NCBI GenBank assembly: GCA_949285605.1
Contig: CASDZI010000013.1
Coordinates: forward strand, 1-36,048
DNA from: an uncultured Christensenella sp.
GTDB taxonomy: Bacteria; Bacillota; Clostridia; Christensenellales; DTU072
DNA: 36,048 nt
Direction: 5' to 3'
A model generated the notes under the pieces. That model ran no database searches and was not told the origin of the DNA. It saw only the letters and a list, made by a program, of their open reading frames with translations. This document shows, piece after piece, positions 1 to 36,048 of the stretch. How positions within the stretch are numbered: the stretch's first letter is position 1; every line of letters starts with the position of its first letter. A program made the position numbers and the translations under genes.

Positions 1-1
1 G

Positions 2-2509
2 ACTGCCGACCAGGGCGGCGCGCAGAGACAGATACTGGCGTACAGCTATGACGGTCAGAATTTTACGATATACGGCGAGATCCTCGGCAGAGAGGACGAT
101 GGCGGTATGGGAGACAACGAATTCCGCGATCCCAAGGTGTTCTGGAGCGAGAAGCATTCCAAGTGGATTATGGCGATAGGCGGCGGAGCGGTCAGGATGT
201 ATTCATCCGACAATCTCAAAGACTGGAAGTATATCGGCAGTACGGGCTTCTGGGGCGAGTGCCCCGACCTGTCCGCTTTCGAAACGGAAGACGGTCTGAA
301 GTACGTTCTTATAATTTCGCCCGAGGACAAGAGCCAAAGCCACAATTTCAACGGTACGACTAAAAAAGATACGTTTTATCCCGCAGAGTATTACGTTGTC
401 GGTTCTCTCGACGATAACGGACTTTTTGTTGCCGACGGCGATATCCGAAGATTGAGTTACGGGATAGACAGCTATGCTATGCAGACTTTCAACAACGTTC
501 CCGACGGCAAGGTTTACGGCATAAGCTGGTCGGCTAGTTGGAAGAGCGTGGGTCAGTACGAGGCGGTACGCGAGAATTATAACGGCGGCATGACCGTCGC
601 GTGCGAACTAAGACTCGTGAAAAACGACGAGGGCGATTATGTGCTCGAGCGTGTTCCCGTCGAGGCTTTCGACAGTCTCAGAGGAGATGCGATCGGGGAA
701 TATACGGGTACGGTCAACGCAGAGACCGCGGCTTTGACCGACGTCAATGCCGATGTGTTCGATATGACGGCGACGCTCGATTTCAACGCGGGAGACGCGT
801 CTTTCGCGCAACTCGAGATACGCGCGTCGGCTGCGGAAAAAACTGTGCTTCGCTACGACGTAGAGAGAGAAGAACTCGTGCTCGACCGTTCGCAGAGTTC
901 TCTGATAGTAAAAGATACCGATTATTTTGCGTTCCCCGAACGAATACCCGTTAAACTCAAAGACGGAAAACTCGAGATCAGGGTGATAAGCGACAGGGCG
1001 TTCGTCAGCGTCTTCGCCAACGGGCAGAGCGCGTTTGCGGCGATATTCCCGCAGGCGGTCTCCGACGGTATGAAGCTGTATGCGGATGGCAACGTCGGAG
1101 CTGACGTGACAATTTACAGCCTATCGGGCATTTTCGGAGAAGTTTCGCCTTCTGAAAAGCTTATACAGAGTTCAAACAAGTTCGATCTTTCAGTCGGCGA
1201 CAAGGTCGCGCTCGTAGTTTCGAATTACGCGCCCTCTTTCGACGAAAACGCAGTTTCTTACGAAGTCGTTGAGGGCGGAGATTTCGTATCTCTCGAGAGC
1301 GGGAGCGGCATAGCGTTCGTCACCGCGCTCGGCAAGGGATACGCTAAGATCAAAGCGGAATACGGCGATCAGACGTTTTATACCGACGTCTTCGTATATG
1401 ACGATGGCTACGTCGGCGATATTGAATACGGCGCAAAGCTGTTCGGCTTTACGAGACCCGACGAAAACGGCATAGTGCTGTCTAGAGGCGACGGGGATGC
1501 GTTTATGTTTTCGGACGAGTCAGCCGACGAGTTCGTCTATTCTGCCGATCTGTCGGTAAACGACGGCGGTCAGGCGAGCGGACTCATGTTCGGCATAAGC
1601 GACAACCGCTATTATTATTTCGTCGCTACTGCGGATTTCAAGGACAACGTTATCAAAATATGGCGTTCCGACGTCGGCGATCTTGCGAGAGTGTCTTATC
1701 CGTTCGGCGGCAGAAAGAATTGCCGTCTGACGCTGGAAGTCGTGGACGGAGTCGCCTATCTTACCGTTGATTCTGACAGCAACGCAGATCTGATATGCGC
1801 GCTCGACGGCTATGACGGAGGTATGTTAGGCTTCAATACCTACAAGGCGGACACTCTGATCAACAACGTAACGCTTGAAAGGAAAGTTTCGTCTGCTGTC
1901 TACGACAAGAGCGCAGACGTGATCTTCCCGATCGGCGAACGCGAAGTGGTCAAAGTCGTCAACGTCACGGACGGCAGTTACCGTCTGAAAGAGGGAGAAT
2001 ACGCCGTTGAGAACGGACAAGTCGTGCTCAGGTCAGACTACTTGAACACGCTCGCTTCGGGTACTGAATACGTATTCAGAGTCGTTGCTGCTGACAGAGA
2101 TTTCGACTTCAAGGTATCGCCCTTGTTCGAGCAAGCGACGGTGAGCGCAGGAAAACCCGAGTTTTCTCCCGACGAACAGATAACCGTTGCCGTCAGCGGC
2201 GCCGCAAACGTCTACGCGGTCAGGATAGACGGCAAAACTGTGGACGACGAGCTGATCTCCGTACAGGACGGAGTCGTCACGGTATCCGCCGGTCTCGGAC
2301 TGATAGAGGGTACCTATACCGCTACGCTTATCACCGACAACGGCAGACCCGAAGTCAGGATAGTCGTCGCGCGTCCTTACGATGCGTCGGGCGAAGCGGA
2401 AGAGCCCGATTTTACGTTCTTTATTATCGACATAACTCTGTTTGCGATTTTTATAATCGCGTGTATAGCTTTGCCGATCGTCAAAAAGGCAAGAAAAAAG
2501 GCTGAATAA
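2..2509 (+). CDS. Extracellular membrane-anchored GH32 fructan hydrolase, 5' partial
   Basis: The frame is open from base 2, so the start, the signal peptide and the nucleophile motif (NDPNG-like) lie outside the window; about 835 residues are visible. Two GH32 signatures remain: FRDP at about 122-133 (transition-state stabiliser Asp) and GECPD at about 255-269 (acid/base Glu). After the five-blade propeller come the GH32 C-terminal beta-sandwich (about 740-1130), a Big2-like Ig domain (about 1150-1410), a concanavalin/DUF1080-like sandwich (about 1420-1880) and two further Ig-like modules (about 1900-2390), the first resembling CBM_X2. A single C-terminal membrane helix (about 2410-2475) followed by a KKARKK tail anchors it with the enzyme outside. 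GH32 enzymes hydrolyse beta-fructosides such as levan, inulin and sucrose; linkage preference cannot be read here. It lies 11 bp before the first permease gene and probably makes the fructooligosaccharides that the transporter imports. Confidence 0.88.
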   Translation, partial: TADQGGAQRQILAYSYDGQNFTIYGEILGREDDGGMGDNEFRDPKVFWSEKHSKWIMAIGGGAVRMYSSDNLKDWKYIGSTGFWGECPDLSAFETEDGLKYVLIISPEDKSQSHNFNGTTKKDTFYPAEYYVVGSLDDNGLFVADGDIRRLSYGIDSYAMQTFNNVPDGKVYGISWSASWKSVGQYEAVRENYNGGMTVACELRLVKNDEGDYVLERVPVEAFDSLRGDAIGEYTGTVNAETAALTDVNADVFDMTATLDFNAGDASFAQLEIRASAAEKTVLRYDVEREELVLDRSQSSLIVKDTDYFAFPERIPVKLKDGKLEIRVISDRAFVSVFANGQSAFAAIFPQAVSDGMKLYADGNVGADVTIYSLSGIFGEVSPSEKLIQSSNKFDLSVGDKVALVVSNYAPSFDENAVSYEVVEGGDFVSLESGSGIAFVTALGKGYAKIKAEYGDQTFYTDVFVYDDGYVGDIEYGAKLFGFTRPDENGIVLSRGDGDAFMFSDESADEFVYSADLSVNDGGQASGLMFGISDNRYYYFVATADFKDNVIKIWRSDVGDLARVSYPFGGRKNCRLTLEVVDGVAYLTVDSDSNADLICALDGYDGGMLGFNTYKADTLINNVTLERKVSSAVYDKSADVIFPIGEREVVKVVNVTDGSYRLKEGEYAVENGQVVLRSDYLNTLASGTEYVFRVVAADRDFDFKVSPLFEQATVSAGKPEFSPDEQITVAVSGAANVYAVRIDGKTVDDELISVQDGVVTVSAGLGLIEGTYTATLITDNGRPEVRIVVARPYDASGEAEEPDFTFFIIDITLFAIFIIACIALPIVKKARKKAE

Positions 2510-2520
2510 GAGAGGGAATT

Positions 2521-3516
2521 ATGAGCAAGAAAAAAGCTGTCGCAAGCGCAACCGAAACCGCGATAGAAGCGAACGGATTGCCGTTGAACAACAAAAGCAA
2601 GTGGGAGAGCTGGAAGGATAATTTCAAGAGGAGAGGCTGGATACTGTTGTTTATCCTGCCCGCGGTAATATACGTCCTGATATTCTGCTATATCCCGATG
2701 TACGGCATACTTGTCGCTTTTCAGGATTATATGCCCGGCGCTCCGATAATAGGCGAGGGCACTCAGTGGGTAGGATGGGAAAATTTCAAGACGTTTTTCT
2801 CCAACCCCAATTTCCTGACTTATTTCAAGAACACGTTTTTGCTGTGTATCTTGGGATTTATAGTCGGATTTCCGCTGCCGATAATCGTCGCGCTCCTTCT
2901 CAATTCGCTGAGATCGAAAAAGGCGAAGAAAGGTCTGCAGATATTGTACTACGCGCCGCACTTCATATCTCTGGTCGTAATGGTCGGTATGCTCGAACTG
3001 ATATTCGGCTCTGACGGACTTATAGATCAGCTCAGCATTCAGGCGGGCGGCGACGTCAACGGATTGCAGCTGTTCTTAAAACCCGAAGCGTTCAGACCAC
3101 TGTTCATATTCTCGGGCAACTGGCAGGACTTCGGGTGGTCGGCGATAATATACCTTGCGGCGCTTTCTGGCGTAGACCCGTCGTTGCACGAAGCTGCAAA
3201 AGTGGACGGAGCTTCCAGATTCAAGCGTATATTCAGCGTGGATCTTCCCGCAATCGCTCCGACGATAGTGATGCTGATGATACTTTCGGTCGGCAATCTT
3301 ATGAACTGCGGTTACGAAAAAGTATTGCTTATGCAGACGGGCGGCAACCTCGAAACGAGTGAAATACTTTCGACTTACGTCTATACGTTCGGTCTTCTGG
3401 GCGGTCAGTACGGCGTAGGTACCGCAGCGGGTCTTTTTAACTCCGTCATCAACGTCGTGCTGCTTGTGATAGCAAACTTCACGTCGAAAAAGCTCGCCAA
3501 CCAGAGCATGTGGTAA
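2521..3516 (+). CDS. Sugar ABC transporter permease, LplB-like (CUT1)
   Basis: This 331-residue protein is an inner component of a CUT1-type carbohydrate ABC importer. After a hydrophilic N-terminus of about 38 residues there is a first membrane helix (about 39-62) and then the usual six-helix core. The EAA loop that docks on the ATPase is clear: EAAKVDGASRFKRIF begins at residue 224 and runs into a DLPAIAP segment. An AGGRE-terminator of transcription is absent and the next permease starts 10 bp downstream, so the two are co-translated. LplB family members pair with YtcP/LplC permeases and large LplA-type binding proteins, exactly as found next. The substrate is inferred from the surrounding GH32 genes to be fructooligosaccharide or sucrose; the permease itself does not reveal it. 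Confidence 0.92.
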   Translation: MSKKKAVASATETAIEANGLPLNNKSKWESWKDNFKRRGWILLFILPAVIYVLIFCYIPMYGILVAFQDYMPGAPIIGEGTQWVGWENFKTFFSNPNFLTYFKNTFLLCILGFIVGFPLPIIVALLLNSLRSKKAKKGLQILYYAPHFISLVVMVGMLELIFGSDGLIDQLSIQAGGDVNGLQLFLKPEAFRPLFIFSGNWQDFGWSAIIYLAALSGVDPSLHEAAKVDGASRFKRIFSVDLPAIAPTIVMLMILSVGNLMNCGYEKVLLMQTGGNLETSEILSTYVYTFGLLGGQYGVGTAAGLFNSVINVVLLVIANFTSKKLANQSMW

Positions 3517-3526
3517 GAGGTGGAAT

Positions 3527-4432
3527 ATGAATGCACAGGAACTCAGGATCAACGCTAAAAAGAACAAAATAAAAGAAAGCAAAACCGATTACGTGTATTA
3601 CGGAGTGTGCGCGCTCATACTCGCTCTTCTCGCGGTAGTGGTCATATATCCTCTGTACTATATCGTAATAGCGTCGATATCCGATCCCGACGCGGTCATG
3701 ACGGGCAAGGTCTGGATTTATCCCGTAGAACTGACTTTTTCGGGTTACGGACAGCTGTTCTACCGCGAGGATATATGGAGGAGCTATTTCAACACGATCG
3801 CATATACTGTACTCGGTACGGCGTTCAATGTTGCGCTGACGATACCCGCAGGCTGGGCGCTGTCACGCGAATACCTGCCTTTCCGCAAGTTTATAATGCC
3901 TTTTCTGATAATAACGATGTTCTTCGGCGGCGGACTCGTACCTTACGTGATACTGTGCCGCTCTCTCGGGCTTTATCAGAATCCGCTTATCCTTATAATC
4001 GGCGGCGGCGTGAGCGTGTATAACGTATTTATGTGCAAATCCTTCTTCCAGTCCAACGTGCCGAAAGAGGTGCTCGAGGCGGGTATGATAGACGGAGCGG
4101 GTGAGATCAGGACGTTTTTCGATATAGTACTGCCCGTAGCCAAGTCGATCATAAGCGTCATGATACTTTTCTATGCGGTCGGACACTGGAACAACTATAT
4201 CGATGCGTATATCTTCAGCATAGACGAAAGCTTTTATCCGTTGCAGACTCTGCTGAACGGGCTTCTCGACGCAAACTCGGGCGGAGAAGGAGAGGTCGTA
4301 CTTGAACAGATGAGAGCGGCGACGCAGATAAAATTCACGTCGATAATAATAGCAACGATACCCATACTGATCATATATCCTATGGTCGAAAAGCATTTCG
4401 GGCAGGGCGTGCTCGTCGGCTCGTTCAAATAA
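3527..4432 (+). CDS. Sugar ABC transporter permease, YtcP/LplC-like (CUT1)
   Basis: This 301-residue membrane protein is the second permease of the importer. It has a short basic N-terminus, a first helix at about residues 25-50 and a BPD_transp_1 core of six helices. The EAA loop reads LEAGMIDGAGEIRTFF, with its Glu at residue 184, followed by IVLPVAKS. The C-terminus ends with the family-typical YPMVEKHFGQGVLVGSFK. The start follows a good Shine-Dalgarno sequence (AGAGGTGG). It sits 10 bp after the LplB-like permease and 16 bp before the binding protein. The two permeases should form the heterodimeric channel driven by the ATPase encoded at the operon end. Confidence 0.92.
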   Translation: MNAQELRINAKKNKIKESKTDYVYYGVCALILALLAVVVIYPLYYIVIASISDPDAVMTGKVWIYPVELTFSGYGQLFYREDIWRSYFNTIAYTVLGTAFNVALTIPAGWALSREYLPFRKFIMPFLIITMFFGGGLVPYVILCRSLGLYQNPLILIIGGGVSVYNVFMCKSFFQSNVPKEVLEAGMIDGAGEIRTFFDIVLPVAKSIISVMILFYAVGHWNNYIDAYIFSIDESFYPLQTLLNGLLDANSGGEGEVVLEQMRAATQIKFTSIIIATIPILIIYPMVEKHFGQGVLVGSFK

Positions 4433-4448
4433 GCGCGGGAGGAAAACG

Positions 4449-6062
4449 ATGAAGAAACTGATAATCATCATAGTTGTCGTAGTCGTCTGGATAGCCTGCG
4501 TGATACCGTTTGCGATGGGCACGGTAAAGGTGAGCGAGGGCGATCACGATTTCGTGGTGCTTGCGGTAAAAGAGGACGTTGTCAAGGATTACAACACGAT
4601 GCCTGTATTTGAAAAACTGGCAGACGAAACGGGGCTTGACGTGTACTGGACTTTCAACACGTCCATGCAGTATTCCAACAACCCAGACCCCGTGGGCATA
4701 AACGGCATAGATGCGATATACCATTCGGGGTTCTCCAACCTCAAACTGTACGATTACGGCAGGAGGGGCAGGATAATCGCGATCGACGAATATCTTGACA
4801 GCATGCCCAATTTCAAGAGGATACTCGAAGACCGTCCCGATATTGCAGAGGCGCTCAAATCTCCCGACGGGCACATCTATTCTTTGCCGAGAGTTGAGGA
4901 AATGGGACTCAAAGCATATCCCAACATCCTGTTCATCAACAAGTCGTGGATCGAAAAACTGATCGACAACGGGCAGATGCCCTCCTCGGTAAAACTGTCC
5001 AAAGAAGATCTGACAGACGGTCTCGACCTCAGTCGCGACGAGTTCAAGGCGATAATTCAGAAGTTCAACGAGCTTGATATGGACGGCGACGGAAGCACCA
5101 CCAACGAAGTGCCTCTCGCGTTCGTCAGCGGCAACTGGCAGGGCAACGAGTCCGATTTCATCGCATCTTTCGGTGTCCCCGAAAACAAAGAGCACAAGAC
5201 GATAGTCAACGACAAAGTCGTGTTCACTATAGAAGATGAAAACTGGTTCAGAGCTATATCTGAGATGAACGAGTGGTTCAGAGAAGGTCTGATACGCTCC
5301 ACTTCTTTCACTCAGAGTCAGGACAGCTTCCTCGCCAACGGTCAGGACGGCAGATACGGCGCGTTCTACTGGTGGGAGAAGGAGACGGTCGTAGCAAATC
5401 CCGACGATTACATCATTGTGAAACCGCTCAAGGATGACGACGGCAACCGTTACGTCGGCGTAAGCAACGAATTGGAGATAGAAAAAGGCGAATGCGTGAT
5501 ACTGAGTACCTGCGAAGACCCCGAGGAACTTCTCGGATACTTCGACAAGTTCTTCGAGCCCGACTATTCGGCGCAGCTCAACTACGGCTCTATCGAGTCG
5601 GGCGCTTTTCTCAGAGAAAAGGTGAACGACAAGCTGATCCCCAACGACGATCACGGCGAGCAGAGCGCGGACGACTTCCGTATGAAGAATGCGCCTTACG
5701 GGGTAGTATATCTGACCGAGAAGGAATGGGAGAAGAAAGTGCAGATGGAATCGCGTGCGGTACTCAGGCTCGAGAGATTGAAGTTTTACGTAAAGCCTTA
5801 TTCGTATGAAGGTGCGCGCGGAATACCAAATCTGAATTATACAGAGCAGGAACTCAAGGACCTCAACACCCACGAGTCGTCGCTCGGGAACAACATCACC
5901 AAGTGGATGACCAATGCGATCATAGGTTCAAGCGCTCCGACAAGGGAATCGTGGCAGAGTTTTCTCAGCGAAAACAAGACTGCGATCGAGCAGATAAAAG
6001 CTATAAATCAGGCAGCTTACAATCGCTATCTGAAGGCGTTGCAGGCAGAGGAAAGTCAATGA
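4449..6062 (+). CDS. Extracellular sugar-binding protein of the ABC importer (LplA-like)
   Basis: The 537-residue product matches the large LplA/YtcQ-type solute-binding proteins that accompany LplB/YtcP permeases. It starts with a Lys-Lys pair and a very hydrophobic valine/isoleucine-rich helix (residues 4-24). Family members are normally lipoproteins, but the only Cys here is preceded by W-I-A, which lacks the usual Leu/Val/Ile at position -3, so an uncleaved N-terminal anchor is possible. A calcium-binding-like loop DMDGDGSTTNEVP begins at residue 210, a feature common in this family. The gene starts 16 bp after the second permease, behind GGGAGGA, and its stop overlaps the DUF624 start as ATGA. 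It should capture fructooligosaccharides outside the cell; the ligand is inferred from context. Confidence 0.9.
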   Translation: MKKLIIIIVVVVVWIACVIPFAMGTVKVSEGDHDFVVLAVKEDVVKDYNTMPVFEKLADETGLDVYWTFNTSMQYSNNPDPVGINGIDAIYHSGFSNLKLYDYGRRGRIIAIDEYLDSMPNFKRILEDRPDIAEALKSPDGHIYSLPRVEEMGLKAYPNILFINKSWIEKLIDNGQMPSSVKLSKEDLTDGLDLSRDEFKAIIQKFNELDMDGDGSTTNEVPLAFVSGNWQGNESDFIASFGVPENKEHKTIVNDKVVFTIEDENWFRAISEMNEWFREGLIRSTSFTQSQDSFLANGQDGRYGAFYWWEKETVVANPDDYIIVKPLKDDDGNRYVGVSNELEIEKGECVILSTCEDPEELLGYFDKFFEPDYSAQLNYGSIESGAFLREKVNDKLIPNDDHGEQSADDFRMKNAPYGVVYLTEKEWEKKVQMESRAVLRLERLKFYVKPYSYEGARGIPNLNYTEQELKDLNTHESSLGNNITKWMTNAIIGSSAPTRESWQSFLSENKTAIEQIKAINQAAYNRYLKALQAEESQ

Positions 6063-6763
6063 GAGGATTGCAAAGGCTGGGAGAATATCTGTGGGAATTT
6101 TTCGTCGTTACCGCGATTGCGGCGGTGTCGGCGGTGACGGTATTGCCGTTTTTCCCCGTGACGGTCGGGCTTGCCGATTATTTCGGCAAAGACTTTGAGA
6201 CGCGCGCCTTCAAGGATATTTTTTCCGCCATTGCCAAAAATGCGAAAATTATAGCGGCATATACGCTTTTTCAGCTCGTCGCCATAATTTTCCCGGCATT
6301 GAACGTGTTCTTTTTCAATACGCACCCCGAAGCGTCCAACGCGATAGTGCTCGGAATAAGCTATGCGGTGCTCGCGATAGGCTGTCTGTTCGCGATAACG
6401 GCGCCGACGGTGATAGCCAATATGAACGTTACGTTTTTTCAGCTTCTCAAAAATTGTCTTATACTTTTTTCGGGCGGCTGGGCAAACGGGATACTTGCGG
6501 CGATATGCGTCGCCGGCGTTGCAGCTCTGGTGATCTTCTATCCCTATGCCGTGGTGTTGACGCTGTACGCACTGCCTCTTACGGTGACCAAACTCATGAG
6601 AGAAAACTTTCTCAGACTCAAAGCAAAAGCTCTCGGCACGTCGGTGTACGAATTGAAACAAAGAGAGAAAAGAGACGATTATCTCGACGAATACGGTAAA
6701 ATAAAAAGAAATCCGCAGAACGGGCGGAACGGAGAAGACGACAATGAAGAAAAACAAAATTAA
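6059..6763 (+). CDS. DUF624 (YesL-like) membrane protein
   Basis: The product of 234 residues is an integral membrane protein with about five to six hydrophobic segments. Its N-terminus, MRGLQRLGEYLWEFFVVT, and the following LPFFPVTVG segment match the start of DUF624 proteins, which recur next to LplABC-type sugar transporters in Bacillota. The start is set at 6059 because it gives an ATGA overlap with the binding protein and a normal family N-terminus; an open frame continues upstream but lies inside the preceding gene. The C-terminal 50 residues are charged and probably cytoplasmic. The biochemical role of DUF624 is not established; the context suggests an accessory of the importer. The 3' end overlaps the next gene by 20 bp. 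Confidence 0.85.
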   Translation: MRGLQRLGEYLWEFFVVTAIAAVSAVTVLPFFPVTVGLADYFGKDFETRAFKDIFSAIAKNAKIIAAYTLFQLVAIIFPALNVFFFNTHPEASNAIVLGISYAVLAIGCLFAITAPTVIANMNVTFFQLLKNCLILFSGGWANGILAAICVAGVAALVIFYPYAVVLTLYALPLTVTKLMRENFLRLKAKALGTSVYELKQREKRDDYLDEYGKIKRNPQNGRNGEDDNEEKQN

Positions 6764-8399
6764 AATCGCGATAGTTATCACGGTTGCGGCATTGTTGCTT
6801 GCGTTCGTATTGATCGGTTGCGAAGAGGAAACGGTAAACGCTGCGCCGCAAGTGGACGGAGCGCACTATTTCGACTGCATCGTCGATACCCCCGTGGATC
6901 TTCTCGACGGAGTAGCTGCGCTCGACGACGAGGACGGAGACATCACTCCCGACATGGCGATCACGATTACCCCCGAGGCGGAGTTAAGGGACAACGGATA
7001 TGCCGTTTTCCCCGAAGAAGGCAATTACCGCGTTACCTATACCGCAACGGACAGCACGGGCAGAAGTACGAGCGAAAGCGTTATCGTAAGCGCTGTCGAA
7101 AGAGAACTCTATATGGATTTCAGCGAGGTCAGCGGGTTTAAATGCACGACGTCGGGCGGCGCGGCTCTGACATATAACGGTATGTACGACGGCGTTTACC
7201 GCATAAAGGCGAGCGGAGCGGAGATTGCCGAGGACGTCAGTCTCAGCAGAGATTTTACGCTCACCGGCGGTAAAGAATACAGATTTTCTTACCGCTATAA
7301 CAGCAACAAGGCCGGCAGGGCCAACATACTTGCCGACGGTGACGCGTTTGCGGTAAAAGAGATATTCAAGGGTGAAAACGTCCTCGAATTCTCATACGTG
7401 CCCTTAAACAAAGGTGAGAGCGCGGAGGTCGAAATATCCGTGCTTCTCGGCGCGCTTGAAGAATTCGAGTTCTATCTGTTCGGCGCGGAGTATACTTTCG
7501 CGCAGAATATAGACGGAGAGCTGTTGCAGAACTTCTCTCTGGCGGGCAGAGTTCACGGCAGATTCGACGGGACGAACGGCAACGCGTGGGTTTCCGAAGA
7601 CGGAAAGGCGGCGACTCTCGAAGTCACTTCTCACAACGTCGATATATGGCGCGGAGGTATGTTCATCGATACGGATCTCACGGTTTCCGCGGGCGTCGAA
7701 TATACCGTGTCGTACACGATCGTCAGCAGCGAGGCTAAGCCGTTCGAAGTGGTATTGCAAAGAGATCAGTATAATGAGAAAAAGTTCGACACGTATTCGG
7801 TGAGCGACGCGACTACAGCAAGCCGCGTGTCGCGCACGTTTATTCCCGATGCCGACAATGCGGGCGATTTCTGGATATACGTGCAGTCGGGCAATGAAGT
7901 CAACAACATAACGATTTCCGATCTCAGCGTGGTCGCGAAATGGGACGGCAACAAGACGGAAGTCATCACGCTCAAGGATTTCGTATCCAAGCAGGCAGAC
8001 GGCTATCAGGGGGAATTGCATACGTTCGGCGGAAGCTTTACGTACACGATCCCGTCGTTCGCTCCGACTGACTGGCAGCAGCAGGTGATCGGACCCGAGT
8101 TTTACGTCGGCGGCAGCGGCGAAAATTACGTCGTTACGTTCAAAGCCAAGGCGAGCAAACCCGTCGTCACCATTTTCGCTGCAGTCAAATACGGCGGCTG
8201 GGATCCCACATGGGTATGGTCGAGATTTACTATCACGGAAGACGAGCAGGTGTACACTTTCTTCTGCAATTCCGCGGGCGGCAACAGACTCAACAATTTC
8301 GTCTGGCAATTCGGTTCTCAGGCGAATCAGGCGTATAACGACGTAAAGATAGAAATAAGCGACGTAAAAATTTCATATAAGGACGCAACTTTGGACTGA
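6744..8399 (+). CDS. Surface lipoprotein with Ig-like and three CBM-like domains
   Basis: The 551-residue product begins with a lipoprotein signal peptide (MKKNKIK, hydrophobic core, LIGC with the acylated Cys at residue 26). A DUF5011/HYR-like Ig domain follows at about 34-120, with the typical DEDGDIT and FPEEGNYRVTYTATDSTGR elements. Three beta-sandwich modules that resemble CBM4/9/22-type galactose-binding folds follow at about 125-258, 260-395 and 398-551; the last two contain surface aromatics such as WRGGMF and WDPTWVWSRF. No catalytic motif is visible. It lies inside the fructan operon, overlapping the DUF624 gene by 20 bp and ending 5 bp before the cytosolic GH32. I infer a cell-surface glycan-binding role, comparable in logic to SusE/F-type proteins but unrelated in sequence. 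Domain limits are by eye. Confidence 0.72.
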   Translation: MKKNKIKIAIVITVAALLLAFVLIGCEEETVNAAPQVDGAHYFDCIVDTPVDLLDGVAALDDEDGDITPDMAITITPEAELRDNGYAVFPEEGNYRVTYTATDSTGRSTSESVIVSAVERELYMDFSEVSGFKCTTSGGAALTYNGMYDGVYRIKASGAEIAEDVSLSRDFTLTGGKEYRFSYRYNSNKAGRANILADGDAFAVKEIFKGENVLEFSYVPLNKGESAEVEISVLLGALEEFEFYLFGAEYTFAQNIDGELLQNFSLAGRVHGRFDGTNGNAWVSEDGKAATLEVTSHNVDIWRGGMFIDTDLTVSAGVEYTVSYTIVSSEAKPFEVVLQRDQYNEKKFDTYSVSDATTASRVSRTFIPDADNAGDFWIYVQSGNEVNNITISDLSVVAKWDGNKTEVITLKDFVSKQADGYQGELHTFGGSFTYTIPSFAPTDWQQQVIGPEFYVGGSGENYVVTFKAKASKPVVTIFAAVKYGGWDPTWVWSRFTITEDEQVYTFFCNSAGGNRLNNFVWQFGSQANQAYNDVKIEISDVKISYKDATLD

Positions 8400-8404
8400 C
8401 AACT

Positions 8405-9760
8405 ATGAAGACATTGAAAGAGATAAACGCATATATCAAAGAAAACAAGGCGGGCATCGATCCACGTTTCAGACAAAGATATCACATGATGCCGCCGATC
8501 GGCTGGATGAACGACCCCAACGGTTTGAGCGTGTTCAACGGAAAGTATCATCTTTTTTATCAGTACAATCCGTTTGACGTAAAGCCCGGCGTGATGCTGT
8601 GGGGGCAATTTACTTCCGAAGATCTGATAAAATACGTCGACGAGGACGTCGCGATCGTTCCGGATGCAAAATACGACAGCATTTTTTCGGGCGGAGCGAT
8701 TGGAACGGACGACGGCTTGTGCGCTGTGTTCACTTTGCATCACGAGAGCGATTTAGTAAAAAAAGAGGAAGTTTTCGTAGCGTATTCTGACGACGGCGTG
8801 ACGTTCGGCGAAAAGATAAAGGCGTTCGACAACGAGGATCTCCCGGAATATATCAGTCGCGCGGATTTCCGTGACCCCTATCCCGTGAAGAGAAAGGGCG
8901 AGTATTTCGTGTTTCTCGGCAGCAAGGACAAGCGGAGCAACAGCGGAGTTATTGTCGTGCTCGGAGGCAAAGACCTTTCCCGACTTGAATACAGGTTTAC
9001 GATAGGACCCTTTTATGAGCTGGGAGATATGGGTGAGTGCCCGTCGCTGTGCAGAGTGGGAGACAAGGACGTTTTCGTAGTGTCCGGTTGCAACGTTAAA
9101 GAGCGCGGCAACGACTTCAAAAACGTCAATTCGAGTGTGTTCATAGTCGGCAACGTCGATTTCAAAAAGGGAGAAATGACAGTCGATCTGATAAAAGAGA
9201 TAGACAAGGGCGACTGCTTTTATGCGCCGCAATTCGTAAACGGCTCAGAAAGACCATTGATGATCGGCTGGCAGGAGATGTGGGGCAAGTCCTATCCCAC
9301 GCAGAACGACAGAGACGGCTGGGTGGGAGCTTTCACTATACCGCGCGAGATCTCGCTGAGAGAGGGAGACGTATTCCAGGCTCCCGTGAGAGAACTGGAC
9401 AAATATTGTTCTCCTTACGTCGGTGACGGCGTGCCGCGTTGCGCACGTCTTAAACTCAGACTGACGGGAGACGGTAAGGTAGCGTTCAAAGGAAAGGACG
9501 GAGAGTTTTCCGTAGGCAGTGCGTCGGGTAAGATATATCTCGACACAACGCTTTCCAACAATATGAACGGTTGCGTAAGAAAAACCAACGGCAGATACAC
9601 TGATTGCGAAGTGCTCGTGCTCATAGACGTATCGGGTGTCGAAATATTCGTTGACGGTGGCAGAGAGACCGTCAGCAGCAGAATTTACATAGACGGCGGG
9701 TTGTCGCTTGAAACTGTCGGCAAAGCAGAAATATCAGCCGTGGAAAGGGTGGACGTATGA
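8405..9760 (+). CDS. Cytosolic GH32 beta-fructosidase (sucrose/fructooligosaccharide hydrolase)
   Basis: This 451-residue GH32 enzyme has no signal peptide and so acts in the cytosol. All three catalytic signatures are present: WMNDPNG at residues 34-40 (nucleophile D37), FRDP with D157, and GECPS with E211 as acid/base. The N-terminus RQRYHMMPPIGWMNDPNG is typical of the sucrose-6-phosphate hydrolase/fructan hydrolase branch. The common FSGS motif reads FSGG here. The C-terminal beta-sandwich includes VEIFVDGGRETVSSRIY. It should split imported sucrose or fructooligosaccharides and release fructose for the kinase encoded two genes downstream. No PTS gene is visible, so a non-phosphorylated substrate is more likely than sucrose-6-phosphate. 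The stop overlaps the next start as ATGA. Confidence 0.93.
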   Translation: MKTLKEINAYIKENKAGIDPRFRQRYHMMPPIGWMNDPNGLSVFNGKYHLFYQYNPFDVKPGVMLWGQFTSEDLIKYVDEDVAIVPDAKYDSIFSGGAIGTDDGLCAVFTLHHESDLVKKEEVFVAYSDDGVTFGEKIKAFDNEDLPEYISRADFRDPYPVKRKGEYFVFLGSKDKRSNSGVIVVLGGKDLSRLEYRFTIGPFYELGDMGECPSLCRVGDKDVFVVSGCNVKERGNDFKNVNSSVFIVGNVDFKKGEMTVDLIKEIDKGDCFYAPQFVNGSERPLMIGWQEMWGKSYPTQNDRDGWVGAFTIPREISLREGDVFQAPVRELDKYCSPYVGDGVPRCARLKLRLTGDGKVAFKGKDGEFSVGSASGKIYLDTTLSNNMNGCVRKTNGRYTDCEVLVLIDVSGVEIFVDGGRETVSSRIYIDGGLSLETVGKAEISAVERVDV

Positions 9761-11262
9761 GAATCAGAAAATTAGTTGCGGTCGCATTGGCGGCTCTGGC
9801 ACTCGTTATGACGTTCGTCGCGTGCGGCGACAAGGAAAACGAAAAGGATCTGTCCGCGTCGGTATTTCCCGTCTCGTCCTATAACGATACGGTCGGGGTG
9901 ACGATGGGCGACGTGATGCCGTTTTACGACGACGGCGTTATGAACATCTACCATCTGCAGAACAGCAGGGGAACTCTCAGCACGTATTATCATCCTATAT
10001 CGAGGCTGACGACTACCGATTTTCTGCATTATACCGACGAGGGAATAGTGATCCCGTTTGAGGAAAAGTACAAGTCTCCCGACGCGGCGATAGGCACGGG
10101 CTCTTTTATCAAGGACGAAAACGGAGTATATCATTGCTTCTATACCGGGCATAACGCGGAGGAGAATACGGGTCTGCCGTATTTCGAAGTGGTCAGGCAC
10201 GCGGTCAGCAAGGATCAGAAAATATGGATCAAGATCGAAGATTTCAATCTTTACGGTGACAGCAACGACTTCAGAGATCCTTACGTGTATTACGACTCGT
10301 ACGACGCGTGCTATTATATGCTCGTGACTACCAACGAGGGTGGAAGAGGAGTTATAAAGAGGTATTCGTCGACCTCTCTCGACGCTGCCGACGACGAGTG
10401 GATCTACCGCGGGGTGTTCTTTGCTAATGACGACGGCACCTACAACATGGAGTGTCCGTCCTACGTGGAGTACAACGGATATTGGTATCTTGCATACAGC
10501 GAGCAGGGAGAGAACAGGGTGACTCATTACAGATACCGCACGGAGAGGAACGGAGAGTGGAAGAAATTCGAGCGCGACAGCATAGACGCCAGCGGTTTTT
10601 ACGCAGGAAGGCTTGAAAAGGCGGGCGACGATCTGTATGCGTTCGCCTGGTGTGCGACGCTGACCGGCGGTGCGGTCGGCGAGTTCGACTGGGGCGGCAA
10701 TCTCGTCACTCATCAGATATTGCAGAAATCGAACGGAGAGCTTTGCGCCGTGCTCGTGTCGGGCGTGGAAGAAGCCGTGAACTCAGAGAAAGAATACGCG
10801 TTCGCGGACGGCGGCGAGGCAGGCGACGTGGCGTTTGACGGGTCGGGATTCGCTTCAAGGGCGGTTTTTGAGATCCCGGAAGGAATCGTCAGAATGAGCT
10901 TCGACGTTACCGTGAACGGTTACGGCGGCAATTTCGGTTTGACTTTCGGTCTGAAGAAGGGGCTCAACGACAGGCTTGGCGAAGCCGTTGTGGCGTTCGA
11001 TCCCGCCGGCAATAAGCTGACGTGTTACAACGACGTGTCCAGCATAGTCCGCTACGGCGATCCGCTCGCCAACGTGGACTTCGTCTATATGCAAGGCAAA
11101 ACGTATTCGGTCGACGTGCTGATAGAAGGGGAGGTGCTGACGGTTTATTTCGACGACACCGTCGCCGTCACTGCCCGTTTTGTGAATATGGAAGACAACT
11201 ATTTTGCGTTCTACTCCAACGGCGTAAACGTAAAATTCGGAGGTATAAGTTTTTATGAATAA
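9757..11262 (+). CDS. GH32-like lipoprotein (surface beta-fructosidase or fructan-binding homologue)
   Basis: The product of 501 residues has a lipoprotein signal peptide ending in FVAC (C23). The propeller carries the three GH32-clan positions in diverged form: MGDVMPFYDDG with D51 in the nucleophile place, FRDPYVYYD with D173, and MECPSY with E231 as acid/base. This N-terminal motif differs from NDPNG and resembles a divergent GH32 group of secreted proteins. A C-terminal lectin-like sandwich follows at about 345-501. Because all three acidic residues are kept, activity is plausible, perhaps on terminal fructosyl residues or a related furanoside. It is the third GH32-type protein in this operon and the second outside the cell. 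It overlaps the kinase gene by 8 bp. Family assignment is firm, substrate is not. Confidence 0.8.
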   Translation: MRIRKLVAVALAALALVMTFVACGDKENEKDLSASVFPVSSYNDTVGVTMGDVMPFYDDGVMNIYHLQNSRGTLSTYYHPISRLTTTDFLHYTDEGIVIPFEEKYKSPDAAIGTGSFIKDENGVYHCFYTGHNAEENTGLPYFEVVRHAVSKDQKIWIKIEDFNLYGDSNDFRDPYVYYDSYDACYYMLVTTNEGGRGVIKRYSSTSLDAADDEWIYRGVFFANDDGTYNMECPSYVEYNGYWYLAYSEQGENRVTHYRYRTERNGEWKKFERDSIDASGFYAGRLEKAGDDLYAFAWCATLTGGAVGEFDWGGNLVTHQILQKSNGELCAVLVSGVEEAVNSEKEYAFADGGEAGDVAFDGSGFASRAVFEIPEGIVRMSFDVTVNGYGGNFGLTFGLKKGLNDRLGEAVVAFDPAGNKLTCYNDVSSIVRYGDPLANVDFVYMQGKTYSVDVLIEGEVLTVYFDDTVAVTARFVNMEDNYFAFYSNGVNVKFGGISFYE

Positions 11263-12211
11263 AATTTATTGCATGGGAGAATTGCTGATAGATTTTCAGT
11301 CTGAGGGCAACGGCTCGCTGAAAGAAACCGACAGGTTTGTGAAAAAAGCGGGCGGCGCTCCCGCCAACGTATGCGTTCAGGCGAAAAAACTGGGTTGCGA
11401 CGCCGTCTATCTGACCAAGGTCGGAGCTGACGGGTTCGGAGATTTTCTCGTCGCAACTCTCGAGAGCGAGGGCGTCGACGTATCTCATATCGGAAGAAGC
11501 GCAGATCTCAACACTTCGCTCGCGTTCGTGAGCATACGCGAGAACGGTGAGAGAGATTTCAGCTTTTACCGCACGATGACCGCCGATCTTTACATAGAGC
11601 CCGCCGACTTTGAGGATGTTGAATTTTCCAAAGGCGACGTGCTTGAGTTCGGCAGCGTAGCGCTCGCTACGGATACCGCAAGAGACACGCACAGGTATCT
11701 TATAGAAAAGGCGGTCAAGGCGGGCACGCTGATCTGCTTCGATCCCAATCTCAGGTTTAATCTCTGGAAAGATCCCGAGGAACTGAGAAAGGTCGTGAAA
11801 GAGTTTGCGCAATACGCCGACGTCATCAAGGTGGGCAAGGACGAGCTTGAATTTATCGTCGGAGACGCCGCTGATCGCGAAAAAGCGCTTTTCGGAGGCA
11901 GTCTCAAAGTGCTCGCCGTAACTGACGGAAGCAAAGGAGCAGATATAATACTCGCCGACGGTCGCAGGTTTGAGTGCACGGGATACAAGGTCAAAGCCGT
12001 GGATACGACGGGTGCGGGAGACTCGTTCTTCGGCGCGCTGATAGCCGGACTTTTCAAGGCGGGTGCGAAACCCGAAAATCTGCTTGAAGATACGATTGAT
12101 TACGGCAAAATACTCGATTTTGCCTGCAAATGCGGTGCGTATACCACTACCGGTTACGGCGCGATCCCCTCGATGGGAAACAGAGAAACTGTAGATAAGG
12201 CGGTAAGATGA
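11255..12211 (+). CDS. PfkB-family fructokinase
   Basis: The 318-residue protein belongs to the PfkB/ribokinase family. It starts with MNKIYCMGELLIDF and has the family pattern GGAPANVCVQAKKLG near residue 32-50, the first PfkB signature. The second signature, DTTGAGDSFFGA, occupies residues 250-261, with D256 as the catalytic base. Within a fructan locus the substrate is almost certainly fructose, giving fructose-6-phosphate for glycolysis. The sequence layout agrees with bacterial fructokinases (ScrK/Frk type), which are about 300-320 residues long. The start codon is inside the preceding lipoprotein gene (8 bp overlap, ATGAATAA), a sign of translational coupling. One base separates its stop from the ATPase start. 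Confidence 0.92.
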   Translation: MNKIYCMGELLIDFQSEGNGSLKETDRFVKKAGGAPANVCVQAKKLGCDAVYLTKVGADGFGDFLVATLESEGVDVSHIGRSADLNTSLAFVSIRENGERDFSFYRTMTADLYIEPADFEDVEFSKGDVLEFGSVALATDTARDTHRYLIEKAVKAGTLICFDPNLRFNLWKDPEELRKVVKEFAQYADVIKVGKDELEFIVGDAADREKALFGGSLKVLAVTDGSKGADIILADGRRFECTGYKVKAVDTTGAGDSFFGALIAGLFKAGAKPENLLEDTIDYGKILDFACKCGAYTTTGYGAIPSMGNRETVDKAVR

Positions 12212-12212
12212 C

Positions 12213-13445
12213 ATGGCAACTGTTCAACTTGTAAACGTAAATAAAGTATACGACGGCGGCGTTCACGCCGTACACGATTTTTCGATCGACATCGAGGACA
12301 AAGAGTTCATCGTTTTCGTCGGTCCGTCCGGATGCGGCAAGTCCACGACGCTGCGAATGATAGCAGGTCTCGAGGAGATATCTTACGGGGAGTTGTATAT
12401 CAACGGCAAACTGATGAACAGCGCTGCGCCAAAAGACAGAGGCATAGCGATGGTGTTCCAGTCTTATGCGCTATATCCGCAGATGACGGTTTACGACAAT
12501 ATGGCGTATGCACTGAAACTCAGGAAAGTTCCCAAACAGGAGATAGATTCGAGGGTCAGAGCGGCGGCTGACATACTTAAACTCACCCCGTATCTCAACA
12601 GGAAGCCGCGCGCGTTGTCGGGCGGTCAGAGACAGAGAGTCGCGCTTGGCAGAGCGATCGTGCGCCGTCCCAAGGTGTTCCTTATGGACGAGCCTCTTTC
12701 CAACCTCGACGCAAAACTCAGAGTAGCGATGAGAAGTGAGATCGTCAGAATCCACAAAGAAGTGGAAGCGACGACAATTTACGTCACGCACGACCAGATC
12801 GAGGCAATGACGATGGCGTCACGCATTGTCGTCATGAAAAACGGGTTTATCCAGCAGATCGGCGAGCCGAACGAGGTATACAGCCATCCGGCAAATATGT
12901 TCGTGGCGGGATTCATAGGCACTCCCGCAATGAATTTTCTGCACGGTAAATCGGAAAAAGGGTTTTTCTGTATTGACGGTACTGACGAAAAGATCAGACT
13001 GACCGAGGAACAGCAAAAACTTCTCGCCGCCTACGAAAATAAGAGGATAGTTTACGGTATCCGTCCGGAAAATCTTATATACGAAGAGGACGAGAGATTT
13101 GCAGATTTCAAGGATATGTCTTTTTCAATGAAATGCAATATAGTCGAAAGACTCGGCGATACCGTCAACGTGCACGGAACGGTAAAAGACAACGATGTGA
13201 TTATAAAAATGAACAGCAAATTCGGTGTTGACGGAAAAACCGAGATAAGAGTCGCCGCCGACAGCGCATATGCGCGCTTCTTCAACGAAAGCACTACAAA
13301 TGCGATCACACCCGGGCACAATGCCTATGAGGAAGCCCCGGTAGCTGTATCTCCCGACGAGGAAAAGGTTGTGATCGTCAAAACCGAACCCAAAGGATTT
13401 TTGTCAAAACTGACAGACGCCATAAAAAGCAGATTTAAAAAGTAA
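12213..13445 (+). CDS. ugpC: Sugar ABC transporter ATPase, MsmX/UgpC/MalK type
   Basis: The 410-residue protein is the cytosolic ATP-hydrolysing subunit of a CUT1 sugar importer. Walker A GPSGCGKST lies at 37-45, the signature LSGGQRQRV starts at 135, and Walker B VFLMDEP spans 155-161, followed by the D-loop SNLDAKLR and the switch His in VTHDQIEAM. The C-terminal part from about residue 240 is the OB/TOBE regulatory region. The last 45 residues are a charged extension (VVIVKTEPKGFL...FKK) beyond the common length of about 365-370. In Bacillota such ATPases are often encoded elsewhere and shared between importers; here one is carried within the operon. It is the last gene before the terminator and should energise the two permeases encoded at 2521-4432. 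Confidence 0.93.
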   Translation: MATVQLVNVNKVYDGGVHAVHDFSIDIEDKEFIVFVGPSGCGKSTTLRMIAGLEEISYGELYINGKLMNSAAPKDRGIAMVFQSYALYPQMTVYDNMAYALKLRKVPKQEIDSRVRAAADILKLTPYLNRKPRALSGGQRQRVALGRAIVRRPKVFLMDEPLSNLDAKLRVAMRSEIVRIHKEVEATTIYVTHDQIEAMTMASRIVVMKNGFIQQIGEPNEVYSHPANMFVAGFIGTPAMNFLHGKSEKGFFCIDGTDEKIRLTEEQQKLLAAYENKRIVYGIRPENLIYEEDERFADFKDMSFSMKCNIVERLGDTVNVHGTVKDNDVIIKMNSKFGVDGKTEIRVAADSAYARFFNESTTNAITPGHNAYEEAPVAVSPDEEKVVIVKTEPKGFLSKLTDAIKSRFKK

Positions 13446-13462
13446 CATACCAACCCAAAATA

Positions 13463-13498
13463 AAAAAGCCCGTGGGGACGCATTTCCGCGGGCTTTTT
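13463..13498 (+). terminator. Rho-independent terminator of the fructan operon
   Basis: A 13-bp stem (13463-13475 with 13486-13498) contains one G-T wobble and closes a 10-base loop. The right arm ends in TTTTT. It begins 17 bp after the ATPase stop codon. The A-run in the left arm means that it could also work on the minus strand, but no minus-strand gene reaches it. Confidence 0.88.
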
Positions 13499-13500
13499 GC

Positions 13501-13726
13501 ACTTAAATGCAATGCGTCATTCACATGACGATTATAAAAATCTGACGGAGCCGGCTGGCTTGCCACGGGAGTTTCGCCATGCGACGAAAACCGCGGCATC
13601 GCGAGTTGTTCCGACTAACGGTATCGGTACCGCCGCGCCGAACCCGTTATAAATAACGGGGTCGACGACCACTTATCCCACAAAAAAAAGAAACCAAAAC
13701 CGACAGTTTCGATTTTGGTTTCTTTT
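13501..13726. other. Hairpin-rich intergenic stretch of unknown nature
   Basis: No credible coding frame is seen. Several short perfect inverted repeats follow one another: CGTCAT/ATGACG at 13515-13530, CGGTA/TACCG at about 13619-13632, and CCCGTTA/TAACGGG at 13643-13660. A long one at 13686-13726 has a 14-bp stem (AAAAGAAACCAAAA and its complement) around a 13-base loop. The last has an A-run before it and a T-run within its right arm, so it may terminate transcription in either direction. The stretch is more GC-rich than the AT-rich segment that follows. It could be a dispersed repeat, part of a structured RNA or the border of a decayed insertion; a second copy is not present in this window. 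Confidence 0.4.
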
Positions 13727-14267
13727 GGTGGAGCGTATTTACACAAAGTCGAATAGTTTAGATTTAAAGTACATAAATTCAAAATGGCAATTAGGAAATA
13801 AGAGATTAATAACAAATACAATGCCAAATAACCAGTCTAATATCATAGTTGTACTTGAAAGCCCACATATTGACGAATTTGATTCTAAAGGTAAAGGGTT
13901 GTTGCCATTGCAAAACGATAAGTTTTTTATAAATAAATTCTATCAGGCATTTTCAACGAGCAAAAATTTGAGTACAGCAAACACATTAAATACAACTCAA
14001 TCCTACTCAGTTTATTTAATAAATGCGATTCAATATCAATGTAGTTTAGGCTTGCCTACCGAATACTACCGAGATTAAATATTTTTATATTATTGGGAAA
14101 CTAAGTATTTAGATTTTGAAAGACGCTTAATTAATTTATTGAACAAAAATACTATAGCAATAATTAATTTGTACACAAAAGGAAAACATTCGAAATGCAC
14201 AAAAATTTATAATTATCATAAAAACAGTATAGATGGTATGGGAATTAAGTGTGAAAAAAATTTATGA
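13725..14267 (+). pseudogene. Unrecognised gene interrupted by an in-frame stop codon
   Basis: An open frame runs to TAA at 14076-14078 and then continues in the same frame to TGA at 14265-14267, with amino-acid composition unchanged across the stop. The first part includes NIIVVLESPHIDEFDSKGKG and YSVYLINAIQYQCSLGLPTE. The part after the stop reads IFLYYWETKYLDFERRLINLL and later YTKGKHSKCTKIYNYHK. A single base change (for example AAA to TAA) would explain the interruption. The apparent TTG start at 13725 lies inside the preceding hairpin and has no ribosome binding site, so the true 5' end is probably lost as well. I do not recognise the family. Base composition is strongly AT-rich compared with the flanking genes, which fits acquired and now decaying DNA. 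Confidence 0.6.
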
Positions 14268-14283
14268 AAAAGCTTGACGTTAA

Positions 14284-14532
14284 CTTTCAATATGGAAGTC
14301 AATCTACAGATTTGCAAAATTAGGTGGATATTATGAGATGGGGCTTGGGTTTGAGCAATATTATACAGAAGCGGCAAAATGGTATCGTTTGGCTGCCGAG
14401 CAAGGGAATTTTGCCGCCAAGCGAAATTTGGGATTATGTTACTATAACGGGCAAGGCGTGGAACAGAATTATGATGAGGCTCAATATTGGTTAAAAAAAT
14501 ATGAAGAACAAAAAAAAGAATTGAGATCATGA
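14284..14532 (+). pseudogene. Fragment of a Sel1-repeat (TPR-like) protein
   Basis: The frame is open from just after a TAA at 14281 and holds about 82 codons. It encodes most of two Sel1-like repeats: AKLGGYYEMGLGFEQYYTEA, then AKWYRLAAEQGNFAAKRNLG, then CYYNGQGVEQNYDEAQYWLK. Sel1 proteins normally have several such 36-residue repeats after an N-terminal part; here the repeats begin abruptly and only one internal ATG (14338) is available, without a ribosome binding site. I therefore call it a truncated remnant. It lies 16 bp after the other broken gene within the same AT-rich segment. Sel1 proteins often act in protein-protein interaction; no function can be assigned to this fragment. Confidence 0.6.
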
Positions 14533-14719
14533 AAAAATTTAATAGTTAAAGGAATGATAAATAAAGAAGTATTTTTTATTAGGAATATTATTATAAGGCT
14601 TGGTTTAAGATTGATTTAAGATGTTGGAAGTCGGACAAATGTAAAAGTTGATTTGTTTTGCGTGACGGAAAAGCGGTTGAAACGTGAGTTTCGGCAGGAA
14701 ATGCGGCGGGAAAAAGAGG
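14533..14719. other. Intergenic stretch without recognisable content
   Basis: No open frame of note, RNA gene or strong hairpin is seen between the Sel1 remnant and the citrate synthase promoter. Composition shifts from AT-rich back toward that of the flanking genes near 14640. Confidence 0.5.
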
Positions 14720-14748
14720 TTGCATAATTTGGACGTTTGTGCTATAAT
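14720..14748 (+). promoter_or_regulatory. Sigma-A promoter of the citrate synthase gene
   Basis: TTGCAT at 14720-14725 and TATAAT at 14743-14748 are separated by 17 bp, and TGC directly before the -10 box makes an extended -10. The -10 box lies within an 8-bp inverted repeat (CTATAATA at 14742-14749, TATTATAG at 14755-14762), which may be an operator. Confidence 0.75.
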
Positions 14749-14780
14749 ATTAGCTATTATAGTTTTATAGGAGGTGGGTG

Positions 14781-16151
14781 ATGACCTTCGTATTGTCTAA
14801 ATTGAATCACGAAGATAAAGAACAAATTTCCTCTCTGGCTAAACTTGCTTATAAGAGCACCGTTATCGATTCCAAGTATTACGAAAAGTACGACGTCAAG
14901 AGAGGGCTGAGGGATATTAACGGCGCGGGCGTCCTCGCCGGACTTACCGAAATCAGCGATATTATCAGCTTCAAGGAAGAAAACGGCGTTAAAGTGCCGA
15001 CGGAAGGCGAGCTGTATTACAGGGGTATCGATATTAAAAAACTCGTCAAAGGCTTCGTCAGCGAAAGACGTTTCGGCTTCGAAGAGACCGTTTATCTTTT
15101 GCTTTTCGGCGAGTTGCCCGATGAGAAAAAGCTCGAGGAATTCAAACAGCTTCTGGTAAGGCTCAGAGCTATCCCGAAAAGCTTCGTCCGAGATATAATC
15201 ATGAAAGCCCCGTCCGACGATATGATGAATTCGCTGGCAAGGAGCGTGCTTGCGTTGTATCCTTACGACCATAAAGCCGACGATTTGACCATTCCGAACG
15301 TTTTAAGGCAATGCCTCCAGCTTATAGCGCAATTTCCGTCCATAGCCGTTTACAGTTATCAGGTAAACGAATATTACAATAACAATAACAGTCTTATCAT
15401 TCATCAGTCCGACGATAAACTTTCGACTGCGGAAAATATTTTGCACCTGTTGCGGCCGGACAGCCGCTATTCCGAGCTGGAAGCCGAACTGCTGGATATT
15501 TGTCTCGTTTTACACGCAGAGCACGGCGGCGGCAACAATTCCACGTTTACCACGCACGTCGTGAGTTCGTCCGGGGCTGATACTTATTCGGTGGTGGCGG
15601 CGAGTTTAGGCTCCTTGAAAGGTCCCCGTCACGGCGGCGCAAACATTAAAGTCGTCAAAATGTTCGAGGACATAAAAGCTAACGTGCCCGACGGCGACGA
15701 AGGCAAAATGAAAGATTATCTTGCCAAGATTCTCGACAAGGAAGCCTTCGACAAGAGCGGACTCATTTACGGCATGGGACACGCCGTCTATTCTCTCAGC
15801 GATCCGAGAGCGGATATACTGAAATATTACGTCAAACTGCTTGCCGAGGAAAAACATCTCGACAAGGAATACGAATTCTACGAAAAAATCGAACGCCTTG
15901 CGCCCGAAGTCATTTCCGACAGGAGAAAGATATATAAAGGGGTCTGCCCGAATATCGACTTCTATTCCGGTTTCGTTTACAATATGCTGGGCTTGCCGTT
16001 AGGGTTGTTCACGCCGATGTTTGCGGTATCGAGAATAGCCGGGTGGTCCGCCCACAGGATAGAAGAACTTTCCAACAAAGGGAAAATCATCCGTCCCGGT
16101 TATTGCGGCGTCTGCGGCAGGAGAGAATATCTTCCTCTGGGACAAAGATGA
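14781..16151 (+). CDS. gltA: Citrate synthase
   Basis: The 456-residue enzyme condenses oxaloacetate and acetyl-CoA to citrate, the entry of the (possibly incomplete, biosynthetic) TCA route to 2-oxoglutarate and glutamate. The catalytic triad is visible: H284 in KGPRHGGAN, H334 in GMGHAVYSLSDPRA and D393 in NIDFYSGF. The C-terminus has the expected GLFTPMFAVSRIAGWSAHRIE segment. ATG at 14781 is preferred to the in-frame GTG at 14778 because AGGAGG at 14769-14774 then has a six-base spacing. The gene is monocistronic, with its own promoter upstream and a terminator downstream. The N-terminal extension of about 40 residues before the GLRDINGAGV segment is usual for the Gram-positive anaerobe branch. 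Confidence 0.95.
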   Translation: MTFVLSKLNHEDKEQISSLAKLAYKSTVIDSKYYEKYDVKRGLRDINGAGVLAGLTEISDIISFKEENGVKVPTEGELYYRGIDIKKLVKGFVSERRFGFEETVYLLLFGELPDEKKLEEFKQLLVRLRAIPKSFVRDIIMKAPSDDMMNSLARSVLALYPYDHKADDLTIPNVLRQCLQLIAQFPSIAVYSYQVNEYYNNNNSLIIHQSDDKLSTAENILHLLRPDSRYSELEAELLDICLVLHAEHGGGNNSTFTTHVVSSSGADTYSVVAASLGSLKGPRHGGANIKVVKMFEDIKANVPDGDEGKMKDYLAKILDKEAFDKSGLIYGMGHAVYSLSDPRADILKYYVKLLAEEKHLDKEYEFYEKIERLAPEVISDRRKIYKGVCPNIDFYSGFVYNMLGLPLGLFTPMFAVSRIAGWSAHRIEELSNKGKIIRPGYCGVCGRREYLPLGQR

Positions 16152-16181
16152 TCGTTTCGAATACCATAACGACGTCTCAAG

Positions 16182-16211
16182 AAAAAGGTATGCGGTGCGC
16201 ATACCTTTTTT
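16182..16211. terminator. Bidirectional terminator between citrate synthase and the kinase-like gene
   Basis: A perfect 13-bp stem (16182-16194 with 16198-16210) closes a three-base loop and is followed by T on the plus strand. The A-run on the left arm provides a U-run for the convergent minus-strand gene ending at 16246. Confidence 0.9.
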
Positions 16212-16245
16212 AGTGTGAGATTTTTTCGGACGCAACGAAGAGGGG

Positions 16246-16836
16246 TCAGCCCTTGAGCAGTTCTATATATTTTTTAATCATTTCCACCGTACCCTCTATG
16301 CCGAGATTTTCGGTGTCCACGCAGAGGTGGTAGTTCTTGGCTTCGCCCCAGATCTGGTTGGTGAAATAATTATAGTAAGCCGAACGGGCTTTGTCGGTTT
16401 TATTGATGCGGGTTTTGGCGTCCTTTTCCGAAAGACCTTCTCTTTCTGCCACGCGAGCTATGCGGGCGGAGAGGGGAGCGTGCACGAAGACGTTAATTAC
16501 GTTCTTGTACCCGTGCAGGACGTAATCGGAGCATCTGCCCACTATTACGCAGGATTCCTTTTCGGCGAGTTGCTTTATGATTTTGGACTGTTCGATATAG
16601 AGTTTGACGGAAATGGGCTGTTCGTACATATAGAAAGCTCCCGTTCCCCAGAAAAATTGCGGTTTTTTCTCCTCGTTTTCGGCGATGAATTCGTGAGCGA
16701 AACCGCTTTGACGGGCAGTTTCGGCGAGAATTTCCTTATCGTAAAACTTTATGCCGAGGGCTTTAGCGAGTTCTTCTCCGACGTGACGTCCGCCGCTTCC
16801 GTTTTCTCTTCCTATAGTGATAACGAGATGTTCCAT
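16246..16836 (-). CDS. Cytidylate kinase-like family protein
   Basis: The 196-residue protein has a P-loop near its N-terminus, ITIGRENGSGGRHVGEELA (residues 6-24), and the layout of the cytidylate-kinase-like P-loop family. Later features are IVGRCSDYVL near residues 98-107, and a lid-like segment with conserved charged residues, AEREGLSEKDAKTRINKTDK (about 130-149), followed by RSAYYNYFT. Such proteins are widespread in Clostridia and distinct from the true cytidylate kinase Cmk; they are assumed to be nucleoside-phosphate kinases but the substrate is not known to me. The start has a good ribosome binding site (AGGAGGTTGAACA before ATG). It is transcribed alone, divergently from the ECF sigma gene. 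Confidence 0.85.
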   Translation of the reverse strand: MEHLVITIGRENGSGGRHVGEELAKALGIKFYDKEILAETARQSGFAHEFIAENEEKKPQFFWGTGAFYMYEQPISVKLYIEQSKIIKQLAEKESCVIVGRCSDYVLHGYKNVINVFVHAPLSARIARVAEREGLSEKDAKTRINKTDKARSAYYNYFTNQIWGEAKNYHLCVDTENLGIEGTVEMIKKYIELLKG

Positions 16837-16882
16837 TGTTCAACCTCCTATATTTACTTACGGATAATTTTCCCTTATATAT

Positions 16883-16912
16883 ATTATAATATCGCTGTTC
16901 CGTCGAAATCAA
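16883..16912 (-). promoter_or_regulatory. Sigma-A promoter of the kinase-like gene
   Basis: On the minus strand TTGATT (16912-16907) and TATAAT (16888-16883) are separated by 18 bp. The -10 box is about 45 bp before the start codon. Confidence 0.65.
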
Positions 16913-16920
16913 GAGGGGTT

Positions 16921-16948
16921 TTGAAAAACCGGACCTTTATGTTATAAT
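16921..16948 (+). promoter_or_regulatory. Possible housekeeping promoter of the ECF sigma operon
   Basis: TTGAAA at 16921-16926 and TATAAT at 16943-16948 are separated by 16 bp, with TGT directly before the -10 (extended -10). It is upstream of a second, ECF-like promoter motif, which suggests basal plus autoregulated transcription. Confidence 0.5.
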
Positions 16949-16971
16949 AATTTCAAAAATAATATTTTAAT

Positions 16972-17007
16972 CTTTGGCAAAACGACCGACCGTAATTGTT
17001 TATTATA
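16972..17007 (+). promoter_or_regulatory. Putative ECF-sigma promoter, copy A
   Basis: CTTTGGCAAAAC at 16972-16983 and GTTTATTATA at 16998-17007 match a second site at 18705-18738 in both sequence and spacing (15 against 14 bases between CAAAA and GTTTA). The AAC within the -35-like part is common in ECF promoters. It lies 28 bp before the sigma gene, so autoregulation is likely. The motif was found by comparing the two upstream regions by eye. Confidence 0.45.
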
Positions 17008-17035
17008 CGGAAAGGGTCGTCGGAGCGAACACTTA

Positions 17036-17566
17036 ATGAAACACGAACATCTGGAGAGAATAGCCGAACGACTGAAAACCGGCGAAGAAAAAGCCTTTGA
17101 CGAGCTTTACGACGCCACTTATAAAGCGGTTTTCGTCAAGGCGTATTCGGTACTGAAAGACAAAATGAAAGCGGAAGACGTTCTGCAGGAAACGTACCTG
17201 ACAATTTACGGAAAAATAGGCACATATCTTTCGGGGACGAATTTTCTGGCGTGGATACTGACCATAGCGGGACGCCTTGCGATAAACGAATATCACCGCA
17301 CCGCAAGAGAAACGCCTTCGGAAGAGGAATATATTAACGTCAAGATGGGCGGAAAGGGTTTCGACGGCACGGAAAACTGGTTGGTGGACGTTGCGGGAAA
17401 AATCCTGGAGCAGGACGAGTTCGAAATAGTTATGGCGGCGGTCATGGGGGGATACCGAAGGCGGGAGATTGCCGAAGTTTTGGAGATGCCCGTATCGACG
17501 GTGAGCTGGAAGTATAAAAAAGGGTTGGAAAAACTGAAAAAATATCTAGAGGAGAAAGCGGAATGA
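17036..17566 (+). CDS. ECF-family RNA polymerase sigma factor
   Basis: The 176-residue protein has the two-domain ECF layout without regions 1 and 3. Region 2 spans about 18-66, including FDELYDATYKAVFVKAYSVL and the core-binding KAEDVLQETYLTIY. Region 4 spans about 122-172, with a helix-turn-helix RREIAEVLEMPVSTVSWKYK. A linker of about 45 residues separates them. ECF factors redirect RNA polymerase to a small regulon when an envelope or other signal releases them from a membrane-bound anti-sigma factor. The stop codon overlaps the start of the next gene as ATGA, the usual coupling with the anti-sigma partner. A weak GGAG lies 11 bases before the start. The nearby lipoprotein gene is the best candidate target. 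Confidence 0.92.
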   Translation: MKHEHLERIAERLKTGEEKAFDELYDATYKAVFVKAYSVLKDKMKAEDVLQETYLTIYGKIGTYLSGTNFLAWILTIAGRLAINEYHRTARETPSEEEYINVKMGGKGFDGTENWLVDVAGKILEQDEFEIVMAAVMGGYRRREIAEVLEMPVSTVSWKYKKGLEKLKKYLEEKAE

Positions 17567-18687
17567 AAATCGGAAAAATCGAAAAAACATTGAAACGCCA
17601 GTCGCAGACGCTTTTGCCTTCGGAAGAGAATAAGGAGAAAATAAAGAGCAAACTCGTTTTTTCCGAAAAAAGCGGTAAAGCTTCACAAACTTCCTCCCGT
17701 AAAGGTTGGTTTTACGTTTTGGGAGGAGCATTGGCGACGGTTCTGATAATAGCCATAGTAGTAGCGTTGGTGCCGACGGGCGGAACGGGATCGGCTCCCG
17801 GAAAGCCCGGAGGAGATACGGACGTGCCCGTTCCGCCCGTGACGGAGCTGTCGGCAAGTCAGAAAGTTTATGCTTTTTCGGCGGCGAGCGGCGGACTCAC
17901 CCTGATGAATTACCGGACCGTCGCTACCTCCGACGTCACGGTATCGGGCGCGGCTTTTTCCGCATTGGCTTACGCCGAAACGCTATCGGCTCGTTCCGAC
18001 GATATAACTTTGATCAACAAATATATGCTGCTTGCGGAGACCGTGCTGAGCGAAGGGCTGGTGACGGTAGAAAAAGAAAGCGATCTGCCCGACTACGAAA
18101 AAATGCTCGTGACCCGTATCGGAGGGGTGGACGGTTCCTTGACCGAATCGATATTGTACTATAATGAGAAAATTATCGAAAATAACGGAGAGGAAACCGA
18201 AACGTCGATAACCGGTATCCTTAAAATGGGTAATACGATTTTTGAGGTAAGAGGCGAAAGGAGTTTGGAACAGGGAGAGGAGGAGTTGGAATTTACCGCT
18301 ACGGCAAAGGACGGCACTTATGTGGTGGTGGAACACGAGGCGGAATATCGGGAGACGGAATATTCCTATACCGTTTATAAAAACGGCAAGAAGGTGGACA
18401 AGTTCTCTTTGGAAAGCGAAACCGGAAACGGCGTGAACGAAGTGGAAATGAAGATCAAAGACGGTTCGGAGGAACTTCTGATCTTTTACCAAAGGAAAGT
18501 AGGCGAAAGATATTTTACCGTTCTGACCGAAAACAACGGGCAGAGGAAAGTTTACCGAGTGGAAGTTACCGAAGAAAACGGCAACACGTCCTATAGATAT
18601 TTTGCCGAGAGCGGAGAGACGGTGGATATGGACAGGGAGGACTTTTTCGACGATGACGACGACGATGACGACGACGATGACGATTAA
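17563..18687 (+). CDS. Single-pass membrane protein, candidate anti-sigma factor
   Basis: The 374-residue protein has a short basic cytoplasmic part (residues 1-48, no zinc-finger ZAS motif), one membrane helix (about 49-71), a Gly/Pro-rich linker and an extracellular domain (about 92-360). The tail ends in twelve aspartates in a row, encoded by GAC/GAT codons in near-perfect nine-base repeats at 18649-18684. Its position, overlapping the ECF sigma gene as ATGA, and its topology suggest an anti-sigma factor, though the cytoplasmic part is short for one. The ectodomain is clearly related to the lipoprotein encoded next: shared elements include ILYYNE, VRGER, EYSYTV and RVEVTE/SIHVTE near the end. 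I do not recognise the ectodomain as a named family. Confidence 0.7.
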   Translation: MKIGKIEKTLKRQSQTLLPSEENKEKIKSKLVFSEKSGKASQTSSRKGWFYVLGGALATVLIIAIVVALVPTGGTGSAPGKPGGDTDVPVPPVTELSASQKVYAFSAASGGLTLMNYRTVATSDVTVSGAAFSALAYAETLSARSDDITLINKYMLLAETVLSEGLVTVEKESDLPDYEKMLVTRIGGVDGSLTESILYYNEKIIENNGEETETSITGILKMGNTIFEVRGERSLEQGEEELEFTATAKDGTYVVVEHEAEYRETEYSYTVYKNGKKVDKFSLESETGNGVNEVEMKIKDGSEELLIFYQRKVGERYFTVLTENNGQRKVYRVEVTEENGNTSYRYFAESGETVDMDREDFFDDDDDDDDDDDD

Positions 18688-18704
18688 AAAATTTTTTTTC
18701 GAAA

Positions 18705-18738
18705 CTTTGGCAAAAACCGTTTTTAATTTGTTTATATA
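18705..18738 (+). promoter_or_regulatory. Putative ECF-sigma promoter, copy B
   Basis: CTTTGGCAAAAAC at 18705-18717 and GTTTATATA at 18730-18738 repeat the motif found before the sigma gene at 16972-17007. It lies 30 bp before the lipoprotein start and directly after the anti-sigma stop. No sigma-A-like pair is evident here, which favours dependence on the ECF factor. Confidence 0.45.
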
Positions 18739-18768
18739 GTGAAAACACCTGACAAGGAGGCGTTAAAA

Positions 18769-19737
18769 ATGAAAAAGAGTTTATTGTTTATTTTAATAGC
18801 GGTAATATTGCTGACGGCGGCAATGCTGGTTGCGTGCGACGAGGAGACCGTTCCGCCTGCCGATCTCGGAAACGGCGGTACCGACGGGAACGGCGGAACC
18901 ACCGGGGGCAACGGGCAGGGGACCATAACCACGGTCAAATCGAATTACGCCTTTGCCACCGTGGGGAGCGGAGCTTTATTGAGCGGATTGAGTGCGGAAA
19001 ACGAAGACGCCGTCCCGTCCAATGCTCCCGCAAACGGACAATATGTGACGCAGGAGGAACTTAAAGCAGAGGATCTTGCTACGATTAACCGTTATCTCGG
19101 CATAGTGGAAAGTTTTCTTTCCGACAGCGGCGTGACTTTTACGGAAACCGAATCCGATAAAGAAGGATATGCTTTCAAACTGGTGGCTCAGTCTAAAGAC
19201 ATTACCGGGAAAGCTACGGAATTCATCCTTTACTATAACGAGACCCGCACCGTAGTAGACGAGGACGAGACCAAAACCGCGCTGGAAGGAATAATGAGTT
19301 TCAACGGACAGGAATACACCGTCAGAGGGGAAAGGGAAAGCGCTTTCGACGAAAACGAAATGGAATTCATAGCGTATATCGACAGAGCCAATTACGTCAA
19401 GATCGAACAGGAACAGGAAGACGGTGAAAACGAATATTCCTATACGGTGGTGGAAAACGGAATAACCACGGCGGCGTTCGAACTGGAGATAGAAACCGAA
19501 GCCGACGAAACCGAAGTGGAGATACGTTCCTATGAAAACAACGTAACTACGGTGATCGACTTCAAAGAGAAAATAGCTTCCAACGGGAAATCCCACATCG
19601 AAGCGACATTCGTGGAAAACAACGTAATGACCCGCTTCTCGATACACGTTACCGAAAATCCCGACGGAACGGAAAGTTACCTTTATAAATTTTCCACAGG
19701 CAAAGAAGTCAATATGAACAGGTGCTGGGACGATTAA
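18769..19737 (+). CDS. Lipoprotein paralogous to the candidate anti-sigma ectodomain
   Basis: The 322-residue product has a lipoprotein signal peptide ending in LVAC (C23), a Gly/Asn-rich linker and one large domain. ATG at 18769 is chosen over the in-frame GTG at 18739 because AAGGAGG at 18754-18760 lies eight bases before it and a normal signal peptide results. The domain aligns along its length with the ectodomain of the preceding membrane protein: INRYLGIVESFLS against INKYMLLAETVLS, FILYYNET against ILYYNEK, TVRGERE against EVRGERS, NEYSYTVVENG against EYSYTVYKNG. It has no cytoplasmic part and cannot itself hold a sigma factor. A shared promoter motif suggests that it is made when the sigma factor is active. 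It may bind the same ligand or interact with the membrane paralogue; function unknown. Confidence 0.75.
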   Translation: MKKSLLFILIAVILLTAAMLVACDEETVPPADLGNGGTDGNGGTTGGNGQGTITTVKSNYAFATVGSGALLSGLSAENEDAVPSNAPANGQYVTQEELKAEDLATINRYLGIVESFLSDSGVTFTETESDKEGYAFKLVAQSKDITGKATEFILYYNETRTVVDEDETKTALEGIMSFNGQEYTVRGERESAFDENEMEFIAYIDRANYVKIEQEQEDGENEYSYTVVENGITTAAFELEIETEADETEVEIRSYENNVTTVIDFKEKIASNGKSHIEATFVENNVMTRFSIHVTENPDGTESYLYKFSTGKEVNMNRCWDD

Positions 19738-19778
19738 GTCGTGTACGGACAAACTTTCCAAAACAGTGTCGCAGGGAA

Positions 19779-19810
19779 AAGGGGTCAACGCAAATCGGCG
19801 TTGACCCCTT
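19779..19810. terminator. Bidirectional terminator between the lipoprotein and MFS genes
   Basis: A perfect 13-bp stem (19779-19791 with 19798-19810) closes a six-base loop. On the minus strand it is followed by a short T-run; on the plus strand the tail is weaker (AAAATTTT). It serves the convergent genes on both sides. Confidence 0.8.
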
Positions 19811-19833
19811 AAAATTTTATAAATCGGAGAACA

Positions 19834-21006
19834 TCATATTTTGTCGTGAGTGCGGTTTTTTGCGGCGGTTTTGAAAGTCAATTCCGTCATTATCACGGTG
19901 AGGATCACGAAGAAAGCAAGGTATAAGGGGAGAACGGCGAAAGTCGTTAAGTTCCCCAAAAGCCCGAACAGAGGCGGCATAAACGTGGTACCCGTATATG
20001 CGCACGCCATTTGCAGTCCTATTACGGCACCGGAGTTTTCTTCGCCGAAATTGTGCGGGGCGGAGTGGATTATACTCGGGAATACCGGTGCACAGCCGAA
20101 ACCTATTACGACAAATGCGGCTATAGGCACGGCTTCTGCGTTTGCCGGAATAGCGAGAAGGATTATTCCGCATATCAAAACGGAGCTTCCCGCAAGAATA
20201 AGTTTTCGGTCGCCGAGTTTATCCGAAATAAATCCGCTCAATATCCTGCCCGAAGTTATTCCGATATAGAAAAGCGAAGCAAGGTTGGCGGCTTTTTCCG
20301 CGTCGAAACCTTTCGCTTCCACGAAATAAGTGCTTGCCCAATACATCGCCGTGGCTTCGGTGGCGCAGTAACAAAAGAAACCTATCAGTACGAAAGGGAC
20401 TCCTTTTATCTTCAGCACATTTTTTATCCCGATTTTTTTGTGCTTATCCGTGTCGACGGACTTGTATTTTTTCCAGATCGGGAGGGTGAGGATCAGGAGA
20501 GCGACGATACCGAGTTGAATGCAGCCTACTATAAAAAACCCGTCGTTCCAGACCGAATTTGCGAGGGCGTATCCCATGACGAAAGGACTTACGATCGCCC
20601 CGACGCCCCAGAAGCAATGCAGCCAGCTCATATGCTTGGAAGCGTAGTGCAGGGCGACGAAGTTGTTTAAGGCGGCGTCGATACCGCCTGCGCCCAGTCC
20701 GTAAGGAACGGCGAGCAGTAACAGCATCCAAAATTCGGTGGCGAAAGAAAAACCTATCATCGCCGCCGCCGTCAGCAGAGTGCTCGCCAAAGTAATGGTA
20801 CGGGTCCCGAACTTTGCGACGAATTTATCGGAAAACAACCCCGAAACAACGCTGCCTGCCGCTATTATCATGGAAACTATCCCCATAAAGGAGACGGGAA
20901 CGTCGAAATAAACGTGCATTACCGGCCAACCCGACCCGAGCAGGGAGTCGGGAAGTCCGAGACCTATAAAAGCTATGTATATTACTACCAGTAAAAGAGA
21001 ATACAT
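19834..21006 (-). CDS. MFS transporter
   Basis: The 390-residue protein has about twelve membrane helices in two six-helix halves joined by a charged loop (KKYKSVDTDKHKKIG, near residue 183). MFS-type signatures are GLFSDKFVAKFGTRT in loop 2-3 and GFISDKLGDRKLI in the matching loop of the second half. LPDSLLGSGWPV near the N-terminus and the AGGIDAALN segment recall sugar-type members such as the FucP/YbjJ branch, but the substrate is unknown. A stop codon lies four codons upstream, so ATG at 21006 is the first possible start even though no Shine-Dalgarno sequence is visible. It lies 50 bp downstream of the GPH transporter on the same strand and is probably co-transcribed with it. Confidence 0.88.
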   Translation of the reverse strand: MYSLLLVVIYIAFIGLGLPDSLLGSGWPVMHVYFDVPVSFMGIVSMIIAAGSVVSGLFSDKFVAKFGTRTITLASTLLTAAAMIGFSFATEFWMLLLLAVPYGLGAGGIDAALNNFVALHYASKHMSWLHCFWGVGAIVSPFVMGYALANSVWNDGFFIVGCIQLGIVALLILTLPIWKKYKSVDTDKHKKIGIKNVLKIKGVPFVLIGFFCYCATEATAMYWASTYFVEAKGFDAEKAANLASLFYIGITSGRILSGFISDKLGDRKLILAGSSVLICGIILLAIPANAEAVPIAAFVVIGFGCAPVFPSIIHSAPHNFGEENSGAVIGLQMACAYTGTTFMPPLFGLLGNLTTFAVLPLYLAFFVILTVIMTELTFKTAAKNRTHDKI

Positions 21007-21056
21007 TGACGATTACGTTCAAGCCATATTCGGTCAGTAAGGGGGAGAGGGGAATT

Positions 21057-22655
21057 TTATTCCGCCGCTTCGGCGACGCTTTCCGTCTCGGCGACGCTTT
21101 CCGTCTCGGCGACGCTTTCGGCTTCCCTTCTTTCGGCTATCAGGCGGACTATTTCGGCGTGACGGGCTTCGTTAAGGAAACACTTTTTGCGATAGAGCGT
21201 CCAGGCTACCAGCAATCCCACTGCGGGGATAACGCACATGCATATCAGTAAAGCCATTTTCTTGCCTTCGGGAACGCCTTCCAGGATCTGTTTTATTCCC
21301 TCGGTTTTCACGGCGTCGGTTATTTCTCCTCGGGAAGCGGCGTTTTCGAGATCGCTTATTCCGTTGGTGAAAGCCGTTACGCCCACCGCAAGGTAAACCA
21401 GCATTACGATGAACTGCATAAACGCCGACCCCATTTTAGCGGTAAAGGGACGGAGGGAGAAGATAAGTCCTTCGTCTCTTTTGCCGGTCTTCCATTCGTT
21501 GTATTCCACGGTGTTGGCTATAGATATGACCATTATCATATAGAAGCCCTGTCCGAAGCCGACCACGCCGTAGCAGAACGCCATAACGCCGAATTTAAGC
21601 AGCCACGGGTCATGCGGCAGGGCCAGTCCGGCTATCATCATGACGGTATATCCTACTATGGTGCAGAGGGAGGTTATCGTGATAAGTTTATCCCTGCCGA
21701 GTCGCTTCGCCATCCAAGGATAGAAAAGGGTAAAAGCTGTACTTGTTATGGCGTAAAAGACCCCAAACACCGTGATAAGGATACCGTTATATCCGAATTC
21801 GAAATATATGTAACTCATACTCAGACCGCCTCCGACGACGTTGGTGGCGACGTTGAAAATGAGCATTATGAGGGCGCACCACATAAGTTGATCGTTCTTG
21901 AAAAGCACCTTGAACATATCCTTGAGTTTCAGCGGCGGAGCTTTGGCAAGGTCGGCAGGGAGGGGTTTTTCCTTCACTCCGAATACCGTAAACAGCTGGA
22001 ATCCCACCATAAAGATGGCGGCGACGACGGCTATTATCGAATAGGCTTTGACCGAGCTTCCGCCGATGGTAAGGTTGCCTGCGGTAAACACGGGTATGGC
22101 GATACCGGCTATCCCTCCTCCCGCCGCCGCAAAGATCTGAGCGAAAGAGGTGAGCTTGTTACGGGTGTGTTCGTTGCGGGAAAGCGAGGGGAGCATACCC
22201 CAGTAGGAAATATCGTTCATCGTGAAGGTAATGCTGAATAAGAAGTACATCGCCGCAAGGAACGCAATGAACGACCAGCCTTGCAGGGAGGTGGAGAATG
22301 TGGCTATGACCACCCCGGCGGTAAGGACTGCGCCTATCAGCATCCAAGGCTTGAACTTTCCGAATCTCGTTCGGGTGTTTTCCACTATTCCGCCCATTAC
22401 GGGATCGTTGAAAGCGTCGAAGATCCTCGCTACGATAATTATTATGCTCACCGAAGCGAACTGGGCTTCGGTAAGGGTTTTCGTAAAGAGAATGTAAGTC
22501 AGGAGAAAACTGTTGAAAAGGTTGTATAGAAAATCCCGTCCCACCGTGCCGAGCGGATACATAATATAATTAATTTTCGCCATATCCTCTTCGTTTTTCG
22601 GACTTACGGGAGCGACATCGCCGTTTGAAGTTATGATTTTTTCGTTTTCGTTCAT
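21057..22655 (-). CDS. GPH-family (MelB-type) glycoside:cation symporter
   Basis: The 532-residue protein has the GPH family layout of twelve helices. Loop motifs include ARIFDAFNDPVMGGIVENTR with RFGKFKPW (about residues 76-103), the Asp-containing cation/sugar region of MelB-like carriers, and later EYNEWKTGKRDEGLIFS. The family imports glycosides, pentosides or hexuronides with Na+ or H+. The N-terminal 25 residues are hydrophilic. The C-terminus ends in a six-residue peptide repeat (ETESVA, three copies) after RLIAERREAESVA, encoded by an 18-bp tandem repeat. The start has AGAGG nine bases upstream. A weak minus-strand promoter (TTGAAA, 17 bp, TAAACT) may lie around 22684-22712. The MFS gene follows it, so both may serve one uptake or efflux task. 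Confidence 0.9.
   Translation of the reverse strand: MNENEKIITSNGDVAPVSPKNEEDMAKINYIMYPLGTVGRDFLYNLFNSFLLTYILFTKTLTEAQFASVSIIIIVARIFDAFNDPVMGGIVENTRTRFGKFKPWMLIGAVLTAGVVIATFSTSLQGWSFIAFLAAMYFLFSITFTMNDISYWGMLPSLSRNEHTRNKLTSFAQIFAAAGGGIAGIAIPVFTAGNLTIGGSSVKAYSIIAVVAAIFMVGFQLFTVFGVKEKPLPADLAKAPPLKLKDMFKVLFKNDQLMWCALIMLIFNVATNVVGGGLSMSYIYFEFGYNGILITVFGVFYAITSTAFTLFYPWMAKRLGRDKLITITSLCTIVGYTVMMIAGLALPHDPWLLKFGVMAFCYGVVGFGQGFYMIMVISIANTVEYNEWKTGKRDEGLIFSLRPFTAKMGSAFMQFIVMLVYLAVGVTAFTNGISDLENAASRGEITDAVKTEGIKQILEGVPEGKKMALLICMCVIPAVGLLVAWTLYRKKCFLNEARHAEIVRLIAERREAESVAETESVAETESVAEAAE
21071..21124. repeat. 18-bp tandem repeat, three copies, at the 3' end of the GPH gene
   Basis: Units at 21071-21088 and 21089-21106 are identical; the third at 21107-21124 differs at a few positions near its end. 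In frame it encodes the repeated ESVAET peptide at the transporter's C-terminus. Copy number may vary between strains by slippage. Confidence 0.85.
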
Positions 22656-22731
22656 TTTTACGCCTCTTTTTCCTTTTATTACAGTTTACTATTTCGTAAC
22701 GGAAATTTCAATAGCCGTAATAAAAAACTTA

Positions 22732-22760
22732 TTGAAAATATTCCTTAACAATGGTATAAT
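22732..22760 (+). promoter_or_regulatory. Sigma-A promoter of the small membrane protein gene
   Basis: TTGAAA at 22732-22737 and TATAAT at 22755-22760 are separated by 17 bp, with TGG before the -10 (extended -10). The start codon lies 35 bp downstream. Confidence 0.78.
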
Positions 22761-22795
22761 ACAGTAAGATATAATAAATTCGGGAGGGAATATTT

Positions 22796-23221
22796 ATGGA
22801 AAATTGGTTGAAATATCTTATTATAGCCGTGGTGGCAATAATAGTTTTCTGGATAATTTCCGCCTTTGTGAACCGAGCTTATATCCGCAGATACGGTTTC
22901 AGCTTATACCCGGGAGGAGCTTTTATGGCGATTGCGGCGGGACTTATAGCCGGAGGTCTGTTCCTTACCGCCTCGTCGGGCGTAGGCTGGGTTTTGGCTG
23001 CGGCAGGGGCGGTTATCTTGCTGATAATCCTTATTTACGATTTCAAGAAAGCCGGCTTCGGAGGCGGATTGCTTGCGCTTATCCTGCAGATAATTTTCTG
23101 TGCGCCCGCTCTTTTATTGGTATTCGATCTGCTTTTCAATCACGGCAGGACCTTCTTGGGCGTTTCCCGCAGGAACGACAGGGCGATGAGAGATTATCGC
23201 AACGGTCAAAACAGAGAGTAA
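22796..23221 (+). CDS. Small membrane protein of unknown function, four helices
   Basis: The 141-residue product has four hydrophobic segments (about residues 6-26, 42-60, 63-82 and 89-113) and a basic C-terminal tail (SRRNDRAMRDYRNGQNRE) that should be cytoplasmic. The start is well supported by GGGAGG eight bases upstream and a strong promoter. I do not recognise a family. It is divergent from the GPH transporter and upstream of the DUF6273 protein, which has its own promoter, so it is likely monocistronic. The helix count and tail are the only features seen; a second frame of similar length on the same bases has no membrane or domain character and was dismissed. Confidence 0.7.
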   Translation: MENWLKYLIIAVVAIIVFWIISAFVNRAYIRRYGFSLYPGGAFMAIAAGLIAGGLFLTASSGVGWVLAAAGAVILLIILIYDFKKAGFGGGLLALILQIIFCAPALLLVFDLLFNHGRTFLGVSRRNDRAMRDYRNGQNRE

Positions 23222-23227
23222 ATTTTT

Positions 23228-23247
23228 CGGCAAGTACGGATTTGCCG
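23228..23247 (+). terminator. Weak hairpin after the small membrane protein gene
   Basis: CGGCAA at 23228-23233 pairs with TTGCCG at 23242-23247 around an eight-base loop, followed by TTATTTT. The stem is short, so termination is likely incomplete. Confidence 0.4.
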
Positions 23248-23270
23248 TTATTTTCGGTAATTTTCCTCGC

Positions 23271-23300
23271 TTGACATTATTGTAGTTAAGAATATATAAT
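23271..23300 (+). promoter_or_regulatory. Sigma-A promoter of the DUF6273 gene
   Basis: A consensus -35 TTGACA at 23271-23276 and a consensus -10 TATAAT at 23295-23300 are separated by 18 bp. The start codon is 31 bp downstream. Confidence 0.8.
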
Positions 23301-23331
23301 AAATATATACTGTGATTATTTCGGAGTCGGT

Positions 23332-24966
23332 ATGCGAGAAAACACTCTTAACGTAAAGGTTTCTAAGAAAACGGCGGCCATAGTCGTCGTTTCGGTCGTG
23401 CTCGTTCTGATAATTGCCCTTATCGGAGCGATAGCGGGTCATACCGTTTATCAAAATAATCAAAAAGCTTTCATAATAAATTACAACACCGATTTTATCG
23501 CAACCACTCCGCAGACCCTTACCTATTACTACAAGGACGGCGAGAAGAAAGTCGATTTTTCGCAAATAGTCAAAGTCAGCGAAGGGGCGAGTTTTTATTT
23601 GACCAAAATCATAGACGAGGACGGTACCGTCAGTAAACCCGAGGGGACGGTGGTGGACGTTTCGGCAAAATCGCAGCGTCTCGCCGTCGTGCACGTGGTC
23701 AGCGCCAGCGGCAAGAAAGCCACCGATTACCGCATTACCATAGCCCCTCAGAGTTCCAAGGGTAATATCGTCGACTTCAACGTACCCGACGACGCTCTCG
23801 ATCTCGACGATATTTTCTTCACCTACAGCGGCGAATACGATATGACCCTTCCCACTCCGGTAAAAAGCTATACCGGTCCGTCGGGGAATACCGTTAATTT
23901 CGAGTTCCAGGGCTGGTACACCACCGAAGATTTTCAGGAAGGTACGGAGATAGAAAAAATCGAAGCCGGAACTTCGGGAAACGTTACTCTTTACGCAAAG
24001 TTCGCTCCCACCGCCGTTCTCGATTCCAGAGACGGATACCAGTACGTCTATTACGGCAGTTATCCCCAGTCTCAGGTCACCGATTACGATCTTTTGAAAT
24101 CCATCAAAAACAGCAACGAGTATAAGTCTGCCGGAAACGAGGCGGCATTTACTTATAACAGCGTAAAGTATTTCAAATTTACGCCGTATAACGTTCCGAA
24201 CCTCAGCGAGAACGGATACAGTTCGGCGATGACGTACGTCTTCGAATACGAGCCGGTGGAATGGCGGGTCCTTAAACCGAAAGGGCAAAAAGCCTCCGAC
24301 GGCGAAACCGTCTATATGCTCTCGACGTCCGTTCTGCAATGTTCTTCCTATCAGAAGAACGGAGGATTCATACAAGACGCATATGAGAGCGTGGCGAGTA
24401 CCATAGGGACGGATATTACCAGTTTTGTTCGCTACTATTTCGATCCCGATACCATGTATGCCGACAGTACCGTCAAACGCTTGTTGGACGGAGTACACGA
24501 AGAGGGTGAAGAGGAAGAGGACGGACTTTACGATTTTATAACCTCCGGTTTCGATACCTCGTTGGTACGCAGCAGAAGTTTCAATAAATACACCAGCGCC
24601 ATTTCGAGCAGGACCGAAAGTTATCCCTGCAACCTTTGGCTGTTGAATTACAGCGAAGCCATCAATGCGTCCTACGGTTTCAGTACCGATTTTTCCTACA
24701 ACGATCCTCTGCGGAAAGCTTTGGTAAGCGATTTTGCGGCGGCTAACGGAGTTTACCGAGCGACCAGCACCGCTCATGCCGGACAGGGTTCCTGGTGGCT
24801 CAGAGGGGCGGGTTCCACTTATTCTTACAGGGATAAAAGAGTAGCTTACGTCAAATATACCGGTTACGTTCACGCTTACGGCGCTCTAAACTTCGAAGTC
24901 CGAAGCGGAGTACGTCCGGCTATACAGGTGGTATTCGATTCTTCGATTCTGCTCCCTTCGGCATAG
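23332..24966 (+). CDS. Surface protein with Listeria-Bacteroides repeat and DUF6273 domain
   Basis: The 544-residue protein starts with a basic stretch and a signal-anchor helix (about residues 15-40), leaving the rest outside the cell. An InlB B-repeat/Listeria-Bacteroides-like module lies at about 148-228, with the typical FEFQGWYTTEDF and VTLYAKFAP elements. From about 238 to the end the sequence has the DUF6273 layout: YVYYGSYPQSQV, EYEPVEWRVL, YMLSTSVLQ, CNLWLLNYSEA, QGSWWLRGAGS and RSGVRPAIQV. DUF6273 is frequent in surface proteins of gut Bacillota, and its role is not established. The start follows GGAG. The gene ends 47 bp before ybaB and has a strong promoter of its own. A Glu-rich segment (EEGEEEEDG, near residue 389) interrupts the DUF6273 part. 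Confidence 0.78.
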   Translation: MRENTLNVKVSKKTAAIVVVSVVLVLIIALIGAIAGHTVYQNNQKAFIINYNTDFIATTPQTLTYYYKDGEKKVDFSQIVKVSEGASFYLTKIIDEDGTVSKPEGTVVDVSAKSQRLAVVHVVSASGKKATDYRITIAPQSSKGNIVDFNVPDDALDLDDIFFTYSGEYDMTLPTPVKSYTGPSGNTVNFEFQGWYTTEDFQEGTEIEKIEAGTSGNVTLYAKFAPTAVLDSRDGYQYVYYGSYPQSQVTDYDLLKSIKNSNEYKSAGNEAAFTYNSVKYFKFTPYNVPNLSENGYSSAMTYVFEYEPVEWRVLKPKGQKASDGETVYMLSTSVLQCSSYQKNGGFIQDAYESVASTIGTDITSFVRYYFDPDTMYADSTVKRLLDGVHEEGEEEEDGLYDFITSGFDTSLVRSRSFNKYTSAISSRTESYPCNLWLLNYSEAINASYGFSTDFSYNDPLRKALVSDFAAANGVYRATSTAHAGQGSWWLRGAGSTYSYRDKRVAYVKYTGYVHAYGALNFEVRSGVRPAIQVVFDSSILLPSA

Positions 24967-25013
24967 GCTGCATATTAAGACAAGATTATTCAGTTCAAGG
25001 AGTATTTTAATAG

Positions 25014-25352
25014 ATGGCAAAATTCAACGGCGGTTTCGGCGGAAACAACAATATGGCGCAGATCATGCGCCAGGCTCAGAAAATGCAACAAAATATAGCT
25101 CAGGCGCAGGAAGAACTGGCGGATACCGAAGTGGTCGCCACCGCAGGCGGAGGTATGGTGGAAGTGGTGATGACCTGCGACAGAAAATTAAGTTCCATAA
25201 AAATCGCTCCCGAAGCGGTGGATCCCGACGACGTGGAAATGTTGGAGGACATGATCGTTGCCGGCATAAACGAAGCTATGAAACTCGTCGAAGAGGAACA
25301 GGAAAGGGTTATGGGGCCCATCACCGGCGGTCTCGGAGGGGGATTGTTTTAA
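25014..25352 (+). CDS. YbaB/EbfC family nucleoid-associated protein
   Basis: The 112-residue protein matches the YbaB/EbfC family, small dimeric DNA-binding proteins. The N-terminal helix carries the family QAQKMQQNIAQAQEELA (residues 21-37), followed by a beta-sheet with ATAGGGMVEVVMTCDRKLSSI and the helix EMLEDMIVAGINEAM. The C-terminus is Gly-rich (ITGGLGGGLF), as usual. AAGGAG lies ten bases before the start. It is followed by recR at a distance of 3 bp, the standard ybaB-recR pair. In many bacteria dnaX precedes this pair; here a surface protein gene does instead. Confidence 0.95.
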   Translation: MAKFNGGFGGNNNMAQIMRQAQKMQQNIAQAQEELADTEVVATAGGGMVEVVMTCDRKLSSIKIAPEAVDPDDVEMLEDMIVAGINEAMKLVEEEQERVMGPITGGLGGGLF

Positions 25353-25355
25353 GCA

Positions 25356-25937
25356 ATGGGCATGGATGCTTTATCCGCTCTTATCGCTCGTTTCCGTACG
25401 CTTCCCGGAGTCGGCGTAAAGACCGCCGCCCGTTATGCGTATGCGGTTTTGGGCTTTTCGGAGGAGGAAGCCGAGCAGTTTGCGGCGGCGATCGTGGACG
25501 CCAAACGGAAAATACATTTTTGCAAAGAGTGCGGCACCTTTACCGATAAGGACGTCTGCGACATTTGCGCCACCAGGGACAAGTCGGTAATATGCGTGGT
25601 GGCGGAACCGAAGGACATCGCCGCAGTGGAAAAGACGGGAGAGTTCAAGGGCGTTTATCACGTTTTGCACGGCGTTATCGATTTCCAGAAAGGCATAGGC
25701 GCCGAGAATATCCGCATAAAAGAACTTTTAGCAAGGCTTTCGGGAGTCAAGGAAGTTATCGTCGCCACGAATCCCGATATAGGCGGAGAGCTTACCGCCA
25801 CGTATCTTGCCAATCAGATCAAGCCTCTCGGCATAACGGTCAGTCGCCTGGCTTACGGAATTAGCGTCGGCAGTGAAATAGAATACGCCGACGAACTGAC
25901 TTTACAGCGGGCTTTGAAGGACCGTAAAGTTCTTTAG
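25356..25937 (+). CDS. recR: Recombination mediator protein RecR
   Basis: The 193-residue protein acts with RecF/RecO in loading RecA on gapped DNA. A helix-hairpin-helix LPGVGVKTAARYA occupies residues 16-28, the zinc finger uses C56, C59, C68 and C71 (FCKECG...CDIC), and a TOPRIM domain follows from about 78 with VVAEPKDIAAVEKTGEFKG and ATNPDIGGELTATYLA. The C-terminus has the usual LAYGISVGSEIEYADELTL. ATG at 25356 or at 25362 could be the start; the second gives the more typical N-terminus. Its last four bases overlap the end of the convergent tspO gene. Confidence 0.95.
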   Translation: MGMDALSALIARFRTLPGVGVKTAARYAYAVLGFSEEEAEQFAAAIVDAKRKIHFCKECGTFTDKDVCDICATRDKSVICVVAEPKDIAAVEKTGEFKGVYHVLHGVIDFQKGIGAENIRIKELLARLSGVKEVIVATNPDIGGELTATYLANQIKPLGITVSRLAYGISVGSEIEYADELTLQRALKDRKVL

Positions 25938-26395
25938 GCGTTGAGAATCAGTATCAGAATATTGACCCCCGTCAGATAGAGATAATGACTTAAAGGGAAA
26001 ACGGCGGCAAAGCAGGCTGTTTTCGTCTTTCGGACGGACACTGCGGTGACGTAAATCATGACCGAGCTAAGCAGACAGAGCACCGCAAGGGAAAGGGCGG
26101 CGTTGTGCAAGCGGAAAAACACGACGCACCAAACTGCGTTCCCGACGGGGAAGAAAAACGACGTCCAAAGATATTTTCTGAGATATTTTTCGGTAAGAAA
26201 TTCCGCAAAAACGATTGCAAAAGCTATATAGCACACCAACCACGCCGCAGAATGAACGGCCGGGGAGATCGGCGGCATTTTCAGGGAACGAAACCATTCC
26301 GAGCGAGGCGTCATAAAAAGAGCGTTCAATGCGCCCGACAACAGCGCAAGGCTCATTCCCAGACAGAACGCTACGGTTTTTTTATAAATTTTCAC
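25934..26395 (-). CDS. tspO: TspO/MBR family membrane protein
   Basis: The 153-residue protein has five membrane helices and TspO/MBR hallmarks: the W-F-x-x-L-K-M-P-P segment near residues 34-42, AWLVCYIAFAIVF, then NAVWCVVFFRLHNAALSL (about 85-102), and a last helix ending near ILILN. TspO proteins bind tetrapyrroles and are linked to porphyrin handling and stress. The start is a GTG at 26395 without a clear Shine-Dalgarno sequence. A TATAAT lies only five bases before it on the minus strand, so the transcript may begin at or near the start codon. It diverges from the metallopeptidase gene (30 bp apart) and converges on recR. Confidence 0.82.
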   Translation of the reverse strand: MKIYKKTVAFCLGMSLALLSGALNALFMTPRSEWFRSLKMPPISPAVHSAAWLVCYIAFAIVFAEFLTEKYLRKYLWTSFFFPVGNAVWCVVFFRLHNAALSLAVLCLLSSVMIYVTAVSVRKTKTACFAAVFPLSHYLYLTGVNILILILNA

Positions 26396-26425
26396 GTTAA
26401 ATTATATAACAAAAAGGGGAAAAAT

Positions 26426-27169
26426 ATGAAGGAAAAATGTTATCGTTACAGAACGCCCTACGGGGTATTCGACTGCGTTTTACAGGAAAGGGAAAAGCTT
26501 TTGTACAACTTTTTTATAAAAGACGGGGAAAATGTGGTGGCAAAAGGTTTGTATGCCGGTTACATAAAGGATTTGGGGTTATACCTGAAAAAATTTTTTC
26601 CCGTATTGAAAACTTATGCCGAGGGTAAAAGGAGATTGACGGGCAAGACGGTCGACAGAAAGAGACGGCCGCACAAACAAGTTTACTATTTCGGAAAACC
26701 CTATCGAATTACCGTACTTTCCGGAGCGCCTTCGGTAAAAATCGTCGACGAAAGCTTTATCGTTTCGGTACCGGACGGATCCGCTGCGACGGCTACAAGG
26801 ATCTTTTCCGAATGGTGGAGGAAAACCGCCGAGCTTAAACTCTCAGCCAGAGCGAGGGAGCTTTATCCTTCAGCCAAAGACGCATTTCATTTCGAGGAGA
26901 ATATAATTTTCAAGGTAACCGAAGTGAAGGGTTACTGGGGAAATTACAACTGGAGATACAGACCTGCGACCATGAGGTTGAATTCAATGCTAATGCAAGC
27001 CGAATCTTATCTTATCGACTGGGTGATAATGCACGAATTCGCTCACGTCAGACATCACGACCACGGTAAGAATTTCCATAACGATTTAAGGAAAATCGTC
27101 CCGAAAGAAAGGGAATACGCTCGGGAAATCAAAAAATACAGCACGTTGCCTTTCAATTTTCAGAACTGA
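26426..27169 (+). CDS. YgjP-like zinc metallopeptidase
   Basis: The 247-residue protein has the YgjP/WSS1-type (DUF45) metallopeptidase domain in its C-terminal half. The zinc motif reads HEFAHVRHHDHGKNFH from residue 203, with H203, E204, H207 and probably H213 as metal and catalytic residues. The preceding VKGYWGNYNWRYRP segment is the family's version of the WGSCS-x-x-G-x-I-x-x-N region, altered here. ATG at 26426 is chosen because GGGGA lies five to nine bases before it; the frame stays open upstream within tspO on the opposite strand but has no good start. The cellular substrate is unknown. It ends 22 bp before a bidirectional terminator shared with tRNA-Thr. Confidence 0.85.
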   Translation: MKEKCYRYRTPYGVFDCVLQEREKLLYNFFIKDGENVVAKGLYAGYIKDLGLYLKKFFPVLKTYAEGKRRLTGKTVDRKRRPHKQVYYFGKPYRITVLSGAPSVKIVDESFIVSVPDGSAATATRIFSEWWRKTAELKLSARARELYPSAKDAFHFEENIIFKVTEVKGYWGNYNWRYRPATMRLNSMLMQAESYLIDWVIMHEFAHVRHHDHGKNFHNDLRKIVPKEREYAREIKKYSTLPFNFQN

Positions 27170-27190
27170 AACGGTGTGTTCGGCAAAAAT

Positions 27191-27225
27191 AAAAAGCGGC
27201 AAAAAGAAAGGTTTTGCCGCTTTTT
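27191..27225. terminator. Bidirectional terminator between the metallopeptidase gene and tRNA-Thr
   Basis: A perfect 14-bp stem (27191-27204 with 27212-27225) closes a seven-base loop. T-runs are present on both strands. It serves the plus-strand metallopeptidase gene and the minus-strand tRNA. Confidence 0.9.
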
Positions 27226-27226
27226 T

Positions 27227-27302
27227 TGGAGCTGGTAATCAGATTCGAACTGATGACCTGTTCATTACGAGTGAACTGCTCTACCGACTGAGCCATACCA
27301 GC
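27227..27302 (-). tRNA. tRNA-Thr (anticodon CGU), CCA encoded
   Basis: Read on the minus strand, the acceptor stem GCTGGTA/TACCAGC, D-arm GCTC...GAGC, anticodon stem GTTCA/TGAAC and T-arm ATCAG-TTCGAAT-CTGAT all pair. The seven-base anticodon loop CTCGTAA has CGT at positions 34-36, which reads ACG. The discriminator is T and CCA follows directly. No variable-arm extension is present. Confidence 0.96.
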
Positions 27303-27427
27303 GTTCGCATATATATTGTAACCAATGACATAAAAAATGTCCAGTAAATTATAGCACAAAAAAGAAAATTATGATATACTTATAAATAAAAATTATTTAA
27401 TATGTAAATCATCGGGAGAATAAATAT

Positions 27428-29242
27428 ATGTGCGGAATAATCGGTTATACGGGAGACAAAAAAGCCTCCGATATAATAATACAGGGGCTTAAATATCTCG
27501 AATACAGAGGTTACGACAGCAGCGGAGTGGCGGTTTTGAACGACGGCGTCATTAAAGTGGCTAAAAAAGAAGGCAGAATAGTCAACCTCGAACGCCACCT
27601 CGAGGAATATCCTTTGGAAGGGCATCTCGCCATAGGTCATACCAGGTGGGCTACCCACGGCAGACCCAGCGACGACAACGCCCATCCTTTTATAAGTTTT
27701 CACACCAGGTTTGCCGTCGTACATAACGGAATCATCGAAAACTATCTGGAAATAAAGGAAGAACTCATGGCGGAAGGAGTGGTTTTCCGCAGTCAGACCG
27801 ACAGCGAGGTGGTGGCGCATCTGGTGGAATTTATGGACAAGGGCGACACCAAGAGGGCTATCCTCGACGCCGTGGCGAAACTCAAGGGAGCTTTTGCGCT
27901 CGGTATAATTTGCGTGGACAGTCCCGACGTCATCTACGCCGTGAAAAAAGACAATCCGCTCATAGTGGGGGTCACGGACAACGAAGGATTTATTTGTTCG
28001 GACATCAACTCTTTGCAGAAATTCTTGAGCGAAGTCATCGTGCTGGATAACGATCAGATGGCGGTAGTGGGCAGAGGGAAGGCGGAAGTCTTTTCTTTCG
28101 ACGGAATCCCCGTGAAAAAAGAGCGTATAAAGCTTACCGCCGAGGAAGAAAACGCCTTATCCGATTACGAATGTTTTATGGACAAGGAGATGAGCGAAAT
28201 ACCTTCCGCATTACGTCGTGCGATAAAGTTTTACCGTGAAGAAAAATGTTTTTCCAAAATAGATAAGGATTATCTGAAAAAAATCAGACGTATCAATATC
28301 GTCGGCTGCGGTACGGCTTTGCACGCAGGACTTTACGGGGAAAAACTTCTGAATAAGTTTATTCCCGACGTGGACGTCCATTCCGAGATGGCGAGCGAAT
28401 TCCGTTACGACGACGTCAAAGTGGACGAAAACACCCTGACCATTACCATTTCGCAAAGCGGAGAGACGGCGGATACCCTTACCTGCCAGCGTATGGTAAA
28501 CGCAAGAGGAGGAAAGACGCTGACTATCTGCAACGTGCCTACCTCCAGTATGGTGCATTATGCCGATTACGCTTTAATGATCTGCGCCGGTCCCGAAGTC
28601 GCCGTCGCCAGTACCAAAGCCTTTAACTGTCAGGAGCTGGTGTTTGCGATGTTTGTTTTCGACCTCGCTCTGCTAAGGGGCACGATAACGCCGGAAACTT
28701 ACGCCCATTTTTGTGCCGAAATCGACGCTTTACCCGAGAAAGCGGAAAAAGCCTTGGCTTTAAGGGAAAAAATTTCTGCTTATGCCGCCAGGAATTTCCG
28801 TAGAAAAAGCGTTTTTTATCTCGGCAGAGGAATGGATTATTGCGTGGCTATGGAAGGCAGTCTCAAACTCAAGGAAATAAGCTATATCCATTGCGAAGCC
28901 TATGCCGCAGGCGAACTCAAGCACGGGACGCTTGCCCTTATAGAAAAGGATATAATGGTCGTGGCTCTCGTCACGCAGAAAAATCTTATCGACAAAATGT
29001 ATTCCAGTCTTGCCGAAGTCAAGACGAGGGGAGCGTCGCTTACAGTAATCACGCCTTTTGCAGATAACCCTTCCTTACTCGATATTGCCGATTATATTAT
29101 GGAAATTCCCGTAACGGAGGAAGTTTTGAGTCCGATAATAAGCGTTATTCCCACACAGCTGATGTCTTATTACATAGCCAGAGCCAAAGGGTGCGATATC
29201 GATAAACCGAGAAATCTCGCCAAAAGCGTAACTGTGGAATAA
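27428..29242 (+). CDS. glmS: Glutamine--fructose-6-phosphate aminotransferase (isomerising)
   Basis: The 604-residue enzyme makes glucosamine-6-phosphate for peptidoglycan. The N-terminal class II glutaminase domain starts with MCGIIGYTG, where Cys2 is the nucleophile after Met removal, and carries GHTRWATHG and VHNGIIENY. Two SIS domains follow, with NIVGCGTALHAG and ISQSGETADTL in the first and GRGMDYCVAMEGSLKLKEIS in the second. The C-terminus DKPRNLAKSVTVE is canonical. The ribosome binding site is GGGAG. The upstream gap of 125 bp is too short for a full glmS ribozyme and shows no sign of one. Only 6 bp separate it from the first MMPL gene, so the three may be co-transcribed. Confidence 0.97.
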   Translation: MCGIIGYTGDKKASDIIIQGLKYLEYRGYDSSGVAVLNDGVIKVAKKEGRIVNLERHLEEYPLEGHLAIGHTRWATHGRPSDDNAHPFISFHTRFAVVHNGIIENYLEIKEELMAEGVVFRSQTDSEVVAHLVEFMDKGDTKRAILDAVAKLKGAFALGIICVDSPDVIYAVKKDNPLIVGVTDNEGFICSDINSLQKFLSEVIVLDNDQMAVVGRGKAEVFSFDGIPVKKERIKLTAEEENALSDYECFMDKEMSEIPSALRRAIKFYREEKCFSKIDKDYLKKIRRINIVGCGTALHAGLYGEKLLNKFIPDVDVHSEMASEFRYDDVKVDENTLTITISQSGETADTLTCQRMVNARGGKTLTICNVPTSSMVHYADYALMICAGPEVAVASTKAFNCQELVFAMFVFDLALLRGTITPETYAHFCAEIDALPEKAEKALALREKISAYAARNFRRKSVFYLGRGMDYCVAMEGSLKLKEISYIHCEAYAAGELKHGTLALIEKDIMVVALVTQKNLIDKMYSSLAEVKTRGASLTVITPFADNPSLLDIADYIMEIPVTEEVLSPIISVIPTQLMSYYIARAKGCDIDKPRNLAKSVTVE

Positions 29243-29248
29243 GCATTT

Positions 29249-31495
29249 ATGAAGAAATTTTCCGATTTGATAATAAAATTTCGGGTAGTTATCGTTGTAG
29301 CGGTTGTCGTTATGATCGTTCTCGGCGCAGTCGGGACGATTTTTATGATAAAAAACGAAAAAATCAATTCCGATATGCTGGTATATTTGCCCGAAGGGAC
29401 TTCCACGTCCGAAGGTATCGAATTTCTGAAGGAACATTTTGCCGTGGAAGGCGACGCTTTCGTGGTGGTGGAAGGGAAGGAAAACGATCCGCTTCTTGCC
29501 GAAAGCATATCGAAAATGCGGAAAGAAATAAAAGGCATAACTCAGTTTGCCTGGTACGGGGACGTCAAAAGCGTGGAAACGCTTGCGTCGATAGCCGGTA
29601 TGGGCGACCTTATTTCCACCGAGGAGATCAAGGAGTATCTCCGCCGTCCGATAATCGACGAAAACGGAACTGTTACGGGGTATAATTACATACTTTTAAT
29701 CCTTTTCGAATACTCTCCCTCCACGCAGGAAGCCTTTAACGTCCATAAACAGCTACGGGCGGAATTACACGACGAGTTAGGACGAGAGGTGGCGATTTCC
29801 GGAATGACCGCTCTCGCCGACACCGTAATGACCGAAACGATGAAAGAAATACCTCTTTATCTTATTTTCGGCGTATTGGCGGTACTTATAATACTTTTTC
29901 TGGCAACCGACAGTTTCCTCGACCCTCTTATATTGATATTTACTCTCGGGACTGCCGTTTTAGTCAATATGGGCAGCAATTACCTTTTCCCGAACGTCAG
30001 TATAATAAGCTTTGCCGCAAGCGGAGTTTTGCAACTGGGCATAACGATGGATTACGCCATATTCTTATTGCATACCTATAAGGAAGAACGCCTTATGTTC
30101 AATCCTGCCGAAGCGGTAAGAAAGGCGCTGCCGAGGACGATAGTCAATATCCTGGCGAGCTGTCTTACCACGATAGGCGGTTTTGCGGCGTTGTATTTTA
30201 TGCGTTTCACCATAGGGGCGGATCTGGCAAACGTCATTATAAAAGGCGTGGCGCTCAGTATGGTGACGGTGGTTATCGTTCAGCCCTGTCTTCTCTTTAT
30301 GTTCGACAAAGCCTTGCAAAAAACCACTCATAAAAAACTTTACGTCAACATCGAACCCGCCGCCAAAAAAATCGTGAAAGCAAGATACGTTCTCGTGGTT
30401 TTGGCGGCTTTACTTCTCGTTCCGTCCTTTTTCGGACAAAACAACGTGAGTTTTTCCTATCTTAAAATCTACGAAGAACCTGCCGAACAGACGGTGCAGG
30501 AAGAACTCGCCGCAACCCTTCAGAATCAGATAATAATGGCGGTTCCGTTGGAAACCCGAACGGGGACGCAGAAAGACTTTATGGCGGAACTTGAAAAGGA
30601 CGAAAAAATAAGTTCGGTCATAGGAGCGTATTCCGTTCTGAATTTGCCCGAAGACCAACTGATAACATTGCTCGATAATCCTCTTATCGGACAAAATCCT
30701 TTCGTAAAGACTTTGTTTGCCAACGTGCCCGACGCAGAAGGGAACGATTGCTATTATACTTTATATCTTGTCGGCATAGAGGGAGATACCGAAGACGAAG
30801 GCGCTTTCGCCACTCATAAATATATGACCGAAGTCCTCGACAAATATTTTACGGTAAGTTATCCGTTAGGCGTTTTGACGGGGGTGGCGGATATGTCCGC
30901 AGTTACGCCGAAAGACTTTCTTATCGTTCTTTTGGTGAGCGCTGCGATAATATGGCTTGTTATGAGCGTTTTACTGAAGTCTCCGTTAAAGTCTTTCCTG
31001 ATGGTGTTGCTTATCGAACTTGCCATTTTTATAAATATAAGCCTCAATACCATATTCTCCGTCAAGCTCAATTTTATGATATACATTATTATAAGCAGCG
31101 TGCAGTTGGGGTGTACGGTAGATTATGCGATTTTAATGTTTACCCGATTTAAGGAATATAAAAAAGTATTTTCGGATACCCGAACTGCCGCGATTAAAGC
31201 AATGTCGTCCGCTTTCCCGGCGTTGACGACGAGTGCTTCGATAATAATGACGGTGTGTCTTGCCATCTTTTTCGTCAGCAATAATCTTCTCGTCAAACAA
31301 ATGGCGGAGCTGATGACGAGGGGAGCTTTCATAAGTTACGTCCTGGTAATTACCGTTTTGCCGTGTATGCTGTCGTTATTTACCGAACGTAAAAACGTTA
31401 ATTCGATAAAGGGAGTACCCGAGTCCGAAAAGAGCGAAGAGCTTTCGGACAGGGAGGAAAATACCAATATTGTTTCGGAGGAAGAAAATGTTTGA
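29249..31495 (+). CDS. MMPL/RND-family transporter, first of a pair
   Basis: The 748-residue protein has the two-fold RND/MMPL layout: helix 1 (about residues 10-32), a first ectodomain (about 33-200), a six-helix bundle, a second ectodomain (about 395-545), and five more helices. The proton-relay type motif in helix 4 reads GITMDYAIFLLH with D268, and its counterpart in the second half is GCTVDYAILMF with D625. Such proteins in Bacillota (YdfJ type) export lipids, antibiotics or other amphiphiles with the proton gradient; the substrate here is unknown. The C-terminal tail is acidic (SEKSEELSDREENTN). Its stop overlaps the start of a second, related exporter by eight bases. Confidence 0.9.
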   Translation: MKKFSDLIIKFRVVIVVAVVVMIVLGAVGTIFMIKNEKINSDMLVYLPEGTSTSEGIEFLKEHFAVEGDAFVVVEGKENDPLLAESISKMRKEIKGITQFAWYGDVKSVETLASIAGMGDLISTEEIKEYLRRPIIDENGTVTGYNYILLILFEYSPSTQEAFNVHKQLRAELHDELGREVAISGMTALADTVMTETMKEIPLYLIFGVLAVLIILFLATDSFLDPLILIFTLGTAVLVNMGSNYLFPNVSIISFAASGVLQLGITMDYAIFLLHTYKEERLMFNPAEAVRKALPRTIVNILASCLTTIGGFAALYFMRFTIGADLANVIIKGVALSMVTVVIVQPCLLFMFDKALQKTTHKKLYVNIEPAAKKIVKARYVLVVLAALLLVPSFFGQNNVSFSYLKIYEEPAEQTVQEELAATLQNQIIMAVPLETRTGTQKDFMAELEKDEKISSVIGAYSVLNLPEDQLITLLDNPLIGQNPFVKTLFANVPDAEGNDCYYTLYLVGIEGDTEDEGAFATHKYMTEVLDKYFTVSYPLGVLTGVADMSAVTPKDFLIVLLVSAAIIWLVMSVLLKSPLKSFLMVLLIELAIFINISLNTIFSVKLNFMIYIIISSVQLGCTVDYAILMFTRFKEYKKVFSDTRTAAIKAMSSAFPALTTSASIIMTVCLAIFFVSNNLLVKQMAELMTRGAFISYVLVITVLPCMLSLFTERKNVNSIKGVPESEKSEELSDREENTNIVSEEENV

Positions 31496-34064
31496 AAAGC
31501 TGACCGCTTTTTTCCTGAAATACCGAGTAATAATCCTCGTGGTCTTTGCCGTTATTTTTGCAGTTTCGGTAGTGGGGACGGTATATCTGGTCAACGACGA
31601 CGATAAAGTCAATTCCGATATGATGAGTTATCTTAGCGACGACTTCGATACCACGGCGGGGTTGAAATTCATTCAGTCTCATTTCGGAATAAGAGGCGAC
31701 GGTATGTTAGTCGTCCGAGGAGAGGAGAACGACGAGTATATAAGGCAGGCAGTCGCAAACATCAGAAAAATGGAAGGAGTGCGGCAGCTTATATGGGTGG
31801 AGGACGCCGTCACCTTGGAGGGAATGAACGAGGAACTTAAAAAACTCGATATCGACCTCGGGGACACCGACCTCGACGCTTTAAGGGAAAATTTGGAGAA
31901 TAACTCTCTTTTTTCGGGATTTGTGCAATATCTCGATCTTTTAGGGATTAAAGATATCTCCATAGATACCTCGGCTCTTAAGGAGTATTTGAAAAGACCT
32001 ATAGAAGGGGCGGAGGGAGAATACGATTACGTCATTATGATAATGATGAACTACGCCCCGTCAACAGGGGAAGCGTACGATCTTCTCGACGCCATAAAGG
32101 CGGAGTTTTCCGACAGATCCATAGCCAGTGCGGGTATGACGGAAACCGCTCAGACCGTTATGAACGATACGCTGAACGATTTACCCAATTTCCTTATTTA
32201 TGCCGTAATTGCGGTTATCGTAATAATGCTTCTGACCACGTCCAGTTTCGTGGAGCCGTTGATTATTATGCTTACGCTCGGGGTAAGCATAGTTATAAGT
32301 ATGGGCGCAAATTACCTTTATCCGTCCATAAGCATTATAAGTTTCGCTACCAGTGCGGTTTTGCAACTTGCCATAACGATGGACTATTCCATATTCTATA
32401 TGCACGTTTACAAGAAAAACCGTCGGGAATTCGATCCGACGCAGGCGACGGTAAAAGCCGTTCCGGAAGTGGCGAGCTCCATACTGGCAAGCGGACTTAC
32501 CACGATAGGCGGTTTCGTGGCGTTGTATTTTATGCGTTTCGGGGTGGGGAGCGACCTTGCCGGCGTGCTTATCAAAGGCGTGGTGCTGAGTCTTATCACG
32601 ATATTGATTTTGCAACCCGTAATCACTATGCTTCTCGATAAAGCCATAGTGAAAACCACTCACGATTTCACTTCCCGATTCAACGACCTTATCCGTAAAA
32701 AGAAGCCGTCTTTCAAAGGATTGTCCACCGAAAACGTCGTAAGACCGCTCGCTAAATTTTCGGTGTGGCAGAGGATAGTCCTCGTAGTGCTTGCCGTAGC
32801 GCTTCTGGTGCCGGCTTACATCGGGCAGTCCAAACTGACTTACAGCTATTTCCGTATGTACGAAACCGTACTCGACACGCCCGAAAAGGTACTTGCCGAC
32901 GAACTGGGCAATCAGATGATAATGGCTGTTCCGCTTAAAACCACTAACGGAACGCAGAAAGACTTTATGGCGGAAGTTCTTGCCGACCCGAATAAAAAGG
33001 TCAGCGGAATAGTGGGAGCCTTCACGGCGGTGGACGTAGACGCAGCCACGCTTATCGCTATGCTCGATCTGCTTTCCTCGGAAGAGTCCATCGACCGACT
33101 GGAAAGCAATCTTAAACTCTTAGCTTCGCCCGAAGCGCAGGAAATACTGGAAAATATCGGTATGGATCTGTCGAATATAGATTTTTCCAAACTTGAAAAC
33201 CTCGATCTCAGCGAAATGATGAAGGGAGTGGATCTGACTATGCTCAATTCTTATTTTGCCAAAGTGGACGGGGAGTGGTATACGATGTACAGCATAAGTA
33301 TCGCAGGCAACACCGAAGACGACGCAGCTATGGCTACTTACGAATATCTCCAGGGAGTACGCGAAAAATATTTCGGGTCCAACGGCTATTCCATAGGTAT
33401 GCTGACCGGAAGCTACGATATGAGGGAAGTGACTCCCGTGGACTTTTTGAGAGTTACTTTGGTAAGCGTGGCGATTATTTTCATAATTATTGCGATTTTG
33501 CTTAAAAACCCGTTAAAGAGTTTCTTATTGGTACTGATGATAGAACTCGGTATATGGATAAGTCTGTCGCTTACTTTTCTTGCGGGGCAGGAAATGAACT
33601 TTATCATTTATATCGTAATAAGCAGCGTGCAGTTGGGTTGCACCGTGGACTATGCCATATTGCTTGCCAACACCTTCGAACATAACAGGGACAAGTACGC
33701 TTCCTCCAAAGAATGTGCGATACAATCCGCCTGTGAAGCCGTCCCTGCGGTATTCGTCAGTGCGGCGTTGATTATAGCGGTATGTATGTCGGTTTATTTC
33801 GTCAGCCAGAACCTCATCATAAAACAGTTGACGGGTATGCTTGCGAGAGGTGCGGCGATAAGCCTTGTACTGGTGACGTTCGTGCAGACGGCGATTATGA
33901 GTTTCTTTAAGACCGAACGGAAAAAAACCGATTTTGAGGGAAAAATCCGTAATCTCGAGGAAAAAATCAAGGAGAATGTAAACTCCAAAGGAAAAAAAGG
34001 GGATAAAGAAAGTCCGCTCGAATCCGATATAAATACTCCCGACCTCGGAAAAAGTACGAAATAA
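31488..34064 (+). CDS. MMPL/RND-family transporter, second of a pair
   Basis: The 858-residue protein is a paralogue of its upstream neighbour, with the same helix and ectodomain order and matching motifs: AITMDYSIFYMHVYKKNRR with D299 and GCTVDYAILLANTF with D721. ATG at 31488 is chosen because GGAGGA lies five bases before it; an in-frame upstream start lies inside the first gene. It is about 110 residues longer. Most of the extra length is a Leu-rich helical segment in the second ectodomain (about residues 525-585, LLSSEESIDRLESNLKLL onward), some in the first ectodomain (LDIDLGDTDLDALRENL), and a charged C-terminal tail with coiled-coil potential (LEEKIKENVNSKGKKG). The overlap with the first gene suggests equal expression, perhaps a heteromeric exporter. 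Confidence 0.9.
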   Translation: MFEKLTAFFLKYRVIILVVFAVIFAVSVVGTVYLVNDDDKVNSDMMSYLSDDFDTTAGLKFIQSHFGIRGDGMLVVRGEENDEYIRQAVANIRKMEGVRQLIWVEDAVTLEGMNEELKKLDIDLGDTDLDALRENLENNSLFSGFVQYLDLLGIKDISIDTSALKEYLKRPIEGAEGEYDYVIMIMMNYAPSTGEAYDLLDAIKAEFSDRSIASAGMTETAQTVMNDTLNDLPNFLIYAVIAVIVIMLLTTSSFVEPLIIMLTLGVSIVISMGANYLYPSISIISFATSAVLQLAITMDYSIFYMHVYKKNRREFDPTQATVKAVPEVASSILASGLTTIGGFVALYFMRFGVGSDLAGVLIKGVVLSLITILILQPVITMLLDKAIVKTTHDFTSRFNDLIRKKKPSFKGLSTENVVRPLAKFSVWQRIVLVVLAVALLVPAYIGQSKLTYSYFRMYETVLDTPEKVLADELGNQMIMAVPLKTTNGTQKDFMAEVLADPNKKVSGIVGAFTAVDVDAATLIAMLDLLSSEESIDRLESNLKLLASPEAQEILENIGMDLSNIDFSKLENLDLSEMMKGVDLTMLNSYFAKVDGEWYTMYSISIAGNTEDDAAMATYEYLQGVREKYFGSNGYSIGMLTGSYDMREVTPVDFLRVTLVSVAIIFIIIAILLKNPLKSFLLVLMIELGIWISLSLTFLAGQEMNFIIYIVISSVQLGCTVDYAILLANTFEHNRDKYASSKECAIQSACEAVPAVFVSAALIIAVCMSVYFVSQNLIIKQLTGMLARGAAISLVLVTFVQTAIMSFFKTERKKTDFEGKIRNLEEKIKENVNSKGKKGDKESPLESDINTPDLGKSTK

Positions 34065-34089
34065 ACGCTCGGAAAACGGGAATAAATTA

Positions 34090-34119
34090 TTGCAAACGCA
34101 CTTTGCGTTATGGTATAAT
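34090..34119 (+). promoter_or_regulatory. Promoter of the NifU-like/GGGtGRT operon with internal dyad
   Basis: TTGCAA at 34090-34095 and TATAAT at 34114-34119 are separated by 18 bp, with TGG before the -10 (extended -10). A perfect inverted repeat, AACGCA at 34095-34100 and TGCGTT at 34104-34109, fills the spacer and could be an operator. Confidence 0.7.
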
Positions 34120-34171
34120 ATCAATAATCGCAAGATTCGGTTTTTGAAGGGAAACCGCAAAAAAAATAAAT

Positions 34172-34176
34172 GGAGG
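34172..34176 (+). promoter_or_regulatory. Ribosome binding site that fixes a GTG start
   Basis: GGAGG lies eight bases before GTG at 34185. An in-frame ATG at 34170 overlaps this site and is therefore unlikely to be the start. Confidence 0.75.
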
Positions 34177-34184
34177 ACTTATCG

Positions 34185-34880
34185 GTGCAATATACTCACG
34201 AAGTAGAAAAAATGGTTTGCGTCAAGAAAGGACCTAACCACGGACCCGCGCCCATTCCCGAAGAAGGAAAGTGGGTTCAGTCGAAAGAAATCAAAGACAT
34301 CAGCGGACTTACGCACGGCGTAGGTTGGTGCGCTCCTCAGCAGGGCGCCTGCAAATTGACCCTTAACGTCAAAGACGGTATCATTCAGGAAGCGTTGGTG
34401 GAAACGCTGGGTTGCTCGGGTATGACTCACTCTGCGGCTATGGCTGCCGAGATCCTTCCCGGAAAGACCATTCTGGAAGCTCTCAACACCGACCTTGTTT
34501 GCGACGCCATCAATACCGCAATGAGAGAACTTTTCCTGCAGATAGTCTACGGCAGAACGCAGTCCGCTTTCAGCGAAAACGGACTTTCCATCGGAGCGGG
34601 ACTCGAAGACCTCGGCAAAGGACTCAGAAGCCAGGTAGGCACTATGTATTCCACCCTTGCCAAAGGCGTACGTTATCTGGAAATGGCAGAAGGATACGTT
34701 ACCCGTATCGCTCTCGACGAAAATAACGAAGTTATCGGTTACGAATTCATCCGTTTAGGACAGATGCTCGAGATGATCACCCAAAAGGGCGTAGCTCCTG
34801 CGGACGCGCTTGCTAAATGCACCGGTACTTACGGCAGATTCGCTTCCGCCGCTAAAGTTATCAATCCCCGTGTGGAATAG
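34185..34880 (+). CDS. NifU-like iron-sulfur scaffold-type protein, partner of GGGtGRT protein
   Basis: With a GTG start at 34185 the product has 231 residues. It resembles the NifU N-terminal/IscU fold: cysteines lie in GWCAPQQGACKL (C49, C56), LGCSGMTH (C77) and LVCDAIN (C106), and the GCSGMTHSAAMAAEILPGK segment recalls the scaffold's second ligand region. The arrangement is not that of classical IscU, since two of the cysteines are only seven residues apart and the AD-C-G-D motif is missing. Family members are found directly upstream of GGGtGRT proteins in anaerobic Bacillota, as here (10 bp apart). Cluster binding is an inference from the fold; the function of the pair is not known to me. 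Another cysteine (C12) lies near the N-terminus. Confidence 0.82.
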   Translation: MQYTHEVEKMVCVKKGPNHGPAPIPEEGKWVQSKEIKDISGLTHGVGWCAPQQGACKLTLNVKDGIIQEALVETLGCSGMTHSAAMAAEILPGKTILEALNTDLVCDAINTAMRELFLQIVYGRTQSAFSENGLSIGAGLEDLGKGLRSQVGTMYSTLAKGVRYLEMAEGYVTRIALDENNEVIGYEFIRLGQMLEMITQKGVAPADALAKCTGTYGRFASAAKVINPRVE

Positions 34881-34890
34881 GAGGTCGGCA

Positions 34891-35889
34891 ATGGTAAAAT
34901 TTGAAGGATATGACAGAAGAAAAGACAAACTCGAAGCCGCTCTTAAACAATACGGTATCAAGAGTATGGAAGAGGCAAGAGAGATCTGCCTTGCCAAAGG
35001 TATAGACGTGGACGCCATCGTAAGAGGGATCCAACCCATCTGTTTCGAAAATGCGGTATGGGCTTACACTCTCGGATGCGCCATCGCCATCAAGAAAGAT
35101 TGCAAGAAGGCTGCGGACGCCGCAGAAGCCATCGGACTGGGACTTCAGGCGTTCTGCGTGCCCGGAAGCGTTGCGGAAATCAGAAAAGTGGGACTCGGCC
35201 ACGGGAACCTCGCCGCTAAACTTCTCCGTGAAGAAACCAAATGCTTTGCTTTCGTGGCAGGACACGAGTCTTTCGCCGCCGCGGAAGGTGCCATAGGGAT
35301 CGCTAAAAGCGCCAACAAGGTCAGAAAGGAACCCCTCAGAGTTATCCTGAACGGTCTTGGAAAGGACGCTGCGTATATCATTTCCCGTATCAACGGTTTT
35401 ACTTACGTTCAGACCAAATACGATCCGTTTACCGATTCTCTCGCCATAGTTAAAGAAACCGCTTACAGCGACGGGGAACGTGCCAAGGTACGTTGCTACG
35501 GAGCCGACGACGTCAACGAAGGCGTGGCTATTATGATAAAGGAAGGCGTGGACGTAGGTATCACCGGTAACTCCACCAACCCCACCCGTTTCCAACATCC
35601 CGTCAGCGGAACTTACAAGAAATGGGCTATCGAAAACGGAAGGACCTATTTCTCGGTAGCGAGCGGCGGCGGAACGGGCAGAACTCTCCACCCCGACAAC
35701 ATGGCGGCAGGTCCCGCTTCTTACGGTATGACCGACACCATGGGACGTATGCACTCCGACGCACAGTTTGCAGGAAGCTCCAGCGTTCCCGCACACGTTG
35801 AAATGATGGGTCTTATCGGTATGGGCAACAACCCCATGGTAGGAGCTACCGTCGCAGTAGCCGTGGCAGTGGAAGAAGCCGCAAAATAA
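34891..35889 (+). CDS. GGGtGRT protein
   Basis: The 332-residue protein belongs to the family named after the motif GGGTGRT, found here at residues 259-265 within FSVASGGGTGRTLHPDN. Other strongly patterned stretches are GIQPICFENAVWAYTLGCAI, FVAGHESFAAAEGAIGIAKS and RMHSDAQFAGSSSVPAHVEM. No membrane helix or signal peptide is seen, so it is cytosolic. The Gly-rich motif suggests a nucleotide or phosphate site, which is inference. AGGAGG precedes the start, and the codon usage is that of a highly expressed gene as judged by eye. It forms an operon with the NifU-like gene and ends before a strong terminator. Confidence 0.9.
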   Translation: MVKFEGYDRRKDKLEAALKQYGIKSMEEAREICLAKGIDVDAIVRGIQPICFENAVWAYTLGCAIAIKKDCKKAADAAEAIGLGLQAFCVPGSVAEIRKVGLGHGNLAAKLLREETKCFAFVAGHESFAAAEGAIGIAKSANKVRKEPLRVILNGLGKDAAYIISRINGFTYVQTKYDPFTDSLAIVKETAYSDGERAKVRCYGADDVNEGVAIMIKEGVDVGITGNSTNPTRFQHPVSGTYKKWAIENGRTYFSVASGGGTGRTLHPDNMAAGPASYGMTDTMGRMHSDAQFAGSSSVPAHVEMMGLIGMGNNPMVGATVAVAVAVEEAAK

Positions 35890-35912
35890 CAAGTCGTTCA
35901 ACGATTAAAGCG

Positions 35913-35943
35913 AAAGGTTCGGAATTTTTCCGAACCTTTTTTT
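35913..35943 (+). terminator. Terminator of the NifU-like/GGGtGRT operon
   Basis: A perfect 12-bp stem (35913-35924 with 35928-35939) closes a three-base loop and is followed by further T residues. Confidence 0.93.
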
Positions 35944-36013
35944 ATGCCCGGTGAATTATACTTTCAAGTGCAACACTTTGAGAACAAAAAAAGAAGTTCA
36001 TATGAATCTGTTG

Positions 36014-36019
36014 TATAAT
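36014..36019 (+). promoter_or_regulatory. -10 box of a gene beyond the right edge
   Basis: TATAAT at 36014-36019 has no good -35 box at the usual distance. A perfect 10-bp palindrome, TTCATATGAA, lies at 35997-36006, where an activator could bind. No coding sequence is visible before the window ends. Confidence 0.5.
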
Positions 36020-36042
36020 TAAAATTGAAACAAAAAAACAAC

Positions 36043-36048
36043 TGGAGG
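36043..36048 (+). promoter_or_regulatory. Ribosome binding site of a gene beyond the right edge
   Basis: The last six bases, TGGAGG, form a strong Shine-Dalgarno sequence about 24 bases after the -10 box, so a start codon is expected within roughly ten bases after the window. Confidence 0.6.

Follow-up and report, generated by a model that had tools for sequence, protein, structure and literature searches.

An ECF-type switch in an uncultured Christensenella sp. appears, as judged from its DNA, to turn on a lipoprotein copy of its own sensor and little else. The data support a putatively coupled sigma/anti-sigma pair and a sensor-domain lipoprotein, which would be transcribed from the same type of promoter, one that has few further exact targets, if any. 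We give an even chance to the reading that they form a dedicated sense-and-neutralise loop whose main output is the lipoprotein. A broader reading is more tentative: closed circuits of this kind would occur across the order, with an ECF sigma factor serving almost only one surface lipoprotein of a new-fold family, the domain of which repeatedly became the sensor of the anti-sigma factor and replaced an RsgI-type sensor. If this is true, an effector turned sensor several times over.

The cassette and its two related domains

The genome under study comprises 1.71 Mb in 69 contigs. One of these contigs, 36,048 nucleotides long, was analysed as a whole and is referred to as the window. The features of the cassette are compiled in Table 1.

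Table 1. Genes and promoter-like elements of the cassette in the window
Feature	Position	Strand	Properties
Promoter-like element before sigma gene	16972-17003	+	CTTTGGCAAAA-N13-TTGTTTAT
ECF-type sigma factor gene	17036-17566	+	176 aa, regions 2 and 4
Anti-sigma-like single-pass membrane protein gene	17563-18687	+	374 aa; candidate for sigma binding, from sequence
Anti-sigma-like protein, layout			short N-terminal part; TM ~50-69; ectodomain ~97-358; Asp-rich tail
Promoter-like element before lipoprotein gene	18705-18735	+	CTTTGGCAAAA-N12-TTGTTTAT
Lipoprotein gene	18769-19737	+	322 aa; lipobox LVAC, Cys 23

The sigma factor matches Sigma70_r2 (9.9e-11) and TIGR02937 (58.8 bits, cut-off 42.9). 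Region 4 is present, with a Sigma70_r4_2 match marginally below cut-off (3.4e-5). It has regions 2 and 4 only and lies within the ~170-190 aa typical of ECF factors. Its stop codon and the start codon of the anti-sigma-like gene overlap as ATGA, and the anti-sigma-like protein has one TM segment, in line with the overlapping single-pass membrane protein described in the first-pass annotation. No Pfam anti-sigma domain was found in this protein. Its N-terminal part, like that of the other anti-sigma factors of its kind, is homologous to the N-terminal part of RsgI-type anti-sigma factors at sister loci. A ZAS identity (HxxxCxxC) was excluded, as residues 1-49 contain neither His nor Cys. Membership in the RsgI family was excluded, too, as RsgI_M (PF23750) is unmatched. 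A run of twelve Asp (18640-18684) closes the protein. Asp-rich C-terminal tails are also found on related family f1 anti-sigma factors and are absent from the lipoproteins of those loci.

The lipoprotein starts at ATG 18769, which is preceded by AAGGAGG; GTG 18739 is not the start. It had been noticed at first pass that its mature domain resembles the ectodomain of the anti-sigma-like protein. This holds: BLASTP found 87 of 262 residues identical (33%, E=2e-30) in an alignment that spans almost the entire mature lipoprotein, and the same fold is predicted for both. The local BLOSUM62 score was 321, whereas 1000 shuffles averaged 50.6 (sd 9.1) and never exceeded 88 (z ~30). The INKY/INRY, ILYYNE, VRGER and EYSYTV blocks are all located inside this alignment.

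Occurrence across the order

Of 396 genomes from the order that were searched with a 19-row profile, 83 contain the domain. In a class-wide sample of 291 genomes it was found solely in the window's own genome, so that the family seems restricted to this order, although more distant relatives could have escaped that sample. For comparison, 60 additional loci were retrieved. The 75 lipoproteins found yield 59 sigma-lipoprotein pairs, in which the lipoprotein gene is located downstream, upstream or divergently with respect to the sigma and anti-sigma genes. In the surroundings of the lipoproteins, no second gene family is found again and again on this scale.

Some lipoproteins have no sigma gene nearby, which speaks against a dedicated circuit. 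Stand-alone family lipoproteins lacking a homologous sigma gene within ~5 kb are present at L039, L041, L117, L126, L128, L129, L131 and L138, and the promoter motif described below is missing there. At three loci with RsgI-type anti-sigma factors (L118, L132 and L137), two family lipoproteins are encoded in tandem behind one sigma gene. Thus, the lipoprotein itself also duplicates. At L034 (G032, 1128-2462), the cassette seems to have decayed: the sigma gene is gone, and an anti-sigma fragment lies beside an intact-looking lipoprotein.

A promoter-like element shared by sigma and lipoprotein genes

The promoter-like element is composed of CTTTGGCAAAA and TTGTTTAT, and position 16972, at which the first-pass annotation let the cassette begin, is the first base of this motif. 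In the 1.71-Mb genome, CTTTGGCAAAA-N12/13-TTGTTTAT has two exact matches, the two cassette sites, and the reversed control pattern has none. A related pattern searched in 14 genomes matched mostly at the cassette's own promoters, those before the sigma gene and the lipoprotein gene, which account for two of four matches in G187 and two of three in G378. Among exact pattern matches, a wider regulon is unsupported.

In 46 co-directional pairs, promoter similarity was 15.2/17 within the own locus vs 14.2/17 across loci, a value not reached in any of 10,000 permutations. Three motif types were scored: TTGGYAAA/TTGTT, CCAAYAA/TTGTT and GAGAATTT-like/TGTATA. A motif was present upstream of 28 of 57 sigma genes, 40 of 75 lipoprotein genes and none of 510 other neighbouring genes, and the types agreed in all 25 pairs with both promoters typed; these counts overstate independence because the types were defined after viewing the loci and many loci are related. 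Even so, the motif is absent from all 510 neighbouring genes and no pair is discordant, which argues strongly that one sigma factor serves both genes. Furthermore, the motif was found in 39 of 59 sigma-lipoprotein pairs vs none of 15 lipoproteins without a nearby sigma gene (Fisher p 2e-6; the contig-edge case L094 was set aside). The three-gene set, which the first-pass annotation suggested looking for in related genomes, recurs across the order, and its proposal that the lipoprotein may be a target of the sigma factor gains ground from the shared, genome-rare element.

Two kinds of anti-sigma factor and exchange of the sensor

The 57 sigma genes are followed by two kinds of anti-sigma gene. 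Type I (31 loci) encodes a lipoprotein-type ectodomain as in the window, type II (26 loci) a different one. RsgI_M (PF23750) was found in all six type II anti-sigma factors tested by Pfam, and its Asn-Pro can be read in all 26 type II sequences. The outside domain of RsgI self-cleaves (PMC12203970). The N-terminal parts of both types produced cross-hits below 1e-3 in 20/26 and 28/30 cases, with shuffled controls reaching 0.03 at best, and hhalign gave 97%. From this N-terminal homology it follows that the sensor was exchanged, with the sigma factor, the putative sigma-binding part, the promoter and the lipoprotein staying in place. In 26 relatives, the sigma factor, the lipoprotein and the promoter occur together with an ectodomain of the RsgI type. 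It is therefore more apt to regard the lipoprotein as constant and the ectodomain of the anti-sigma factor as variable, the latter being of the lipoprotein type in several lineages.

In a tree of 102 domains, a single clade of anti-sigma ectodomains was rejected (AU p 9e-68), and well-supported branches force at least five label changes. In the sigma tree, types I and II are interleaved, with at least three forced changes and five on the best tree. Four type I groups are identical in the domain tree and the sigma tree; joining the group of the window with the main group was rejected weakly (p 0.017). These sequence trees indicate that the lipoprotein-type domain was taken on by anti-sigma factors several times independently. 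Several exchanges are claimed and an exact number is not, since the trees carry no inferred root and the domains have diverged strongly from one another. Instead of being captured afresh, the domain could also have been passed between the two copies by gene conversion, as perhaps at L125, whose copies group as sisters. For an empty-site comparison within the genus, the sole close flank was on a 3.5-kb contig. Because sensors were swapped and sigma factor, promoter and lipoprotein retained, the loci provide natural replicates in which to study the path from defence effector to sensor.

The same data bear on a plain tandem duplication, after which the functions of both copies would have diverged and uncoupled. 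Tandem homologues are common, and an identity of only 33% would be in keeping with such a history. However, linkage persists despite the varied gene order (downstream, upstream or divergent), promoter types co-vary and the exchange recurs in the trees. Hence, we disfavour this explanation and consider it very improbable.

Predicted fold, charge and domain family

For both proteins, AlphaFold2 predicted a long helix, a second helix and then ~15 antiparallel strands. pLDDT was 81.5 for the lipoprotein and 78.8 for the anti-sigma-like protein, with strand residues mostly above 90. The two models agree in the order of their elements. In many strands, hydrophobic residues alternate with charged, mainly acidic ones. 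This alternation would suit a barrel, or a sheet that is rolled up, whose outer face is acidic. The net charge has a median of about -40 per 274-aa domain. This is much more acidic than the other ORFs of the same loci, whose median is near zero per residue; 20 other lipoprotein-like ORFs of these loci have about half the acidity of the domain. Such a strong negative charge suggests a cationic ligand, with acidity serving as a hint only.

No Pfam or NCBIfam domain was found in the anti-sigma-like protein or in the lipoprotein, nor does any Pfam family recur in the set of 86 relatives. Foldseek returned no solved relative at E<=0.001, and a PDB sequence search yielded no relative of the domain. 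An RsiV/lysozyme-type domain (DUF3298/DUF4163) was rejected: none of the 86 members matched in Pfam at E 0.01, and a PDB relative was lacking. With VIA, the best match of the lipoprotein model was the ORP8 ORD (Z 8.8, rmsd 4.8, 191 aligned) and that of the anti-sigma model a TOC barrel (Z 9.4, rmsd 7.1, 175 aligned). These middling Z values may reflect merely a common barrel arrangement of the predicted structures. The circuit proposed below offers an initial clue to the function of a protein family without a Pfam name.

Proposed circuit and alternative explanations

In the proposed loop, a ligand from the envelope or the host, possibly cationic given the strong acidity of the domain, would bind the ectodomain of the anti-sigma factor. 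The ligand-bound anti-sigma factor would then be cut by regulated proteolysis; M50 genes, which are site-2-protease-like, exist in the 1.71-Mb genome. The freed sigma factor would transcribe its own operon and the lipoprotein gene. Finally, the anchored lipoprotein would bind the same ligand and in this way both protect the cell and turn off the signal. In sister lineages, an RsgI-type sensor would drive the same lipoprotein. A common ligand is not implied at these loci, since sensor and lipoprotein are non-homologous there.

The chief rival, which we consider rather unlikely, is that the lipoprotein binds the ectodomain of the anti-sigma factor directly and shields it from proteolysis, as RseB/MucB do for RseA/MucA. 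Activity of the sigma factor would then produce its own brake. Binding could occur as like-with-like pairing or, at sister loci, as docking on the RsgI domain. Pairing is frequent among homologous domains, and the lipoprotein is apparently co-regulated with the sigma factor and co-inherited with the anti-sigma factor. MucB is reported to bind the periplasmic part of MucA, with lipid as antagonist (PMC7400510), and the lipoprotein CseA reduces sigE promoter activity in Streptomyces (PMC6767563). The domain is predicted to be barrel-like and weakly similar to lipid-binding ORD domains. Against a direct partner, the ectodomain belongs to another family at 26 loci, so that a single binding mode cannot serve all loci.

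Alternatively, the lipoprotein might be an envelope component with a task of its own, whose amount, state or substrate is monitored by the sensor and whose supply is adjusted by the sigma factor, involving neither ligand competition nor a direct brake. Its constancy in the cassette while sensors vary, as well as its occurrence without a nearby sigma gene, are in agreement with such a role, but by itself this role leaves the repeated conversion of the lipoprotein-type domain to a sensor unexplained. We regard it as improbable.

Relation to known systems

For the sense-and-neutralise loop, a precedent exists in Clostridioides difficile, contrary to the first-pass view that no such arrangement was known. 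There, LbpA, which is encoded in the csfV operon, is related to RsiV but lacks the sigma-binding domain. At the membrane it binds lysozyme, and it provides a low level of resistance (PMC9044953). SigV-RsiV-LbpA and the cassette have in common an ECF sigma factor, an anti-sigma sensor in the membrane and a second, membrane-bound protein that is related to this sensor, lacks its sigma-binding part and is, here putatively, under the same sigma factor. Homology, lipobox and shared promoter are found in the window, and control by the same sigma factor is suggested by its sequence. In contrast to SigV-RsiV-LbpA, the domain is unrelated to RsiV, the cassette lacks a peptidoglycan deacetylase, and the lipoprotein was retained while the sensor ectodomain was exchanged. 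New relative to that system are the domain family and the unusual evolutionary pattern. A literature search on decoy paralogues of anti-sigma factors found nothing, and to our knowledge anti-sigma sensors with a free copy at the surface are known from one pathogen system. The cassettes would make such a copy a design principle that evolves, built here from an unrelated domain and spread through a large set of Clostridia that are uncultured and of the gut type.

SigI-RsgI of Clostridia and Bacilli resembles the sister loci, where 26 anti-sigma factors are of the RsgI type, with the autocleavage-type domain RsgI_M in six of six tested and the conserved Asn-Pro. It differs from the window, whose anti-sigma factor lacks RsgI_M and whose sigma factor is of the ECF type. 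We know of no lipoprotein partner in described SigI-RsgI systems. RseA-RseB and MucA-MucB would share with the cassette an extracytoplasmic partner of the anti-sigma factor and a beta-rich, barrel-like domain, which is predicted here. As far as we know, RseB is not homologous to the RseA ectodomain. A match to the LolA/RseB-type fold was not established, the fold search giving only barrel-like matches with middling Z. CseA from the Streptomyces sigE-cseABC operon is likewise a lipoprotein encoded with an ECF factor and dampens its system (PMC6767563); unlike the lipoprotein of the window, it is partnered with a two-component system instead of an anti-sigma factor and is not a sensor copy.

Genome setting and neighbouring genes

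The close relatives that bear names are poultry and other gut-type MAGs (Candidatus Stercoripulliclostridium; uncultured Clostridia or Eubacteriales). Close to the cassette, an MFS_2 sugar-type transporter is encoded (21057-22655), a homologue of which lies within the fetched stretch at nine other loci; this neighbourhood may be due to chance, as several of the nine loci come from one genus. A 544-aa membrane-anchored protein (23332-24966) has a weak match, below cut-off, to the Listeria-Bacteroides repeat. The region 13445-14778, flanked by a sugar ABC-type ATPase gene and a citrate synthase gene, contains few genes. Inside it, a short ORF with a TTG start and without a Pfam match is located at 13725-14078.
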